Below, piece after piece: positions 1 through 64,000 of a stretch of DNA of 64,000 nt. The first letter of the stretch is position 1. Each line of letters starts with the position of its first letter. This stretch comes from Planctomycetota bacterium (GTDB taxonomy: Bacteria; Planctomycetota; Phycisphaerae; Phycisphaerales; UBA1924). The translations under genes were made by a program, and so were the position numbers. Under the pieces are notes generated by a model. It had not been told where the DNA came from. It saw nothing but the letters and a program-made list of their open reading frames with translations, and did not search any database. The stretch spans positions 558,001-622,000 of the forward strand of contig JBCBSM010000001.1 in NCBI GenBank assembly GCA_039819165.1, read 5' to 3'.

Positions 1-542
1 GCCTCGTCGCGACGATCACGCAGGCGCAGGGCCTGCGGGCCCTGCCGCTCAACCGCACGATCGACGCGATGGCGTCGCTGGAGATGGCCGAGCCCTCGGG
101 CCCGGAGGACCTCGATCGGCTGGCCCGCCTGCTGGGCGCGGATGGCGTCATCGTGGGTTCGATCACCGCGTACGACCCCTACGAGCCGCAACTGGGCATT
201 GCCCTGGCGCTCTACGCGCGGCCGGGAGCGCTGAGCGACGCGGCCGCCGAGCCGCTGGACACCCGCCGCCTCGTCGAGCAGCCGACCGATTACGACTTCT
301 TCCGCCAGGTCGAGGCTGGCCGCCGCCCCGCGTCGTCGGTGGCCTACGTGTTCGATGGGCGGGATCACGACGTGCAGCAGCGTGTCCGCCGATTCGCCGA
401 GGGGAGATCCGCGGAACCGTCGGCGTTAGGGTGGCGGACGTATCTCAAGAGCATGCCCGACTTCGAGCGCTTCGCCGTGTGGGAGGCTACCGAGGGCCTG
501 CTCGAGCGCGAGTGGATCCGGCTGGCGAGCGCCGCCGGGTAG
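1..542 (+). CDS. C-terminal part of an unrecognised protein (5' end outside window)
   Basis: The reading frame is open from base 3 to the TAG at 540-542, so the gene begins upstream of the window; an internal ATG at 69 need not be its start. The visible part, about 179 residues, contains a segment reading LLGADGVIVGSITAYDPYEP followed by a hydrophobic beta-like stretch. That resembles the central fold of small envelope lipoproteins that sense or assemble surface structures (the CsgG, LpoB and GNA1162 type), but this is only a flavour match and I do not recognise the family. The C-terminal part is rich in aromatic and charged residues without a membrane segment. No partner can be inferred from the next gene, a recombinase. 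Confidence 0.55.
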   Translation, partial: LVATITQAQGLRALPLNRTIDAMASLEMAEPSGPEDLDRLARLLGADGVIVGSITAYDPYEPQLGIALALYARPGALSDAAAEPLDTRRLVEQPTDYDFFRQVEAGRRPASSVAYVFDGRDHDVQQRVRRFAEGRSAEPSALGWRTYLKSMPDFERFAVWEATEGLLEREWIRLASAAG

Positions 543-681
543 CGTGGCCGCGGTGCCGCTCGGGCCGTGCCGCCGGCCGAATCGAAGGAAACTCGGTGTG
601 TTATCTCGCCGATGAGCATCGGGGGCGGTGTCGATCGCGCCGTCCTGGCGTTCGTGCCGAAGCCCAAGCAAGGAGTTCGCG

Positions 682-1686
682 ATGGCCACGCTGCCACTGA
701 CCGACGCATTCGCCAGCTACCTGACCGACGAGCGTCGCTTCAGCCCGTACACGGCCCGTTGCTACGGAGCCGATCTGCGGCAGTTCGTCGAGTTCCTCGC
801 CAACGTCCGCGGGGGCGAGATCGACCAGCCGGCCGAGCAGGCCGCCTACGACCGCCGGGCTTCGGGCGGCACGGCCGACGCATCCGCGTCGCTAACCGAC
901 ACGATCTGCGAGGGCGACGCCGACCTGATCCGCGACTTCCTGCAGCACCTCGATAGCCAGCAGTATTCGGCCGCCACGCTGGCGCGCAAGATCGCCACGC
1001 TCCGCTCGTTCTACAAGTGGGCCGCTCGCAACAAGATCGCCGCGCAGAACCCGATGGTGTCGATCCGCACGCCGCGGCAGAGCAAGCGGCTGCCCAAGGC
1101 CATCACCATCGAGCAGGTCGAGCAGCTCCTGAGCGCCCCCGACGACCGCGACGTGCTGGGCATCCGCGATCGCGCCGTGCTCCAGACGCTCTACTCCACC
1201 GGCCTGCGCGTCAGCGAGCTGGTCGGCCTCACCTTCGCCGATGTCGACTTCGAGCAGAAGGTCCTCCGCGTCCGCGGCAAGGGCAAGAAGGAGCGGCTCG
1301 TGCCCCTGGGCCAGCGGGCCCTGGCGAGCATCTCCCGCTACGTCGAGCGGCTGATGGCCGACTCGCGCTTCGCCCACGTGCTCCGCGGTGATGCCGAGCA
1401 GACCCCGCTGTTCATCAACAAGCACGGCAAGCGGCTGAGCTCCCGCTCGGTCCGCCGCAAGCTGGACAAGTACCTCGGACAGGTGGGCCTCGACGGCACC
1501 ATCAGCCCGCACACGCTGCGGCACACGTTCGCCACGCACCTGCTGGACAACGGCGCCGACCTGCGCAGCGTGCAGGCGCTGCTGGGCCACCAGTCGCTGA
1601 GCACCACGCAGGTGTACACCCACCTGAGCGCCCAGCGACTCCGTGAGGCCTACGACGACGCCCACCCGCGGGCCGAGGCGAGCTAG
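682..1686 (+). CDS. xerC: Tyrosine recombinase XerC/XerD-like
   Basis: Site-specific tyrosine recombinase, expected to resolve chromosome dimers at dif with a partner Xer protein. The ATG at 682 is chosen because AAGGAG lies at 670-675, six bases upstream; longer starts at 628 have none. The catalytic set is visible: Arg in GLRVSEL, Lys in the VRGKGKKERLVPLG beta-hairpin, HTLRHTFATHLL (HxxR), and LGHQSLSTTQVYTHLS (His and nucleophile Tyr). The N-terminal SAM-like core-binding domain is present but carries an insertion of about 35 residues, rich in Gly, Ala and Asp, between its first helices, making the protein 334 residues against the usual 300. XerC and XerD cannot be told apart from sequence alone. 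It stands alone and is not next to either tRNA-Ala gene. Confidence 0.9.
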   Translation: MATLPLTDAFASYLTDERRFSPYTARCYGADLRQFVEFLANVRGGEIDQPAEQAAYDRRASGGTADASASLTDTICEGDADLIRDFLQHLDSQQYSAATLARKIATLRSFYKWAARNKIAAQNPMVSIRTPRQSKRLPKAITIEQVEQLLSAPDDRDVLGIRDRAVLQTLYSTGLRVSELVGLTFADVDFEQKVLRVRGKGKKERLVPLGQRALASISRYVERLMADSRFAHVLRGDAEQTPLFINKHGKRLSSRSVRRKLDKYLGQVGLDGTISPHTLRHTFATHLLDNGADLRSVQALLGHQSLSTTQVYTHLSAQRLREAYDDAHPRAEAS

Positions 1687-1722
1687 CTCCGTCCGAGCCA
1701 CGTGCGTGCGCACGCGGCTCGG

Positions 1723-2724
1723 TCAATCCAGATCGACGTTCCCGCCGCTAATCATGACGCCCACCCGGAGCCCGGCGATGCCGCCGGGTTCGTCACGCGC
1801 CAGGCGCAGTGCGCCGGCGACGCCCAGCGCTCCGGATGGCTCGACCACGAGCTTGAGCGCCCGCATGCACCACGAGGCCGCCTCGGCGATCTCCTCCTCC
1901 GCGCAGGTCAGGAAGCGGTCGACGTGCCGCAGCACCAGCGGGAAGGTGTAGCGGCCCAGGTGCGGCGTCCGCGTGCCGTCGGCGATCGTCGGCGGGTTGC
2001 GGACCACGTGCAGCACGCCAGAGCGGAAGCTGCGGGCCGCGTCGTCGGCCAGCGCGGGCTCGACGCCCATCACGACGCACCGCGGGTATAGCGCCCGGGC
2101 GACGATGGCCGACCCACTCAGCAGCCCCCCGCCGCCGCAGCAGACCAGCAGCAGGTCCAGCTCGCCCGCCTCCTCGAAGAGCTCCAGCGCGGCGGTGCCC
2201 TGGCCCGCGATGACGTCCGGATGGTCGTAGGGCGGCACGATCACCAGGCCCTCGCGCTCGGCGATGCGCCCCCCCACCTCTTCGCGGACTTCGGTTGCCG
2301 GGTCGTACTCGACGACGCGGGATCGTGGATCGCCCGAGCGCTCGATCCAGGCCTCGGTCGCATTCCGCTTGACGCGCGGCGCGTTGCACGGCATCACGAT
2401 GACCGTGGCGATGCCGAGCGAGGCGCCCGCCCGGGCGATGGCCTGGGCGTGGTTGCCGCTGGAATAGGTCAGCACGCCTCGCTCACGGGCGTCGTCGTCG
2501 AGCGAACACAGCGCATTGGTGGCGCCGCGGATCTTGAACGCGCCGGTGTGCTGCAGGTTCTCGCACTTGAGGAAGGCCTCGGCGTGCAGTCGATCGTCGA
2601 GGGGCGTGCCGGACAGGACCGGCGTGCGGCGCACCTTGCCGGCGATTCGGTTGGCGGCCGCGCGCACGTCGTCGAGGGCGACGGCGTCGACGAGGGACAT
2701 GTCGGGCGTGCTGCCGGCGATCAT
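1723..2724 (-). CDS. Threonine/serine dehydratase (PLP fold type II)
   Basis: Deaminates threonine to 2-oxobutyrate or serine to pyruvate; a serine-racemase role is also possible in this family. PLP lysine is in TGAFKIRGATNAL, the phosphate and substrate loop in SSGNHAQAIA, and the glycine-rich PLP phosphate cup in CGGGGLLSG. At 333 residues it has the catalytic domain only and no C-terminal ACT-like regulatory domain, so it resembles the catabolic or racemase branch more than biosynthetic IlvA. Start ATG 2724 is preferred because TACGCT, a good minus-10 hexamer, sits five bases upstream; ATG 2700 is the alternative. Neither has a Shine-Dalgarno site. An intrinsic terminator and a tiny ORF lie directly upstream on the same strand (2750-2930), discussed separately. 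Confidence 0.85.
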   Translation of the reverse strand: MIAGSTPDMSLVDAVALDDVRAAANRIAGKVRRTPVLSGTPLDDRLHAEAFLKCENLQHTGAFKIRGATNALCSLDDDARERGVLTYSSGNHAQAIARAGASLGIATVIVMPCNAPRVKRNATEAWIERSGDPRSRVVEYDPATEVREEVGGRIAEREGLVIVPPYDHPDVIAGQGTAALELFEEAGELDLLLVCCGGGGLLSGSAIVARALYPRCVVMGVEPALADDAARSFRSGVLHVVRNPPTIADGTRTPHLGRYTFPLVLRHVDRFLTCAEEEIAEAASWCMRALKLVVEPSGALGVAGALRLARDEPGGIAGLRVGVMISGGNVDLD

Positions 2725-2729
2725 GCCCG

Positions 2730-2735
2730 AGCGTA
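2730..2735 (-). promoter_or_regulatory. Candidate minus-10 element of the dehydratase (leaderless start)
   Basis: TACGCT on the minus strand, five bases before ATG 2724. It matches TAnnnT and the spacing seen before other SD-less genes in this window. No convincing minus-35 box is visible. Confidence 0.4.
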
Positions 2736-2749
2736 TCGGCGTGCGCACG

Positions 2750-2779
2750 AAAAAACGCCGACCCCGTGGGGCCGGCGTT
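2750..2779 (-). terminator. Intrinsic terminator upstream of the dehydratase
   Basis: On the minus strand a 12-bp stem (2779-2768 with 2765-2754) closes on a two-base loop and runs into six T residues. Position 2772/2761 is a G-U pair on the minus strand but an A-C mismatch on the plus strand, which supports minus-strand function. It ends 25 bases before the dehydratase start and follows the short ORF at 2858-2914. It could be the end of that small transcript or the terminator half of an attenuator. Confidence 0.8.
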
Positions 2780-2834
2780 ACGGGTTGCGTCCTGTGCTTC
2801 CGCAGGAGCCAAGCCCGCGCGAACGCCGCGCGGA

Positions 2835-2856
2835 GCCGGACCCCGTCGGGTCCGGC
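2835..2856 (-). promoter_or_regulatory. Perfect hairpin after the leader ORF; possible anti-terminator partner
   Basis: Minus-strand arms GCCGGACCC (2856-2848) and GGGTCCGGC (2843-2835) form a perfect 9-bp stem with loop GACG. It begins one base after the stop codon of the short ORF. Its downstream arm, extended to 2844, can instead pair with the upstream arm of the terminator (2776-2768) through 9 base pairs with one bulge, so hairpin and terminator could be part of a 1:2 / 2:3 / 3:4 switch. Confidence 0.5.
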
Positions 2857-2857
2857 G

Positions 2858-2914
2858 TCAGCGACGCAGCGTCCTGTCGTGGATCCTCTTGAGATCCTGA
2901 CTGAGATTCGACAC
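2858..2914 (-). CDS. 18-residue leader peptide candidate with a full-length Shine-Dalgarno site
   Basis: GTG at 2914 opens an 18-codon ORF, VSNLSQDLKRIHDRTLRR, ending in TGA at 2860-2858. Upstream on the same strand lies AAAGGAGGTGATCCAG, complementary to essentially the entire 3' tail of 16S rRNA; AGGAGG is seven bases from the GTG. The peptide is basic (four Arg, one Lys) and ends Arg-Arg-stop; it is not enriched in Thr or Ile codons as a classical ilv leader would be. It is followed at once by a stable hairpin and then by a U-tract terminator. It may be an attenuator leader for the dehydratase or a self-contained small-protein gene. I know of no matching family. Confidence 0.5.
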   Translation of the reverse strand: MSNLSQDLKRIHDRTLRR

Positions 2915-2930
2915 TGGATCACCTCCTTTC
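2915..2930 (-). promoter_or_regulatory. Exceptional ribosome binding site (complement of the 16S rRNA 3' end)
   Basis: The plus strand at 2914-2930 reads CTGGATCACCTCCTTTC, identical to the canonical 16S rRNA 3' terminus, so the minus strand offers about 13 or more contiguous anti-SD pairs, against 5-7 in other genes here. No other 16S-like sequence surrounds it, so it is a ribosome binding site rather than an rRNA fragment. Confidence 0.65.
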
Positions 2931-3163
2931 GCACGGGCCCGCCCGGCCGCCGCGCTCGGAGCAGCGCCGCCGGGCTCTTTTCCCGGGCACCGTCACGCCC
3001 GGGCTCATCGCCCGCCCAGGACACGCTCCCGGGCGGTCGTCGCGTCCGCTTCGCCGGGCCGCCGCGGGGTTCTCCCGAGCGGCCGCATGCGTGCGCCCCG
3101 CGATGCTCCTGTATCGATCATTTCGCGACCGATCCGACAGCGGATCCTCGTTCGTCGTCGTGG

Positions 3164-3361
3164 TTAGTCCTCGAGTTGGTCGAAGGACCCCTTGGCGGCC
3201 TCCCCATCCAGGTAGGCCTGGAAGTCGGCCGTCTTGTACGAGACGAAGCAGAAGACGTGGTGCAGCGTGACCCACTCCAGGTCCGAGGGGTCCTTATCGA
3301 GGTCCTGGCGAAGGCGATTGAGTTCGGCCAGCAGCTTCTCGGCCTTTATGGCATTGGGCAC
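3164..3361 (-). CDS. Small hypothetical protein, 65 residues
   Basis: A charged, probably helical cytosolic protein with the core EKLLAELNRLRQDLDKDPS and an aromatic patch, HHVFCFVSYKTADFQAYLDG. GTG at 3361 is chosen because GGAGG on the minus strand (complement of 3370-3374) is eight bases upstream. There is no signal peptide and no membrane segment. I do not recognise the family. It is divergent from the aminotransferase at 3463, with 101 bases between the starts, and lies upstream of the leader region and dehydratase on the same strand with a long structured gap of about 230 bases, so co-transcription with them is possible but not shown. Confidence 0.7.
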   Translation of the reverse strand: MPNAIKAEKLLAELNRLRQDLDKDPSDLEWVTLHHVFCFVSYKTADFQAYLDGEAAKGSFDQLED

Positions 3362-3446
3362 GCGTCGGTCCTCCGGAGGGTCGTGGACGAGAGTCCTTGG
3401 GCAGGGATGTCGGGCCGGCCGCGTTCGGGCTCCGGCAGGCGTGACG

Positions 3447-3452
3447 CTACGA
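3447..3452 (+). promoter_or_regulatory. Candidate minus-10 element of the dapL-like gene
   Basis: TACGAT ten bases before ATG 3463, which has no Shine-Dalgarno sequence. Same motif class as before oppA, rlmN and others in this window. Confidence 0.35.
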
Positions 3453-3462
3453 TCGCCGCACA

Positions 3463-4674
3463 ATGGACGCCACCGAAACCCTCTCGTCGCAGCGGCTGCG
3501 GGCTCTGCCCACGTACCTCTTCCACGCCCTCGACGAGGCCAAGGCCCGCCGCCGTGCCGCCGGGGGCGAGGTCATCGACCTGAGCGTCGGCGACCCGGAT
3601 GCGCCGACGCCCGAGTACGTCGTCGCCGCGATGGTCCGCGCGGTGCGGGACGAGGCCAATCATCGCTACCCCAATCCGAAGGGGTCGGCCAAGTTCCGGG
3701 CGGCGTGCGCCCGCTTCCTGGACCGCCGCTACGGCGTCACCGCCGACCCCGACCGGCACATCATCGCGTGCATCGGGTCGAAGGAGGGCATCGCCCACCT
3801 GCCGCTGGCGATCGTCGACCCGGGCCGCTCGGTGCTTCGGCCGAGCCTGGCGTATCCGGTGTACCACGCCGGCGCGATCCTGGCGGGCGCGGACCCGATC
3901 GCGATGCCGATGCGGCCGGCCTCGGGCTGGACGCCGATCTGGGAGGAGTTGCCCGCGGCCGATCTTGAGCGTGCGGCCCTGATGTGGGTGAACTTCCCCA
4001 ACAACCCGACGGCGTCGACCGTGGGCGTGGGCTTCTACCGGCAGGCCTACGAGTTCGCCAGCCGCCACGGCATCGTGCTCGCCAGCGACCAGGCCTACTC
4101 GGAGCTGTACTTCGAGGGCGATCCTCCACCGAGCCTGTGGCAGGCGGATGGGCTCGATCTCGAGCGGTCGCACGCGATCGAGTTCCACTCGCTGAGCAAG
4201 GCGTTCTGCATGGCGGGCTGGCGGATCGGCTTCGCGGTCGGCCACGAGTCGCTCGTCTCGGCGCTGGGCAAGCTCAAGGGGCCGATCGACATGGGACCCT
4301 TCAACGCCATCCAGGAGGCCGCCGTCGCCGCGCTGGAGAACTACGACCACCCCGACATCGCGGCGGTGCGGGACCGCTACCGCGAGCGTCGCGACGCGGT
4401 GCTGCCGCCGCTGCGGGCGCTGGGCTTCCAGGCCGACACGCCCGCGGCGGGGATGTTCGTCTGGGCGCGATGCCCGGAGGTCGATGGGGTGCCGCTGGAT
4501 TCGTGGCAGGTCGCCCGCGACGCGATGGAGCAGGCCGATGTGTGCCTGACCCCCGGCGCGGGCTTCGGCGAGGACGGCCGGCACTACGTCCGCCTGGCGC
4601 TCACGGTCGATCGTGAGCGGATCGTGAAGGCCATGGAGCGGCTGGGCGAGGTCCGGTGGGGCGCCTCCGTCTAG
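3463..4674 (+). CDS. dapL: LL-diaminopimelate aminotransferase-like, class I/II PLP aminotransferase
   Basis: A 403-residue fold-type I aminotransferase. Family features are HRYPNPKGSAKFR near the N-terminus, NFPNNPTASTVG for substrate carboxylate binding, SDQAYSELYFEG, and the PLP-lysine motif HSLSKAFCMAGWRIGF. The pattern best fits the LL-diaminopimelate/succinyl-diaminopimelate aminotransferase branch, which would supply meso-diaminopimelate for peptidoglycan and lysine. That fits the DNPR-type MurE encoded at 8.3 kb. Alanine or aspartate aminotransferase activity is the main alternative, as these enzymes are hard to split by eye. ATG 3463 has no Shine-Dalgarno site; TACGAT lies ten bases upstream. 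The gene is followed on the opposite strand by tRNA-Ala(GGC). Confidence 0.75.
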   Translation: MDATETLSSQRLRALPTYLFHALDEAKARRRAAGGEVIDLSVGDPDAPTPEYVVAAMVRAVRDEANHRYPNPKGSAKFRAACARFLDRRYGVTADPDRHIIACIGSKEGIAHLPLAIVDPGRSVLRPSLAYPVYHAGAILAGADPIAMPMRPASGWTPIWEELPAADLERAALMWVNFPNNPTASTVGVGFYRQAYEFASRHGIVLASDQAYSELYFEGDPPPSLWQADGLDLERSHAIEFHSLSKAFCMAGWRIGFAVGHESLVSALGKLKGPIDMGPFNAIQEAAVAALENYDHPDIAAVRDRYRERRDAVLPPLRALGFQADTPAAGMFVWARCPEVDGVPLDSWQVARDAMEQADVCLTPGAGFGEDGRHYVRLALTVDRERIVKAMERLGEVRWGASV

Positions 4675-4714
4675 CGAGTTCGCGGGACGCCCGGACGCCG
4701 GCAGGAGCTCAATG

Positions 4715-4744
4715 AAAACAGCCGGGCCCGCGATGGACCCGGCT
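4715..4744 (-). terminator. Intrinsic terminator of tRNA-Ala(GGC)
   Basis: On the minus strand a stem of AGCCGGG with CCCGGCT (4744-4738 with 4726-4720) is followed by GTTTT. It begins eight bases past the tRNA 3' end. Confidence 0.7.
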
Positions 4745-4752
4745 GCGTCGAG

Positions 4753-4827
4753 TGGAGGCGACCGGACTCGAACCGACGACCTCTTCCATGCCATGGAAGC
4801 GCTCTACCAAAACTGAGCTACGCCCCC
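4753..4827 (-). tRNA. tRNA-Ala, anticodon GGC
   Basis: A 75-base cloverleaf on the minus strand. Acceptor GGGGGCG pairs with CGCCTCC and includes the G3-U70 wobble that identifies alanine tRNAs; the discriminator is A73. The D arm is GCTC...GAGC, the anticodon stem CTTCC/GGAAG encloses loop ATGGCAT (anticodon GGC, reading GCC), and the T loop is TTCGAGT. CCA is not encoded. A terminator follows at 4744-4715. Confidence 0.95.
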
Positions 4828-4905
4828 GACTGGTTGTCTCCCGCGGGCCGAAAGCCGGCGGGCCCCGATGGTAGCAGCCCGGCCGCGGCGATGCCCGCTG
4901 CGGCC

Positions 4906-6012
4906 TCAGGGGCCGGCTCTCGCGGCTGCGGCCCGCCGCAGCAGTTCTTCGGCCGCCCGCCGCACGCGCTCCAGCGAGATGCGGTCGATGCGGCATCGCT
5001 CGGGGTGGTCGTTGGCGGCCTCGCGCTCGGGCAGGTCGGGGTCGGCGAGCACGATCTCCTCGCCGGCGGGCGCGGGGATGGTCGTCCAGCGGTGGTCGGT
5101 GGGCCCGAAGAGCGACGCCACCGGCACGCCCAGGGCGGCGGCCAGGTGCCTGGGCCCGGTGTCGTTGGTGACCAGCAGCCGGCTGCGGGCGATCACGCCC
5201 TTGAGCGCGGGCAGCGAGCCGCCGTGGTCCGCGAGGCATGGCGGGCTGGACGCGGACGCGCCCTGGATGGCCCGCGCGATCTCGATCTCGGCGGGCGAGG
5301 CGTTGACGACGCAGGCGAGCCCATGCTTGGCGGCGAGCCAGTCCGCCAGGGCGGCGTACCGCTCGGTCGGCCACCGCTTGGCGGGGTTGTTGCCGCCGGG
5401 GTTGAGCACCGCGAAGCCCGCCGCCGGATCGACGCCCGCCCGCCCCAGCACGGCCTCGGCGTCGGCCCGCTCGGCGTCGGACAGCGGCAGCTCCATGCGG
5501 GCCGCCGCTGGCAGGGGCTCGATCGGCCGCCGCGCGTCGACCGTCTTGCCCTGCAGCACGTCGAGCAGGGCGCACGCGGCGTGGTGGTAGTAGTCTGCGG
5601 CGGGCACGACCGCCCAGCCCCCGCCCGGCCGCCTGGGAGCCGCGAGGCGGTGCGTGAGCAGCAGCCCCCGCCCGTCGCGGTCGTAGCCCAGCCGGAGGGG
5701 CACACCGGCAACCCTCGCGACCAAAGCCGTCGAGAACGAGTTGGTCAGGAGTAGCGCCGCGGCGTATCGGCGGGGCCGCAAGCGCGCCGCGACCCGCTTG
5801 GGCCCGAGCACGCCGGTGATGGGCTCGACGTGCATCTCGTCCAGCAGCGGCGTGCCGCCGAGGACCTGCGCGACCGCGGGCCGCGCTAGCCCGCCGAAGA
5901 ACCAGCCGGGCAGCGCGTCGCGGAGCAGCCGCAGCGCGGGTGTCGCCATCACGCCGTCGCCGATCCACGAGGGCATCACGATCAGCAGGCGGTTGGAATG
6001 CGCCTCAGCCAT
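4906..6012 (-). CDS. Glycosyltransferase family 9 (ADP-heptose:LPS heptosyltransferase-like)
   Basis: A 368-residue GT-B transferase of family GT9, expected to move a heptose from its ADP donor to lipid A-core or another surface glycan at the inner face of the cytoplasmic membrane. Seen: the N-terminal opening RLLIVMPSWIGDGVMATPAL, the mid-domain NPGGNNPAKRWP and the donor-binding segment VTNDTGPRHLAAALGVPVASLFGPTDHRW. The length matches the WaaF type. Its start overlaps the end of the heptose-bisphosphate phosphatase gene by eight bases, so the two are one unit making and using activated heptose. Low chance of a non-heptose donor. Confidence 0.85.
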   Translation of the reverse strand: MAEAHSNRLLIVMPSWIGDGVMATPALRLLRDALPGWFFGGLARPAVAQVLGGTPLLDEMHVEPITGVLGPKRVAARLRPRRYAAALLLTNSFSTALVARVAGVPLRLGYDRDGRGLLLTHRLAAPRRPGGGWAVVPAADYYHHAACALLDVLQGKTVDARRPIEPLPAAARMELPLSDAERADAEAVLGRAGVDPAAGFAVLNPGGNNPAKRWPTERYAALADWLAAKHGLACVVNASPAEIEIARAIQGASASSPPCLADHGGSLPALKGVIARSRLLVTNDTGPRHLAAALGVPVASLFGPTDHRWTTIPAPAGEEIVLADPDLPEREAANDHPERCRIDRISLERVRRAAEELLRRAAAARAGP

Positions 6013-6631
6013 GCGCCGCCCGCTCCGCGAACTGGGCCGTGACCTCGCGCAGATTGGCGGCGCCCTCGCCGACCCGGACGCAGCGCTCCGGGCTTAGGCC
6101 GGCTGCGACGGCGGCGGCGATGTCCCGCTCGGCATCGCCGACCATCCAGGACGACTCCAGGTCCAGCCCCAGCAGGTCACGCGCGGCCTGCAGCATGCCC
6201 GGGGCCGGCTTCCGCCAGGGATGCTCTCGTGCGAAGGCCGGGACCGTGCCCCGCGGGTGGAACGGGCAGGCCAGAACGGCGTTGACCGTTCCCGGGCCGG
6301 CGTCCACCTCAATCAGTTCGACCATGCGATCGCAGGTGGCCTCGACGTCCGCCAGCGTCGCGCCGCCCCGGGCGACCACGCCCTGGTTGGTAACGACGAC
6401 GACCGCGAAGCCCGCCGCCCGCGCGGCCCGGCAGGCCTCCGCGGCTCCCGGCAGCAGACGAACGTGCCGCGGATCGGCCAGGTCGCCGCGTGTGCCCGCG
6501 AAGGCTTCCGCCGGCAGATCGGTGTTGCGGATGAGGGTGTCGTCGCGGTCGAAGAAGACCGCGGGCCGCGCGACGCCCCCCGGGCGAGCGCGGGGCGGCA
6601 GAGAACGGACTTCGTTCGGGAAGATCACCAA
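6005..6631 (-). CDS. gmhB: D-glycero-manno-heptose 1,7-bisphosphate 7-phosphatase-like (HAD family)
   Basis: A HAD phosphatase of about 208 residues. Motif I is FFDRDDTLI, motif II is VVVVTNQGVVARGG, the lysine region is WRKPAPGML and motif III is SSWMVGDAERDIAAA. It should remove the C7 phosphate in ADP-heptose synthesis; fusion to or overlap with a heptosyltransferase supports this. In GmhB a zinc knuckle of four Cys/His sits before the KP motif; here only CPFH remains and the CxC part is missing, so the zinc site looks degenerate. The frame opens with TTG 6631 directly before GTG 6628; GTG 6628 is at least as likely. TAGCCT lies nine bases upstream of it. Confidence 0.75.
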   Translation of the reverse strand: MVIFPNEVRSLPPRARPGGVARPAVFFDRDDTLIRNTDLPAEAFAGTRGDLADPRHVRLLPGAAEACRAARAAGFAVVVVTNQGVVARGGATLADVEATCDRMVELIEVDAGPGTVNAVLACPFHPRGTVPAFAREHPWRKPAPGMLQAARDLLGLDLESSWMVGDAERDIAAAVAAGLSPERCVRVGEGAANLREVTAQFAERAAHG

Positions 6632-6677
6632 AGCAATAGGCTAGGGAAGCCGCGGCACCACCGGCCGCGCACTCGGC

Positions 6678-7022
6678 CTACGCCAGCACGTCGATGATCG
6701 ACCCGATGGGCGAGAAGTGCTGCACGCGGAACTCGTGCTGCGCCTCGGGCGGCGTTGGCGGCGTGGGCGTTGGCGGCACATCCGCCAGCCGCGGGGCGTC
6801 GCGATCGCCCGCGGCCTCGGGCCGCGGGGCGGCCGGGACGGGACGCGCGGCGCCGCTCTCCTCCCCGTGGGCGAGACGCGCGACTCGTGCCCCGGCCGCC
6901 AGCGGTGGCTCCTCGGCGTTCGTTCGGGCCAGGAAGCGATCGAAGGGGATCGGCTTCGCGGCGTAGCGCTGCGGGCACACGGCCCAGCAGTGCATGGCGT
7001 AGCTGTCTTCGACCCGGTTCAC
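6678..7022 (-). CDS. Hypothetical protein with proline-rich middle; start uncertain
   Basis: Codon use is clean from roughly 7050 down to the TAG at 6678, but no well-placed start exists. GTG 7022 gives 114 residues and is used here; the same frame stays open to ATG 7181, but that extension runs through three strong inverted repeats (7046-7162) and contains atypical codons, so I doubt it. Features are a Trp/Cys-rich N-terminal patch (EDSYAMHCWAVCPQR), a low-complexity Pro/Ala/Glu linker (PPTPTPPTPPEAQHE) and a conserved-looking end, FRVQHFSPIGSIIDVLA. No family recognised. A frameshift near the 5' end or an uncommon start codon would also explain the missing start. Confidence 0.45.
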   Translation of the reverse strand: MNRVEDSYAMHCWAVCPQRYAAKPIPFDRFLARTNAEEPPLAAGARVARLAHGEESGAARPVPAAPRPEAAGDRDAPRLADVPPTPTPPTPPEAQHEFRVQHFSPIGSIIDVLA

Positions 7023-7045
7023 GCAGAACCACTTGAAACCCGCGT

Positions 7046-7162
7046 GCCAGCGGAAACCGTCTGATAAGACCGCCGCTGGCGCACGGCAGCGAGGCCGTCC
7101 CGCGGGATCGCACGGCCTCGTGCGGCAATGATGTCTCCGCGCAACGCCGTGGCGTTGCGCGG
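7046..7162. repeat. Three consecutive strong inverted repeats before queA
   Basis: Perfect stems at 7046-7053/7073-7080 (8 bp), 7091-7098/7112-7119 (8 bp) and 7137-7148/7151-7162 (12 bp with a GT loop). The last ends eight bases before the queA ATG, where a ribosome binding site would normally lie. This may be a structured 5' leader of queA or a set of bidirectional terminator-like stems; no T-run is present. Confidence 0.5.
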
Positions 7163-7170
7163 CCACGACG

Positions 7171-8292
7171 ATGCTGCCCACACGCGACCTCGACTACGAC
7201 CTGCCCCCCGAGCTCGTCGCGACGCGGCCCGCCGAGCCCCGCGATGCCGCCCGGCTGATGGTCCTCCGCGGCGACGCCCCGCCCGAGCACCGCGTGTTCC
7301 GCGATCTTCCTGATCTCCTGGAACGCGGCGACCGCGTCGTGCTCAACACCAGCCGCGTGCTGCCGGCGCGCTTCGTCGGCGTCCGCGAGGACACCGGCGG
7401 CCGCGTCGAGGGGCTGTTCCTGGGCGTTGCCGGCCAGGCGTGGCACGCGATGATCAAGTCGCGGCGGTTCCGGGCTGGCGCGGTCGTGCGGCTCTCGGAG
7501 CGGGATGGCTCGGCCTCGGCCGATTGCATCGAACTGGCAGAGCGGCTGGAGGGCACGCCGGGCGCGTGGGTGGTCCGTCCGCGGCTGGCGAGCGGCTCGG
7601 GCGATGCCAGGGCCGATGCGATAGCGGTGCTGGATCGTCTGGGGCGGCCCCCGCTGCCACCGTACATCCGCAGCGCCCGCCGGCGATCGGGCGAGCCCGA
7701 CGACGGGCCGGCCGACCTCGACCGCTACCAGACGATCTACGCGGGTGAATCGGACGCGGCATCGGCTCCCGCCGCGGGGTCGGTGGCCGCCCCCACCGCG
7801 GGGCTGCACTTCACCGCTGGCGTGTTTGGTGGGCTCGAGGCCCGCGGCATCGCTCGCCGGGACGTCCGGCTGCACGTGGGCATCGGCACCTTCCGCGACG
7901 TAGAGGCCGACACCGTCGAGGCCCACGACATGCACGCCGAGTGGTGCCACGCCGAGGCCGCCGCGATGCGGGACCTGGTCGGGGCCGCCGACGCCGGCGG
8001 GCGGGTGGTTGCCGTGGGCAGCACGGCCACGCGGACGCTCGAGACGCTCGCGGAATCGCCGGGCGACTGGGGGCGGTGGATCGAGACCAGCCTGCTGGTC
8101 ACGCCGGGCTGGCGGTGGCGGCTGGTGGGCGGCATGGTGACGAACTTCCACCTGCCCCGCTCGACGCTCATGGCGCTCGTGGCGGCCATGCTGCCGGGCG
8201 GCGTCCAGCAGCTGCATGCCGTGTACCGGATCGCCATCGAGCGGCGGTACCGCTTCTACAGCTATGGTGATGCGATGCTGATCCTGCCGTAG
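7171..8292 (+). CDS. queA: S-adenosylmethionine:tRNA ribosyltransferase-isomerase
   Basis: Builds epoxyqueuosine in the wobble position of tRNAs for Asp, Asn, His and Tyr by transferring the ribosyl part of SAM to preQ1. The 373-residue protein carries the family landmarks: YDLPPELVATRPAEPRDAAR at the N-terminus, LNTSRVLPARFVG, DRYQTIYA, SVAAPTAGLHFT, GIGTFRDVEADTVEAHDMH, TSLLVTPGWRW and MVTNFHLPRSTLMALVAAM near the C-terminus. ATG 7171 gives the standard start. There is no Shine-Dalgarno site; a 12-bp hairpin sits just upstream. murE follows 46 bases downstream in the same direction, so read-through into the murein genes is plausible. Confidence 0.95.
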   Translation: MLPTRDLDYDLPPELVATRPAEPRDAARLMVLRGDAPPEHRVFRDLPDLLERGDRVVLNTSRVLPARFVGVREDTGGRVEGLFLGVAGQAWHAMIKSRRFRAGAVVRLSERDGSASADCIELAERLEGTPGAWVVRPRLASGSGDARADAIAVLDRLGRPPLPPYIRSARRRSGEPDDGPADLDRYQTIYAGESDAASAPAAGSVAAPTAGLHFTAGVFGGLEARGIARRDVRLHVGIGTFRDVEADTVEAHDMHAEWCHAEAAAMRDLVGAADAGGRVVAVGSTATRTLETLAESPGDWGRWIETSLLVTPGWRWRLVGGMVTNFHLPRSTLMALVAAMLPGGVQQLHAVYRIAIERRYRFYSYGDAMLILP

Positions 8293-8338
8293 GGAGACGG
8301 CGGGGCCGAAATCTCGGTCGGGCGGTCGATCCCGGCCG

Positions 8339-9874
8339 ATGGAGGTGCCGAGCACGGACGTGGCGAGCACACCCCAACGCCCATCGATCGACCTTGCCGA
8401 CCTGGCCCGGGATCTGCCGGTGCGGCTGCCGCATGGCGCGACGCCCGCGATCCGCGGCGTCACCGAGGACAGCCGCCTCGTCGAGCCCGGCTGGTTGTTC
8501 GTCGCCCGGGCCGGCTGCCGGGTGGACGGTGCGGCCTATCTCGGCCAGGCAATCGAGCGGGGCGCGGTTGCGGTCGTCGCCCGGCCCGGCATCGGCGTCG
8601 ACGGGGCGGTCCACGTCGCGTGCGAGGACCCGGCCGCGACCGGCGCCGAGATCATCGAGCGGTGGCACGGCTCGCCTTCGCGGACGCTGGCGATCGCGGG
8701 CGTCACCGGAACCAACGGCAAGACCACCGTGTGCGCGCTGCTGCGGCAGCTGCTCGAGGCCTCGGGGGTTCGCTGCGGGTTGATGGGCACCATCGAGCAC
8801 CACGACGGGGCGGACTCTTGCAGGGCGACGCTGACGTCCGCGCCGGCGGAGGTCACCAGCGGCACCCTGGCGCGGATGGTCGCCAACGGCTGCGGTGCGG
8901 CGGCGATCGAGGCGTCCAGCCACGCCCTGGACCAGAGGCGGCTCGCGGGCGTGCGATTTCGCGCGGGCGTCTTCACAGGGCTCAGCGGCGACCACCTGGA
9001 CTACCACGGCACGCTCGACGACTACGCCGCAGCCAAGGCCCGGCTGTTCGGGGCGCTCGACGCGGACGCCCTGGCGGTCGTCAACGCGGACGATCCGCAG
9101 GCCAGTCGGATGCTCCGCGACTGCGGCGCACGCGTGCTGCGGTGCTCGGCCAACCCGGCCGGCGCGGACGCGTGGGTGGCAGCAACCGCCGACGGCCTGG
9201 CGAGCCGGGTCGAGCTGGGCGGGCCGTGGGGCGTGATCTCCGGGCGGCTGCCGCTGCCGGGGTCGCACAACGCCATGAACGCGCTGCAGGCGGTCGCGGT
9301 GGCGCACGCGTTCGGGGCCTCGGCGGAGGATCTGGAACGGGCGCTGCCGACGCTGGCTCCGCCGGCGGGCCGGCTGGAGCGGATCGAGGTCGCCGGCGTC
9401 GCGGGCCCGCTCGTGTTCGTCGACTTCGCCCACACCGATGATGCGCTGGACAAGACGCTGGCCGCGGTGGCGGGCGGCATGGCCGGCGGCCGGCTGTGGG
9501 TGGTCTTCGGCTGCGGCGGTGATCGCGACCGCACCAAGCGGCCACGGATGGGGGCGGCGGCGGCCCGGCACGCCCACCACGTCGTGGTCACCTCCGACAA
9601 CCCGCGGACCGAGGATCCGACGGCCATCATCGACGACGTGCTGGGTGGCGTGGGCTCGCACGAGTCGGTCCGCTGCGACCCCGATCGCGAGCGGGCGATC
9701 CGCCTGGCCATTGAGGCGGCGGCCGCCGGCGACCTCGTCGTCATCGCCGGCAAGGGGCACGAGGACTACCAGATCCTGCCCGACGGCGAGGGCGGCACGG
9801 TGCGGCGGGCCTTCGACGATCGCGAGATCGCGCGAGCCGCCCTGCGGGCTCGCGCGATGGGGAGCGTGGCGTGA
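8339..9874 (+). CDS. murE: UDP-N-acetylmuramoyl-tripeptide synthetase MurE
   Basis: Adds the third residue of the peptidoglycan stem peptide, at the cost of ATP, in the cytoplasm. In order: an N-terminal UDP-binding domain, the ATP loop GVTGTNGKTT at about residues 121-130, the central SSHALDQRR and GDHLDYHGTLDDY segments, and the C-terminal domain with SDNPRTEDP. The DNPR motif is the known meso-diaminopimelate specificity signature, so this organism should have DAP-type murein, matching the dapL-like gene at 3.5 kb. At 511 residues the length is normal. Its TGA overlaps the GTG start of murF (GTGA), showing tight coupling. ATG 8339 has no clear ribosome binding site. Confidence 0.95.
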   Translation: MEVPSTDVASTPQRPSIDLADLARDLPVRLPHGATPAIRGVTEDSRLVEPGWLFVARAGCRVDGAAYLGQAIERGAVAVVARPGIGVDGAVHVACEDPAATGAEIIERWHGSPSRTLAIAGVTGTNGKTTVCALLRQLLEASGVRCGLMGTIEHHDGADSCRATLTSAPAEVTSGTLARMVANGCGAAAIEASSHALDQRRLAGVRFRAGVFTGLSGDHLDYHGTLDDYAAAKARLFGALDADALAVVNADDPQASRMLRDCGARVLRCSANPAGADAWVAATADGLASRVELGGPWGVISGRLPLPGSHNAMNALQAVAVAHAFGASAEDLERALPTLAPPAGRLERIEVAGVAGPLVFVDFAHTDDALDKTLAAVAGGMAGGRLWVVFGCGGDRDRTKRPRMGAAAARHAHHVVVTSDNPRTEDPTAIIDDVLGGVGSHESVRCDPDRERAIRLAIEAAAAGDLVVIAGKGHEDYQILPDGEGGTVRRAFDDREIARAALRARAMGSVA

Positions 9875-11238
9875 CGCCGCCCGGCTGGACGCTGCGGACG
9901 CTCGCGGAGGCCACGGGCGGTGCCTGGCTGTCGCCGCCCGACGGAGACGCGGTTGCCTCGGGCGCGGGCATCGATACGCGAACGCTCGGCCGGGGCGAGG
10001 TCTTCTTCGCGCTGCGGGGCGAGCGCGCCGACGGGCACGACATGCTCGCCGCCGCTCGGAACGCTGGAGCTTCTGCGGCCGTCGTCGAGCGCGGCGTCGC
10101 GGCGCCCGATGGCCTGGCGGTGCTGCGGGTGGCGTCGACGATCGACGCGCTGGCTGCCGCGGCCCGGGCGGTCCGTGCGTCGATGCGCGCGCGGTGCGTC
10201 GGCGTGATCGGCAGCAACGGCAAGACCACGACGGTGCGGATGCTCGAGTCGGTGCTGGGCACGACGTTCCGAACGCACGCGTCGCCGCGTTCGTTCAATA
10301 ACGCGCTCGGGGTGCCGCTGGCGGTGCTCAATGCGCCCGGCGGGACCGAGGCCCTCGTGTGCGAGCTGGGAGAGGGCACGCCGGGCGCACTCGCCGGGTA
10401 CGCGCGGATCGCGCGGCCCGACGCGATGATCATCACGAGCGTCGGCCTAGCGCACGCGAGCGAGTTGGGCGGCATCGCGGGCATCCGCCGGGAGTTCGCC
10501 GACGCCGTCGCGGTGCTGGCCCCGGCCGGACTCGTCGTGGTGCCGCCGGAGGATGCCCTCCTCGCGGGCGGTCGCCGGGCGGCAACGTTTGGTGCGCGGG
10601 ACGACGCGATCCTGCGGATCCGGCGGTCGTGGCACGAGGACGCGGCCCTGCGATTCGAGCTGGACGACGACTCGGCCTGGGATCTGCCGGTGCCCGGTGA
10701 GCACAACGCACTCAACGCCGCGGCCGTGATCGCGCTCGCGCGGTCCTGGGGCGTTGCCGACGAGCACATCGGCGTCGGCCTGGCAACGTTCACGCCCGCG
10801 GACATGCGGCTGGCGGTGCACGAGGCCGGCGGCCGGATGCTCATCGAGGACTGCTACAACGCCAATCCGCCGTCGGCTCTTGCAGCGCTGCGGACGCTGG
10901 TGGCGCTGGGTGGTGATCGCCACCGCGTGGCCGTGCTGGGCGACATGCTGGAATTGGGCGACGAGAGCCCGGCGCTGCACGCCGAGGTCGGCCGTGCCGC
11001 CGCCGAGGTCGCCGATGCCTGCGTGTTCGTCGGCGAGGCCAGCGAGCACGGCTTCCGAGCGGCCCGCGATGCGGGGGTGCCGTGCGTGTGGTGCGCCGAC
11101 GCGACGGAAGCCGCGGATCGCGCGGCCGGTGTGCTCGAGCCGCGATCGATCGTGCTGCTCAAGGCGTCGCGGGGCGTGCGGCTGGAGCGCGTGGCCGCCG
11201 CGCTGCGGCACGCGGCTCCACGGCCGGCGGTGATCTAG
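9871..11238 (+). CDS. murF: UDP-N-acetylmuramoyl-tripeptide--D-alanyl-D-alanine ligase MurF
   Basis: Joins D-Ala-D-Ala to UDP-MurNAc-tripeptide, completing the cytoplasmic stem peptide. The 455-residue protein has the Mur ligase order: an N-terminal domain with SGAGIDTRTLGRGEVFFALRG, the ATP loop GVIGSNGKTTT, SFNNALGVPLAVL, the central EHNALNAAAVIALA, and the C-terminal segment IEDCYNANPPSALAAL followed by VAVLGDMLELGDES. GTG 9871 overlaps the murE stop by four bases, so translation is coupled. mraY follows after only three bases. The gene order murE-murF-mraY is the conserved division/cell-wall cluster order. Confidence 0.95.
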   Translation: MTPPGWTLRTLAEATGGAWLSPPDGDAVASGAGIDTRTLGRGEVFFALRGERADGHDMLAAARNAGASAAVVERGVAAPDGLAVLRVASTIDALAAAARAVRASMRARCVGVIGSNGKTTTVRMLESVLGTTFRTHASPRSFNNALGVPLAVLNAPGGTEALVCELGEGTPGALAGYARIARPDAMIITSVGLAHASELGGIAGIRREFADAVAVLAPAGLVVVPPEDALLAGGRRAATFGARDDAILRIRRSWHEDAALRFELDDDSAWDLPVPGEHNALNAAAVIALARSWGVADEHIGVGLATFTPADMRLAVHEAGGRMLIEDCYNANPPSALAALRTLVALGGDRHRVAVLGDMLELGDESPALHAEVGRAAAEVADACVFVGEASEHGFRAARDAGVPCVWCADATEAADRAAGVLEPRSIVLLKASRGVRLERVAAALRHAAPRPAVI

Positions 11239-11241
11239 GCC

Positions 11242-12426
11242 GTGCTGTACTGGCTCATCACCGCGCTGCAGGACGTGCTGCCCGAGTGGCTGATGGACGC
11301 CTTCCAGGTGCTCTACCAGGTCGAGTTTCGGGCACTCGCGTCGGCGGTGCTCGCCTTCGGGCTCGTGCTGGGCTTCGGCAAGCAGGTGATCGCGCAGCTG
11401 GTGAAGTTCAAGATCGGCGACCCGGGACTGAGCGACGCCGAGGCGCTGCAGATGGGCGCGGCCTCCAAGCGGCACACGCCGACGATGGGCGGCGTGCTGA
11501 TCTGCGGAGCCATGCTCGCCGCCACGCTGCTGCTGGGCGACCTCGCGAACTTCTACGTCCGCACCGGGCTGCTGCTGCTAGTCAGCTTTTCGCTGATCGG
11601 CGGCGCCGACGATGTCCTCAAGCTGCTGGCGTCGAGGCGGGGCGGCGGGCGGCAGGGCCTGCACTCGTGGGAGAAGCTGCTGTTCCAGCTCGGCGCGTCG
11701 GCGTTGATCGCCTACTTCGCGTTCCGGCACGCCGACACGCCCGAGGCGCTGGACCTCGCGCACGCGGTCAACCTGCCCTTCCAGCGAACGACGCTGCCGG
11801 GCGGCGGCGAGGTGAACCCGGCGTTGCTGTTCCTGCCCGCGTGGGCCTTCGTGGTGGTGGGCACGCTGATGATCGCGGGGCTCTCCAACGCCGCCAACCT
11901 GACCGACGGCATGGACGGGCTCGCGGGCGGGCTGTCGGCGACGATGTCGGTGGGCCTGGTGGTGCTGGCGGTGATCGCCGGCACGCAGTCGACGGCGCAG
12001 CAGCTGCTGGTGCCCTACGTGCCGGGGTCCGAGGAGCTGAGCGTGCTGGCGGGCGCGCTGCTCGGGGCCAGCCTGGGCTTCCTATGGTGGAATTCGTTCC
12101 CGGCACAGGTGTTCATGGGCGATACCGGCTCGCTGCCCATCGGCGGGCTGGCGGGCTACGTGGCGCTCGTGACGCGGCAGGAGATCGTCGTCCTGCTGAT
12201 GTGCGGCATCTTCGTGCTGGAGATCGCATCCGTGGTGCTCCAGGTGGGGTATTACAAGTGGACGAAGCGGTTCGCGGCCGGCGGACCCCGCCGGATCTTC
12301 CGGTGCGCGCCGTACCACCACCACCTGCACCTGGGCGGGCTGGCCGAGCCCAAGGTGGTCGCGAGGCTCTGGATCGCCGGCGTGCTGCTGCTGGTGCTGG
12401 CGCTGGCCTCGATCAAGCTTCGATGA
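11242..12426 (+). CDS. mraY: Phospho-N-acetylmuramoyl-pentapeptide transferase MraY
   Basis: Integral membrane enzyme that moves phospho-MurNAc-pentapeptide to undecaprenyl phosphate, forming lipid I. The 394-residue protein has about ten hydrophobic segments and the family motifs KRHTPTMGG, a DD pair in SLIGGADDVLKL, NAANLTDGMDGLAGGL, NSFPAQVFMGDTGSL and the cytoplasmic histidine loop APYHHHLHLGG. The HHH loop and the DGMDGL aspartates are the expected catalytic/Mg-binding residues. The start is GTG 11242, three bases after murF, without a separate ribosome binding site. Unlike in many bacteria, the next gene is not murD or ftsW but an unrelated membrane-anchored protein. Confidence 0.95.
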   Translation: MLYWLITALQDVLPEWLMDAFQVLYQVEFRALASAVLAFGLVLGFGKQVIAQLVKFKIGDPGLSDAEALQMGAASKRHTPTMGGVLICGAMLAATLLLGDLANFYVRTGLLLLVSFSLIGGADDVLKLLASRRGGGRQGLHSWEKLLFQLGASALIAYFAFRHADTPEALDLAHAVNLPFQRTTLPGGGEVNPALLFLPAWAFVVVGTLMIAGLSNAANLTDGMDGLAGGLSATMSVGLVVLAVIAGTQSTAQQLLVPYVPGSEELSVLAGALLGASLGFLWWNSFPAQVFMGDTGSLPIGGLAGYVALVTRQEIVVLLMCGIFVLEIASVVLQVGYYKWTKRFAAGGPRRIFRCAPYHHHLHLGGLAEPKVVARLWIAGVLLLVLALASIKLR

Positions 12427-12432
12427 GGATCC

Positions 12433-13800
12433 GTGCCCGACGCACCCCCCCGAAGATCGGATGACCGATCCACGCCCCGCGACGTGGCGCCGTCGCTGTG
12501 GCTGCTAGTGCTGCTGGCTCTCGGTGTCGCCGCGGTGCTCGCCGTCGTCCGCCAGCACGACGCGGTCCCGCCGGCCGCCGTGTCGCTGGCCGCCCCTCAG
12601 GAGGCCAGGCCCGCCGACCCCGAGACGCTCCGGGCCAAGGCCGAGACGCAGCTCGCCGGTGATCTCGGCCGGCGGGCGCCCATCCGACTGGTCCTCCGCG
12701 ACGGCCGCTCGCAGGACGCCGACCTGCTCGAGGAGACCGCGGCGGAAGTCACGGTGTCCATCGGCGGCGTGCGGCGGGTGTTCCGGCAGTCGCAGATCGA
12801 GCGGCTGGTGCGGCTGCCCGACCTGGCGACGCGGTATCGCCAGTGGCGGGCGCAGATCGATGACGACGACGTCGTGCAGCTCGAGCAACTCGTCGATTGG
12901 CTGGTGGGCAAGGAGCTCTACCACGTCGCCCACTTCGAGATCTCGAGGCTCGTCGAGCGGCGGCCCCGCGACACCCGGCTCCGCGCCATGCTCAAGACCA
13001 TCCGGGGGCAGACGCGACTCTTCGAGCGCCGCGGCATGGGCGTCAAGCCCGAGCGCGCGGAGGGCCCCGAGCCGCTGCCGCTGCTGACGCCCGAGCAGAT
13101 CAACCTGATCCGCGTGTTCGAGCTGGACCTGCTCGATCCGCCGCGGCTGCGGATACCGCGGGACGTCGTCCAGCGCTTCCTGGTGGCGTACCGGGACGAT
13201 CCGCGGCTGCCGCAGACCCCCGAGGGCCGTGTGGCGCTGGCGGCGGCCGAGCCCGAGCGGATCCTGCGGCTGATGTTCGAGCTGCAGGCCCGCGAGTTCT
13301 ACGGCCAGGTCGTGGTCCAGCAGGACCCCAAGAGCATGCGTCTGTTCCGCCAGGACGTGCGGCGGTGGTTGGTCCCCGGGTGTGCCACGAGCCGCTGCCA
13401 TGGTGGCGCCGAGGCGGGCCAGCTCCGTCTGGAGCGCCGTCGCGCGTCCAGCGAGCCCGGCGCGTACACCAACTTCTTGATCCTGCAGCGATTCCGGCTG
13501 GCCGACGGCACGCCGCTGATCGACTTCGAGCAGCCCGAACGCAGCCCGCTGCTGCACCTGGGCCTCGCGCGGGATCGCTCCCGCTACCCCCACCCCGAGA
13601 TCCCCCGCGACGAGGGGCCGGGGGACGCGTGGAAGCCGGTGTTCCGCACCGTCGACGACCCCGACTGGCGGAACACGACGGCGTGGATCCGCTCGCTCTA
13701 CCAGCCCCGGCCCGAGTACCCGATCGAGTATCCGCCCGCTGGTTCGGATGCGGGAGCCACAGAGGGTCCGGCGGATCCGGCCGGCAGAGGCGGCGGTTGA
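12433..13800 (+). CDS. Membrane-anchored protein with a CX4CH motif, unknown function
   Basis: A 455-residue protein with one N-terminal membrane anchor (residues about 20-38, LWLLVLLALGVAAVLAVV) and a large domain that should lie outside the cytoplasm. Residues about 70-130 look like a small beta-barrel of the kind that reads sequence repeats (RLVLRDGRSQDADLLEETA). The striking feature is CATSRCHGG at residues 317-325, a CX4CH arrangement reminiscent of a non-standard c-type haem attachment site; planctomycetes often carry haem-binding domains in large secreted proteins. A disulfide or metal site is equally possible. GTG 12433 is six bases after mraY, so it is probably in the mur transcript. 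I do not recognise the family. Confidence 0.75.
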   Translation: MPDAPPRRSDDRSTPRDVAPSLWLLVLLALGVAAVLAVVRQHDAVPPAAVSLAAPQEARPADPETLRAKAETQLAGDLGRRAPIRLVLRDGRSQDADLLEETAAEVTVSIGGVRRVFRQSQIERLVRLPDLATRYRQWRAQIDDDDVVQLEQLVDWLVGKELYHVAHFEISRLVERRPRDTRLRAMLKTIRGQTRLFERRGMGVKPERAEGPEPLPLLTPEQINLIRVFELDLLDPPRLRIPRDVVQRFLVAYRDDPRLPQTPEGRVALAAAEPERILRLMFELQAREFYGQVVVQQDPKSMRLFRQDVRRWLVPGCATSRCHGGAEAGQLRLERRRASSEPGAYTNFLILQRFRLADGTPLIDFEQPERSPLLHLGLARDRSRYPHPEIPRDEGPGDAWKPVFRTVDDPDWRNTTAWIRSLYQPRPEYPIEYPPAGSDAGATEGPADPAGRGGG

Positions 13801-13940
13801 TCGGCCCCGCCCGCCCCTAGAGTGCCCATTCGGATCCGAACCGCTCGCCCGGACCGCCCGAACAGCGGACGGCGTGCGATCCCGATCGTGGACCCAGGGT
13901 CGCCCGGTGCTCGCCGGGCGGCGGCCGACGGAGTGAGTCG

Positions 13941-15269
13941 ATGCATGTAGTGCGAGGTGCGGTGCCCGTGGCGATGGCCGGCGTGGCGGGGCTCGTCCTG
14001 CTTGGCGGTTGCGATAACGCCGATCCGAACGCCACCGCCATCGCCGATGCGTCGGTGGAGATGCGGGCGATCTCGCCGGGCTCCATCCCGCCGGCGGACG
14101 AGAACGACGCCGCCGCCAAGTACGGCCGGGTGGCCTCGGCGGTGCGGACCGCGGCTTCCTCGGGCGATGGCGCCCACGCCGCGGCGGCCCGGCAGCTTCT
14201 GGCCCGGGCCGAGGCCGGCCGTTCGCTGCCGGCGATGGCGGATCTGGCCCGCGTCGAGCGGGAGGCCAGCGAGATGCTCGCCCGCGTGCTCTCGCTCGAG
14301 ACCGCGAGGCTGTCGGCCGAGCAGGTCGCCGCGACGCTGGAGGGCTACGACGCCGCCGCCGAGCGGGCCGAGATCGACGAGCGGATCGCCGAGCGGCAGC
14401 GCGAGCTGGGCGGGCTGGAGGACGAGCGGGACGCGGCGCGGAACCAGGTGGCCACCCTCCGCGGCCAGATCGAGGATCTGGAGGGCCAGATCGACACGCT
14501 GCGACGCCGGGAGACCGGGCTGCGGGACCGCTCGTTGGGCGAGGACCCGATCCGGGCGGCTGAGACCATCGGCGAGGCCCGCCGCGTGGGCCGCCAGGCC
14601 GACGGCCTGGAGGCGCGGGCGAGCGAACTGGACGCCGAGATCCTGGTGCGGCTGCCGGCCGTGGGCGAGCTGGAGACCAAGATCGAGGCCGCCAACCGCC
14701 AGCTGACGATGCTCGGGGCCGCCCGCAGCGCGGTGGACGAGCGCGAGCAGCAGGCCCTCCGCGAGGCCGAGACCGCCTCGGAGGACGCCCGCCGGTACGC
14801 CGCCCAGATGCGGGAGATGATCGAGCAGGTCCAGGCCCTGCATCTCCAGCAGGCCCGCGACGCGACCAACGCGGCCCAGGAGGCCCTGTCGGCCGCCGCC
14901 GGCTCGGCCCGCGGCGACGAGGGGGCGCTCACCGCCGCCGTCGCCCAGAGCGACCTGGCCTCGCTGGCCGCCCGCCGGGCCGGCACGCTGCATCGATTCG
15001 CCGAGACCCTGGACCGGCTGGCCAGCGCGGCGTCGACCCAGGACCAGTCCCGCCTGAGCGCCCTCACCCGGCAGTTCCGCGAGCGGGCCGCCGAGCAGCG
15101 CGAGGCGGCCGTCCAGGCCTACGACAGGGCGGCATCGGCGTTCCGGCGGGTCCGGGCGACCGGCGACACCCGAGAGGCGCTCCAGGAGACCGCCGACGCC
15201 CTTGAGGCGCGGCGAGACGAACTCGGTGGATCGGCTCGCAGCGACGCGACCACGCCCGGGGACGGCTGA
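13941..15269 (+). CDS. Coiled-coil lipoprotein, unknown function
   Basis: A 442-residue protein with a lipoprotein signal: a hydrophobic stretch ending in VLLGGC, so Cys about 25 would be the lipidated residue. The rest is almost entirely Ala/Glu/Arg-rich helix with heptad spacing, with long charged coiled coils at about residues 95-300 (RERQRELGGLEDERDAARNQ type) and again near the C-terminus. It probably forms a rod in the periplasm or at the outer membrane. No enzymatic motif is seen. ATG 13941 has GGAGTGAG a few bases upstream. It ends four bases before the reductase gene, so the two are co-transcribed, although no functional link is evident. Confidence 0.8.
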   Translation: MHVVRGAVPVAMAGVAGLVLLGGCDNADPNATAIADASVEMRAISPGSIPPADENDAAAKYGRVASAVRTAASSGDGAHAAAARQLLARAEAGRSLPAMADLARVEREASEMLARVLSLETARLSAEQVAATLEGYDAAAERAEIDERIAERQRELGGLEDERDAARNQVATLRGQIEDLEGQIDTLRRRETGLRDRSLGEDPIRAAETIGEARRVGRQADGLEARASELDAEILVRLPAVGELETKIEAANRQLTMLGAARSAVDEREQQALREAETASEDARRYAAQMREMIEQVQALHLQQARDATNAAQEALSAAAGSARGDEGALTAAVAQSDLASLAARRAGTLHRFAETLDRLASAASTQDQSRLSALTRQFRERAAEQREAAVQAYDRAASAFRRVRATGDTREALQETADALEARRDELGGSARSDATTPGDG

Positions 15270-15273
15270 CCGG

Positions 15274-16245
15274 ATGGCGGCGCTCGACGCGGAGCACCAC
15301 ATCGATCCCGGGCCCGATCTCGTCACGGCCGAGCTGCACCGCGTGGGCCCGAGGGAGCCGGTCGAGGGCGTGGTGCGGTCCAACGAAATCTGTACCGCCA
15401 GTGGCAAGGCGGCCAGCTTCGTTCGGCACATCGAGATCGACGTGGGCGGCACGCCTCTGGCGCGTTCGTTCGTCGCGGGCCAGAGCTTCGGCGTGCACCC
15501 GCCGGGAGAGAACGAACGGGGCCGACCGCACGCGCTGCGGCTGTACTCGCTGGCGTCGCCAACGCGGGGCGAGGATGGCGAAGGCGGCGTCATCGCCACC
15601 ACCGTCAAGCGGCTGATCGACGAGCGGTCCGACGGGCCCGGCCTGTTTACGGGCGTCGCCTCGAACTACCTGTGTGATCTGCGGCCCGGCGATCGGTTGC
15701 GGGTCAGCGGGCCCAACGGCAAGCGATTCGTGCTGCCCGCACGGCCCGAGGAGCACGATTACGTGTTCTTCGCGACCGGCACCGGCATCGCGCCCTTCCG
15801 CGGCATGGTCCTCGAACTGCTCGAGCGGGCGCCCGAGAGCCGCATCGCGCTGGTGATGGGCGCGCCCTACGCCACGGATCTGCTCTACGACGGCGCGATG
15901 CGGGCCCTCGACGCGGAGCACGCGAACTTCTCGTACCTGCCGACGGTCAGCCGCCAGCCCCAGCGGGACGGCGCGGGCCCGATGTACGTCCAGGACCGCT
16001 TGGAGCACGATGCCGATCTGCTCGGCGAGATCCTGAGATCCGATCGCGGGCTGATCTACGTCTGCGGGCTGCTGGGCATGGAGCTCGGCATCGCACAGCG
16101 GCTGGCGCGTCGATTCGCGGGAGATGCGCTGGAGCGATACCTGCGGATCGATCCCGAGGTGGCCGACGACATCGATGGATGGACCCGCAAGATGATCCAT
16201 CGCAAGGTGAAGCCGACCCGCCGGATGTTCGTGGAGGTCTACTGA
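15274..16245 (+). CDS. Plant-type ferredoxin--NADP+ reductase-like flavoprotein
   Basis: A 323-residue FAD- and NADP-binding reductase. FAD binding is shown by RLYSLASPTRG (RxYS type) and the later GLFTGVASNYLCDLRPGD; NADP binding by FFATGTGIAPFRGM and YVCGLLGMELGI; and the protein ends in FVEVY, the terminal aromatic that stacks on the flavin in plant-type reductases. It should transfer electrons between ferredoxin or flavodoxin and NADP(H). The benzoyl-CoA/BoxA-type and the photosynthetic-type branches look alike at this level, so the physiological partner is open. ATG 15274 follows the lipoprotein stop by four bases; the frame is open further upstream, but those starts lie inside the lipoprotein gene. 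Confidence 0.85.
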   Translation: MAALDAEHHIDPGPDLVTAELHRVGPREPVEGVVRSNEICTASGKAASFVRHIEIDVGGTPLARSFVAGQSFGVHPPGENERGRPHALRLYSLASPTRGEDGEGGVIATTVKRLIDERSDGPGLFTGVASNYLCDLRPGDRLRVSGPNGKRFVLPARPEEHDYVFFATGTGIAPFRGMVLELLERAPESRIALVMGAPYATDLLYDGAMRALDAEHANFSYLPTVSRQPQRDGAGPMYVQDRLEHDADLLGEILRSDRGLIYVCGLLGMELGIAQRLARRFAGDALERYLRIDPEVADDIDGWTRKMIHRKVKPTRRMFVEVY

Positions 16246-16442
16246 GGCGCCCCGCCGCCGGTGGTCGCCATCGGTGCCCCGCGTTGACCATATGGGCGGG
16301 TTCGGCTAGCTTTGGGGCCTTCCGCAACCGCCGGGTCCCGGCCTCGCGTAGAGGAGTGCCTCCGAGCGGGCGGCGCGGATGGCCGATCGATCGTTCGACG
16401 CCCGTTTCTGTCCGGATTGTGTTGGGAACCAAGGAGCTGGCC

Positions 16443-17549
16443 TTGCGAGGACTCATCCCTCGACTGTGTGCGGTGGTGCTAGTCCTGGCGGCGACGGCCG
16501 GCACGCGGGCGCAGAGCGATCTCGATCCCTCGATCCCCGCCAAGCTCTCGCTCTCCGGGCAGGACCGCACCGATGTCCGCGGCTGGGCGGACGCCAACTG
16601 GGCCATCCTCAGCGGCGGCGACCCCGTGGCGGCGAGCACGGCCCGGCGGCGGCTGGTCGCCCCCCTGCTCCGCGAGGACACCACCGCCGCGTTCCGGTCC
16701 GCCTTGGACCAGGTGCTCCAGGATCGACTCGATGCCGCCATGCGGGGAGGCGACGCCTTCTTGGGCATCAACTCGGCCATCATCTGTGGCTGGATCGGCA
16801 CCGATCGCTGCCTGCGAACGCTGCTCGACGTCGCCGAGCGAGGCGACGCGGCCATGCGGTTCGCGGCCCTCTCGGGCACCGAGAACGCGTTCCGTGCGGG
16901 CGTGATCGCGACCCCGGCCTTCGACGCCACCCAGGCCCGCCAGGCGGTGGACGCGGTCGCGGCGGCCATCCCGAATACGACGGAACGCAGCGAACTGGAC
17001 GCCCGCATCGACGCGCTGGCGCAGGCCATGCGGGTGCCCGAGGATCGCGCGTCGGGCCTCTCGACGCACGCGGCGATCGAGCTAACGCGGGCCACGGGGG
17101 CACGGATGCACACGCTGCCGGTCGACGACCAACTCGGCGACCGGATCCAGCCGCTCATCAAGGGGCTGGGGGCCATCCAGTCGGGCGTGACGCAGCGGCG
17201 GGGCGACGTCGACCCGGCGTGGCGTCGCGAGGCGATGCGGCTCATGGGCCGCTGCGGGGCGCTGGCCTTCCAGCTGGTGCGGCGGGAGCAGGCCGGCGAG
17301 ATCTCCGAGCCGGCCGCCGCCGACGCCCGGGCATCAATCGAGACGGCGCTGCTGGTGGCCAGCACGCTGCCCTCGCTGGTCCGCGTCGACGCGGACGTGC
17401 AGCAGGACCTCAACCGCCTGCAACTGCTGGATCGCTTCCGTGGGACGTCGGACGACGGCGGCGACACCTTCCGCCGCGCCATCGACGACCTGATGCGGAT
17501 CATGGGCAACGAGTTCGGATTCCCCATCGGGGAGTTCAACCTGCGGTAG
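16443..17549 (+). CDS. Secreted helical protein of unknown function (TTG start)
   Basis: TTG 16443 is the chosen start: AAGGAG (16431-16436) is six bases upstream and the first residues then form a classic signal peptide, RGLIPRLCAVVLVLAATAG, with a cleavage site at TRA-Q. Longer starts give an implausible Arg/Pro-rich leader. The mature protein (about 344 residues) is mostly alpha-helical and resembles armadillo/HEAT-like repeats: WADANWAILSGGDP, TARRRLVAPLLRED, MRFAALSGTENAFRAG. There are few Cys and no enzymatic motif. Codon use matches its neighbours. It lies between the reductase and the peptide-binding protein in the same direction, with its own strong ribosome binding site. Family not recognised. 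Confidence 0.75.
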   Translation: MRGLIPRLCAVVLVLAATAGTRAQSDLDPSIPAKLSLSGQDRTDVRGWADANWAILSGGDPVAASTARRRLVAPLLREDTTAAFRSALDQVLQDRLDAAMRGGDAFLGINSAIICGWIGTDRCLRTLLDVAERGDAAMRFAALSGTENAFRAGVIATPAFDATQARQAVDAVAAAIPNTTERSELDARIDALAQAMRVPEDRASGLSTHAAIELTRATGARMHTLPVDDQLGDRIQPLIKGLGAIQSGVTQRRGDVDPAWRREAMRLMGRCGALAFQLVRREQAGEISEPAAADARASIETALLVASTLPSLVRVDADVQQDLNRLQLLDRFRGTSDDGGDTFRRAIDDLMRIMGNEFGFPIGEFNLR

Positions 17550-17593
17550 GCCCTCGGCGCGTGGCGGCCGCAGCCGCGGGGCCCGCCGCGTCG

Positions 17594-17599
17594 TACAGT
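17594..17599 (+). promoter_or_regulatory. Candidate minus-10 element of the oppA-like gene
   Basis: TACAGT five bases before ATG 17605; no Shine-Dalgarno site is present. The identical hexamer lies six bases before the alkyltransferase start at 50980. Confidence 0.4.
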
Positions 17600-17604
17600 C
17601 GGCC

Positions 17605-19536
17605 ATGGTCAAGCTGCTCGCCCCCGTGCTGCTGCTGGCCCTCGTCGTGGCCGCGACGATGGTCAGCGATCGCCCGCTGCCCCGCGCCGACTTCGCGTTC
17701 GTCAACCGCGGCGACGTGAGCACGCTGGACCTCCAGAAGATGAGCTGGATGCAGGACCTCCGCGTGGCGCGGATGGTCTTCGAGGGCCTCGTCGAGAACG
17801 ACGTGTTCACGCAGGGCTACGACGTCGTGCCGGCGGTGGCCGAGCGATGGGACATCAGCGGCGACGGGCTGACCTACACCTTCCACCTCCGCGACAACGC
17901 AAAATGGACCAACGGCTCGCCCGTCACGGCGCACGACTTCGTGTACAGCTGGCGGCGGGCGATCCTGCCCGACACGGCGGCGGACTACACCAAGCTGTTC
18001 CAGCTCATCAAGGGCGCACCCGAATTCGCGGACTGGAGGCAGGCCCAGCTCGACGCGTTCCCCGATCGGCGGTTCGAGTCCGACGAGGCCCGCCGGGAGG
18101 CCGCCGAGGCGTTGTGGGCCGAGACCGAGGCGAAGTTCGCCGAGATGGTCCGGCTGCGGGCGCTCGACGACCGCACGCTCGAGGTCGAGCTCAAGCAGCC
18201 CACGCCCTACTTCCTGGATCTGCTCGCCTTCGCGGTGTTCTACCCGGTGTACCCGCCGCTGGTGCGGCAGTACGAGAGCATCGATCCGGCCACGGGCCTG
18301 CTCAAGGTGGCCTTCGGCTGGACCAAGCCGCCGCACCTGGTCAGCAACGGCCCATTCGAGCTGACCACCTGGCGCTTCAAGCGGGACATGTTCTTCGAGC
18401 GCAACCCCTACTACTGGAATCCGGACAAGCTGGACGTCGACACGGTGCTGATCCCGTCGATCAACGATCCCAACGCGGCGGTGCTCGCGTACGAGACCGG
18501 CGTGGTCGATTGGGTCAGCGACGTCACGCCGGCCTACCGCGCCGATATGCTGGCCGATAAGGCCGCGTTCTACGAGGAGAACCGCGAGCTGGTCGATCGG
18601 CTGCAGGCCGAGGGGCTGGACCAGTTCGAGATCGATCGGCGGCTGCCCGACGACCCCAGGAAGAACATCCATGCGGTGCCGGCGTTCGCCACGTACTGGT
18701 ACAACTTCAACTGCCTGCCCACGCTGCCCGACGGCACGCCCAACCCGTTCGCCGACGCGAGGGTGCGGCGGGCCTTCGCGATGGCGATCGACAAGCACGC
18801 CATCGTCGAGGACGTGATGCGGCTGGGCAACCCGGTTGCGCGGACGCTCATCCCGCGGGATTCCATAGGCGGCTACGCGAGCCCGGACGGCCTCGAGAGC
18901 CTGGGTGATGCGACAACCGAGGCCGAGCGGGCGGACATCGTCCGGCGTGCCAAGGCGCTGCTGTCCGAGGCGGGGTATCCGTCGCCCGACGACCTGCCGA
19001 CGATCACGATCCTGTTCAACAAGGACGCGGGGCACGACCTGATCGCCCAGGTCGTGCAGAAGAACTGGCAGGAGAACCTCGGCGTCGATGTCCGGTTGGA
19101 GCAGAAGGAGATCAAGGTCTTCCGCGACGACCTGAAGGAGCAGAACTTCATGGTCAGCCGGGCGGGCTGGTACGGGGACTACGGCGACCCGACGACCTTC
19201 CTGGACATCAACCGCAAGGACGATGGCAACAACGACCGCAAGTACCACGGCGTGCGGTACGAGGAACTGCTCGACGAAGCGGCCGTCGAGCTGGACAGCG
19301 AGCGCCGCATGGCGCTGCTCGGCGAGGCCGAGCGGATCATCATGGAGGAGGACCTGCCCATGGTGCCGCTCTTCCATTACGTCACGATCTACCTGTTCGA
19401 TCCCGATCGGGTGAGCGGGCTGAACCCCCACCCGCGGACGACGCAGAATATGTTCCTGATCGATCTGCTCGACGACGGCAAGGGCCGGGACGAGGCCCGG
19501 GCGATGCGTCCGGCGTCCGCGGCGGGGAGCCAGTAA
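17605..19536 (+). CDS. oppA: Peptide ABC transporter substrate-binding protein (family 5)
   Basis: A 643-residue extracytoplasmic solute-binding protein for oligopeptides. N-terminal hydrophobic anchor, LLAPVLLLALVVAATMVS, without a lipobox Cys, so it is either an uncleaved anchor or an ordinary signal peptide. The SBP_bac_5 landmarks are NRGDVSTLDLQK, AERWDISGDGLTYTFHLRDN, KWTNGSPVTAHDFVYSWRRA, NGPFELTTWRFKRDMFFERN and VRRAFAMAIDKHAIV. The insertion at about residues 140-190 and a C-terminal ending PHPRTTQNMFLI fit the OppA rather than the DppA size class. The stop codon overlaps the permease start. Only one permease follows and no ATPase genes are nearby, so the rest of the transporter must be encoded elsewhere. 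Confidence 0.9.
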   Translation: MVKLLAPVLLLALVVAATMVSDRPLPRADFAFVNRGDVSTLDLQKMSWMQDLRVARMVFEGLVENDVFTQGYDVVPAVAERWDISGDGLTYTFHLRDNAKWTNGSPVTAHDFVYSWRRAILPDTAADYTKLFQLIKGAPEFADWRQAQLDAFPDRRFESDEARREAAEALWAETEAKFAEMVRLRALDDRTLEVELKQPTPYFLDLLAFAVFYPVYPPLVRQYESIDPATGLLKVAFGWTKPPHLVSNGPFELTTWRFKRDMFFERNPYYWNPDKLDVDTVLIPSINDPNAAVLAYETGVVDWVSDVTPAYRADMLADKAAFYEENRELVDRLQAEGLDQFEIDRRLPDDPRKNIHAVPAFATYWYNFNCLPTLPDGTPNPFADARVRRAFAMAIDKHAIVEDVMRLGNPVARTLIPRDSIGGYASPDGLESLGDATTEAERADIVRRAKALLSEAGYPSPDDLPTITILFNKDAGHDLIAQVVQKNWQENLGVDVRLEQKEIKVFRDDLKEQNFMVSRAGWYGDYGDPTTFLDINRKDDGNNDRKYHGVRYEELLDEAAVELDSERRMALLGEAERIIMEEDLPMVPLFHYVTIYLFDPDRVSGLNPHPRTTQNMFLIDLLDDGKGRDEARAMRPASAAGSQ

Positions 19537-20543
19537 TGCTGGGCCTGGTCGTTCGCCGGCTGCTGCAGCTTCCCCTCATCGTGCTGGTGATCTATACGCT
19601 GACGCTGGCGCTGGCGTGGGCGATTCCGGGCAACCCGCTCGAGAACCCCGAGGGCCGCCAGCCCAAGCCCGAGGTGATCGCCGCGATGAAGCGGCAGTAC
19701 AACCTCGACAGCTTCCCGCGGTTCTACGCCTCGTACCTGGCCAGCGCCACGGGATTCGACTACGCCCGCGACCTGCTGACCGGGGAGATCGCGCGCGAGC
19801 GAGAGAAGGCCGAGGCGGCGGGCGAGCCCCCGCGGCAGCGGTACGTCTTCGACTTCGGTCCGAGCCTCGAGTACGAGGATTGGACGGTCAACGAGATCGT
19901 GCGGGACTCGCTGCCGGTGTCGATCACGCTGGGCTCGATCGCGATCCTGATTGCGCTGGGCGTGGGCACGTTCGCGGGCATCGTGGGTGCCGTCAAGCCC
20001 AACTCGCTGGCGGACCTAGCGACACTGGTGGTCGCGCTCGTGGGCATCAGCCTGCCGAGCTTCGTGATCGGCACGGTGTTGCTTCTGGTGTTCCCGGTGT
20101 GGCTCGGGCTGGGCGAGGTGGGCTCGAGCGCGGGCCCGCAGGACATGTTGCTGCCCGCGATCACGCTGAGCCTGCCGTTCGCGGCCTACATCGCCCGGCT
20201 GACGCGGATGGGCATGATCGAAGCGCTCTCGACCGACTACGTCCGCACGGCCCGCGCCAAGGGCGTCGCGGAACGGGTCGTGCTGCTGCGGCACGCCCTC
20301 AAGAACGCCTTCCTGCCCGTGCTGAGCTACTTGGGGCCCGCCGCCGCCCTGGCGATGACCGGCTCATTCATCGTCGAGCGTGTCTTCAACGTGCCGGGGA
20401 TGGGCCAGCACTTTGTCAACGGCGTGCAGAACAAGGACCTGTTCCTGATCATCGGCGTGGTGCTGGTCTTCGCGACGATGCTCGTGCTCTTCAACCTCGC
20501 GGTGGACGTGCTATACCGCTGGGTGGATCCGCGGATCGCCTAG
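19536..20543 (+). CDS. oppB: Peptide ABC transporter permease (OppB type)
   Basis: A 335-residue inner-membrane permease with an N-terminal segment (RRLLQLPLIVLVIYTLTLAL) and five further membrane helices. The EAA loop that contacts the ATPase is visible as YVRTARAKGVAERVVLLRHA, followed by NAFLPVLSYLGP and IVERVFNVPGMGQHF, which are hallmark OppB/DppB segments. It carries a periplasmic insertion of roughly 60 charged residues after the first helix (ARDLLTGEIAREREKAEAAG and onward). The ATG at 19536 shares its A with the TAA of oppA. oppC, oppD and oppF are not found downstream; the next gene is an ion channel. Confidence 0.9.
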   Translation: MLGLVVRRLLQLPLIVLVIYTLTLALAWAIPGNPLENPEGRQPKPEVIAAMKRQYNLDSFPRFYASYLASATGFDYARDLLTGEIAREREKAEAAGEPPRQRYVFDFGPSLEYEDWTVNEIVRDSLPVSITLGSIAILIALGVGTFAGIVGAVKPNSLADLATLVVALVGISLPSFVIGTVLLLVFPVWLGLGEVGSSAGPQDMLLPAITLSLPFAAYIARLTRMGMIEALSTDYVRTARAKGVAERVVLLRHALKNAFLPVLSYLGPAAALAMTGSFIVERVFNVPGMGQHFVNGVQNKDLFLIIGVVLVFATMLVLFNLAVDVLYRWVDPRIA

Positions 20544-20574
20544 AACCGAATCGGCCCGTCCCGCGATCGCCAGC

Positions 20575-20580
20575 TATCGT
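20575..20580 (+). promoter_or_regulatory. Candidate minus-10 element of the ion channel gene
   Basis: TATCGT eight bases before ATG 20589, which lacks a Shine-Dalgarno site. Confidence 0.35.
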
Positions 20581-20588
20581 CGCACCCG

Positions 20589-21530
20589 ATGAGCGTGTCC
20601 GAGCCGTACGACCCGACCACGAAGAGCCGGCTGGCGCTCTCCCTCCGCGCGCTGGCGGAGTCGTCGCGGTTCCAGGCAGTGGTCGTCGGGGCCATCCTCG
20701 TCGCGGGCATCAACGTCGGGCTGGAGACCTACCCCGGCGTGATGCAGCGGGCGGGCGGGGTGCTGCTGGCCATCGACAAGGCGGTCATCGGCTTCTTCCT
20801 GGCCGAGATCGTCGTCCGCATCGGGGCCCACTGGCCCAAGCCCTGGCGGTTCTTCTATTCGGGCTGGAACACCTTCGACTTCGTGATCGTCGCGGTGTGC
20901 CTGCTGCCGATGGGCGGGCCCTACGCGGCGGTGCTGCGGCTGGCGCGGGTGCTCCGCGTGCTGCGGCTGCTGACGGCCGTCCCCCGCCTCAGGATCCTGG
21001 TGACGGCGCTGCTGCACGCGATTCCCTCGATCGTGTACGTCGCGGGGCTGCTGATGGTCCTGTTCTATGTCTACGCGGTCATCGGCACGGTGCTGTTCGG
21101 CCGCAACGACCCGGTGCACTTCGGCACGCTGCACGACAGCATGTTCAGCCTGCTGCGAACCGTGACGCTCGAGGACTGGACCGACCTGTACTACACGCAG
21201 TCGCTGGGCTCGCGGGTCTACCCGCCGCCCGGCCTGGAGCGGTTCGATCGCGTCGTGCCGCGGCCGATGCCCATTCTGGCCGCCGCCTACTTCACGAGCT
21301 TCGTGATCATCGGCACCATGATCGTGCTGAACCTGTTCATCGGCGTGGTCATCAGCTCCATGACCGAAGCCCAGGCGGCCAACGCGCGCGACGCGCTCGA
21401 CCGCCGGGCCCGCGAGGATGAGGCGAGCATCGAGGCGCAGCTGATCCGCATGGAGCAGCAGATGGAACGGATGGGCGAGCAGATTCGCGGCCTGCGGGAG
21501 GCCGTCAAGCGTCAGCAGGACGAGGGCTAG
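20589..21530 (+). CDS. Voltage-gated cation channel of the bacterial NaV/CaV type
   Basis: A 313-residue single-domain, six-helix channel subunit, expected to form a tetramer in the cytoplasmic membrane. Helices S1-S3 span residues about 25-115; S4 carries regularly spaced Arg (RLARVLRVLRLLTAVPRLR); S5, pore helix and S6 follow. The selectivity filter is TLEDWTD at residues 193-199. NaChBac-type sodium channels have TLESW; the calcium-selective engineered channel CavAb has TLDDWSD. The acidic residues here fall at the same three positions, so calcium permeation is predicted by inference. The C-terminus is a charged coiled coil (IEAQLIRMEQQMERMGEQIR), as in NaVs. The extracellular loop between filter and S6 is long, about 35 residues. 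Confidence 0.88.
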   Translation: MSVSEPYDPTTKSRLALSLRALAESSRFQAVVVGAILVAGINVGLETYPGVMQRAGGVLLAIDKAVIGFFLAEIVVRIGAHWPKPWRFFYSGWNTFDFVIVAVCLLPMGGPYAAVLRLARVLRVLRLLTAVPRLRILVTALLHAIPSIVYVAGLLMVLFYVYAVIGTVLFGRNDPVHFGTLHDSMFSLLRTVTLEDWTDLYYTQSLGSRVYPPPGLERFDRVVPRPMPILAAAYFTSFVIIGTMIVLNLFIGVVISSMTEAQAANARDALDRRAREDEASIEAQLIRMEQQMERMGEQIRGLREAVKRQQDEG

Positions 21531-21600
21531 GGCGCGTCGGCCGGCTCGCGCGGGCGCCTGGCCATGGTCCGCAGCCGCGAGGGCGATAGAAGCCCGCCGC

Positions 21601-21606
21601 TACGAT
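21601..21606 (+). promoter_or_regulatory. Candidate minus-10 element of rlmN
   Basis: TACGAT five bases before GTG 21612; supports that start over ATG 21564. Confidence 0.4.
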
Positions 21607-21611
21607 CCTCC

Positions 21612-22802
21612 GTGCAGCACCCCGAGCACCACGTCTTCGACTTCACGCCGGAATCGCTGTCGGAGTGGTGCCGCCAGCGGGGCATGCCCGCGTTTCGAGC
21701 CAAGCAGATCCTCGAGTGGGTGTACGGCCGGGGCGTGGTCGATCCCGGGGCGATGACGAACCTGGCCGCCCGGGATCGCGCCACGCTCGCCGCGGAGATG
21801 GTGTTCCTCTCGGGGCCGACGGTGGCCCACCAGGTGGCGACCGACGGCACCCAAAAGCTGCTGGTCGAGTGGCCCGACGCGATGCGGCCCGGCCAGCTCG
21901 ACGCGGGGCATGCACAGATCGATCACGGCATGCGGCTGCCGATACTCAACGGCGACGGCTCGCCCGGCGGCATGCCCTACAGCGATTCGGCGCGGCAGAC
22001 CGAGTGCGTGATGATCCCCAGCGTCGCGAGGCGGACCGAGGGCCGCCCCCGCAAGACCGCGTGCATCTCGAGCCAGGTGGGCTGCCCCGTGGGCTGCACG
22101 TTCTGCGCGAGCGGCCTGGGCGGGCTCGACGGCAACCTGTCGACCGGCCGCATCGTCGAGCAGGCCTGGCGGCTGGCGCAGCTCGAAGGCGTCGGCCGCA
22201 TCAGCAACGTCGTCTTCATGGGCATGGGCGAGCCGCTCGCGAATTTCGGGAACGTCGTGCATGCCGTGCGGACGCTCGCGGCGCCCTGGGGCATGGGCAT
22301 CTCGGCACGTCGGATCACGATCTCGACGGTCGGCCTGCCTCGCGCCATCGAGCGGCTGGCCGCCGAGCTCGACCTGCCCGTCACGCTCGCCCTCAGCCTG
22401 CACGCCCCTACCGACGAGCTCCGCCGGCGGCTGATCCCCTGGGCCGAGTACTCGACCGTCCGCGAGCTGCTGGACGCCTGCCAGCGCTGGTTCGAGAAGA
22501 CCGGCCGCGAGATCACGCTGGAGTACATCCTGCTTCGGGGCGTCAACGATCGCCCGGGGCACGCCGAGGCCGTGGCCGACCTCGCCCTGTCGATGCGGGC
22601 CAACGTGAATCTGATACGCTACAACGAGGTGCCCATGGACGGCGGCGCCACGCGATTCGAGCGGCCACGCGGCGAGGACGTGCGGGCCTTCCTGGAGGTG
22701 CTGCGTCGGCGGGGCGTCAACGCGCACATCCGCGCGAGCCGCGGGCGAGACATCGCCGCCGCTTGCGGACAGCTCCGCCACGAGCACGCGGGGTCGGCCT
22801 GA
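21612..22802 (+). CDS. rlmN: Dual-specificity 23S rRNA/tRNA C2-adenosine methyltransferase RlmN
   Basis: Radical-SAM enzyme that methylates C2 of A2503 in 23S rRNA and A37 in some tRNAs. The 4Fe-4S motif is CPVGCTFC (CX3CX2C). Other family segments are PAFRAKQILEWVY near the N-terminus, ACISSQVGCPVGC, VVFMGMGEPLANFGNV, RRITISTVGLPRAIERL and LALSLHAPTDELRRRLIP, with VNAHIRASRGRDIAAACGQL at the end, which carries the second catalytic Cys. GTG 21612 is chosen because TACGAT is five bases upstream and the N-terminus then fits the family; ATG 21564 is the alternative. There is an insertion of about 35 residues before the radical-SAM core (residues about 95-130). The TGA overlaps the next ATG. Confidence 0.93.
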   Translation: MQHPEHHVFDFTPESLSEWCRQRGMPAFRAKQILEWVYGRGVVDPGAMTNLAARDRATLAAEMVFLSGPTVAHQVATDGTQKLLVEWPDAMRPGQLDAGHAQIDHGMRLPILNGDGSPGGMPYSDSARQTECVMIPSVARRTEGRPRKTACISSQVGCPVGCTFCASGLGGLDGNLSTGRIVEQAWRLAQLEGVGRISNVVFMGMGEPLANFGNVVHAVRTLAAPWGMGISARRITISTVGLPRAIERLAAELDLPVTLALSLHAPTDELRRRLIPWAEYSTVRELLDACQRWFEKTGREITLEYILLRGVNDRPGHAEAVADLALSMRANVNLIRYNEVPMDGGATRFERPRGEDVRAFLEVLRRRGVNAHIRASRGRDIAAACGQLRHEHAGSA

Positions 22803-23563
22803 TGTCGCTGGAGACCTTCGCGCCCTTCACGCCGATGCACGGCATCACGCTGGCGTGGAACCTGGCGCTCGGCTGGCTGCTGATCTGGTGGGGGCTGAGG
22901 CTCAGGCGGCGGGACGAGGCGACCGAGCGGCGCTTCCGCCGGCGGATCGGCTTCGTGCTGCTCGGCATCAACCTGCTGAACGTGGCGTTCTGGGCGTTCC
23001 TCCAGCCGCGCGTGCCGGGTGGCGAGCCGTTCGATCCCAAGAACGACCTGCCGCTGCACGTGTGCGACCTGGCGGCGTTCATCGCGGTGTGGGCGTTCAT
23101 CGCGCCCAACCGCCTGGCGCACACGCTGCTGTACTTCTGGGGGCTCGCGCTGTCGTCGTCGGCCTACGTCGTGCCGGTGCTGACCAAGGGGCCGGCGTAC
23201 CTGCACTACTGGAGCTTCTGGTTCGGGCACCTCGACATCGTGGCGCCGGCGCTGTACGTCGCGATCGTCGCGGGCTTCCTGCCGACCTGGCGGGACCTGC
23301 TGCGGGGCGTGCTGGTGACGCTTGGCTACGTGGCGGTCGTGCTCACGGTCAACATCATCCTGGATGACGGCCAGAGCGGCGGCAACTACGCCTACGTCGG
23401 CCGCACCGACGACGGACCGCAGGCCGCGCTCGGGCCCTGGCCCTGGCGGTTGCCCGTGATGTTCGCTATAGGCGGCTTGATCATGGTGGCGGCGTGGGCA
23501 CCGTGGGCGGTGCGGCGGCAGGTGCAGCGGCGGCGAACGGCGTCCGGCGCGGGCGACGCCTAG
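22802..23563 (+). CDS. Integral membrane protein, YwaF/TIGR02206 family
   Basis: A 253-residue protein with about seven membrane segments. The family pattern is clear: FTPMHGITL near the N-terminus, DLPLHVCDLAAFIAVWAF, a mid segment HYWSFWFGHLDIVAPALY, and DDGQSGGNYAYVGR before the last helices, where TIGR02206/YwaF proteins have conserved Asn and Tyr. The function of the family is not established. ATG 22802 overlaps the rlmN stop (TGATG), so it is translationally coupled to that gene, though no common function is known. The WecA-like gene begins nine bases after its stop. Confidence 0.85.
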   Translation: MSLETFAPFTPMHGITLAWNLALGWLLIWWGLRLRRRDEATERRFRRRIGFVLLGINLLNVAFWAFLQPRVPGGEPFDPKNDLPLHVCDLAAFIAVWAFIAPNRLAHTLLYFWGLALSSSAYVVPVLTKGPAYLHYWSFWFGHLDIVAPALYVAIVAGFLPTWRDLLRGVLVTLGYVAVVLTVNIILDDGQSGGNYAYVGRTDDGPQAALGPWPWRLPVMFAIGGLIMVAAWAPWAVRRQVQRRRTASGAGDA

Positions 23564-23572
23564 AACCGCCCG

Positions 23573-24679
23573 ATGCCGCTGCTCGTCCTTGGACTCGGCC
23601 TGGTTGCGCTGGTGGTCGGCCTGCTGGCGACCGGCGCGGCGGTGGCGGCCGGTCGGCGGCTGGAGGCCCTCGACGCACCGGGCGTCGCCGGGCAGGTCAA
23701 GGCCGCGCCCCGGCGGGTGCCCAACATCGGTGGCGTGGGCATCGCAGCGGGCATCGTGCTGCCCCTGGCCGTCGTGGGCCTCATCGTTGGGCTCTCGCAG
23801 CCGCCGGCGATGCACCCGGACGCAGCCGAGCACGTCGACGGCCTCCGCGGGAGCCTGCCGGGCCTGGCCTGGCTGCTGGCGGCCCTGCTCGGGCTGCACG
23901 CCCTCGGGCTGATCGATGATCGGCGGCCGCTGGGCCCTTGGCTGAAGCTCGGGCTGATGGCCCTGCCGTGCATCGCGGTGCCGCTGCTGACCGACACCCG
24001 CATGCTGGTGCTGCTCGATGCGCTCCCGGGGGGCTACGCGCTCTCGGTGGCGGTGACGGCGGCCTGGCTGCTGGCGATGACCAACGCCCTCAACTTCCTG
24101 GACAACATGGATGGTCTGGCGGCGGGCCTGGCGGCCATCGCGTCGGGCTTCCTGCTGTTCACGGTGCTGGCGGCCGGCCAGTGGTTCGTGGCGGGCATGC
24201 TCGCGTGCGTCGCCGGCTCGTGCCTGGGCTTCCTGCCCTGGAACTTCCCACGGGCCCGCATCTTCATGGGCGACGGGGGCTCGCTGGTGCTGGGCTTCGC
24301 CATGGGCTTCCTGAGCGTGCGGGGGACCTACGTCAACGCCGAGGCGGGCAACTGGTACGCCGCGTTGCTCCCGCCGCTGGTGCTCGCCGTCCCGCTATAC
24401 GACCTGGCGACCGTCGTGCTGCTGCGGCTGGCCCAGGGCCGCAGCCCACTGGTCGGCGACCTGCAGCACGTGAGCCACCGCCTGGCCGACCGCGGCCTGG
24501 GCCGCACCGGCGCCGTGCTCGCGCTGTGGGGCCTGGCGGCCATCAGCGGCGTCTCGGGCGTACTGCTGGCGCGGGTCGATGCCGCGGGCGCGGTCCTCAT
24601 CGCGGTGCAGGCGGCGGCGGTCGTCGTGGTGCTCGCGGCCCTCGAGTTCTGGCCGATGCGGTGGGGCGGCGATGGCTGA
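23573..24679 (+). CDS. Undecaprenyl-phosphate sugar-1-phosphate transferase (WecA/TagO-like)
   Basis: A 368-residue polytopic membrane enzyme of the MraY/WecA superfamily, distinct from MraY at 11.2 kb. It should start a surface glycan by loading GlcNAc-1-phosphate or a similar sugar onto undecaprenyl phosphate. Seen: KAAPRRVPNIGGVGI, the DD pair in GLIDDRRPLGPWLKL, NALNFLDNMDGLAAGLAAIA, NFPRARIFMGDGGSLVLGF, and a C-terminal cytoplasmic loop with DLQHVSHRLADRGLG replacing the MraY HHH loop. About ten or eleven helices. The next gene, an O-antigen-ligase-like protein, starts within its last codons (8-base overlap), which supports a surface-polysaccharide role for both. Confidence 0.88.
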   Translation: MPLLVLGLGLVALVVGLLATGAAVAAGRRLEALDAPGVAGQVKAAPRRVPNIGGVGIAAGIVLPLAVVGLIVGLSQPPAMHPDAAEHVDGLRGSLPGLAWLLAALLGLHALGLIDDRRPLGPWLKLGLMALPCIAVPLLTDTRMLVLLDALPGGYALSVAVTAAWLLAMTNALNFLDNMDGLAAGLAAIASGFLLFTVLAAGQWFVAGMLACVAGSCLGFLPWNFPRARIFMGDGGSLVLGFAMGFLSVRGTYVNAEAGNWYAALLPPLVLAVPLYDLATVVLLRLAQGRSPLVGDLQHVSHRLADRGLGRTGAVLALWGLAAISGVSGVLLARVDAAGAVLIAVQAAAVVVVLAALEFWPMRWGGDG

Positions 24680-26963
24680 CGAGGGCCCACGATCGATGGC
24701 GGCGTTCGCGTGCACGATGGTGCTCGCGCTCGTCGCGTGCCTGCGGGCGGCCATCGTCTTCGAGCCCATGCCCGGCTGGGGCCTGGACCCGTTCGTCGTG
24801 CCGGCGGCGGCCGGCGCGTTCGGCCCGCGGGAGTCGCTGCTGGCCGACGTCGTCCTGCTCGTGCTCTCGGCCTGCGTGCTGGGCCTCGCGCCCATCCGTC
24901 GCTGGCGGACCTGGCTCCCCTGGCTGGCGAGCCTGCCGCTGATCGCGATCGTTGGGCTGGTCCATGGCATGCCCGATGGACCGAGGCCCGCGGATCTATC
25001 TCCCGCGATGTCCTGGCTCGCGGCGTGGGCCGCCGCCGGCGCGATTGCGCGTGGCTGCGCGGACCCCGCGGCGAGGCGGGCGGTGCTGGCCGTGCTCGCG
25101 GGGTTCACCGCGCTGCTGATCGCCAAGGGCGCGGTCCAGCTCTTCGTAGAGCATCCCCAGACGCTCGAGCGCTTCCGGGCCGACCGTGAGCAGATCCTGG
25201 CGGCGCAGGGGCTTCGACCGGATAGCGCGAGCGCCCGCGGCTTCGAGCGCCGCGTCGCGCAGCCCGAGCTGACCGGCTGGTTCTCGTTCTCGAACGTATT
25301 CGCGTCCTTCACGGCGGCCGGCACGGTGGCGTTGGTGGCGCTGCTCGTCGCCGAGGTCCGCGCGCGGCGCTGCGATGCGGGCACGGTGCTCCTGGGCCTC
25401 GCCTCGATCCTTGCTCTGGCCACGCTGCTGACGACGGCGAGCAAGGGCGCCATCGCCGCGGGCGGCGCGGGGTTGCTGCTCGTGCTGGGGGCGTGGCTGC
25501 TGCCGGCGCGCTGGCGGACGGGCCGGGTCGCGGCGTGCGTCGGCGGGGCCGCGATCGTCCTGCCGCTGCTGGCCGTGGTGGCTCGCGGCGCTCTCGGCGA
25601 CCAGATCGGCGAACTGAGCGTGCTCTTCCGCTGGTTCTACGTCGAGGCGGCGAGCCGCATCGCGATCGACCACCCGCTGCTCGGCGTCGGGCCGGGCGGC
25701 TTCAAGGACGCCTACGCCCTGGCAAAGAACCCGCTGAGCCCCGAGAACGCCGCCAGCCCGCACAGCGTGCTCTTTGATGCCACGGCGACCCTGGGCGTGC
25801 TTGTGGGACTCCTGGTGGCGGTGGCCATCGTGGGCGCGGCAGTGTGCGCGAGTCGGGCAATGCTGCGTAGGGACGTCGTCGACGAGGAGGCCAGCCGCGC
25901 GCCGCGGCTAGCGCTCGTCGCCGGCACCTCGCTGATGGTCGCGATTGGCGCTCGCTTCGAGATCGGCTCGGCGGGCGTACTCACGCCGGCGCTCGCAGCC
26001 GCGTGGGTGATTGGGCTCGTCGCGTGGTGGCTGGTGGCCTTCGCGGCGTGGCAGGCGGTGCAGGGGACCCGAGCCATGGCGGTGGCGGCGGGTGCGGCGG
26101 CGATCACGCTCATCGCGCACGCGCAGATCGAGATGGCGGCGGTGCTCGTGCCGTCGGCGGCGCTGTGGGCGGCCTGGATCGGGCTGGCGTGCGGTGCCGG
26201 CGCTCCGGACACGCCTCCTACGACGCCGCCACGATGGGCGAGATTGGCCGGCCTGGCGCCGGCGCTTTTGGCGGTATTGCTCGCCGCGTGGCCACTGCCG
26301 GCGGTGTGGGCATGGCAATCGGCGATGCTCTCGGCCCACGGGCACGCCGCGCTGCCGGGTTCGATCGCGGCACGGCTCCAGGCCGGCGGCGGCGATCCGG
26401 CCGTCGCGCGGGCGGCCGCCGACGAGCTTTCGAGCGTTCTCGGAGGACGCGTGCCGCCGGCGGACATCCCTCGCGCAATGCGGCGAGCCTCGGCGATCAC
26501 CGCGCAGCGCGCGGCGGCCGACCTGGAGCGGGCGGCACGCTCAGCCCCGGCGGACGGGCCCACGCTGCGGATCGCCGCCCGCGCCCGATTCGAGGCCTTC
26601 CGCTGGTCCCAGAATCCCGCCGACGCCGAGGCCGCACTCGAGCTGGCACGGCGGGCGTGCGGCACGAGCCCCGCCTCGGCCCAGAACTGGATCTTCCTCG
26701 CGGGCCTGCTCGAGGCCGCGACGCCCGATCGGCCGGAGCTCGCATGGGACGCCCTCGGAGCGGCCGTCGAACTCAACCCCGCCAGCGCGCAGCTCCGCTT
26801 CCGCCGCTTCGAGGCCGCTCGAGCCGCGGGATGGCCCGATCGGGCGCGGGTGGCCGCCGAGCGAGCCCTCGCGGCACACGAGAACGCCCGCCTCGATCCG
26901 CTCGGCGCGGGCCTGTCCGAGGCGCAGATCGCCGCGCTGAAGGCGGCCTTAGCGGGATCTTGA
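24672..26963 (+). CDS. O-antigen ligase/polymerase-like membrane protein with helical-repeat tail
   Basis: A 763-residue protein. Residues 1 to about 500 contain roughly twelve membrane helices; the long external loop includes EHPQTLERFRADREQILAAQ and the Wzy_C-type signature HPLLGVGPGGFKDAYA. This fits WaaL/Wzy proteins, which ligate or polymerise lipid-linked glycans at the outer face of the inner membrane. Residues about 560-763 are soluble helical repeats of TPR type (AADLERAARSAPADGPTLRI, ALELARRACGTSPASAQNWI). ATG 24672 is used because it overlaps the WecA-like stop; an upstream start lies inside that gene. The two form a two-gene unit. Confidence 0.82.
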   Translation: MADEGPRSMAAFACTMVLALVACLRAAIVFEPMPGWGLDPFVVPAAAGAFGPRESLLADVVLLVLSACVLGLAPIRRWRTWLPWLASLPLIAIVGLVHGMPDGPRPADLSPAMSWLAAWAAAGAIARGCADPAARRAVLAVLAGFTALLIAKGAVQLFVEHPQTLERFRADREQILAAQGLRPDSASARGFERRVAQPELTGWFSFSNVFASFTAAGTVALVALLVAEVRARRCDAGTVLLGLASILALATLLTTASKGAIAAGGAGLLLVLGAWLLPARWRTGRVAACVGGAAIVLPLLAVVARGALGDQIGELSVLFRWFYVEAASRIAIDHPLLGVGPGGFKDAYALAKNPLSPENAASPHSVLFDATATLGVLVGLLVAVAIVGAAVCASRAMLRRDVVDEEASRAPRLALVAGTSLMVAIGARFEIGSAGVLTPALAAAWVIGLVAWWLVAFAAWQAVQGTRAMAVAAGAAAITLIAHAQIEMAAVLVPSAALWAAWIGLACGAGAPDTPPTTPPRWARLAGLAPALLAVLLAAWPLPAVWAWQSAMLSAHGHAALPGSIAARLQAGGGDPAVARAAADELSSVLGGRVPPADIPRAMRRASAITAQRAAADLERAARSAPADGPTLRIAARARFEAFRWSQNPADAEAALELARRACGTSPASAQNWIFLAGLLEAATPDRPELAWDALGAAVELNPASAQLRFRRFEAARAAGWPDRARVAAERALAAHENARLDPLGAGLSEAQIAALKAALAGS

Positions 26964-27218
26964 CGCGGGCTTCGGCTTGACGCCAACTCGTTGTGTTCTA
27001 GCATTTTGCTCGGGCGGGACCGCGGCGGGCCTAGTATCGAGGCTTTGGCCGACGGGGAACACCGGACAACCGCGGCAGCAGCCCAGAACTGCGGCCGATA
27101 AGAGCATCTGGATGCAGGGCCCGGCACGGGCCGGAGCGTGTTCCGCGTGCCCTTCCAAGGGGGCGGCCGGACGAGCGTTGGATCCGACGAGGGGATCCGC
27201 ACAAGCGAGGAAGAAGCC
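26964..27218 (+). promoter_or_regulatory. Untranslated region upstream of fusA
   Basis: This 255-base stretch holds no convincing gene. It includes a less GC-rich piece (TTGTGTTCTAGCATTTTGCTC around 26991-27011) that could contain a promoter for fusA; TTGTGT and TAGCAT are poorly spaced for a sigma-70 site, so this is tentative. Confidence 0.3.
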
Positions 27219-29339
27219 ATGGCCGAGTTGCCGCTCAACAGGGTTCGAAACATCGGCATCGCCGCCCACATCGACGCGGGCAAGACGACCGTGACCGAGC
27301 GGATCCTGTTCTACACGGGCAAGACCCACAAGCTCGGCGAGGTGCACGAGGGCACCGCGACGATGGACTTCCTGCAGGAAGAGCAGGAGCGCGGCATCAC
27401 CATCCAGTCGGCGGCGACCACGTGCTCGTGGGTCCGCAACGACATCGACTACCAGGTCAACCTGATCGATACGCCGGGCCACGTCGACTTCACCATCGAG
27501 GTCGAGCGGTCGCTCCGCGTGCTCGACGGCGCGGTCGCGGTCTTCGACGGCAAGGAGGGCGTCGAGGCCCAGAGCGAGACGGTCTGGCGGCAGGCCGACC
27601 GCTACAACGTGCCCCGCATGTGCTTCATCAACAAGATGGACAAGATCGGGGCCGACTTCGAGTTCAGCTTCAAGTCGATCAAGAAGCGGCTGGGCGCCAA
27701 CGCCATCGCCGTGCAGATCCCCATCGGCGCCGGCAACGAGCTCGAGGGCATCATCGATCTGCTGGGCATGCGGGCATACTACTTCGATGCCGATGAGCAG
27801 GGCGCCGTCGTCACCGAGAAGGACATCCCCGAGAGCATGCAGGCCGACGCCGAGGCGTGGAGGCAGGAGCTGATCGACAGCGCCTGCGCCCTCGACGACG
27901 ACCTCACCGAGAAGTACCTCGAGGACGAGGATTCGGTCACCGTCGACGACATCCGCGCCGCCCTCCGCAAGGGCACGCTGGCGCTGCAGTGCAACCCGGT
28001 CTTCTGCGGGTCGGCCCTGAAGAACATCGGCGTGCAGCGGCTGCTGGACGGCGTCATCGACTACCTGCCCAACCCCACCGAGGTGCCCGAGGTCCAGGGC
28101 GTCAACCCCAAGGACCCCGACGAGAAGCTCAGCCGGCCGCACGACGCCAAGGCGCCATTTTCGGCGCTGGTCTTCAAGGTCGTGGCCGACAGCCACGGCG
28201 ACCTGACCTACACCCGCATCTACTCGGGCACGCTCGAGAAGGGCAGCCGCGTGCTGAACCCCGGCAACGGCAAGCGGGAGATCATCAGCCGCATCTACCA
28301 GATGCAGGCCAAGACCCGCGAGCCGCTGGAGGCCGCCCATGCCGGCTCGATCGTCGCGATCATCGGCATCAAGGACTCGATCACGGGCGACACGCTCTGC
28401 GATGCCAGCCAGCCCATCCTGCTCGAGCGGATGGACTTCCCCGATCCGGTGATCTCGATGTCCATCGAGCCCAACACCAGCGACGACAAGCGGAAGCTCT
28501 CCGAGGCGCTGGTCACCATCCGCCGCGAGGATCCGTCCTTCCAGAGCCACTACGACGAGGAGACCGGCCAGACCATCATCGCCGGCATGGGCGAGCTGCA
28601 CCTGGAGATCATCAAGAACAAGCTCACCCGCGACATGAAGATCGGCGTGCAGGTCGGCAAGCCCCGCGTTAGCTACCGCGAGGCCATCCAGGGCACCGCC
28701 GACAACTGCCGCGGCTTGTTCAAGAAGCAGACCGGCGGCCGCGGCCAGTTCGGCGACGTCACCATCAACCTGATGCCCTACACCAAGGAGCAGGCCGAGG
28801 CCGACGGCGTTAAGTTCGTCGACGGCGTGGCCTTCGAGAACAAGATCGTCGGCGGCTCGGTGCCCCGCGAGTTCATCCCCTCGGTCGAGGCCGGCATCCG
28901 CCAGACCGCCGTCAGCGGCGTGACGGCGGCCTACCCGCTGATCAACATCAAGGTCGAGCTGGTTGATGGCTCGTCGCACGCCGTCGACAGCTCGCAGGTC
29001 GCCTTCGAGCAGGCCGGCCGCCTCGCCCTCCGCGAGGCCGTCGCCAAGGCCCGCAGCGTGCTGCTCGAGCCCATCATGAAGGTCGTCATCATCACGCCCG
29101 AGGAGTTCTTCGGCAACGTGACCGGCGACATCTCGGGCCGCCGCGGCATGATCGTCGACACCGAGGACCGCGGCAACGGCATCAAGCAGGTCACCGCCGA
29201 GTGCCCGCTGTCGGAGATGTTCGGCTACACCACCTCGCTCCGCGGCATGAGCCAGGGCCGGGCGGCCGCCTCGATGGAGTTCCTCGAGTACCGGGCCATG
29301 CCGGCCAACCTGATGCAGGAGGTCATCGCCGCAGGCTGA
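27219..29339 (+). CDS. fusA: Translation elongation factor G
   Basis: A 706-residue GTPase that drives translocation and, with RRF, ribosome recycling. G1 is AAHIDAGKTT, the switch region ERGITIQSAATTCSW, G3 DTPGHVDFT and G4 NKMDKIGADF; domain III includes MSIEPNTSDDKRKLSEAL, domain IV KKQTGGRGQFGDV, and domain V the final IVDTEDRGNGIKQVTAECPL. ATG 27219 is chosen because the canonical LPLNRVRNIGIAAHIDAGKT follows and a GAGGAAG site is just upstream; the longer frame from 27138 has no support. Codon use is the most biased in the window, as expected for a highly expressed gene. It is not in an rpsL-rpsG-tuf cluster. Confidence 0.97.
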   Translation: MAELPLNRVRNIGIAAHIDAGKTTVTERILFYTGKTHKLGEVHEGTATMDFLQEEQERGITIQSAATTCSWVRNDIDYQVNLIDTPGHVDFTIEVERSLRVLDGAVAVFDGKEGVEAQSETVWRQADRYNVPRMCFINKMDKIGADFEFSFKSIKKRLGANAIAVQIPIGAGNELEGIIDLLGMRAYYFDADEQGAVVTEKDIPESMQADAEAWRQELIDSACALDDDLTEKYLEDEDSVTVDDIRAALRKGTLALQCNPVFCGSALKNIGVQRLLDGVIDYLPNPTEVPEVQGVNPKDPDEKLSRPHDAKAPFSALVFKVVADSHGDLTYTRIYSGTLEKGSRVLNPGNGKREIISRIYQMQAKTREPLEAAHAGSIVAIIGIKDSITGDTLCDASQPILLERMDFPDPVISMSIEPNTSDDKRKLSEALVTIRREDPSFQSHYDEETGQTIIAGMGELHLEIIKNKLTRDMKIGVQVGKPRVSYREAIQGTADNCRGLFKKQTGGRGQFGDVTINLMPYTKEQAEADGVKFVDGVAFENKIVGGSVPREFIPSVEAGIRQTAVSGVTAAYPLINIKVELVDGSSHAVDSSQVAFEQAGRLALREAVAKARSVLLEPIMKVVIITPEEFFGNVTGDISGRRGMIVDTEDRGNGIKQVTAECPLSEMFGYTTSLRGMSQGRAAASMEFLEYRAMPANLMQEVIAAG

Positions 29340-29368
29340 CGCCCGCCGCCCACGTCCGAGTTTGTCCA

Positions 29369-29392
29369 CGCCCCGGGCCCGCACCCGGGGCG
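29369..29392 (+). terminator. Hairpin terminator after fusA
   Basis: Stem CGCCCCGGG with CCCGGGGCG (9 bp), loop CCCGCA, followed by TTGTCATT. The T-run is weak. Confidence 0.5.
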
Positions 29393-29544
29393 TTGTCATT
29401 CGGGGATAAGCCCCGGGCCCGAGAAGCCGATGCCGGAGTGCAATTCGCCGGTCCTCGGGCGGGCCGTGCCGCGACGCGGGCCTTACCCTTTCCGCTCGAC
29501 CGGCGGCCTCGGACCGGGCCGGTGCGACGCGGGGGACACCAGGC

Positions 29545-30156
29545 ATGCCAGACCGCTTTCCGACCGCACTGCTCTTCGGCGCCCCGGGAGCCGGCAAGGG
29601 CACGCAGGGCAAGATCCTGGGGCAGATCCCCGGCTTCTTCCACCTGTCCTGCGGCGACGTGTTCCGCAACCTGGACATCCACTCCCCGCTGGGCGAGACC
29701 TTCTTCGAGTACTCGTCCAAGGGCGAACTCGTGCCCGACGACGTCACCGTGGCCATGTGGCACGAGAACCTCAAGGCCCAGCAGACCCTGAGCCTGTACC
29801 GGCCCCATGCCGACCTGCTGGTGCTCGACGGCATCCCCCGCAACCGCACGCAGGCCGAGATGCTCAATGACCACATCGACGTGCGGTGCATCGTCCACCT
29901 GATGTGCAACGACATGGAGGCGATGCTCGTGCGGCTGCGGAAGCGGGCACTCCGCGAGAACCGGCCCGACGACGCCCGCGAGGAGGTCATCCGCCACCGC
30001 TGGGAGGTCTACGAGCAGGAGACCCGGCCGGTGCTGGAGTTCTACCCCGACGAGGTCATCCGCGAGGTCGACGCCATCGCGTCACCTGCCGGCGTGCTGC
30101 AGCACGCGCTCGAGGCCCTCGTACCCATCCACGACGAGCTGTTCGGCACGTCGTAG
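29545..30156 (+). CDS. adk: Adenylate kinase-like nucleoside monophosphate kinase
   Basis: A 203-residue kinase that balances AMP, ADP and ATP. The P-loop is GAPGAGKGTQGK; LSCGDVFRNLD and DGIPRNRTQAE correspond to the AMP-binding motifs, although the usual DGFPR reads DGIPR. The LID domain is short and without the zinc Cys set; the LID arginine region RALRENRPDDAREEVIRHRW carries the conserved RxDD...R pattern. Length and order fit a short-LID adenylate kinase; specificity for another NMP cannot be excluded. It is separated from fusA by 205 bases with a terminator, so it has its own promoter. A bare hairpin (30170-30190) separates it from the convergent transglutaminase-like gene. Confidence 0.85.
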   Translation: MPDRFPTALLFGAPGAGKGTQGKILGQIPGFFHLSCGDVFRNLDIHSPLGETFFEYSSKGELVPDDVTVAMWHENLKAQQTLSLYRPHADLLVLDGIPRNRTQAEMLNDHIDVRCIVHLMCNDMEAMLVRLRKRALRENRPDDAREEVIRHRWEVYEQETRPVLEFYPDEVIREVDAIASPAGVLQHALEALVPIHDELFGTS

Positions 30157-30177
30157 GTCCGGAGCCCGTGCGATCCC

Positions 30178-31485
30178 CTAGCGGGATCGCCGCTGACGCT
30201 GGCGTTGCTGCTGCATCTCGCGCTGCGATTCCGCCGTGGTCGGCGTGCGGGTCACATCGAAGGTGATTGCCTGCGTGGCTCGACCGGGCTCGGTGGGCTC
30301 GGCGAAGATGCCCCAGAAGCCCGGCGAGCCATAGGCCTTGACCGTCAGCGGCGGGTGGAAGTGGTGCGAGAAGGGCGCCCACCGATCGCTGTCCTCGATG
30401 GTGCCGAAGCCCTTCCAGGGCCTCGCGAGTTCCTCGTACTTGCTCACGTCCGGCGCGCGGCTGCTGCGGTCCATCAGGCCGATGAGGTCGATGGGGATCC
30501 ACACCGAGCGGCCACGCTCGACGAGGGCAAACTCGACCCAGCAGATGATGTCGTCCTCGTCGTCATCGTCGCGCGCGATCATGTCCTCGTCATCGAACTC
30601 GACGTCGGCGATCACGCCCAGCACGAGCCGGGCGGGCAGGCCGGCCTGCCGCAGCACGTACACCAGCATCGAGCACGCATCGAACTCGTTCGTGCGGCCG
30701 CGGCCGGAGATCGTCCACGGCACGCCCTGGAGCCCGATGCCCTCGATCTCGCCGAGACGGTTGTACTGGAGCCCGTTGCCGTTGGTGTTGCGGATGTGCC
30801 GCCAGACCTGGGCCGTGAGGAACTTAGCGACCAGGTACGGCGGGACTTCGCGGGGCTCGCGGCCGAGGGTTTGGAGCAGCCGCTCGACCTTCTCCTGGGC
30901 TCGATCGAGGCCCTGGTACGGCTCGCCCGCCAGGTCGAGCTCGATCCCCATCTGGGGCAGCAGCGCCGACGCCGCGTCGGCCGGCCAATCGCCCTGGGGC
31001 CACTCCATCGCAATCGCCGCCTCGTCGTCGACCTCGACGGCGTAGGAGGTCATCGGCAGCTTCATCTGCACGCGGATCTCGCGGCCCATGCCCTCGCCCA
31101 TGGCGAACATGCCCCACCGCGACCCGGCGTGCTTGCCGGGGATGAGCCGCACCGGTTCGGCGACCGCGGGCGGCGCGGGCCGGTCGTCGAGAGTGACCTC
31201 GATCGACAGGCCCCGGGGATCGACGCGGTGCGTGCTAGTCCGCTCCAGCACGGGCACCACGACGCTGGCGTTGTCGAAGGTCCACACGTCGTGCTCGGCC
31301 GCTCGCTTGGCCCGCACGCTGCCGAAGTCTTGCCAGGCGCGGATGTCGACGCGGAAGCTGAGCGTCCAGCGCTCCGGCTCGCGCTGCCGGATGACCGCTT
31401 GGGCCGACGCGGCCGGCGGCATCGCGGTGCACGCCAGGATCGACAGGACGCCCGCCAACGACGCTAGTCCGAAGTGTGCTCGCAC
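30178..31485 (-). CDS. Secreted transglutaminase-like protein, catalytic His not evident
   Basis: A 435-residue exported protein. GTG 31485 is chosen because a G-rich ribosome binding site (AGGGGGG) is eight bases upstream and a signal peptide results (HFGLASLAGVLSILACTAMP, then ASA-QA). The first 180 residues are a beta-rich domain; residues about 195-330 are the transglutaminase-like core, with the Cys in NEFDACSMLVYVLRQAGLPA and the Asp in VWIPIDLIGL. The family His is normally followed by a Trp and Glu (HxWxE); here that place reads IICWVEF, so the His seems to be replaced. The protein may be inactive or use another residue. The tail is Gln/Arg-rich low complexity. Divergent from fumC. 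Confidence 0.78.
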   Translation of the reverse strand: MRAHFGLASLAGVLSILACTAMPPAASAQAVIRQREPERWTLSFRVDIRAWQDFGSVRAKRAAEHDVWTFDNASVVVPVLERTSTHRVDPRGLSIEVTLDDRPAPPAVAEPVRLIPGKHAGSRWGMFAMGEGMGREIRVQMKLPMTSYAVEVDDEAAIAMEWPQGDWPADAASALLPQMGIELDLAGEPYQGLDRAQEKVERLLQTLGREPREVPPYLVAKFLTAQVWRHIRNTNGNGLQYNRLGEIEGIGLQGVPWTISGRGRTNEFDACSMLVYVLRQAGLPARLVLGVIADVEFDDEDMIARDDDDEDDIICWVEFALVERGRSVWIPIDLIGLMDRSSRAPDVSKYEELARPWKGFGTIEDSDRWAPFSHHFHPPLTVKAYGSPGFWGIFAEPTEPGRATQAITFDVTRTPTTAESQREMQQQRQRQRRSR

Positions 31486-31723
31486 CTGGGTCGCCCCCCT
31501 TGCGCCGGTTCGTCCCTCCGCACGTCCACGCGTCGCGGACGATGCGCCGGCCGGCACGCGAAACTGTACGGCCCCCTGGCGGGCGGGTTGCGGCGGGGGC
31601 CGGGTGGCCGTGGACGGCCTCGATCGGGGGCGCGGCGGCGACCTTCCCTAGCATCTCCCGGCCGTCCGACGCCGCCCGGTCGGCTCCGAACCCAAGAGAC
31701 TCGCACCGCAAGGAGGCCCCGCC

Positions 31724-33235
31724 ATGGCAACGACCGCCACCCCCGAGACCCGCACGGAGAAGGACGCCCTGGGCGCCCTGGAGGTGCCCGCGGATGTGCT
31801 CTACGGGGCCAGCACCCAGCGGGCGGTCGACAACTTCCCGAGCTTCCGCCCCGTGCCGGACGCGATCTTGCGGGCCTACGTGCTGCTCAAGCGGGCCGCG
31901 GCCGAGGCCAACAACGAGATCGGCTGGCTGGAGGACGAGCGGGCCCGGCTCATCGCCGCCGCGTGCGATCGGCTCGAGGCCGGGCTGCCCGGCGACGGCG
32001 GGCTGGGCCGCCACTTCCCCGTCGACGTCTTCCAGACCGGCTCGGGCACCAGCACCAACAACAACTTCAACGAGGTGATCGCCAACCTCGTCTGCCGGGA
32101 CCGCACCGGCGAGATCGGCGGGAGCAAGGACAAGGCATACATCGCCGCCGGCGGCGTGCACCCCAACGACCACGTCAACCTGGGCCAGTCCTCCAACGAC
32201 ACCTTCCCCACCGCCATACACGTGGCCGCCGTGCAGGCCATCGCCCGCGGCCTGCTGCCCGAGCTCGGCCGGCTCGCGGCGGCGCTCGAGGCCAAGGCGG
32301 ACGCCTTCCGAACCATCGTCAAGAGCGGCCGCACCCACCTCATGGACGCCACGCCCATCGGCATGGGCCAGGTCTTCGGCGGCTACGCGCGGCAGGCACG
32401 CTTGGGCGAGGACCGGCTGCGGCGCGCCCTCGACGTCCTCGCCGAGCTGCCCATCGGCGGCACCGCGGTGGGCACGGGCATCGAGACGCACGAGCGCTTC
32501 GGCGCACTGGTCGCCGCCAAGCTCGCCGATGCCACGGGCTGCGACTTTCGCGAGGCCGCCGACCACTGCGAGGCCCAGCACGCCAAGGACGCCGTCGTCG
32601 AGGCATCCGGCCACCTGCGGACGCTCGCGGTGAGCCTGACCAAGATCGCCAACGACATCCGCTGGATGGGAAGCGGTCCACGGTGCGGGTTGGGTGAGCT
32701 GCGGCTGCCCGAGATCCAGCCCGGCTCGTCGATCATGCCCGGCAAGGTCAACCCGGTCATCTGCGAATCGGTGGTCATGGCCTGCTGCCAGGTGCTCGGC
32801 AACGACCGCGCCATCGAGGCCGGCGGGCTGGGCGGCATCGGCAGCATCCTTGACCTCAATGTCGCCATGCCCATGATGGCCGCCAACTTGCTCGACTCGA
32901 TCGACCTGCTCGAGCAGTCCTGCCGCGTCTTCCGCGAGAAGCTGATCGAGGGTCTCGAGGCCCACGCCGACCACTGCGAGGACCTGGCCAAGCGGAGCAG
33001 CGCCGTGTGCACGGGGTTGAAGAACATCATCGGCTACGAAGCCGCGGGCGAGCTCGCCGTTGAGGCGCTCGAGAGCAAGCGGAACGTGGTCGACGTCGCC
33101 GTCGAGCGGATCACCGCCGAGTGGCTCGCCGAGCGGAAGGTCTCGCTCTCGGACTCGGATCGTGCGCGGGTGCTCGACGAGGCGGGCCTCCGCGACCTGC
33201 TCGACCCCAAGAACATGATCGCGCCGAGCCGCTGA
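31724..33235 (+). CDS. fumC: Class II fumarate hydratase
   Basis: Interconverts fumarate and malate in the TCA cycle; oxygen-stable, iron-free tetramer. A strong AAGGAGG site lies a few bases before ATG 31724. Motifs seen are TGSGTSTNNNFNEV, GGVHPNDHVNLGQSSNDTFP, SGRTHLMDATPIGMGQ and the superfamily signature GSSIMPGKVNP, in the right order. At 503 residues it is about 35 longer than the Escherichia coli enzyme, the extra part lying at the N-terminus and around residues 85-110. The aspartase subfamily is close, but the HPNDHVN and SSNDTFPTA pattern fits fumarase. Aconitase at 52 kb is another TCA enzyme in the window, but they are unlinked. Confidence 0.93.
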   Translation: MATTATPETRTEKDALGALEVPADVLYGASTQRAVDNFPSFRPVPDAILRAYVLLKRAAAEANNEIGWLEDERARLIAAACDRLEAGLPGDGGLGRHFPVDVFQTGSGTSTNNNFNEVIANLVCRDRTGEIGGSKDKAYIAAGGVHPNDHVNLGQSSNDTFPTAIHVAAVQAIARGLLPELGRLAAALEAKADAFRTIVKSGRTHLMDATPIGMGQVFGGYARQARLGEDRLRRALDVLAELPIGGTAVGTGIETHERFGALVAAKLADATGCDFREAADHCEAQHAKDAVVEASGHLRTLAVSLTKIANDIRWMGSGPRCGLGELRLPEIQPGSSIMPGKVNPVICESVVMACCQVLGNDRAIEAGGLGGIGSILDLNVAMPMMAANLLDSIDLLEQSCRVFREKLIEGLEAHADHCEDLAKRSSAVCTGLKNIIGYEAAGELAVEALESKRNVVDVAVERITAEWLAERKVSLSDSDRARVLDEAGLRDLLDPKNMIAPSR

Positions 33236-33263
33236 GCGAGGCGCGAATCCCCGCGAGCCGCCG

Positions 33264-34085
33264 GTGCCCCACCGACTCGAGCACGCGTGCCTGCCCGCGG
33301 CGATCTACGCCGGCGGCGCGGCGTCGTGCGTGCTCACGCTCGCCGGCGGCGCCCCGGGCCACGAACAGGCGCTGGCGATCGGATTCACCGCGGCCGTCGC
33401 ATGGATGGCCTACATCCTCGATCGCGCCAAGATCTTCGCCCGGTGGCACGACCCGGCCGACCGGCTCGCGCGACCCGAGCGGGACGCCTGGGTCCGGGCC
33501 CACCGCGGAGGATTGCTCGCGGGGGCGGCCGCGCTCGCCACGATCGGCGTCGTGTTCGCCCTCGCCCTCCGCCCCTGGCTCGCGACGTTCGTGCCCGCGG
33601 GCGCGGCGGCGGTGATTGCCTACGGCTCTCGGGACGCCGCCAGCGACCGCACGCGGCCGAAGGACGTCCTGCTGCTCAAGAACGCGCTCACGGCGGCGGC
33701 CTTCGCCACGCTCGCGTGCAGCTCGACGAGTGCGGCCGGTATCGACCCGCGGGCCGTCGCATCGCCGGGCTTGTTCCTGGCTTGTGTCGTGCTGGGCGAC
33801 GCGGTGCTGTGCGACATCGAGGACCTGCACGCCGACGAAGCCCACCGCACCAGGACGGTCGCCGTCGCCGCCGGCCCGCGGACCGCTCGGACGCTCGGGC
33901 TGGGCATCCTGGCACTCACGGCGACGTCGTGGCTGGTCTTCGTCGATCGCACGCCGGCCTCGGCGGTGATCGCGGCCGGCCTCTGGCTCACCGCCACGCT
34001 CGCGGTGTGGGCGACCCACCGCGTGCGCATCGCCATCGATCTCCGCATGGGTGTCGTCGCCCTCGCGGCGGCCCTGATCGCGTAG
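33264..34085 (+). CDS. UbiA-like prenyltransferase-fold membrane protein, degenerate first motif
   Basis: A 273-residue protein with seven or eight membrane helices. The second half contains LCDIEDLHADEAHRTRTVAV, which matches the second Asp-rich motif of UbiA prenyltransferases (DxxDxxxD...T). The first motif, normally NDxxDxxxD, is replaced by AYILDRAKIFARWHDPADR, retaining only part of the Asp set. It may have lost prenyltransferase activity or use a different substrate. GTG 33264 is the first in-frame start after fumC (28 bases downstream) and no Shine-Dalgarno site is seen. It is the last chromosomal gene before the tRNA-derived repeat at 34127, so it marks the backbone side of the islet. 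Confidence 0.7.
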   Translation: MPHRLEHACLPAAIYAGGAASCVLTLAGGAPGHEQALAIGFTAAVAWMAYILDRAKIFARWHDPADRLARPERDAWVRAHRGGLLAGAAALATIGVVFALALRPWLATFVPAGAAAVIAYGSRDAASDRTRPKDVLLLKNALTAAAFATLACSSTSAAGIDPRAVASPGLFLACVVLGDAVLCDIEDLHADEAHRTRTVAVAAGPRTARTLGLGILALTATSWLVFVDRTPASAVIAAGLWLTATLAVWATHRVRIAIDLRMGVVALAAALIA

Positions 34086-34126
34086 CCACGATCGCACCCA
34101 GTGCGAGACCGGCGAGCCGAAAGCCC

Positions 34127-34177
34127 AATGGAGCGGAGGCGACTCGAACGCCCAACTTCCAGCGTGCAAAGCTGGCA
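34127..34177 (-). repeat. Partial copy of tRNA-Ala(UGC) 3' half: putative distal attachment site
   Basis: 51 bases identical at 50 positions to 38866-38916; the one difference (34164 versus 38903) falls at tRNA position 38. It covers the anticodon arm, variable region, T arm and acceptor 3' strand, but the D arm and the 5' half are missing, so this is not a functional tRNA. A displaced tRNA 3' end on the 3' side of an intact tRNA is the usual trace of integration by a tyrosine recombinase. The copy lies just beyond the last backbone gene (33264-34085). Confidence 0.85.
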
Positions 34178-34190
34178 ACCCACCGCCGCA

Positions 34191-34382
34191 AACCCTGATT
34201 CAACAGTCACCTACAAATCATCGCCCGACAATCCCCGCGCAAACCCCAGCAGTTGCGGGCAGAATGGCCCCGATCTGGGTGACCTAAGCACTGACCTGTG
34301 CGCCCTCATCGAGGCGTGGTCGGACCTGCCCGAGCCGATCAGGCGGGCCGTCGTGGCGATGGTCGCGGCGAGCAGGGGCTGA
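34191..34382 (+). pseudogene. Possible remnant of an integrase or integrase-linked gene
   Basis: The frame ending at TGA 34382 encodes GDLSTDLCALIEAWSDLPEP followed by IRRAVVAMVAASRG. A short acidic helix of the form LxxLIxxWxxLPxxIRxxIxxMV is, from memory, typical of the C-terminus of integrase-associated proteins in planctomycete mobile elements. No start or upstream catalytic domain remains: the frame runs backwards into the tRNA-derived repeat. The stretch is clearly less GC-rich than the surrounding backbone. A complete short gene with an unusual start is the alternative. Confidence 0.35.
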
Positions 34383-34606
34383 CGCCGCTGGTGTTCTGGC
34401 ACGTCTTGCACCGAATTCAGGCCCACTCCGGGCCATTATCTTGGCGGGGGAAGGGGGGCTCCCCGCTGCCGACCTCCTCAGAATTAGACCGCACAGCATT
34501 GCTCAACAAAAACGCGGCGTCCATCCCAACTCAAACTGGGAGGGCGCTTGTATCTATACGGAGAAACCAAAGTGGCTGCCAAACTGGAGCACCCTTGGCC
34601 AAGCGG
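34383..34606. other. Non-coding or decayed low-GC stretch inside the islet
   Basis: No ORF with normal codon use. A TTG at 34546 preceded by GGGAGG opens a 48-codon frame (LYGETKVAAKLEHPWPSG part) that stops at 34690; it could be a small gene or the shifted 5' end of the following HTH gene. Base composition is lower in GC than the backbone, consistent with acquired DNA. Confidence 0.4.
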
Positions 34607-35089
34607 ATGGCCGCCCATCTTCATCGTGAATCCGGACGGCCACGCACGCCCTTGCCCCTTCCTCTTGGGTTGGGCCTTGATGATCTGATCGACTTCCTGC
34701 GACTCCACGACATTACCCATCCAAGGGCTTCGATCAGTCGGTATCGCAAAATGGGCCTGAAGAGTGTCCGGGTGGGCCGGCGTGTCTGGTTCAGGCTGGA
34801 TGACGTGCTGGCGTTCTTGGAGTCCCAGCAGCGGGCACATACGCCTCCACCGTCCAACTTACTCCTGACGGGGGCACGCTCGCCACATCTTATGGGCACC
34901 CCGCATCGAACGCGTTCTGGAACGCGAGGAAGTCGAAGATCGTCAGCTCGCCGTCGCCGTCGAAGTCGGCCGCCAGGTCCCCGGCGTCGAAGAGGTTCTG
35001 GAACGCGAGGAAATCGAAGATGGTCAGCTCGCCGTCGCCGTCGATGTCCGGGAGGCAATCGCTCGCGGTCGGCTCGAGGATCCAGATGA
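34607..35089 (+). CDS. Excisionase/AlpA-like helix-turn-helix protein, probably with a disturbed 3' end
   Basis: Residues about 25-75 form a MerR-type winged HTH of the HTH_17/excisionase class: DDLIDFLRLHDITHPRASIS, RYRKMGLKSVRVGRRVWFRL and DDVLAFLE, the last being the hallmark end of Xis/AlpA domains. Such proteins guide excision or regulate mobile elements. The coding signal stops near FLESQQRAH; the frame then runs about 200 bases antisense into the dockerin gene with an unnatural Arg/Ser-rich tail, so the 3' end has probably been altered by a junction near 34890. ATG 34607 is the only nearby start; no ribosome binding site is seen, and the 5' end may be frameshifted. Confidence 0.55.
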   Translation: MAAHLHRESGRPRTPLPLPLGLGLDDLIDFLRLHDITHPRASISRYRKMGLKSVRVGRRVWFRLDDVLAFLESQQRAHTPPPSNLLLTGARSPHLMGTPHRTRSGTRGSRRSSARRRRRSRPPGPRRRRGSGTRGNRRWSARRRRRCPGGNRSRSARGSR

Positions 35090-36050
35090 AGTTCTGGGTG
35101 AACGAATCGCCCTGGTTGGTGAGGAACAGCGTGCCCCGCGAGGCGTCGAATGCGAGGGACTCGAGCTGGAGCACGAACCCGTCGACCTCGAGGAGCGGCT
35201 CACCCAGGTCGTCGAAGAGCGGCTCGTAGCCGACCTGGGTGCCGTCCAGGTCGAACGCCTGCAGGCCCGGGCCCACGTCGTCGAGCGCGACCATCACGGA
35301 CTCGGTGCCAAACGGGTTCGCCGCGGTGTCGGCCAGGTAGGTCAGCCCCTTGGGGTCGCCCGGGATGGCCGGGTCGAGGCCGTTGCCGATCGGGAACTCC
35401 GAGAGGAAGCCGCCGTCGGTGTCGAAGATGACGCACTTGAACGCGAAGTCCTCGTCCTGGTCGATGGTGTAGAACTCGTCGCGCGTCGGCACGTAGGCGA
35501 CGTCCTCGCAGTCGTTGTTGAACGGTTCGGTCAGCAGGCCGCAGTCGAAGCCGGTGCACCCAGCGCTGGTCTCGATCAGCGTGCCGTCGGCCAGCGAGAA
35601 GCCGAACAGCGCCTCGCTGCCCGAGCTGGCGACGACGTCGCCCCCCGCGGCCAGGCCCGTCGAGCCGGTGTTGATGGTCACGCCCGAGACGTTCAGGTCG
35701 AACTCGGCGAGCTCGTCGACGAACCGGATCACCTCGCCAAACGCCAGGCCAGTGATCACGCCGTCGCCATCGCGGACCAGGTCGATCTTCACGATGGCGT
35801 TGCTCGGCCCGCTCTGGTCGGCGAGCTGGTCGGTGGTCATGATCAGGGCGTCCTCGCCCGGCAGGTAGTGGGTGCCCTCGACCTCGAAGAGCACCAGGTC
35901 GAAGCCCGGGAAGAAGGGGTTCTCGAACGTGATGGTCGAGTAGTCGAACCGCGTCACGTCGTACGTCACGCCGAACAGGTCGATCGAGTCCTGGGCGACG
36001 GCCAGGCCGCTGGCGGCGGCGAACACGGAAACGGCGATTGCGCGCTGCAT
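34890..36050 (-). CDS. Secreted protein with C-terminal GC-type dockerin repeats
   Basis: A 386-residue exported protein. ATG 36050 has AGGAG eight bases upstream; the signal peptide is QRAIAVSVFAAASGLAVAQ, with cleavage at AVA-Q. The body (about 25-325) is beta-rich with DxDGDG-like turns (KIDLVRDGDGVITGL) and looks like a beta-propeller or sandwich of unknown role. The C-terminus has two copies of DGDGELTIFDFLAFQN, each a calcium-binding loop plus helix, separated by about 23 residues and ending FDAGCP. This is the dockerin-like anchor common in Phycisphaerales secreted proteins; whether it binds a cohesin is unknown. It lies inside the tRNA-bounded islet and reads towards the attachment repeat. 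Confidence 0.88.
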   Translation of the reverse strand: MQRAIAVSVFAAASGLAVAQDSIDLFGVTYDVTRFDYSTITFENPFFPGFDLVLFEVEGTHYLPGEDALIMTTDQLADQSGPSNAIVKIDLVRDGDGVITGLAFGEVIRFVDELAEFDLNVSGVTINTGSTGLAAGGDVVASSGSEALFGFSLADGTLIETSAGCTGFDCGLLTEPFNNDCEDVAYVPTRDEFYTIDQDEDFAFKCVIFDTDGGFLSEFPIGNGLDPAIPGDPKGLTYLADTAANPFGTESVMVALDDVGPGLQAFDLDGTQVGYEPLFDDLGEPLLEVDGFVLQLESLAFDASRGTLFLTNQGDSFTQNFIWILEPTASDCLPDIDGDGELTIFDFLAFQNLFDAGDLAADFDGDGELTIFDFLAFQNAFDAGCP

Positions 36051-36117
36051 GGTGGTATCTCCTCTCTCGCAACCGATCGCCGGCGGGCACACGACGCGCG
36101 CCCGCGACCGGAGATTC

Positions 36118-37065
36118 TCAGAAAGTCAGGCCCGGCCGCGTCAGCCAACCGCCGTAGACCTTGTCCCCGAGCTCGGGGTACTCGTGCGTGAGCCACCCGC
36201 TAATCTGCGCGGGCGTGGCCTCGAATGTGCCCGTTCGCGTGGTGTCACTGAACACCGCGACGTGGCCATCGGCGAACAGAATCTGCGCGTGTATCTTGTC
36301 GTGGTTGTACTCGGCGGTCTGGATCTTGCTGGACTTGCCGTGGTTGGGGCCCCAGTCGGTGTAGTCCTGGCGGCCCCAGACGTTGCCACCCGGACCGGTG
36401 GCGCGGAGCGGACCGTCGGTGAGCGCCTTCGCCGCGGGCAGGCGTTCGCCCTCGATCACCACGAAGTCGTCGAGGTTCTGCACCGTGCCGTTGCCCAGCA
36501 GCGGCAGCCGGCTGGTCGTTGTGTTCGCGGTGATCCAGTCCTCACGCAACGGCCCGCGGGTGAAGTCGCGCTCCTTAGCCCGGCCCGTGCGCTTATCGAG
36601 CATGTCCGTGTGGGCGGTGTACCACGCCAGGCAGTAGTTCGTGTTGAACCCCCGGCGCACGAGGTCATCGATCTCAGCCGCCGAGAACGCCCTCCACGCC
36701 GTCGAGCCGCTCATGCGGTCGAACGCGAGATTCTGCGTGTGCTGCCCCGGGCTGGCGGGGTTGAGCAACTCGCCGGGCTTGCCGTACCCGCCCAGCACGA
36801 AGTCGGCGACCCATCCCTTCTCGTCCATCGGCCCTTCGCTGCGTTCCGAGCGATTGTCCCACGTGCCGGTGCTGTAGAGTCCGGCGTTGTCGGCCGAGTG
36901 CGTCATAAACATGATGCCAAGTTGCCGCTGGTTCGACGCGTCCTTGGCCATCCGGGCCGAGTCGCGCGCGCCGGCGAGCGACGGCAGCAGGATGCCCAGC
37001 AGCAGCGCGATGATGGCGATGACGACGAGCAGTTCGATCAGCGTGAAGCCGCGACCACGGTTCAT
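36118..37065 (-). CDS. Prepilin-type secreted protein (type II secretion pseudopilin-like)
   Basis: A 315-residue protein starting with a type IV prepilin signal: RGRG, then FTLIELLVVIAIIALLLGIL, with the cleavage Gly before Phe and Glu at +5. The C-terminal domain has the DUF1559-like H-X-G/DG pattern near its end (ILFADGHVAVFSD). Such proteins are abundant in planctomycetes, usually fused to secreted enzymes or with unknown roles. ATG 37065 has AGGAGG upstream, and it overlaps the phytase stop (ATGA), so it is the second gene of a phytase operon. It may anchor or help export the phytase by inference. The 54-base gap to the dockerin gene downstream may allow read-through. Confidence 0.85.
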   Translation of the reverse strand: MNRGRGFTLIELLVVIAIIALLLGILLPSLAGARDSARMAKDASNQRQLGIMFMTHSADNAGLYSTGTWDNRSERSEGPMDEKGWVADFVLGGYGKPGELLNPASPGQHTQNLAFDRMSGSTAWRAFSAAEIDDLVRRGFNTNYCLAWYTAHTDMLDKRTGRAKERDFTRGPLREDWITANTTTSRLPLLGNGTVQNLDDFVVIEGERLPAAKALTDGPLRATGPGGNVWGRQDYTDWGPNHGKSSKIQTAEYNHDKIHAQILFADGHVAVFSDTTRTGTFEATPAQISGWLTHEYPELGDKVYGGWLTRPGLTF

Positions 37066-38294
37066 GGTGCGTGTCCTCCTTGTGCCGCCGCCCGGTGCGC
37101 GCTCGCCGACTCGAGCACCGCCCGGACTCGCTCCCAGGGTACGAGCTTGAAGTTCTGGTTCGCGCGTTCGCCATCGGTGCCCGACCCGAGCGTGTTCTCG
37201 TCGTCCTGCACGACGAGCACGCCGTGCGGGAAGCCCGGCCCGAGATCGCCCACGTAGACGGCCAATCCGTCCGTGTGCGAGACGTCGTCGATGCCGTCCC
37301 CACCCCCAACCCGGAATGAGCCGACGTAGCGGTTCGGCGGCCGACGCTCGTAGGCGTCGAAGCGATCGGCCTCCTGGCTCGAGACGAGCAGGTAGCCCGC
37401 GCCGTCGGGACCCTCGATAGCGATGTCGACGCCCTCGACGTCGGCGGTCAGCCGGCCGTGCGGCTCCACCAGGTCGACGGGTGCACGCTCGTGGTCGCTC
37501 TCTTCGGTCGAGAACGGATGGTCCTCGGGCAGCGTCCACGGCTCGGCGTGGTACCGCCACAGGCCCGTGCGCTCCTCGCCGACGTACAGCCAGCCCAGCT
37601 CATCGTCGGCGGCCATGCCCTCGACCTGGCCGCCCACGTTGAACGTGCGGACGAGCCTTGGGGAGTAGCCGGTAATCGTGGAGAGTCCGGTGAGGTCTCC
37701 CAGCAGATCGAGGCGCCACTGCTGCACACGGCCGGACTTGTCGTTCACGAACACGTGAATCTTGCCGGTCGATGCGCTGCGGTACATGCACAACCCATAG
37801 GGCTCATCGAGCTGCTCGGAGGGTTCGGGGACCTCCACGCCCGCAAGCAACGGCCACCCCTTGTTGTGCGAAGGCGGGACGGCGAACATCTCGAACCCGC
37901 CGCCGCGACGATCGCTCGCGGCGAACACGGGCCGCGTGGGCGCGTCATCCCCGATGAGCCGGGCGAGGCGGAAGTCCACGTTGTTGGGCCGTACGTCGAA
38001 GGAGTACTGCCGCTCGCGGCCCTGAAGGTCGTACACCGCAAGACCGCCGCGCTTGTCGGTGCCAACGATCGCTCCCGCGTGCTCTTGGCTCCCGGGCATG
38101 AACGGCCACACCACGGCGTCGTCCGCCGCATCGTCCTCACTCGGCATTGGCTCGGTCTCAACGGTCGCGAGCACGACCGGGATCCGCGGCGCAGATCTGG
38201 CCTCGCCGGCTGCGTCCTGGTCGTGCGCGCGCGTCCAACTCGCGGTCGCGAGGACGCCCAAGCCGAGCACCCTGCGGAAGCCCCGGGGAACCAT
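37062..38294 (-). CDS. Beta-propeller phytase (3-phytase family)
   Basis: A 410-residue exported phosphatase that should release phosphate from myo-inositol hexakisphosphate, using Ca2+ to bind substrate. The signal region is RRVLGLGVLATASWTRAH. Beta-propeller phytase signatures are in order: DDAADDAVVWPF, GTDKRGGLAVYDLQG, NNVDFRLARL, EPYGLCMYRSASTGKIHVFV, GQVEGMAADDELGWLYVGEE, ADVEGVDIA, YLLVSSQEADRFDAYERR, VGSFRVGGGDGIDDVSHTDG. The calcium-ligand acidic residues of the family lie in these strings. Length is in the 380-420 range of the family. It shares an ATGA overlap with the prepilin-like gene. Inside the islet it is the only clear enzyme, suggesting a phosphate-scavenging cargo. Confidence 0.9.
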   Translation of the reverse strand: MVPRGFRRVLGLGVLATASWTRAHDQDAAGEARSAPRIPVVLATVETEPMPSEDDAADDAVVWPFMPGSQEHAGAIVGTDKRGGLAVYDLQGRERQYSFDVRPNNVDFRLARLIGDDAPTRPVFAASDRRGGGFEMFAVPPSHNKGWPLLAGVEVPEPSEQLDEPYGLCMYRSASTGKIHVFVNDKSGRVQQWRLDLLGDLTGLSTITGYSPRLVRTFNVGGQVEGMAADDELGWLYVGEERTGLWRYHAEPWTLPEDHPFSTEESDHERAPVDLVEPHGRLTADVEGVDIAIEGPDGAGYLLVSSQEADRFDAYERRPPNRYVGSFRVGGGDGIDDVSHTDGLAVYVGDLGPGFPHGVLVVQDDENTLGSGTDGERANQNFKLVPWERVRAVLESASAHRAAAQGGHAP

Positions 38295-38343
38295 GCACGA
38301 CTATCTGCTCGCGAAGGGGCCGCCGGGCTGGCTTTGCAAACTC

Positions 38344-38670
38344 TTAATGCTTGGGCTGCCCGTGGGACGCACCCCATTCGTAGAGGGCCTTGAGGACCGG
38401 ACCGAGGCTCCGGCCCCGCTCGGTGAGGACGTACTCCCATCGCGGCGGATGCTCTTCGTACAGCCGGCGTTCGATCACGCCGTCGGCCTCGAGATCCTTG
38501 AGCCGCTGGGACAGCGTGGTCGGTCCGATGCCGTCCAGCGAATCCTGGAGGCCCTGGAATCGCCTCGATGGGTTGAGGAACAGATCCCGCAAGATCAGGA
38601 TCGTCCAGCGTTCGCCGATCACGTCCAGGCTCGCCGATACGGCCGGCGCTGTTGCCGCCCTGCCCAGCAT
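38344..38670 (-). CDS. HxlR-family winged-helix regulator
   Basis: A 108-residue DNA-binding protein. The HxlR pattern is clear: ASLDVIGERWTILILRDLFL for the first helices, GIGPTTLSQRLKDLEADGVI for the recognition helix and wing, and YVLTERGRSLGPVLKALYEW for the dimer helix. HxlR proteins often sense redox or aldehyde stress through an N-terminal Cys, which here is replaced (ATAPAVSASLD). ATG 38670 gives the standard length; longer frames upstream are Gly/Trp-rich and probably not translated. It is 49 bases upstream of the phytase on the same strand, so it may regulate that operon and itself; this is inference from position. It is the islet gene nearest the intact tRNA. Confidence 0.85.
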   Translation of the reverse strand: MLGRAATAPAVSASLDVIGERWTILILRDLFLNPSRRFQGLQDSLDGIGPTTLSQRLKDLEADGVIERRLYEEHPPRWEYVLTERGRSLGPVLKALYEWGASHGQPKH

Positions 38671-38865
38671 CGGAACGCCCGACACCCAGCAAGCCACGGG
38701 CACCACGGACGCCCAGCCCGAGAACGGACCCCCGCGCATACACCAGCGCATGCAGGGCGAAAGCGGGCGTTTCGTGGCTAAGCGTGGCACAAACCGCGAC
38801 AACGGCCAGAGCGTTGCCGGGGCCGTAAACACCGGGAAAAACAGCGTTTCCAGCGTTGGAGAGGG

Positions 38866-38916
38866 AATGGAGCGGAGGCGACTCGAACGCCCAACTTCCA
38901 GCTTGCAAAGCTGGCA
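38866..38916 (-). repeat. Proximal copy of the tRNA-Ala direct repeat (within the intact tRNA)
   Basis: Matches 34127-34177 in 50 of 51 positions and in the same orientation. It ends 5' at tRNA position about 27 and reaches two bases beyond A73. This is the attachment site that rebuilt the tRNA 3' end after insertion. Confidence 0.85.
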
Positions 38917-38940
38917 CTCTACCAATTGAGTTACCGCCCC
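38868..38940 (-). tRNA. tRNA-Ala, anticodon UGC
   Basis: A 73-base cloverleaf on the minus strand. Acceptor GGGGCGG pairs with CCGCTCC, giving the alanine G3-U70 wobble; A73 is the discriminator. The D arm is ACTC...GAGT, anticodon stem CCAGC/GCTGG around TTTGCAA (anticodon TGC, reading GCA), T arm GGGCG-TTCGAGT-CGCCT. No CCA is encoded. Its 3' half is also the proximal attachment site of the 4.7-kb islet to the left. Confidence 0.95.
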
Positions 38941-39045
38941 CGGAAGGGTCCGACTATACGCGGCGAGGCCACATCGGCGGCCGGGCGTCCCGCGTCCGTC
39001 GATGTCGGGGCGGGAGGGTGCCGATAGCCTGTGCGGAGGTGTTCG

Positions 39046-40326
39046 ATGGGCATCGCACGCGGCGTCTGCACAGCCACCTGGCTCCTGTTCGCCGCCCTAC
39101 TCGTGGCGGGCGGACCGAGGGTTTCCGCGCAGCAGCCCTCCAACGCCGGCGAGGCCGACGCAATGCGGCCCGCCCGGGAGGCCGAGCGGGCCGGCCGATT
39201 CGACGAGGCCTTCGACGGCTATCTGGAGGCCTGGCACGATCCGACATTCCGGGTCGACGCCGCCCGCCGGGCACGGGCCATAGAACGCATCGGCCGCTTC
39301 TCGCTCGGCGACGACGAGGAGGCCCTAGAGCAGCTGCGGCGAGAGCTCGGCCCGGGCTTTGCGGCCTACCGATCGAAGGCCTTCGTCGTGTTGTCCAATG
39401 CCGACGACGCGTGGACCCGCACCCGCGTGACGCTGCTGGAGCGCGCCCGCGCCCAGTACTTCCGCGAGATGGACCGCCTGGGCATCCCGGTGCACCCCCA
39501 CCGCACCCGCCTGGTATGCGTGATCTTCGCCACGCACGATGAGTACGTGCGGCACGCCCGCGAGCGCGACGGCTTCGACGCCGGGTGGGCCGCGGGCTAC
39601 TACGGCAGCGAGCGAAACGTCATCGTGATGTACGACGACCGCAGCTCGCCCCAGCTGGCCGACGCCATCCAGGAGCTTGCCATCCACGAGGGCCGCGTGG
39701 ACGAGCTGCGGCTGCAGGCGACCGACGCCGAGCGCGCCGGCGGCTTCGACAAGGCCCGCATGCTCCGAAATGCCGCGGCCGAGCTGGACGACCAGATCCG
39801 CGACGAGCGGACGCGGATCGAGCGGGCCATCGGCGACTTCGGCGTCGCGAAGGCGATCCACGAGGCCATCCACCTCCTGGCGTTCAATACCGGGCTGCAG
39901 TCTCGGCAGCGCTCGTATCCGGTCTGGGTCAGCGAAGGGCTGGCCTCCAGCTTCGAGACCGCCTCGGTCAACGCAGCCTTTGGCTTCATGCACCCATACG
40001 AGCCCCGGGACCGGGACCTCGCCGACGCCGTGCTCACCGGCACCCTACCGGCGTTCCGCGAGCTGGTGGCGCTCGAGACGACCCAGGGCGTGCATGCCGC
40101 CGGTGCGCGGCCGATCTACGCCGCGTCGTACGGGCTCTTCCGCGAGCTCTACCGCACCAATCGTGCGCAGCTGCAGCGGTACCTGATCGCCCTGGCCGAC
40201 CAGCCCCGCGGCCGCCTGTCACCCGCCCAGCACGTCGAGCTCTTCGAGCGGCACTTCGGCGCAGTCGAGGCGCTCGAACGGCGGCTGCTGCGTCGGTGGT
40301 CCGTCTGGGCCGAGCAGCAGCAGTAG
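39046..40326 (+). CDS. Exported protein with HExxH motif, DUF1570/peptidase MA-like
   Basis: A 426-residue protein with a signal peptide (GVCTATWLLFAALLVAGGPR, then VSA-Q). ATG 39046 is chosen because GGAGGT lies five bases upstream; GTG 39031 is an alternative. Residues about 30-120 look like a TPR-type N-terminal region. The zinc-protease signature is HEAIHLLAFNTG at about residue 270, followed by WVSEGLASSFET, which gives the third ligand in gluzincin order. This is the DUF1570/peptidase-MA-like pattern common in planctomycetes; the natural substrate is unknown. It is the first backbone gene to the right of the tRNA-bounded islet and is not part of it. The end is Gln-rich (AEQQQ). Confidence 0.8.
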   Translation: MGIARGVCTATWLLFAALLVAGGPRVSAQQPSNAGEADAMRPAREAERAGRFDEAFDGYLEAWHDPTFRVDAARRARAIERIGRFSLGDDEEALEQLRRELGPGFAAYRSKAFVVLSNADDAWTRTRVTLLERARAQYFREMDRLGIPVHPHRTRLVCVIFATHDEYVRHARERDGFDAGWAAGYYGSERNVIVMYDDRSSPQLADAIQELAIHEGRVDELRLQATDAERAGGFDKARMLRNAAAELDDQIRDERTRIERAIGDFGVAKAIHEAIHLLAFNTGLQSRQRSYPVWVSEGLASSFETASVNAAFGFMHPYEPRDRDLADAVLTGTLPAFRELVALETTQGVHAAGARPIYAASYGLFRELYRTNRAQLQRYLIALADQPRGRLSPAQHVELFERHFGAVEALERRLLRRWSVWAEQQQ

Positions 40327-40425
40327 CGGCAGCACCAGCAGCAGCACGATGCCCCGCAGGCTAGTGATGACTATCCTCGCGTGCGAAACGGCCCATTCCC
40401 GTGGGCTCGCCGGAGGGATCGCACC

Positions 40426-41463
40426 GTGGGACCCAAGCTCGGCGTAGCGGCGTGCGTGGCGTTGGGGTGCTGCGGCCCCGCGGCGGCGCAAGACGACCCG
40501 CCGGCCGATCAGGCCGGCGACGTGCAAGGCGAGACCCCGGGCGTGCAAGCCCAGGATGCGCAGGGTCAGGTTGCGGAGAGCCAGGTTGCGGAGAGCACGG
40601 AGGGCGATCCGCCGGTCCAGGGTCCGCCTCCCCAGCTCCCCCCGCGCTTCAGCTTCGACCTCAGCCAGACCGGCGACTTCGAGGCCGGCGGGCACATCGA
40701 CGGCGGCGGCGACGTCTTCGTCGCCCGCATCGGCCAGGAGGTCGGCCTCACCTGGCTTCCCTCGCTCCGCACCCGGGCACGCTTCACCCTGGGCAACGAG
40801 CTGACCTTCTACGACTTCGATGACGCCTTCGTGCTCGACCCCATAGACGGCGATCCGTTCGACTCATTCAACGAGCAGTCGCTGGGCGGCAGCGTCTTCC
40901 ACGTGCCCAACCAGACTTGGACGCTGGTGGCCAACGGCGCGGTCGGCTTCAGCCGCGAGGACGACGCCGACTACGGCGATTCATTCGTCTGGCGGGTTGG
41001 CGGCGGTGCGCTCTATCGGGTCCTGCCGAACGTGTCCCTAGGCGCGGGCTTCCTGGCGCAGAGCCGCTTCGACGACGAGATCCGGCTGCTACCCATCCCG
41101 CTGGTCGACGTCGAGTTCCAGCTCGCCGAGGACGTCCGCTTCGTGCTCAACACGGTCGACGGCGGCCGCTTCCTCTACGAACCGAGCGACGCGTGGACGT
41201 TCTCGCTCATCGGCAATTTCGCCGATGAGCAGTTCCGACTCGACGACGAGGGTTTCGCGCCCGATGGCGTGTTCACCGAGCAGCGGGTCAACGTCTTCGG
41301 CGAGGCCGAATGGAAGCCGCTGCCTGGGCTGAGCCTGCGGGCGGGCGTGGGCTCGGTGGTGTACCGCGAGTACGAGATCGAGGACGCCGAGGGCGTCGAG
41401 CTCAACGACGCGACGCTCGACCCCGCGGTCTACGCCCGCTTCGGGCTGACCTACCGGTTCTAG
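40426..41463 (+). CDS. Predicted outer-membrane beta-barrel protein
   Basis: A 345-residue exported protein. GTG 40426 has GGAGGG eight bases upstream; the signal peptide is VGPKLGVAACVALGCCGPAA with cleavage at AAA-Q. A repetitive Gln/Glu/Ala-rich linker (GQVAESQVAES) occupies residues about 25-70. From residue 85 onward the sequence alternates polar and hydrophobic residues in strands with frequent aromatic girdle residues (FSFDLSQTGDFEAG, ARFTLGNELTFYDFDD, LIGNFADEQFRLDDEG), and ends VYARFGLTYRF, a C-terminal Phe typical of BAM substrates. About twelve to fourteen strands. The substrate or role is unknown. It is convergent with the cyclophilin gene, 32 bases apart. Confidence 0.78.
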   Translation: MGPKLGVAACVALGCCGPAAAQDDPPADQAGDVQGETPGVQAQDAQGQVAESQVAESTEGDPPVQGPPPQLPPRFSFDLSQTGDFEAGGHIDGGGDVFVARIGQEVGLTWLPSLRTRARFTLGNELTFYDFDDAFVLDPIDGDPFDSFNEQSLGGSVFHVPNQTWTLVANGAVGFSREDDADYGDSFVWRVGGGALYRVLPNVSLGAGFLAQSRFDDEIRLLPIPLVDVEFQLAEDVRFVLNTVDGGRFLYEPSDAWTFSLIGNFADEQFRLDDEGFAPDGVFTEQRVNVFGEAEWKPLPGLSLRAGVGSVVYREYEIEDAEGVELNDATLDPAVYARFGLTYRF

Positions 41464-41495
41464 CACGGTTCTCCAGGCGGCGTTCTCGCGCGGAG

Positions 41496-42497
41496 CTACC
41501 GCCGCGGATTGGCGGGCTGCGGCCGTGCGACGGGATCGGGTCCCGTACCGATCGACGGAGCGTCGACGAGCCGTGCGGCCACGATGCGGGGCGCCGTCAC
41601 GGGCTGTCCGCTCGGCAGCAACTCGACCGAGGCGATCGCCTGGATGACCTCCGCGCCGCTCACGGCCTCGCCGAATCCCGTGTAGTTGCCGTCGAGGTGG
41701 GTCGTCGCCTGGCGGCTGAGCGCCACGAAGAACTGCGAGCCGTTGGTGTCGGGGTCGGGCGAGCGGGCCATCGAGAGCACGCCGAAGCGGTGCTGCAGCG
41801 CGCTGGGCTCGAGATCGATGAACACGCCGGGGCCGCCGAGGCCCGAGCCGACCGGGTCGCCCACCTGGATCACGAAGGGGTGCCCGCTTGGGTGCGTGTT
41901 CACGATGCGGTGGAAGGCGATGTCGGTATAGAAGCCCCCGCGGACCAGCTCGCGGATGTGCCACACCGTGTTGGGGGCCTCGTCGGGGCGGAGGCGGAAG
42001 CGAACCTCGCCCTCGGTGGTCTCCAGGATCAGGTGCTTGTCGACGTAGGCGCGGATGCCCGAGTAGACGTCCCCTACCGGCGACCAGCGGATCGTGGGCC
42101 GGCCGTCGCGGCCCGGCACGCTCTGCGGCCGCTGCGGGGTGATCATCGGCTGCAGCACCACGGGCGGACCAAGGGGGGCGCTACCGGCGTAGGCCTGGGC
42201 GTACAGCAGTTCGGGCGTGCTCGTGCTCCATAGCACGGGGAAGAAGGTGGCCAGGTCGACCGCGCCGGGCAGCACCTCCTCGCGGGCGACCTCCTCGCCC
42301 GAGGCCGTGTGCAGCGCGATGCTCACCGCGCCCGCGGCCTGCTGCGGCGCCGCGACGCGCACCGGGATGCTGCGATCGATGCCGTAGTAGGTCCGCTCGG
42401 GCGTGATCTGCGCCGACACCGGCGCAACCGGAACGACCAGGGCGAGGACCGCGATGCAGCACGCGGCGAAGGATCTCGGCGTTGTCAACCAGTGCAT
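41496..42497 (-). CDS. Exported cyclophilin-type peptidyl-prolyl isomerase
   Basis: A 333-residue protein with a signal peptide (SFAACCIAVLALVVPVAPVS, then SAQ). Residues about 25-155 are an N-terminal beta domain unlike cyclophilins; from about 160 the cyclophilin core follows: GEVRFRLRPDEAPNTVWHIR, GGFYTDIAFHRIVNTH (the FHR catalytic Arg), GVLSMARSPDPDTNGSQFFV and LDGNYTGFGEAVSGAEVI. The Gln of GSQFF and the Arg of FHR are present, so isomerase activity is likely in the periplasm. ATG 42497 has GGAGGG upstream. Fold assistance for outer-membrane or secreted proteins is a reasonable role, as the neighbours are a barrel and prepilin-type proteins. Confidence 0.88.
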   Translation of the reverse strand: MHWLTTPRSFAACCIAVLALVVPVAPVSAQITPERTYYGIDRSIPVRVAAPQQAAGAVSIALHTASGEEVAREEVLPGAVDLATFFPVLWSTSTPELLYAQAYAGSAPLGPPVVLQPMITPQRPQSVPGRDGRPTIRWSPVGDVYSGIRAYVDKHLILETTEGEVRFRLRPDEAPNTVWHIRELVRGGFYTDIAFHRIVNTHPSGHPFVIQVGDPVGSGLGGPGVFIDLEPSALQHRFGVLSMARSPDPDTNGSQFFVALSRQATTHLDGNYTGFGEAVSGAEVIQAIASVELLPSGQPVTAPRIVAARLVDAPSIGTGPDPVARPQPANPRR

Positions 42498-42705
42498 GCG
42501 GCCCTCCGGTTCATCAAAATGGGTGCAGATTCGATTGGATGCGGAAACGCGATGCCCAACGCTCCCGTTCCATGGGGACGCGCGGAGCGACAGCGTACGT
42601 CAACGCCGCATCGACGGCGAAACCGAGAGGCGATGGCTGGTAGATTCCGTCTCGCGAGCCCGGCCGGAAGGGATCGCGGCGTTGTGGCCGCCGCGGGGGG
42701 GCTTG

Positions 42706-43491
42706 CTAGTTGGACTGGTCGCCGAGCTGGCCATCGATCAAGTCCCACGCCGCCGCCACGGGGCCGGACGCCGCCTGGGACTCGGCGGCCGGAAGCTGGT
42801 CGAACAGCTTGCCGCTGTAGTCGCGGAACCAGGTCACCGAAAGATCGGCTCGCATCACGTTGCCGCCGACCTTGTGGTTGTAATCCGCCTGGGTCCGCAT
42901 GCCGTCGGCGATGAGTGCGGTCCGGCGGGGCTCGATCTTGGAGAGGTACCGCTGGCCGTTCTTGCCCGCGCCGCGGTATTGGTAGTTGCCCACGACGCGG
43001 GTCTGCGGACCACCGAAGCAGCAGGCGTAGGCCGAGAAGGGGTGGGCCCCCGTGTGGCTGGGGCAGAAGAACACCTTGCCATCCGAGAGATACTCGTCAT
43101 AGAAGAGGATGCCGAGGCCATCCCAACCTTCGACCGACGGATCCAGCGGCGGCCCATCCCGCCCGCCATCGCCGAGTCTCAGCAGCAGCATCTGCTCGAG
43201 GCGGCCCTTGTCGGGTGAGTTGAAGGTCGTCGGGACGAGCTCGTCCTGGTTGGTATCTGCGTACATCAGCAGGCCGATGCCGATCTGCCGCACGTTGGAC
43301 GAGCACACGACGCGGTGCGCCGTCTCGGTGGCCCGAGCCAGGGCGGGCAGCATGATCGCGATGAGCAGCATCAGCACGGCGATCGAGACGAGCAGGTCGA
43401 TCACCGAGAAGCCGCGTGTGCGCGCCGATGCCCCGGAACGCGATCCGGACGGAATGCGAATCTCGCTAGCCAGCGGTCCTACCCCACACAT
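42706..43491 (-). CDS. Prepilin-type secreted protein with long leader
   Basis: A 261-residue protein with a type IV prepilin-like signal: TRG, then FSVIDLLVSIAVLMLLIAIM, with Asp rather than Glu at +5, which is unusual and may change N-methylation or assembly. The pro-region is long (about 30 residues) before the cleavage Gly. The C-terminal domain shows the common pattern with a Cys pair (VFFCPSHTG, YACCFGG) and IADGMRT. ATG 43491 is chosen; the longer frame from 43836 has no ribosome binding site and enters the control region of the sigma gene. It is divergent from the ECF sigma gene (226 bases between the starts) and could be one of its targets. Confidence 0.75.
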   Translation of the reverse strand: MCGVGPLASEIRIPSGSRSGASARTRGFSVIDLLVSIAVLMLLIAIMLPALARATETAHRVVCSSNVRQIGIGLLMYADTNQDELVPTTFNSPDKGRLEQMLLLRLGDGGRDGPPLDPSVEGWDGLGILFYDEYLSDGKVFFCPSHTGAHPFSAYACCFGGPQTRVVGNYQYRGAGKNGQRYLSKIEPRRTALIADGMRTQADYNHKVGGNVMRADLSVTWFRDYSGKLFDQLPAAESQAASGPVAAAWDLIDGQLGDQSN

Positions 43492-43717
43492 GCCGCGCCC
43501 CTTCGCGGGCTTCCACGATAACCAAAATGATACACGGTGCGAACATGCCATTACAACCCCGGTATTCGATTCGTCCGAAATTCGCACCGCACAAAAACCG
43601 GACGATTCTGCCCCGTTGATTCTCGGACGCCGCCGCGATGCAACGGCGCCGCAGCGGGCGAACAATTCGGGGTGGTCGACCGCATAGTGCATGCCGGCGG
43701 CCGCGCCAAACCTGCCC

Positions 43718-44293
43718 ATGCCCACGCACGAACGAGATCCCGTTGCCGACCAGACCCTGATGCAGGGCGTCGCCTCCGGCGACGAGAAGGCCATCGGCGA
43801 GCTGTACGACCGCTTCGGCTCGCTCGTGTACCGCATGGCCTACCAGACCATGCCCACGCGGGCCGACGCCGAGGACGCCGTCCAGGAGATCTTCGTGCGG
43901 CTCTGGAAGACCGCCGACCGCTACGACTCCAGCCGGGCGGCCCTCGTGACCTGGGTCATGCTGCTGAGCCGGCGGCACCTGGTGGATCGCCTCCGGCGGA
44001 GCCAGGCCCGCCTGAAGACCACCATGCTGGCAGACTCTGGAAACCAGGGTCCGGGAGTCCCCGCTGCGAATCTGTCGCGTCTGGAGCAAGATGAGCGGTA
44101 TCGGGACGTTCTCGCGCACGTAAAGACCTTGCCGGAACTGCAACAGCGGGTGGTCATTCGTGCGTATCTGGGGGGGCAGACGCTGCGGCAGATCGGCGAG
44201 GAATTGGACACGCCGATCGGGACGATCAAGTCGGCCCTGAGCAGGGCTCTCGTCCGCCTGAGAGAGCGCAGCGTTGAGGAAGCGTCCGCATGA
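43718..44293 (+). CDS. ECF RNA polymerase sigma factor (SigK/RskA-type pair)
   Basis: A 191-residue sigma factor. Region 2 is GELYDRFGSLVYRMAYQTMP and AEDAVQEIFVRLWK, ending in the RHLVDRLRR helix; region 4 is LPELQQRVVIRAYLGGQTLR and GEELDTPIGTIKSALSRALV. Its layout and the partner gene match ECF groups controlled by membrane anti-sigma factors of the RskA kind. ATG 43718 is used; ATG 43691 in frame is the alternative and neither has a clear ribosome binding site. Its TGA overlaps the anti-sigma ATG. The regulon is unknown; the divergent prepilin-like gene is a candidate. Confidence 0.9.
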   Translation: MPTHERDPVADQTLMQGVASGDEKAIGELYDRFGSLVYRMAYQTMPTRADAEDAVQEIFVRLWKTADRYDSSRAALVTWVMLLSRRHLVDRLRRSQARLKTTMLADSGNQGPGVPAANLSRLEQDERYRDVLAHVKTLPELQQRVVIRAYLGGQTLRQIGEELDTPIGTIKSALSRALVRLRERSVEEASA

Positions 44294-45105
44294 CGACCAT
44301 GGATCTCATCGAGCTCGCGGTGCTGGATGCACTGGACATGCTCGACGATGCCGAACGTGAGGCCTTCGAGCGGGCCTTCCGATCGGCGGTCCCCGCCACC
44401 CAGGCTCGGGTGCGTGCCGAGCAGGCCCGCCTCGCGAATCTCGACGCCCTGCTGCCCGACGTCGAGCCCGACCCGGCACTCCGCGGCCGCGTGATCGACG
44501 CGGTCCGCCAGGCCGTGCTCGCCAGCACCGTGGCCAGCTACTCCGAGTCCGATCAGGATGCCGAGCCGACGCTGCGGCTGCGGTCCAGCGACGGTGTCTC
44601 GCGGACCTGGCGCGTTGGCGCCATCGCGTCTGCGGCGGCGGCGATCCTCTTCGGCGTTGCCTTCGGCAGCATGTGGCAGCGCTACAACGAGCTCGACCAG
44701 CGGATCCAGGACAACGCCCTCGTGGGCATCGCCATCGAGAGCTTCGGCGCCGAGGCAACCGAGATCTTCCTCGATCGCGAGTCGTACAACGTCGCGGCAC
44801 TCTCGGCGTCAGACGATTCGGAGAACCCCGGCCTCGCGCTCTGGTACCACCGGGAGCAGGATCTGGGATTCCTGTTCTGCCCGGAACTGCCCGCCAATAG
44901 CAACGCGAGCTACGAGCTCGTCGTGCTCGACGACGATGGCGAAATCGACGAGTCGCTCTTCGCCTTCACCGCCAGCGGCTCGTACACCATCGAGCGGATC
45001 GAGGGCGTGGAGTTTCCCGCCGGACGCACGCTTGCGGTCGCCTCGGTGGACCGTGTCACGGGCGAGCAGTCGATCCTCTTCCGCACCGACGGCGTGCTCG
45101 CCTAG
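44290..45105 (+). CDS. Membrane-bound anti-sigma factor, RskA-like
   Basis: A 271-residue partner of the sigma factor. The N-terminal part (DLIELAVLDALDMLDDAERE) is the helical anti-sigma domain seen in RskA-like proteins, without the zinc HxxxCxxC of ZAS domains. One membrane helix, WRVGAIASAAAAILFGVAFG, at about residues 108-128 follows, then an external domain of about 140 residues with ALWYHREQDLGFLFCPELPA and YELVVLDDDGEIDESLFAF, the RskA C-terminal kind. It should hold the sigma factor at the membrane until proteolysed on an envelope signal. ATG 44290 overlaps the sigma stop (ATGA), coupling their synthesis. Confidence 0.85.
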   Translation: MTTMDLIELAVLDALDMLDDAEREAFERAFRSAVPATQARVRAEQARLANLDALLPDVEPDPALRGRVIDAVRQAVLASTVASYSESDQDAEPTLRLRSSDGVSRTWRVGAIASAAAAILFGVAFGSMWQRYNELDQRIQDNALVGIAIESFGAEATEIFLDRESYNVAALSASDDSENPGLALWYHREQDLGFLFCPELPANSNASYELVVLDDDGEIDESLFAFTASGSYTIERIEGVEFPAGRTLAVASVDRVTGEQSILFRTDGVLA

Positions 45106-45155
45106 CGATTCCCACCCCGAGCGAGCGGAATTCAGGCGGCACGGCCGTGCCGTCT

Positions 45156-46973
45156 CTATCCAATGGTGATCCGCGAGAATTGATCGTCGCCGGTCTCGTG
45201 CAGCGCGGTGCGGCCCTCGTTGTCGACCTCCTCGCGGACGCGGGCGAGCCGCCTCGAGAGCACACCGGCGAGCAATGCACACGCCAGCGTGCCCCCACCG
45301 AGGATGCCTCCTGCGTAGACCGGTCGCTCATCATGCACCGGCTCCGCGTCGGCGCGGGCCTCGCGGGTGACGACGCTCGGCAGCCCGTCGGGGCGGCGGT
45401 CGCGGGCCGCGTTGGCCTGGCCGATGAGCGCGATCGCGAGCGTGTCGGCGACGCGGACGGCGCGGCCCGATCCCACGTCGCGAACCTCCAGCATCAGCTC
45501 CCCGTCGCGGCCCGACTGCGCCGAGACCGACGTCTCCAGGAACGATCGAAGGTCGATGGCCGACGCGAGTTGCAGGATGCCCCGCCGCTGCATGCGTTCG
45601 GCGGCGAACTCCATGAAGCGGGGGTCGGAGAGCAGGTCCTCGTGGAAGGCCTGCCACCCCGCGAGATCCTCGCTGGTGACCTCCCGGCCCCGGGCGTCGT
45701 GGGAGATGACGACCGTGGCGTTGTAGGTGGGCGTCGCAAAGTGCCCCGCGGCGAGCCAGCTCAGCCCGCCCAGCAGGCCGACCCCGAACGCCACCGTGGC
45801 GAAGACGAGCCCGAAGACGCGGAGGCGTGAGGCCGAAGCGGGAGCCTTGCCTTGACGCGGGGCAGCTCCGCCTGCGGCTGCCTTGGTGTCCTCGGCCGCC
45901 TGTCGTTCCTGCGCCAGCGCATCGCGGTTGCGTCGCAACGCACGCCGTACGCTCGCGAGCCGCTGCCGGCGCCTGGCGAGGTGTTCGTCGGCAATGGGTG
46001 CGGATGCAGGCGCGGAAGCGCCTTGGTCGAGCTCGGTGCGGAGCTGGGCGATGATCTCGGCCGCGTGCCGCAGCTTCGTGTTGGCCTGCTCCAGCTCGGC
46101 CTCGTACTCGGCGAGCCGCTCCTCGGCGGCGGCGTCGATCGGTGCCGGCTCGACGGGATGCGCATCGAAGGCCGGCTCGGCGGCTGGCTGCTCCTGCGCC
46201 TCTCGGGACTGCTCCAGCTCGGCTTCGAGGGCGGCCACGCGGGCCCGCAGCAGGTCGGCCTGGCGGGTGTTCTCGGCCAGCCACTGCTGCTGCTGCTTGA
46301 GATCGTCGCTGGCGCCGGCGATCTGCTCCTGGCGTTCGGCCAGCTGCCGGGCGAGGGCCGCCAAGCGGCGGTCCTGTTCGTCGAGCGTCCCCGCCCGCTC
46401 CTCCACCGCCCGCAGCTGGGCCGCATTCTCGCGGGCGCGGCGGGCGAGCTCGGCGGCCTGGGCGTCCAGGTCCTGCTGCCGCTGGTCGAGCTCGACCGCC
46501 GTGGCCGAGATCGCCCGGCGATCCTCCTCGGCGTCGGTGAGCATGCGGCGGGCCTCGGCCTCGCGCTGCTCCAGCTCGGCAACCTGCCGCTCGATCGCCT
46601 CGCGCTCGTGGGCGGGCTGGTCGAGCTGGCCCGTGATCTTCGCCTGCTCGTCCTCCCGCTCGCGGCGGGCGGCCTCGATCGACTCGCGGAGCTGCCGCTC
46701 GCGGTCGTCCAGCTCCCGGACGCGACGCTTGTACTCCGATTCGGCCTCGTCGATGGCGCGGGCCCGATCGAGCAGCACGGCCTGCTGCTCGTCGAGCTGG
46801 GAGGCCCGGTGTTCGAGCTGGGCGCGCTCATCGGGCCGGGACTCGTGCGCCTCGCGGAGTCGCTGCAACCGCCGCTCGATGTCGCGGACGACGCCGCGGA
46901 TGTCGTCGGCGAGCGCGGTCGGCGCCACGTCGTGCTCGATGGCGTGCTCGTGCTCGGAGGTGGTGTCGTGCAT
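45156..46973 (-). CDS. Long coiled-coil protein with two C-terminal membrane helices (Wzz-like topology)
   Basis: A 605-residue protein. Residues about 25-370 are almost pure coiled coil, with Glu/Arg/Gln heptads (RRVRELDDRERQLRESIEAA, RQVAELEQREAEARRMLTDA). Helix 1, VFGLVFATVAFGVGLLGGLS, at about residue 405, leads to an outside domain of roughly 150 residues (TYNATVVISHDARG, MEFAAERMQRRGILQLASAI) that resembles the membrane-proximal part of Wzz/GumC polysaccharide co-polymerases. Helix 2 is GGILGGGTLACALLAGVLSR. The N-terminal coiled coil would be cytoplasmic. ATG 46973 is 20 bases after the stop of the upstream coiled-coil gene. A chain-length or scaffold role is speculative; no Tyr-kinase domain is present. 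Confidence 0.75.
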   Translation of the reverse strand: MHDTTSEHEHAIEHDVAPTALADDIRGVVRDIERRLQRLREAHESRPDERAQLEHRASQLDEQQAVLLDRARAIDEAESEYKRRVRELDDRERQLRESIEAARREREDEQAKITGQLDQPAHEREAIERQVAELEQREAEARRMLTDAEEDRRAISATAVELDQRQQDLDAQAAELARRARENAAQLRAVEERAGTLDEQDRRLAALARQLAERQEQIAGASDDLKQQQQWLAENTRQADLLRARVAALEAELEQSREAQEQPAAEPAFDAHPVEPAPIDAAAEERLAEYEAELEQANTKLRHAAEIIAQLRTELDQGASAPASAPIADEHLARRRQRLASVRRALRRNRDALAQERQAAEDTKAAAGGAAPRQGKAPASASRLRVFGLVFATVAFGVGLLGGLSWLAAGHFATPTYNATVVISHDARGREVTSEDLAGWQAFHEDLLSDPRFMEFAAERMQRRGILQLASAIDLRSFLETSVSAQSGRDGELMLEVRDVGSGRAVRVADTLAIALIGQANAARDRRPDGLPSVVTREARADAEPVHDERPVYAGGILGGGTLACALLAGVLSRRLARVREEVDNEGRTALHETGDDQFSRITIG

Positions 46974-46993
46974 GGTCGCCCCGCGTGCGATAT

Positions 46994-48088
46994 CTACCCA
47001 ACCAGTCTCAGATCCGGCCGCCGCCGCGCGACCACCGGAATGGGCCACGCGGAGACGGGCAGCGGCGTGCGTGGGTCGACCCAGCGCTCGAAGGCCGCTC
47101 GATCGGCCCGGTCCAGCTGGCGGCCCAGCCGGAACAGCGCCTGGTCGCAGGCGGCCTGGTCGTCGGCCAGCCGGCGGCTCTCCCGTTGCAGGCGTTCGGC
47201 CTGGGCCCGCAGCAACGCCTCGCGCTCCTCCAGCTCCGCGGTGAGTCGCAGCGAGTGCTGCGATTGCAGCACATGGTCGTGCGACATGTCCTCCACGCGG
47301 GACTCCAAGCGGGCGATGTGGGCCCGTGCGGCCTCGAGGGCGGCACGCAATTCCCGCGATTCCTGTGAGGCGCGGTCCGAAGCCGCCACCAACTCGCGGG
47401 ATTCCGATCGACTGTCGCGGAGCTGCTCGCTCAGCTCCCGGATGCGGTCGCCCTGGCCGAAGACCTCCTCGAGGCGTTCGATCAGCTCCAGGGCTGTCTC
47501 CTCGCGTGCGGCGCAGAGCTTCTCGCTGGTCTCGGCGTGCACCGCCATCAGCGTCGCTTGCTCGTCGATCAGGATGCGCGCGGCGTCCAGCTGCGCTCGC
47601 TCGGCCTGCGCACGGTCGAGCTGCTCGTCGGCGACCTGCAGCGCCGTCTCGAGCTCGGCCTCGCGGGATGCAAGCTCGGCCTCCCGCTGCTCGAAGTCCT
47701 CGCGGTGCGCGGCGTCATGGTGGTGCTGCGCCGCGGCGAGCCGTGCGCGGCGACGCCGGAGCCTCTCGGCCAGGATCTTGCGGCGTTGCGTCAGTCGCTC
47801 GTCGGCATCGGCCACCCGCTTGCCCAGCGCTCGCAGCTCGACGCCATGGCGATCGAGTTCGGCCTGCCGCTTGAGGGCGATCTGGAGCGTGCGGTCCAGC
47901 TCGGCCTGCCGCTGCTCCATCTCGGCGGCTTGCCGCGAGGTGGCCTGCTCGCACCGCTGCACGAGCGACTGCAGCTCCCGCTCGATGGCCGAGAACTGAT
48001 CGTCGACGCCATCGGTCGGGGGATCCCCCTCCGACGACCGTGCGCCGGCGAGGCCCTCGTGCTCGTGCTGGTCGGGCGTGCGTTCCAT
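46994..48088 (-). CDS. Cytosolic coiled-coil protein, unknown function
   Basis: A 364-residue, highly charged helix-rich protein with no membrane segment or signal peptide. Coiled coil from about residue 30 to 320 (FSAIERELQSLVQRCEQATS, DRHGVELRALGKRVADADER, DFEQREAELASREAELETAL), ending in a short conserved-looking tail with Trp and Pro (AFERWVDPRTPLPVSAWPIP). ATG 48088 is chosen; an upstream ATG at about 48157 extends the frame but lacks a ribosome binding site. It is the first gene of a two-gene unit with the membrane coiled-coil protein and the two share composition, so they may be partners or diverged copies. Family not recognised. Confidence 0.7.
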   Translation of the reverse strand: MERTPDQHEHEGLAGARSSEGDPPTDGVDDQFSAIERELQSLVQRCEQATSRQAAEMEQRQAELDRTLQIALKRQAELDRHGVELRALGKRVADADERLTQRRKILAERLRRRRARLAAAQHHHDAAHREDFEQREAELASREAELETALQVADEQLDRAQAERAQLDAARILIDEQATLMAVHAETSEKLCAAREETALELIERLEEVFGQGDRIRELSEQLRDSRSESRELVAASDRASQESRELRAALEAARAHIARLESRVEDMSHDHVLQSQHSLRLTAELEEREALLRAQAERLQRESRRLADDQAACDQALFRLGRQLDRADRAAFERWVDPRTPLPVSAWPIPVVARRRPDLRLVG

Positions 48089-48405
48089 GGGGATCCCCGG
48101 CGGGGCGGCCTCGATCCGCCCCGCACGGTCATCGGCCGGGCGGCACGGCCGCTGCATCCCGCCCAGGCGGAAAGGTCCGAGGCGAGGCGTTATCGCTCGC
48201 GATCCCTGCCAGGACCCGATCAGATGCAATCTTCCCGACATCGCGAAAGAATTTGCGGCGGCCGGAACAAACACCGTGCCCAGCGATTATCCTGGTAAGA
48301 GGAGATGATCCCGAGGGCGGCGGCTGTGCGCAGTCCCCGGAAACCACCGATACACCACTGGATCGCACCGCACGGTGCAGCCTTTGTTTTCAGGAGATAT
48401 CGACG
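48089..48405. promoter_or_regulatory. Divergent control region between coiled-coil operon and Cys-rich gene
   Basis: 317 bases without a secure gene. A short frame ATG 48305 to TGA 48409 (34 codons) overlaps the next start by ATGA but its AGGAG touches the ATG, so I do not call it. The stretch around 48225-48300 is less GC-rich and probably holds the promoter of the Cys-rich gene. Confidence 0.35.
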
Positions 48406-48945
48406 ATGATCGCACGCAAGGGTTCGAGCACCGTGACGACGATCGTGGCCCTCATCGGCCTGGGCATCATGGGCGTGGCCGGCTACCAGATGATGGGCGG
48501 CTGCGGCTCGTGCAGCACCGGCGTCGAGGCCACCGCTGTTTCAACCGCGAGTGACGAGCACACCGGCAGCTGCTGCCCGCTGGGCGACGCCGCCGGCGTT
48601 GAGCTGGTGGCCACCGAGGCCGGCGATAGCTGCGAGTCCAGCTGCTCGGCCGACAAGAGCTGCGATGCCGCCGGCGTCGAGCTGGTTGCCGCCGAGGCCG
48701 GCGACAGCTGCTCGGCCGCGAAGGCCTGTGAGAGCAGCTGCTCGGGCGAGAAGGCCGGGGCCGTCGAGCTGATCTCCACCGAGGCCGGCTCCGAGTGCTC
48801 CGCCGAGTGTGCAGAGGCCAAGAGCTGCAGCGAGGCCAAGGATTGCGGCGCCGGAGCGTGCGAGTCGGAGTGCCACGGCGAGAAGACCCTCGAGAAGGTC
48901 GAGGCCGAGCCGGTGGTCGTGCCGGTGGCCGCCCCGGGCAACTGA
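48406..48945 (+). CDS. Membrane-anchored cysteine-rich repeat protein, unknown function
   Basis: A 179-residue protein with an N-terminal membrane anchor or signal (TVTTIVALIGLGIMGVAGYQ) and 16 cysteines in the rest. It is built on a repeat: GVELVATEAGDSC, GVELVAAEAGDSC and AVELISTEAGSEC, separated by Cys/Ser/Lys-rich spacers of the CESSCSADKSC kind. It is acidic and has no aromatic core, so it probably does not fold as an ordinary globular domain; metal binding or a redox buffer outside the cytoplasm are possible. AGGAG is nine bases before ATG 48406 and a perfect terminator follows 33 bases after the stop, so it is a single-gene unit likely well expressed. No family recognised. Confidence 0.8.
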   Translation: MIARKGSSTVTTIVALIGLGIMGVAGYQMMGGCGSCSTGVEATAVSTASDEHTGSCCPLGDAAGVELVATEAGDSCESSCSADKSCDAAGVELVAAEAGDSCSAAKACESSCSGEKAGAVELISTEAGSECSAECAEAKSCSEAKDCGAGACESECHGEKTLEKVEAEPVVVPVAAPGN

Positions 48946-48978
48946 GGCCGCGGGTACCCAGAAGATCGCTTCCATGCC

Positions 48979-49006
48979 AAAACGGCCCGCCCAAGCGGGC
49001 CGTTTT
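48979..49006 (+). terminator. Intrinsic terminator of the Cys-rich gene
   Basis: Perfect 12-bp stem AAAACGGCCCGC / GCGGGCCGTTTT with loop CCAA and six T residues. It can work on both strands, but only the plus-strand gene precedes it. Confidence 0.9.
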
Positions 49007-49015
49007 TTCGTGCGC

Positions 49016-49021
49016 TAGCGT
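49016..49021 (+). promoter_or_regulatory. Candidate minus-10 element of the EVE gene
   Basis: TAGCGT five bases before ATG 49027 and just after the terminator of the preceding gene, so a new promoter is needed here. No Shine-Dalgarno site is present. Confidence 0.45.
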
Positions 49022-49026
49022 TCCGC

Positions 49027-49452
49027 ATGGCGACGTGGCTCCTCAAGACCGAGCCCGGGGACTACTCCTGGGACGACATGACCCGCGACAAGAGGACCGA
49101 GTGGACGGGCGTTCGCAACAACGCCGCGCGCATGCACATGCGTGCCGTCCGCAAGGGCGATGACGCGTTGTTCTACCACACGGGCGACGACAAGGCCATC
49201 GTCGGCCTGTGCACCATCGTGACCGATCCCTACGAGGACCCCGAGGATCCGGGCCTCAACGGCAAGGGCGAGATGAAGGCGCCGCTCTTCGCCGTCAAGG
49301 CCGCCAAGAAGGCCGCCACGCCTCTCACCCTTGCGGACATGAAGCAGGACGATCGATTCGAGGGCTTCGAGCTGCTCCGCCAGGCACGGCTGAGCGTCGT
49401 GCCGGTGCCCGCGAAGATCGACAAGATCATCCGCACGCACACGGGGCTCTAG
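49027..49452 (+). CDS. EVE-domain protein (thymocyte nuclear protein 1-like)
   Basis: A 141-residue single-domain protein. The EVE pattern is WLLKTEPGDYSWDDM at the start, then EWTGVRNNAARMHMRAVRKG, DDALFYHTGDDKAIVGLCTI and KAPLFAVKAAKKAATPLTLA. EVE domains share a PUA-like fold and bind modified bases in DNA or RNA; the bacterial single-domain proteins have no settled role. It stands alone after a terminator and appears to have its own leaderless promoter. Its stop codon region overlaps the end of the convergent phosphodiesterase gene by four bases. Confidence 0.9.
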   Translation: MATWLLKTEPGDYSWDDMTRDKRTEWTGVRNNAARMHMRAVRKGDDALFYHTGDDKAIVGLCTIVTDPYEDPEDPGLNGKGEMKAPLFAVKAAKKAATPLTLADMKQDDRFEGFELLRQARLSVVPVPAKIDKIIRTHTGL

Positions 49453-50414
49453 GGCGAGCCATCGGCGGCGCGGCGTCCCGCGTCGGGGAAGTCGGTGAAC
49501 AGCCCGTCGACGCGATGCTCGCGGAAGAAGCGGGCCATCGCCTCGGGCTCATCCTTGAACGTCCAGCAGTAGATCGCGAGGCCCCGCTCACGGGCCCTCC
49601 GCAGGAGCTCGGTCTCGGCACCATCGTCGCCTTCCACCAGCCGGCGGCTGGGGCCCAGCCCGTGGCAGAACTCGGCGGCGTCGCCCAGCTGGGCGGCGGA
49701 GGGTGGCTCGCCTACCAGCCACACCAGCCGCAGGCCCGTGCCCTGCTCGTACCGCATCCGGCGGAGGCTCTCCAGGTCGAAGCACTGGATGACGCACGGC
49801 GTCGCGGGCCCGGCGTATCCGCTGCGGGCGAGCGTGCGGATAAGAACGGGCTCGATGGGCCGGCCCTCGTCGCGGTGGAACTGCGGCCGCTTGGCCTCGG
49901 GCATGATGCCGACGTCGGCGCCGCCGTGCTTGCGGAGCGTGGCGTTGAGCCGCTGCACGAGCGCCGCCATCTCCTGGAGCGTGGGCACCGCACCGCCGCC
50001 GACGCCGGTCGTGACACGGAGGCGGCGGACCTCCTCGAGCGTGAAGTCGATCCAGTAGTAGCGGCCGTCGTCCCTCGCGCGGCCCGGGAAGACCGAGGCC
50101 ACATCGGTCACGCGGTCCATCGTGACGTCGTGGGCGCAGATCGCTACGCCGTCGCGGGTCAGCACGACGTCGGGCTCGATGTAGTCGGCCCCCTGCGCGT
50201 ACGCGAGGGCGTAGGCGGCCAGCGTGTGCTCCGGGAGGTATCCGCTCGCGCCGCGGTGGGCAATGACGATGGGTTCGGACGGGGCACGCGTCTCTTGGAC
50301 GGAGGAGGCCTCAGCGCGGGCAGGCGGCAGCGACGCGAGCAGCGCCCCGAAGCAGGCGACCACCACGAGGCCCAGGGGAATGAAGCGGCGGGCGCGACCG
50401 TGCGTGCTCGTCAT
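49449..50414 (-). CDS. Exported glycerophosphodiester phosphodiesterase
   Basis: A 321-residue enzyme releasing glycerol-3-phosphate from deacylated phospholipids. It has a signal peptide (FIPLGLVVVACFGALLASLP, then ARA-E). The GDPD core is visible: IAHRGASGYLPEHTLAAYAL (HRG and E), GADYIEPDVVLTRDGVAICA (ExD), HDVTMDRVTDV, PEAKRPQFHRDEG and WTFKDEPEAMARFF at the end. This matches periplasmic GlpQ rather than the cytoplasmic UgpQ by the insertion with IDFTLEEVRRLRV. ATG 50414 has GGAGG seven bases upstream and overlaps the stop of the alkyltransferase gene (ATGA), so the two are co-transcribed. Confidence 0.9.
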   Translation of the reverse strand: MTSTHGRARRFIPLGLVVVACFGALLASLPPARAEASSVQETRAPSEPIVIAHRGASGYLPEHTLAAYALAYAQGADYIEPDVVLTRDGVAICAHDVTMDRVTDVASVFPGRARDDGRYYWIDFTLEEVRRLRVTTGVGGGAVPTLQEMAALVQRLNATLRKHGGADVGIMPEAKRPQFHRDEGRPIEPVLIRTLARSGYAGPATPCVIQCFDLESLRRMRYEQGTGLRLVWLVGEPPSAAQLGDAAEFCHGLGPSRRLVEGDDGAETELLRRARERGLAIYCWTFKDEPEAMARFFREHRVDGLFTDFPDAGRRAADGSP

Positions 50415-50980
50415 GCGTGTGCCTCCGCAGTAGCCGGGCGGAACAGCCCGCCATTCGCCGTCGATTCGTGGTCCAGCAGCCACCGCTTGCGACCGAGCCC
50501 CCCGCCGTACCCATGCAGGCCGCCCGAGGCATCGACGACGCGATGGCAGGGCACGAGGATGGAGATGCGGTTCGCGCCGTTGGCGGCCCCCACCGCCCGC
50601 GCGGCGCCGGGCCGGCCCAGCCGCCGCGCGATGTCGCCGTAGCTGGTCGTCTCGCCGTAGGGGATCCGCAGCAGCTCCCGCCAGACCGCCTCGCGGAACG
50701 GCGTGCCCTGGATCACGAGCGGCAGGTCGAACTCGCGGAGCGAGCCCTCGAAGTACCGCCCAAGTTGCTCGGCGAGTTGGGTGAGCGCGGGACAGGCCTC
50801 GGTTGTCGCCGCCTCCACGATCGCGGCACCATGGAGCGCCCCAAGGCCCTCGATGGCGGCCGGCACGCGATGGCCGTACTCCACGAGGGCAACCCGCGGG
50901 CCGCCGCCCGCGTCGATCGATCCGAGGGTGAGCACCCCGACCGGCGAGGGCATGGTCGTGATCGTGAGGCGTGCGTCCAT
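50411..50980 (-). CDS. ogt: Methylated-DNA--protein-cysteine S-methyltransferase
   Basis: A 189-residue DNA repair protein that takes the alkyl group from O6-alkylguanine onto its own Cys. Seen: GTPFREAVWRELLRIPYGET, TSYGDIARRLGRPGAARAVG (recognition helix Arg), NGANRISILVPCHRVV with active-site PCHRV, and GYGGGLGRKRWLLDHE. The N-terminal domain has no Ada-type zinc Cys, so it is an Ogt rather than Ada. ATG 50980 is preceded by TACAGT six bases upstream and no Shine-Dalgarno site. It is divergent from the LysR gene with only 52 bases between the starts, so the two promoters overlap. Confidence 0.93.
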   Translation of the reverse strand: MDARLTITTMPSPVGVLTLGSIDAGGGPRVALVEYGHRVPAAIEGLGALHGAAIVEAATTEACPALTQLAEQLGRYFEGSLREFDLPLVIQGTPFREAVWRELLRIPYGETTSYGDIARRLGRPGAARAVGAANGANRISILVPCHRVVDASGGLHGYGGGLGRKRWLLDHESTANGGLFRPATAEAHA

Positions 50981-50986
50981 GGCCGG

Positions 50987-50992
50987 ACTGTA
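50987..50992 (-). promoter_or_regulatory. Candidate minus-10 element of ogt
   Basis: TACAGT on the minus strand, six bases before ATG 50980; the same hexamer precedes the oppA-like gene. It lies within the short ogt-lysR divergent region. Confidence 0.4.
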
Positions 50993-51032
50993 TCGGCCGC
51001 GACCCCGCCGGCTGGGTCTGCAACGATCCTCC

Positions 51033-51914
51033 ATGGAGCTCACCCCGCTGCGGTACCTCAGCGCCATCGCCGAGGCGGACACGATGACCGCCGCCGCCGA
51101 GCGGCTGGGCGTCGCGCAGCCCACGCTGTCGGCCGCCGTGCGCCGCCTCGAGGAGGAACTCGGCGTCGAGCTGTTCAGCCGCACGGGCCGGGGGCTGGAG
51201 CCGACCGAGGCCTGCCGGGTCTTCCTGGAGCACGCGAGCGACGCGCTGCGGGGCATCGACGCCGGCGTGCGCGCCGTGCGGGCGCTGGCGGGGCTCGAGG
51301 CGGGCACCGTCCGAGTGGGCGGCGGCGCGACCGCGGTGACCTATCTGCTGCCCCGGGTCGTCGAGCGGTTCCGCCGCGAGCACCCGAGGCTGCACGTCAA
51401 CATCCGCGAGGCGGGCAGCGCCCACGTGGCCGAATCGGTGCTGCGGGGCGACCTGGACCTGGCCATCGTGACCCCCCCGGTCACGCTACCGGGGGGCGAC
51501 GAGCTCATGACCGTCGCCACGGGTCGAGACGAGCTGCGGCTGGTCGCACCGCCCGGGCACCCACTGGCCGATCGGGCGACCTTTCGCTGGGACGCCCTCG
51601 CCGGCGAGCCGGTCGTGGGCTTCGATGCCGGCAGCAGCGTGCGGCTTGCCATCGACGAGGCCGCGGCCTCCCGCGGCGTGTCGCTGGATGTCGTCGTCGA
51701 GTTGCGGTCGATCCAGGGCATCCGCCGGATGGTCCAGGCCGGCGTGGGTTGCGGCTTCGTCAGCAGCTTGGCGCTCGAGGAGGGCGAGGGGCTCGCGTGC
51801 GAGCACGGGGCGCTGGCCCGAGAACTCGCCGTTGTGCGACGGCGGGATCGTGTGCCCAGCCCCGCCGCGGTAGCGTTCGAGGCGGTGCTGGCGGCGTCCC
51901 TGGCCGAACAATAG
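51033..51914 (+). CDS. LysR-type transcriptional regulator
   Basis: A 293-residue regulator with an N-terminal winged HTH (LRYLSAIAEADTMTAAAERL, GVAQPTLSAAVRRLEEELGV, ELFSRTGRGLEPTEA) and a C-terminal two-lobed effector domain (GTVRVGGGATAVTYLLPRVV, LDLAIVTPPVTLP, ELRLVAPPGHPLADR). ATG 51033 is preceded by AACGAT five bases upstream, a poorer version of the TAnnnT pattern, and lacks a Shine-Dalgarno site. The aconitase gene follows 99 bases downstream in the same direction. LysR proteins such as CcpC control aconitase in Bacillus, so control of acnA is a fair guess by position, as is control of the divergent ogt. Confidence 0.92.
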   Translation: MELTPLRYLSAIAEADTMTAAAERLGVAQPTLSAAVRRLEEELGVELFSRTGRGLEPTEACRVFLEHASDALRGIDAGVRAVRALAGLEAGTVRVGGGATAVTYLLPRVVERFRREHPRLHVNIREAGSAHVAESVLRGDLDLAIVTPPVTLPGGDELMTVATGRDELRLVAPPGHPLADRATFRWDALAGEPVVGFDAGSSVRLAIDEAAASRGVSLDVVVELRSIQGIRRMVQAGVGCGFVSSLALEEGEGLACEHGALARELAVVRRRDRVPSPAAVAFEAVLAASLAEQ

Positions 51915-52013
51915 TCTCAATCTATTACACAGTGTATTGGCATCAATTGGAATGATGCACTCGGGTCGCGGATACTGAGGTGGAGTTCGCACCGACGCGC
52001 AGGAGCCCAGCCC

Positions 52014-54785
<2,772 letters not shown>

Positions 54786-54796
54786 GGCCGGGCACG

Positions 54797-55180
54797 ATGG
54801 GCGACTTCAACTCCGAGCACAACCGAGCCGTCTGGTTCGACATTCCCGTCGCCGACCTCGATCGTGCGATCGTGTTCTACGGCGACGTGCTGGCGATCGG
54901 CGTGCATCGCGAGAGCTTCGAAGGCTTCGAGTTCGCCGTGCTCGACCACGACCAGGGCAACGGCGGCTGCCTCGTGCCGAACACGGGCGAGGTGGCCGAC
55001 ACGGGCGTGCTGATCTACCTCAATGTCGACGGACGGATCCGAGATGCGGTCGAGAAAGTCCGGGCTGGCGGAGGCGCGGTGAAGCAGGACATTCACCAGA
55101 TCGGGCCGCACGGGTACCGGGCAATCATCAGCGATTGCGAGGGCAACTGCGTAGCGCTGCATTCACGCAGCGACGCGTAG
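54797..55180 (+). CDS. VOC-family (glyoxalase/bleomycin resistance fold) protein
   Basis: A 127-residue single VOC domain with two babab modules: AVWFDIPVADLDRAIVFYGD, then FAVLDHDQGNGGCLVPNT, GVLIYLNVDGRIRDAVEKVR and GYRAIISDCEGNCVALHSR. The FYGDVLAI motif and the PVxDLxRAxxFY pattern are typical of the uncharacterised VOC branch seen as predicted enzymes related to lactoylglutathione lyase. The metal ligands cannot be assigned with confidence. ATG 54797 is eleven bases after acnA, so it is likely in the same transcript. It is convergent with the histidine kinase gene, three bases apart. Confidence 0.85.
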   Translation: MGDFNSEHNRAVWFDIPVADLDRAIVFYGDVLAIGVHRESFEGFEFAVLDHDQGNGGCLVPNTGEVADTGVLIYLNVDGRIRDAVEKVRAGGGAVKQDIHQIGPHGYRAIISDCEGNCVALHSRSDA

Positions 55181-55183
55181 GCG

Positions 55184-56992
55184 TCATCGCTCGGCGGCGT
55201 GTGCGTGCTTGATGCACGCGTCCACCAGCCCGTCACGGCTGAAGGGCTTGGGCAGGAAGCCATCGAAGCCCGCCTCGCGGCAGCGCTGCTCTTCTTCGGG
55301 CATGACGCAGGCGGACGCGGCCAGGATGGGCGTCGCGACGCCCCGGGCGCGGATGGCGCGGGTCGCCTCGTAGCCGTCCAGAACGGGCATCTGGAGGTCC
55401 ATCAGGATGAGATCGAAGGCCTCGGCGTCGTCGCACGCGGCGTCGACGGCCTGCCGTCCGTCGTCGACGATGCGATGCTCGGCTCCGCACAGCGTGAGGA
55501 AGTGGGCGACGAGCCGCTGGTTGTCCCGGCCGTCCTCGGCGACGAGCACCCGCATGCCCCGCAGCGGTGCGTTGGTGTGGTCTTCGGTCTCGAGGGGCGG
55601 AATCTCTGGCTGGGGTGGCGGTGCGTCCATCGCGGCCACGCTAGCCGGCTTTGGGTGGATCTGCAGGCAGGCCTCGTTGAGTGCGCGAGTGGCCTCCTCG
55701 GCGGGCGTTGCATCGCCAGCAGAGTCCCCGATGTCGATGGTGCAGGCGAAGGTGCTGCCGACGCCGGCCTCGGATTCGACGATGAGCTCGCCGCCCAGCA
55801 TGCGGGCCAGCGCCGCGGAGATCCTGAGCCCGAGCCCGCTGCCACCGAAGCGACGCGTCGCGGACGAGTCCTCCTGGTGGAAGGCATCGAATCGGAGCAC
55901 GCGGTCGCGCTGCTCGGGGTCCATGCCGATGCCGGTATCGACGACGGTGATGCGGAGCCGCCGCTGGTCGGGCTCGGCTAGCACGCGGATGGTGACGCCA
56001 CCGTGGTCGGTGAACTTGACCGCGTTGTCCAGGAGGTTGCCGACGAGCTGTGCGAGCCGCTCGGGGTCCGTCGTGATCCGCTTGGGGAGCGAGCCTCGAA
56101 CCTCGGCCGAGAGCGTGAGGCCCTTCTCGTGGGCGTGGCGGGCGTGACGCGCGAGCACCGCGCCGAGCACCGGGAGTGCCCGCACCTCCCGTCGCTCGAC
56201 GATCAGGTCGCCCCGATCGATCTTGGAGACGTCGAGTACGTCGTCGAGGAGGTGGAGCAGCCGCGAGGCGCTGCGGCCGATGGCGTCGCCCGCCTCGCGG
56301 ACCATCCGCGGATCATCGCCGTCGCGGAGCAGGTCCGCGTATCCCAGGATGGCCGACATGGGCGTGCGGATCTCGTGGCTCATGGTGGCCAGGAAGCGGC
56401 CCTTGGCGTCGCTGGCGGCCTCGGCCCGCAGCCGCGCCTCGTCGAGCTGGAGTGTGCGGCGGCGGACTTCCTCCGAGAGCGTGCGGTTGCGCTGCTCGAG
56501 CTCGTCGCTCAGCTTCCGCTCGGTCGCCTCGGCGCATAGCGAACGCTCGAAATCGCCCAGGTCGGTCAGCACGAAGCGCCAGGACCACAGATTCAGCAAC
56601 AGCAGCGCGGCGGCGAGGAGCCGGTACGCCGGCCAGGCGAACGCCACGATGCTGAAGGCGTAGCCGCAGGCGGCGCACCAGAAGAAGATGTGCGCGAGCT
56701 GGAACATCTTCTGGTTGCGATCCTGCGGAGCCTGCTTGCGGTGCGTCCGCAGCCAGAAGACGTAGATCCGCGCGTAGGCGGCGACCACGCCCAGCGTCAG
56801 CGCAATGAGCGCGATGATCCACGGCCAATCGGGCTCGCCCGCCTGGTTCACCAGGCAGTGCGTCCGCGGCATGTAGCGGCCGAAATTGGTGAAGAAGTCC
56901 CACGGCGTGGCGGCCGACGCGGCGGCGAGTTCGCCCATTTCGGGCCGCGGTGCGGCGCACGTGGCATCGACGGGGATTAGCCGCTCGCCCAT
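55184..56992 (-). CDS. Hybrid sensor histidine kinase with C-terminal receiver
   Basis: A 602-residue membrane sensor. An N-terminal outside stretch of about 50 residues is followed by three membrane helices (WPWIIALIALTLGVVAAYAR; MFQLAHIFFWCAACGYAFSI; RLLAAALLLLNLWSWRFVL), a coiled coil, and the kinase core: H-box FLATMSHEIRTPMSAILGYA, N-box LVGNLLDNAVKFTDHGG, then DTGIGMDPEQRD, and FGGSGLGLRISAALARMLGG. The receiver follows (VLVAEDGRDNQRLVAHFL, phospho-Asp in LILMDLQMPVLDGY, Lys in FLPKPF). ATG 56992 is used; ATG 57022 is an alternative. No partner regulator is adjacent, so phosphotransfer probably goes to a distant HPt protein or ends in the receiver. The signal is unknown. Confidence 0.9.
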   Translation of the reverse strand: MGERLIPVDATCAAPRPEMGELAAASAATPWDFFTNFGRYMPRTHCLVNQAGEPDWPWIIALIALTLGVVAAYARIYVFWLRTHRKQAPQDRNQKMFQLAHIFFWCAACGYAFSIVAFAWPAYRLLAAALLLLNLWSWRFVLTDLGDFERSLCAEATERKLSDELEQRNRTLSEEVRRRTLQLDEARLRAEAASDAKGRFLATMSHEIRTPMSAILGYADLLRDGDDPRMVREAGDAIGRSASRLLHLLDDVLDVSKIDRGDLIVERREVRALPVLGAVLARHARHAHEKGLTLSAEVRGSLPKRITTDPERLAQLVGNLLDNAVKFTDHGGVTIRVLAEPDQRRLRITVVDTGIGMDPEQRDRVLRFDAFHQEDSSATRRFGGSGLGLRISAALARMLGGELIVESEAGVGSTFACTIDIGDSAGDATPAEEATRALNEACLQIHPKPASVAAMDAPPPQPEIPPLETEDHTNAPLRGMRVLVAEDGRDNQRLVAHFLTLCGAEHRIVDDGRQAVDAACDDAEAFDLILMDLQMPVLDGYEATRAIRARGVATPILAASACVMPEEEQRCREAGFDGFLPKPFSRDGLVDACIKHAHAAER

Positions 56993-57149
56993 CGTGGCCT
57001 GCCCGCCGTCGGCCCAGTGCATGCATGGTGCATCGGGCGTCGATGCACCGTCGTTCAGGCCGTGTCGTGCCGGGATCGGAGCGATCCCCGATCTCCGGGA
57101 TAGGGATTCCCGAAAGCCGGTGCTGGCCCACCCGATCGGGCTCGGGCCG

Positions 57150-57935
57150 CTAGCGAGCCTCGGCCTCGGCGGCTTTGGCCCTGCCGCGGGCCGATCCACA
57201 TGCGTCGCCGAGCGGATCGGGGTCGGTGCGACGCGGGCCGTACCACAGGTCGAGCCCGCCGCGCTTCCGGACGTGCCCGGGCCCCCGGACGCACAGGCGG
57301 GCCAGCTCGCCGAAGAGCTCCAGCAGCGTGTAGGTCCGGATCTTGCGGGCCGACGTAGTGACCGGATGGCGGATCCAGGCGTAGCGCCCAATCCGGCGGA
57401 GGCGTCGGGCGAGGATGGTCTCCTCGGCGGCGTAGTAGCGTTCGTCGAAGCCACCCGCGGCGTCGAAGGCCTCCCGCGTGCAGAATAAGAACGCGCCCGA
57501 GGAGAGGCCCAGCACGCGGTAGCCGAGCATCATCAGCCAGAGCAGCACCCGCACGGTGCGCGAGACCCGGCCGTCGAATCGGATCGGGCACGCGCCGTAG
57601 GCGTAGCCGGCCTCGAGCGCTCCAACCGCGGCGACGGCGGCGTCCGGCGGCACGATGCTGTCCGCATCGACGAAGACCAAGATGTCTCCCGTGGCGCGCG
57701 CCGCGCCGGCGTTGCGGGTTGCGGCGATCTGGCGATTGCGCACCCGCACGACGGTGGCGCCGGAGGCTTCGGCGATCTCGGCCGTGCGATCCTCGGAGGC
57801 ATCGTCGGCGACGATGATCTCCGCGTCGTGGCCCGCGCCACCGAGCACCGCCGACGCATCGCGAAGCGCTGCGAGCGTGCGGGGGAGCAGCAGCTCCTCG
57901 TTGTACGCCGGCACGACGAAGGAGACCCGGGCCAC
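57150..57935 (-). CDS. Glycosyltransferase family 2
   Basis: A 261-residue GT-A glycosyltransferase. The opening RVSFVVPAYNEELLLPRTLA and the DXD-type segment VFVDADSIVPPDA are clear; EIIVADDASEDRTAEIAEAS is the nucleotide part. GACPIRFDGRVSRTVR and GAFLFCTREAFDAAGGFDER are the acceptor-side strings of the TIGR04283/hopene-associated-like group. There is a short amphipathic region but no certain membrane helix. GTG 57935 lies seven bases after the crotonase gene stop, so it is co-transcribed with lipid-catabolic genes, though no shared function is evident. Acceptor and donor unknown. The C-terminus is an Ala/Glu/Arg tail. Confidence 0.85.
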   Translation of the reverse strand: MARVSFVVPAYNEELLLPRTLAALRDASAVLGGAGHDAEIIVADDASEDRTAEIAEASGATVVRVRNRQIAATRNAGAARATGDILVFVDADSIVPPDAAVAAVGALEAGYAYGACPIRFDGRVSRTVRVLLWLMMLGYRVLGLSSGAFLFCTREAFDAAGGFDERYYAAEETILARRLRRIGRYAWIRHPVTTSARKIRTYTLLELFGELARLCVRGPGHVRKRGGLDLWYGPRRTDPDPLGDACGSARGRAKAAEAEAR

Positions 57936-57942
57936 CGACCCG

Positions 57943-58698
57943 CTAGGCCTTCTGGAACGCGGCGGCCAGCCGGTCGCGGGCGTCGGGCGAAGCGAGCACC
58001 GAGGCGCTCAGGTCGGCGGCCCGCTGCGCGAGCTCGGGGTCGGCCGACCCGTCGAGTTCGGCCAGCAGCCGCTTCGTCGCCGCGAGCGCATTGGGCCCAC
58101 CCGAGGCCAGCCGATCAACGACTTCCGCGACGCAGGCATCGAGCGCGTCTCTGTCGGCCGCGAGCGCATCGACGATGCCGGCGTCGCGGGCGGCCTCCCC
58201 GCTCATGAGCCCGCCGCGGAGCAGGATGGCCCGGGCCGGCCCGTGGCCGACCTTTCGGGCGAGCACCGGGGCGACGACCGCCGGGCACACGCCCAGGTCG
58301 ACCTCGGGGAAGCCCAGCTTGGCGTCGGCGTGGGAGGCGACGAGGTCGCACGCGCACGCGAGGCCGCACCCACCGCCGATCGCCGCGCCGTTCACGCGGG
58401 CGACGACTACGGCCGACAGGCGGCGGAGCCGAACCGTGAGCTCGGCGATGCGGCCCAGCAGCCGCGGCGGCGCATCGGGATCGCCCAGCACGCTCTTGAG
58501 GTCCATGCCGGCGCAGAACGCCCGGCCCTCTCCCGTGAACACGAGCACGTGCGGCCCGGACTGCTCGGCCTCGAACTCGTCGAGCCGGTCGTGAATGGCG
58601 TCGAGCAGCGGCAGCGACAGCGCGTTGCGTGCATCGGGCCGCCGCATGGTGAGCGTCGCGGTCGGTCCTTCGCGTTCGAGCGTTGCCAGTTCGGGCAT
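57943..58698 (-). CDS. Enoyl-CoA hydratase family, methylglutaconyl-CoA hydratase-like
   Basis: A 251-residue crotonase-fold protein. The oxyanion-hole segments are FCAGMDLKSVL and NGAAIGGGCGLACACDLVAS. Of the two classical catalytic Glu, the first is Gly (GGGCGLA) and the second is kept in FPEVDLGVCPAVVAPVL. This set, together with LGxxPAVxxP, is the pattern of bacterial 3-methylglutaconyl-CoA hydratase (LiuC), a step of leucine breakdown, and the HMG-CoA lyase gene two genes upstream makes the next step in that pathway. ATG 58698 has GGAGG upstream; 16 bases separate it from the preceding crotonase gene. Other enoyl-CoA substrates cannot be excluded. Confidence 0.82.
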   Translation of the reverse strand: MPELATLEREGPTATLTMRRPDARNALSLPLLDAIHDRLDEFEAEQSGPHVLVFTGEGRAFCAGMDLKSVLGDPDAPPRLLGRIAELTVRLRRLSAVVVARVNGAAIGGGCGLACACDLVASHADAKLGFPEVDLGVCPAVVAPVLARKVGHGPARAILLRGGLMSGEAARDAGIVDALAADRDALDACVAEVVDRLASGGPNALAATKRLLAELDGSADPELAQRAADLSASVLASPDARDRLAAAFQKA

Positions 58699-58714
58699 GC
58701 GTCCTCCGAGTGGG

Positions 58715-59434
58715 CTACCGGGCCAGGGCGGCGCCGAGCATCTGGTGCGATTCGTCCGAGCCCACGAGCGCGAGCGACGCGGCGAGGCCCGCGGCGGCGT
58801 TGGCGGGCATCAACTCATTCATCCAGCGCTTGGTTTCGCGCAGCGCGTGGGGCGGCTTGGCGGCGAGGCTGCCCGCGATCTCCATCGCCCGGGCGGCCGG
58901 GTCATCGGCGAGTTCGTGCACGAGGCCAACGTCGTGCGCGCGACGTCCGTCGATCAGCCCCGGATCCAGCAGGCGTGCACGGGCCGGCCCCCAGCCGATC
59001 GAGGCCAGGAACGGCGCAGTGACGGCGGGCGAGATGCCCAGCCGGGTGACCGGGTAACCCAGCTTCGCGTCGGGCGAGGCAACCACGACGTCGGCCCCGC
59101 CCAGCAGCGCGCATCCACCCGCGATCGCGGCGCCCTGCACCGCGGCCACGACCGGGATGGGCAGCGCTCGCAGGGCGGCCACGATTGCCGACAGGTTCGC
59201 CAGCAGCGAGGCCAGGTTTGCGTCGCCGTGGGGCCCAACGCACGCGTCGAGATCGAAGCCCGCGCAGAATGCCCGGCCCTCGCCGGCCAGCAGCATGGCA
59301 CGATCGCCGTCCCGTTCGAGGTCGCCGATCCGCTTGGCCAGTTCGCGCAGCCCGTCTGGCGTGAGCGCGTTGCGCCGCTCGGGTCGATCGAGCACGATCC
59401 GGACCACGCCGTTGTCGCGGTCGAGCCGGATCAC
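58715..59434 (-). CDS. Enoyl-CoA hydratase-like protein lacking both catalytic glutamates
   Basis: A 239-residue crotonase-fold protein. Oxyanion-hole segments are intact (FCAGFDLDACV; GAAIAGGCALLGGADVVVAS), but the positions of the two catalytic Glu read Ala (GGCALL) and Val (GYPVTRLGISPAVTAP). It is thus unlikely to be a normal hydratase; related proteins act as isomerases, decarboxylases, thioesterases or partners. The sequence is otherwise close to its neighbour at 57943, suggesting duplication and divergence. GTG 59434 overlaps the lyase stop by four bases (GTGA), so it is strictly coupled to it. Confidence 0.82.
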   Translation of the reverse strand: MIRLDRDNGVVRIVLDRPERRNALTPDGLRELAKRIGDLERDGDRAMLLAGEGRAFCAGFDLDACVGPHGDANLASLLANLSAIVAALRALPIPVVAAVQGAAIAGGCALLGGADVVVASPDAKLGYPVTRLGISPAVTAPFLASIGWGPARARLLDPGLIDGRRAHDVGLVHELADDPAARAMEIAGSLAAKPPHALRETKRWMNELMPANAAAGLAASLALVGSDESHQMLGAALAR

Positions 59435-60384
59435 GGGGTGGCCCCGGCCCGCGCTTCGGCCAGCATCCGGTCGGCAACGGCGTGGGCCACGGAGAGCGCG
59501 GCGCGGTCGATGCGTGTCGCGTATCCCACGTGCTCGATGGCGGCAACGAGTGTTTCGGTGGCTATGTTGCCCGGCGCACGCGACTCGGGCGTCGAGGCGT
59601 ACGGACACCCGCCGAGTCCGGCGATCGACGCATCGAAGGACCGCACCCCAGCTCCCAGCGCCGCGATGACGCAGTCGGCGGCGCGGCCGAACGTGTCGTG
59701 CAGGTGCAGGTTGAGCCCCGCGTGCAGATTCGCGGGCGTGGCGGCGAGCACCCGCTCGACGCGGCGGGCGACGTCGTCGGGCGTCGCGTGGCCGATGGTG
59801 TCGGCGACGGACAGCTCATCGACGGCGAGATCGTCGGCGAGCCTCTGCGCGACCCCGAGCACCGCGTCCACGTCGATGACGCCCTCGAAGGGGCACGCAA
59901 AGGCGCAGCTGATGTACCCGCGGATCCGCAGGCCCGCGTCGTGGGCCCGCCGGGCGACGGGCCGCATGCGATCGATGGACTCGGCGATCGATGCGTTGGT
60001 GTTCTTCTGGCTGAAGGTCTCGCTGGCGGCAGTGAAGAGGGCGACCGTGTCGATGACGGGACGGCCGCCGCTGCCCGCAGCGGCGATCGCGTTGGCCTCC
60101 AGCAGCCGATCGAGGCCCTTTTCGTTGGGCACCAGGGCGCTCACGGAGACGTCCTCGGGCATGCCGCCGGCGAGCATCGCCAGCAAGTCGGAGGCGTCGC
60201 CCAGCTGCGGAATCCACCGCGGGCTGACGAAGCTCGTGGCCTCGATCGCGTCGGGCCGGGCGGCCAGGAGGGCGCGGATCAGCCGGGCCTTGGCCTCCGT
60301 CGGGACGCGTTCGGGCTCGTTCTGGAGCCCATCGCGGGGCCCGACCTCCGTGACGCGAACGAGCTGGCGAGCCTCAGCGGCCAT
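59431..60384 (-). CDS. mvaB: Hydroxymethylglutaryl-CoA lyase
   Basis: Splits HMG-CoA to acetyl-CoA and acetoacetate, the last step of leucine catabolism. The 317-residue TIM barrel shows VTEVGPRDGLQNEPERVPTE (Arg, Asp of the metal and catalytic site), EATSFVSPRWIPQLGDA, LSVADTIGHATPDDV, LHLHDTFGRA (metal His pair) and the signature region SIAGLGGCPYA followed by GNIATE, with the catalytic Cys in GGCP. ATG 60384 is preceded by TACCAT five bases upstream, with no Shine-Dalgarno site. It is the first gene of a four-gene unit: lyase, two crotonase-fold proteins and a glycosyltransferase. Confidence 0.92.
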   Translation of the reverse strand: MAAEARQLVRVTEVGPRDGLQNEPERVPTEAKARLIRALLAARPDAIEATSFVSPRWIPQLGDASDLLAMLAGGMPEDVSVSALVPNEKGLDRLLEANAIAAAGSGGRPVIDTVALFTAASETFSQKNTNASIAESIDRMRPVARRAHDAGLRIRGYISCAFACPFEGVIDVDAVLGVAQRLADDLAVDELSVADTIGHATPDDVARRVERVLAATPANLHAGLNLHLHDTFGRAADCVIAALGAGVRSFDASIAGLGGCPYASTPESRAPGNIATETLVAAIEHVGYATRIDRAALSVAHAVADRMLAEARAGATP

Positions 60385-60389
60385 GGGCG

Positions 60390-60395
60390 ATGGTA
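60390..60395 (-). promoter_or_regulatory. Candidate minus-10 element of the HMG-CoA lyase operon
   Basis: TACCAT on the minus strand, five bases before ATG 60384; no Shine-Dalgarno site. Confidence 0.4.
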
Positions 60396-60561
60396 GATTC
60401 GGTGTCCCGAACGGAGCAGGGACGCCCGGCGGCCGATCGCGATACAGTCGGAGGCCCGCACGCGGTTCGGGGAATCGCGGCATCATGAGCCGGAACACAC
60501 GGGCCGACGGCCAAGAAGCCGCGTCGGCCCAGAAAAGAAGAGAAGCCAAAGGAGAGTCGCC

Positions 60562-61218
60562 ATGAGGTGCATCTGCAGGTCGAGTTCGATCGCCGCGTCG
60601 GTCGCCGTCGCCGTGCTCGCGTCCGGGGTGGCGCTGTCCGTGGGCATGGGCACCAGCCCGGCGAGCGGGGCGCAGCAGGACGGGCAGGCGAAGTTCGACG
60701 GGGTCTTCTCGCGGGACATGACCTACGTGGGCAATGACGAGCGCGGCGACGCGCAGTGGAAGAAGATCCAGGAGCAGGTCGGCAAGGCGGCGCCCGATTT
60801 CGCCGTTGGCCCCTGGCAGAGCCACAACAGCGCCATGCAGGGTGGCACGATCAAGTCCATGCGGGGCGAGATCGTCGTCGTCGATTTCTGGGGCACCTGG
60901 TGCCCGCCGTGCCGCAAGGCGATGCCCAAGACCACCGCCATGGCCAAGAAGTACCAGAGCAAGGGCGTCCGCGTTGTCGGCGTCTGCAACACCCGCGGCA
61001 GCGACACGATGATGGAGACCGCGGAGGCGCACGACGGCCAGTTCGCGATGGCCGCAGACCTTGAGGACAAGACCAAGAAGGCCTACGGCGTGCAGTGGTG
61101 GCCGTACTACGTGGTCGTGGATCGCGACGGCATCGTGCGGGCCGCCGGCCTGAAGTCCGACAAGGTCGAAACGGTGGTCCAGCGGCTGCTCGAGATCCAG
61201 CCCCCCCGCGAGGGCTGA
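60562..61218 (+). CDS. Exported thioredoxin-like protein (TlpA/ResA type)
   Basis: A 218-residue exported thiol-disulfide protein. The signal peptide is SSSIAASVAVAVLASGVALS with a cleavage near ASG-A. The thioredoxin fold lies at about residues 70-215 with active site VDFWGTWCPPCRKAMPKTTA, the cis-Pro in WWPYYVVVDRDG and the final KVETVVQRLL helix; the WCPPC motif is that of reducing TlpA/ResA proteins for cytochrome c maturation or secreted-protein repair. AAAGGAG lies nine bases upstream of ATG 60562. An insertion of about 30 residues between signal and core (FSRDMTYVGNDERGDAQWKK) is unusual. A strong terminator follows the stop. Confidence 0.9.
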   Translation: MRCICRSSSIAASVAVAVLASGVALSVGMGTSPASGAQQDGQAKFDGVFSRDMTYVGNDERGDAQWKKIQEQVGKAAPDFAVGPWQSHNSAMQGGTIKSMRGEIVVVDFWGTWCPPCRKAMPKTTAMAKKYQSKGVRVVGVCNTRGSDTMMETAEAHDGQFAMAADLEDKTKKAYGVQWWPYYVVVDRDGIVRAAGLKSDKVETVVQRLLEIQPPREG

Positions 61219-61260
61219 GCCACTCCCGCGGCGGGTCCGCCGCGAATCCGGGCGAATCCC

Positions 61261-61298
61261 CGCTCCGGACTGGGTCAACCCCCGTCCGGAGCGGTTTT
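61261..61298 (+). terminator. Intrinsic terminator after the thioredoxin-like gene
   Basis: Stem CGCTCCGGAC (61261-61270) with GTCCGGAGCG (61284-61293), 13-base loop, followed by GTTTT. Confidence 0.75.
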
Positions 61299-61420
61299 CG
61301 TACCACCGCACGCATAAACTGCCCGAGGGCAGGCTCGGCGGGTGTTCGTAGTCCGCCACGGCGTGGTCACCGAATGGTGTCACGCCGCGGATTCGCTCTT
61401 CTTGCAGCCCAGGGGTGTTC

Positions 61421-62302
61421 ATGGCCGCACCGACGACGCAGACCCTGCCGGTCCACCGCGATGAGCGGGGCGAGCCCGTGCTGGTCGTGGCGCTCGAGCA
61501 GGAGGCGCCCGTCGTCGTCCTCGACCGCCCGCTGCTCGAGCGGCTGGCGGCCACGCTCGATGGCCTGGACTTCGACGGCGTAGCCGGACTGGTGCTGGCC
61601 TCGGCCAGCGAGCGTGTCTTCGTCGCCGGCGCGGACCTGAAGGCCGTCCGGGATCTCGATGACGCCGCGCTGCACGAATACCTGCAGTTCGGAGCGTCGG
61701 TGTTCGCGCGGCTGCACGAGGTGCCGGTGTGGACGGCGGCGGCGATCCACGGCGCGGCGCTGGGGGGCGGGCTGGAGCTCGCGATGCACTGCGACGCGCT
61801 GATCGGTGCGCCGGGCGCCAAGCCCTACCCGATCGGGCTGCCCGAGGCCGGCCTTGCCATCTGCCCGGGCTGGGGTGGCACCAACCTGTTGCCCGCCCGC
61901 ATCGATCCCGCGCGGGCGATCGCGGCGACGGCCGCCGGCACACCCCTGCCCTACCCCGAGGCCGTCGACGCGGGCATGTTCGATCTCATCGGCTCCGATG
62001 CCGCGGGCGTCCGCGCTCTGGCGGCCGACTGGGTGCGGGGCCGCGGCGCCCCGCCGCACCGCGACGGCGCACCCTCCCGCTGGATCGGGCGGGATCCCGC
62101 ATCTGCGGCCGAGGCCCTCGATTCCGCGCGCGGCGAACTCGGCGATTCCGGTCCGGCGAGGGCCATCGTCGACGCCGTCGAGGTCGGGCTCCGCGACGGC
62201 TGGGCCGCGGCGCTGTCCTGCGAGCGGGACCACCTCGTCCGGCTGCGTCACGAGCCCGCCGGTGTTCAAGCGATCGCGGCCTTCTTCGCCAGGTCGAAGT
62301 AG
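61421..62302 (+). CDS. Enoyl-CoA hydratase/isomerase family protein
   Basis: A 293-residue crotonase-fold protein with both catalytic Glu in place: GAALGGGLELAMHCDALIGA and YPIGLPEAGLAICPGWGGTN. The oxyanion-hole segment is VFVAGADLKAVRDLDD. The pattern resembles the hydratase part of FadB/FadJ, with a longer C-terminal tail carrying RHEPAGVQAIAAFF. It is 66 bases upstream of the acyl-CoA dehydrogenase in the same direction, giving a beta-oxidation-like pair (dehydrogenation, then hydration). ATG 61421 is chosen; GTG 61415 two codons upstream is also possible. The N-terminal 30 residues are specific to this protein. Confidence 0.85.
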   Translation: MAAPTTQTLPVHRDERGEPVLVVALEQEAPVVVLDRPLLERLAATLDGLDFDGVAGLVLASASERVFVAGADLKAVRDLDDAALHEYLQFGASVFARLHEVPVWTAAAIHGAALGGGLELAMHCDALIGAPGAKPYPIGLPEAGLAICPGWGGTNLLPARIDPARAIAATAAGTPLPYPEAVDAGMFDLIGSDAAGVRALAADWVRGRGAPPHRDGAPSRWIGRDPASAAEALDSARGELGDSGPARAIVDAVEVGLRDGWAAALSCERDHLVRLRHEPAGVQAIAAFFARSK

Positions 62303-62368
62303 GCCGCCAAGGAACTCATGCACGGGCGGCTGCCCACAGCACCCACCCGGATTCAACGGAGGATCACC

Positions 62369-64000
62369 ATGGCCGATCTCAAGCAGATGAAGGGCGTCTC
62401 GGAGGAGGACAAGCGGCTGCTGCAGGAGGCCGAGGAGTTGCTCGGCCCCGAGCCCGATTCGATGGGCTACGTCAAGAACCTCTTCTGGGGCCGCAGCCGC
62501 AACGACCTGATGTTCCCCTACCCGGAGCAGACGGCCGACGAGAAGACCAAGTGCGAGAAGCTGGTGGGCGAGCTCGAGCAGTACCTCAAGACCGAGCACC
62601 CGTCGATCCAGATCGACCAGGAGCAGGAGATCCCCCGCTGGGTGATCGATCGCCTGTTCTCGATGGGCGTGCTGGGCATGACCATCCCCGAGGAGCACGG
62701 CGGGCTGGGCATGGGCATCACCAGCTACAACCGCGTGCTCGAGACCATCGGCAAGTACTGCGGCTCGACCGCGGTGCTCGTGAGCGCCCACCAGAGCATC
62801 GGGTGCAAGGCGGTCATGCTCTTCGGCACCGACGAGCAGAAGGGCCGATGGCTGCCGAAGCTCGCCAAGGACTGGCTCAGCGCCTTCTGCCTGAGCGAGC
62901 CCAACGTCGGCTGCGATGCGGGCGGCCAGGAGACCCGCTGCGAGCTGAGCGAGGACGGCGAGCACTACATCCTCAACGGCGAGAAGAAGTGGGCCACGTC
63001 CGGGGCCATCAGCGGCATGTTCACGGTGATGAGCAAGCAGAAGATGGAGGGCGGCAAGGAGAAGGTCACCGCGCTGGTGTGCACGCCCGACATGGAGGGC
63101 GTGGAAATCTACCAGAAGAACCGCAGCAAGTGCGGCATCCGCGGCACGTGGCAGGCCCGCATCCGGTTCAACAACGTCCGGGTGCCCAAGGCCAACCTGC
63201 TGCACAAGGAGGGCCGGGGCCTCAACGTCGCCCTGACCTGCCTCAACTACGGCCGCTGCACGCTAAGCGCCGGCATGCTGGGCGGCGCCCGCCGCGCAAT
63301 GGACCAGGCCATCCGCTGGAGCAACACGCGGCACCAGTTCAACGCGGCGCTGGCGGACAAGGACCTCGTCAAGCAGCGGATCGCGCACATGTCCGCGCTC
63401 ACCTACGCGATGGACGCGGTGCTCTACATGACCACGGGCATGCTGGATCGCCACGATGAGGACATCATGGTCGAGACGGCGATCTGCAAGGTCTTCTGCT
63501 CGGAGATGGGCTGGCGGGCGGTCAACGACGCGGTCCAGATCATGGGCGGCGAGAGCTACATGACCGAGAACGAGATCGAGCGGATCTTCCGCGATAGCCG
63601 CATCAACATCATCGTCGAGGGCTCCAACGACCTGATGTGGTCGTTCGTGTTCGGCTACGGCGGCAAGCAGCTCGGCGAGAGCATGCTGAGCATCAAGCTG
63701 CTGGTAGATTGGGACAAGGACGAGAGCCTCGGGCAGAATCTGGGCCGCATCGTGCCCAACCTGCTCAAGCCCAAGATCCTGGCCAAGGCCGTGCCACTGG
63801 GCGCCCAGGTGTTCCTGGGCATTCGCCCGCCGGCGCCGAGCATCGGCAAGGTGCATGCCTCGCTCAAGAACGACGCCGACCGGCTGGCACGGCTCATCCG
63901 CGAGCATAGCCACCAGTTCAAGATCACCAGCAAGCGCTACGACGCCGAGCTGGTCAGCCGCCAGGTTCCGCAGAGCCGCCTGGCGCTCAACGCCATCTAC
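62369..64000 (+). CDS. Acyl-CoA dehydrogenase, long form (3' end outside window)
   Basis: Starts at ATG 62369 with a GGAGGATCACC site just before it; open to the end of the window (544 codons). FAD-dependent enzyme forming trans-2-enoyl-CoA. Seen: PEEHGGLGMGITSYNRVLET, FGTDEQKGRWLPKLAKDWLS, FCLSEPNVGCDAGG (FAD and substrate loop), NGEKKWATSGAISGMFTV, IMGGESYMTENEIERIFRDS and the catalytic Glu segment IIVEGSNDLMW. The N-terminal extension of about 60 residues and a C-terminal continuation of 130 or more residues past the core suit the very-long-chain (ACADVL/ACAD9-like) group more than isovaleryl-CoA dehydrogenase. Electron acceptor should be ETF. Confidence 0.9.
   Translation, partial: MADLKQMKGVSEEDKRLLQEAEELLGPEPDSMGYVKNLFWGRSRNDLMFPYPEQTADEKTKCEKLVGELEQYLKTEHPSIQIDQEQEIPRWVIDRLFSMGVLGMTIPEEHGGLGMGITSYNRVLETIGKYCGSTAVLVSAHQSIGCKAVMLFGTDEQKGRWLPKLAKDWLSAFCLSEPNVGCDAGGQETRCELSEDGEHYILNGEKKWATSGAISGMFTVMSKQKMEGGKEKVTALVCTPDMEGVEIYQKNRSKCGIRGTWQARIRFNNVRVPKANLLHKEGRGLNVALTCLNYGRCTLSAGMLGGARRAMDQAIRWSNTRHQFNAALADKDLVKQRIAHMSALTYAMDAVLYMTTGMLDRHDEDIMVETAICKVFCSEMGWRAVNDAVQIMGGESYMTENEIERIFRDSRINIIVEGSNDLMWSFVFGYGGKQLGESMLSIKLLVDWDKDESLGQNLGRIVPNLLKPKILAKAVPLGAQVFLGIRPPAPSIGKVHASLKNDADRLARLIREHSHQFKITSKRYDAELVSRQVPQSRLALNAIY

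Follow-up and report, generated by a model that had tools for sequence, protein, structure and literature searches.

Attenuators of the trp and tnaC type place a short open reading frame (ORF), with its stop codon beside RNA helices, ahead of an intrinsic terminator. We describe here an RNA from a 64,000-nt stretch of a Phycisphaerales genome (the window) that shares this arrangement but shows no conserved anti-terminator, no constant downstream gene, and, in the window's copy, no evident control codons. In Flavobacteriia, the rpsU mRNA senses the free anti-Shine-Dalgarno sequence, and its likeness to our RNA would lie in a strong Shine-Dalgarno (SD) sequence by which the anti-SD state of the ribosome is sensed, although the Phycisphaerales RNA contains no ribosomal protein gene and does not have a protein with a known role as its output. 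rnTrpL and Spot 42 are dual-function or translated small RNAs. Both, which are named in the accessible text of PMC10117765, resemble our RNA as small stand-alone RNAs with a short ORF, whereas the complementarity of the Phycisphaerales RNA to the 16S rRNA tail exceeds that of an ordinary ribosome-binding site in both length and conservation.

A further parallel is the Rfam family CC2171 (RF01867), a Caulobacter sRNA, in which GAAAGGAGGTGATCCAGTG is followed by a GTG micro-ORF of about 20 to 26 codons and a terminator hairpin within one short RNA, although its ORF, helices, and upstream domain are unlike those of the Phycisphaerales RNA. In the accessible parts of the literature that we searched, CC2171 is mentioned with no function reported for it, and the site together with GTG turned up in one paper only, on insects. 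According to the accessible text of PMC4117421, 75.4% of Caulobacter genes have no SD site, and ribosome profiling in this organism found two predicted ncRNAs to be translated; CC2171 could be among these two. Extended SD pairing close to the start codon has been described in Staphylococcus aureus, and in E. coli, on the argument made in that paper, bS21 would stand in its way (PMC13009471, accessible text). The recurring module, a match to the 16S tail joined to a GTG micro-ORF, also underlies CC2171, and should its input be ribosome occupancy, it would open a direct way to study how bacteria gauge their free ribosomes. Such sensing would be of interest where most genes initiate without an SD site, as the accessible text of PMC4117421 indicates for Caulobacter.

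Extent, fold, and distribution of the RNA

An initial annotation of window positions 2750 to 2930 had described, on the minus strand, a ribosome-binding site, an 18-codon GTG ORF, a hairpin, and a U-tract terminator. On re-reading that strand we recovered all four at the positions given in Table 1: the site, GAAAGGAGGTGATCCAG, is the complement of the genome's own 16S 3' end, and the ORF closes with a TGA at 2860-2858. Two elements had been overlooked, namely, a covarying helix that joins the end of the ORF to a downstream arm and the whole upstream half of the RNA. By comparison with relatives, the annotated interval is the 3' part of a larger, stand-alone structured RNA of about 350 nt, with transcription predicted to start near 3103.

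Table 1. Features of the RNA and its downstream flank, in window positions
Feature	Positions	Strand	Basis
GATACA, putative -10 box of the promoter serving the RNA	3110-3115	minus	promoter-like pattern in relatives
Whole stand-alone RNA, ends predicted	2750-3103	minus	promoter-like and terminator positions; fold z -4.9
Upstream structured domain (model R2)	2938-3069	minus	R2 match in own genome
Upstream hairpin with GACG loop	2982-3003	minus	covariation, 48 copies
Ribosome-binding site, with 17 nt of complementarity to the 16S 3' tail that extend to the first base of the start codon	2914-2930	minus	G.U-keeping changes in relatives
Micro-ORF of 18 codons, GTG start, TGA stop	2858-2914	minus	frame constraint across relatives
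ORF-end helix, 5' arm (last codons)	2865-2872	minus	A1 columns 100-107
ORF-end helix, 3' arm	2823-2830	minus	A1 columns 152-159
GACG-loop hairpin just past the stop codon	2835-2856	minus	72.5% of cells paired; arms species-matched
Putative small 3' hairpin region (CTCCTGCGG..CAGGACGC)	2787-2810	minus	inspection of A1
Intrinsic terminator	2750-2779	minus	terminator-like site in 64/66 copies
TACGCT, likely -10 of the dehydratase's leaderless promoter, outside the RNA	2730-2735	minus	box layout across loci

An alignment of the flanks gives the order of features as promoter-like site, structured upstream domain, binding site, ORF, helices, and terminator. The strict promoter pattern (TTGNNN-N15/19 and a -10-like box) was found in 35 of 52 relatives and is failed by the window's own copy, which has a weak -35. 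The terminator scan of 66 copies made no call in L010 and L109, the latter a partial stretch. Together, the promoter-like site, the RNA's own terminator, and the varied downstream neighbours mark the element as a separate unit.

The predicted fold of the 354-nt RNA beat all of 100 dinucleotide shuffles, and that of a 211-nt RNA beat all of 200 (z -4.7). In an alignment of 66 copies (A1), the ORF-end helix is paired in 93.4% of cells, with changes on both sides in seven of its eight pairs. When this helix and the GACG hairpin past the stop were taken jointly, three of five covariation measures were reached by none of 500 shuffles and the others by 1 and 7. The upstream GACG hairpin is paired in 97.4% of cells across 48 copies, again with seven of eight pairs changed on both sides, and none of 500 shuffles equalled its values on four of the five measures, while 3 of 500 did so on the fifth. 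When arms were permuted among 61 copies, those of the GACG hairpin past the stop (1:2) and of the terminator (3:4) both proved species-matched (0 of 2,000 permutations each). The ORF arm of the ORF-end helix is likewise species-matched (0 of 2,000), and the far arm is CGCAGCCC or near it in most aligned relatives. The sequence observation as a whole is more than chance, both in its fold against shuffles and in its recurrence across the order.

The upstream-half model R2, which contains neither the site nor the ORF, matched 127 of 251 genomes of the order, 125 of them once and two twice; the match in the window's genome, at 8.2e-12, is to a copy that is itself included in the model's alignment. 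The other 124 genomes gave no R2 match, and the RNA would be either not universal in the order or missed by the models. The downstream-half model R1 matched 58 of 298 genomes of the class, once each, and a DNA search placed the element in five of six other genomes of the genus, with short matches farther out. Of 301 genomes searched in the order, 93 contain the pattern AGGAGGTGATCCNDTG and none its reversed control, a few of the sites being unrelated as judged by long ORFs. An ORF of fewer than 30 codons, together with a motif of the GACGG type no more than 250 nt away, accompanies 72 of 76 distinct AGGAGGTGATCCAGTG sites.

For A1, 7 of 79 sites were skipped because no GACGG loop lay near the stop or the ORF was long (L004, L009, L035, L036, L040, L072, and L117), and 6 of the 72 sites kept were excluded (L048, L049, L052, L081, L100, and L126); the sites left out have ORFs of 9 to 23 codons in all cases except L036. 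A1 was collected largely via the exact site, and the invariance of site and start within it is therefore by construction. The bias-free test of these features used loci collected via the upstream domain (51 regions, two of which, L309 and L333, lie at contig ends and were unread). The site, the ORF, the hairpin, and the terminator described in the initial annotation all recur in relatives.

The RNA is conserved in a bacterial order, while an Rfam scan of the window at the models' own thresholds returned two tRNAs only and nothing at the RNA. We conclude that the order has here a genuine RNA that stands alone, and we found no family name for it. It is not tmRNA, since the genome's tmRNA (RF00023) lies at C1:653375-653723 and the sole other match, at 23.6 bits, is also elsewhere. 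Nor was a 6S RNA match (RF00013) found in genome or window, with a model that finds only 5 of 14 control genomes.

The micro-ORF and its reading frame

In A1, the distance from start codon to ORF-end helix is 19, 22, 25, 28, 43, or 46 nt, that is, 1 modulo 3, in 65 of 66 copies, and the distance from helix to stop is 14 nt in 62 of 66. The exception to the frame, L084, carries a one-base difference and a slightly later stop. The stop codon itself varies (TAA 34, TGA 18, TAG 14), and the stop-to-loop distance falls in all three residues modulo 3. These comparisons indicate that the reading frame is under selection, with its stop fixed beside a covarying helix, and the micro-ORF is very probably translated.

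Our tentative explanation, which we hold to be a little short of an even bet, is that a stand-alone structured RNA binds the 16S 3' tail, is translated over the micro-ORF, and takes a fold set by ribosome occupancy. 30S subunits would bind at the match to the 16S tail, a ribosome would traverse the short frame and halt beside the helix made by the last codons, and the halted ribosome would open that helix. The passage or parking of the ribosome, not the peptide, would set the state of the RNA, and the RNA would report or tune ribosome availability in trans; we give somewhat less than even odds to occupancy setting the fold with an output that acts in trans. The comparative data lead to sharp predictions concerning the frame, the stop position, the helix, and the G.U pairing. 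An alternative offered in the initial annotation, a stand-alone micropeptide or an anti-SD-binding small RNA, came close to this explanation: the stand-alone RNA, the conserved site complementary to the 16S tail, and the frame-constrained micro-ORF all stood.

It is also possible, though in our view rather unlikely, that the RNA is a small mRNA whose product, a micropeptide that usually contains Cys and may bind metal, is functional, with the RNA structure serving stability or control. The frame constraint would fit such a product, as would a DC[TMI][KR]GL[RH]-like core in many of the peptides, including those of loci found by the upstream domain alone, and the presence of at least one Cys codon in 59 of the 66 A1 ORFs. 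In two loci of one family the ORF is rich in Cys, mostly written TGC, and runs to 33 codons (L251) or 32 (L256), compared with about 12 elsewhere. At 32 of 76 sites, moreover, the upstream gene runs on the same strand and is related to a metal ABC permease, with one member matching Pfam ABC-3; this may be a sign of metal and not of ribosomes.

Against the micropeptide, the letters of the ORF appear to be kept rather than the residues. Its Cys codons are TGT over TGC by 84 to 6 in the 66 A1 ORFs and by 47 to 3 in a further set, of 39 ORFs from the 45 divergent loci described below, against 1 to 21 in five window genes. Gly is encoded by GGG in 56 of 80 cases in A1 and in 41 of 49 in the second set, against GGC in 112 of 154 in the five window genes. 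The conserved GL of the peptide is encoded by GGGCTGCG, which doubles as a helix arm. The 7 of 66 A1 ORFs without Cys include the window's own and indeed all five of the window's genus in A1. Copies at the level of the class go down to 6 to 7 codons (VKGDKR, VKGGKH, and VTGGTKR), and of 20 more distant copies, 18 have ORFs of 6 to 13 codons by reading and two, L251 and L256, have 32 to 33. Given the bias in Cys and Gly codons, the position of GL on the helix arm, and the ORFs that lack Cys, we favor ribosome transit over the peptide as the selected trait; given the shared peptide core and the Cys-rich ORFs of L251 and L256, we retain the peptide reading.

Complementarity to the 16S tail

The genome contains the 13-mer AAGGAGGTGATCC just twice, at this locus and as the antisense of a sequence (L032) that we take to be the 16S 3' end, and the complementarity extends to the first base of the GTG. 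Among loci found by the upstream half without the exact site, 51 of 54 carry a GGAGGTG-type site in place (45 of 47 in one set and 6 of 7 in the next). The three that were read and have no site are L345, L353, and L349, the last of which is its genome's second match, a weak one.

We tallied substitutions in 45 of the 51 site-bearing loci. In these divergent copies, the 10-nt core GGAGGTGATC shows 25 changes, 21 of which keep a G.U pair with the 16S tail, in a count that ignores kinship. Ten A-to-G and ten C-to-T changes, in GATC and so beyond the usual SD core, are the commonest, and the AG beside the start is often unpaired with 16S. Start codons in the same loci are GTG in 36, TTG in 5, and ATG in 4, from which GTG appears to be the preferred start, with others tolerated. 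The retained G.U pairs indicate that pairing with 16S is under selection, and the 16S tail is very probably the partner of the RNA. Across nine Phycisphaerales loci, the 110 nt that follow do not, on average, sequester the site (mean z 0.0), and z falls below -2 in one of the nine. Sequestration of the SD by a 3' CTCCT was a candidate that we rejected, with neither species matching (p 0.42) nor an average excess in those nine loci.

Such pairing would also suit an RNA that acts as a 30S sponge or antisense, whose long duplex with the 16S tail parks subunits for hibernation or quality control and whose micro-ORF merely lets active ribosomes clear the RNA; we consider this quite improbable. The complementarity does run beyond the usual SD core toward the start and is kept by G.U changes at GATC, and extended pairing of this kind is known in S. 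aureus (PMC13009471, accessible text). However, the last bases (AG) often break the pairing in divergent copies, and the frame and stop position are held more tightly than clearing alone would need.

Neighbouring genes and similar modules elsewhere

A tnaC- or trp-like attenuator of the downstream dehydratase, as proposed in the initial annotation, is extremely improbable and was rejected on arm permutation, synteny, and a leaderless promoter box: 1:2, 2:3, and 3:4 pairings can be drawn in the window's genome, where 2:3 does exist (-15.9 kcal/mol), whereas across 61 copies 2:3 is not species-matched (own -7.78 against permuted -7.77 kcal/mol, p = 0.49), a dehydratase homologue (Pfam PALP) lies downstream on the same strand at only 9 of 76 sites, with varied ORFs otherwise, and a promoter-like box stands at the following start codon. 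Of the signs by which that annotation would have recognized a leader, a conserved ORF and covarying helices were found across relatives and a constant link to the dehydratase was not. It had correctly noted a -10-like TACGCT between terminator and gene; this box stands five bases before the dehydratase ATG (2735-2722). A TANNNT box 5 to 6 nt before the start codon past the terminator recurs in 10 of 12 loci, L010 and L086 being unscorable and the dehydratase linkage not being established at L086, and this layout suggests a leaderless promoter.

Other cis pairings that were tried fared no better: the nearest to support, an upstream segment with the 3' region, reached p 0.09, and the rest 0.30 or more. 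Among them, no alternative partner was supported for the helix arm that would be freed, upstream GGCTGGG giving p 0.98.

Several features of the neighbourhood may be recorded here. A small upstream protein (KAEKLLAELNRLRQDLDKDPSDLEW...; window 3164-3463, minus strand) belongs to a similarity cluster of ORFs at 20 sites and has no Pfam match. The Cys-rich ORFs of L251 and L256, along with the metal-permease-like gene often found upstream elsewhere, may hint at a metal link. In other lineages (L054-L056, L044, L047, and L038), the RNA follows an HD-domain gene (one member Pfam-checked) or an FtsK-like gene (by eye) instead of the metal permease.

At least 117 stretches with AAGGAGGTGATCCAGTG occur in named genomes, and an ORF of at most 33 codons follows in all but 3 of the 117 listed. 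Eighty titles, sorted by eye, are mostly Alphaproteobacteria and Phycisphaerales, and Krumholzibacteriia, Acidobacteria, and Myxococcales are also among them. When 15 loci were scanned with the CC2171 model, four reached its gathering score, all of them alphaproteobacterial (Bosea, Brevundimonas, Methylobacterium, and a Rhizobium MAG). Two Rhodobacterales loci, two Bradyrhizobium loci, four of the Krumholzibacteriia, Acidobacteria, or Myxococcales type, and L141 did not reach it; the ORF of L141 looks CC2171-like all the same. The S. meliloti SEP1 was considered as a CC2171 ORF and rejected, since according to the accessible text of PMC10117765 the validated GTG starters are SEP10 and SEP14 and SEP1 is acidic.

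The window's RNA has the AAAGGAGGTGATCCAGTG module with a GTG micro-ORF and terminator, as CC2171 does. Against the CC2171 model it scored 27.1 bits, below the gathering score of 75, and 9 of 10 relatives scored 19 to 37 bits on the right strand, with no match in the tenth. Four non-alphaproteobacterial controls (Synechococcus, Thermus, Deinobacterium, and Thermotoga) gave equally loose matches, and the 27.1-bit resemblance is therefore weak evidence. In the reverse direction, the Phycisphaerales model gave 13 to 24 bits at best in 40 of 41 comparison loci, the exception being L126, a planctomycete; the site by itself may account for scores of this size, which leaves homology to the comparison loci unsupported. 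Homology to CC2171 beyond the site is thus supported by neither covariance model. The next best after L126 are mostly loci of the Acidobacteria or Myxococcales type (22 to 24 bits, E 3e-4 to 1e-3), and a distant relation to these is possible. The groups also differ in their folding, in that the RNA following the site in CC2171-like loci can pair with it (z below -2 in 20 of 43), in contrast to the one in nine seen in Phycisphaerales.

We regard as doubtful, and on balance unlikely, the wider proposal of an as yet unnamed class of ribosome-sensing RNAs in Planctomycetota, Alphaproteobacteria, and some other phyla. Its members would read the 16S 3' tail with roughly 11 conserved bases complementary to it, and a throw-away micro-ORF, its stop fixed beside a helix, would convert free 30S subunits or initiation into a fold change that acts in trans. 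Extended pairing next to the start could make such an RNA selective for some 30S subunits, for instance those lacking bS21.

Three further sets of loci carry comparable modules. Loci of the Rhodobacterales type (L104-L106, L110, L112, and others) share the same site with an 18-codon ORF, VSRxxLERGVGT..., and a CAGCCC past the stop looks able to pair with a terminator arm, as in an attenuator; the two that were scanned had no Rfam match at gathering score. Those of the Bradyrhizobium type (L138, L145, L177, and others) have a near-constant ORF of 14 codons (..KRCHLAGIAR), and their RNA is able to pair with the site, averaging -16.7 kcal/mol and a z of -1.8 over 10 loci. Finally, L125, L137, L149, L162, and L196, the last placed here by its ORF, are of the Krumholzibacteriia, Acidobacteria, or Myxococcales type and combine the site with ORFs of 14 to 15 codons ending in ..EV(A/V).., possibly a further family.
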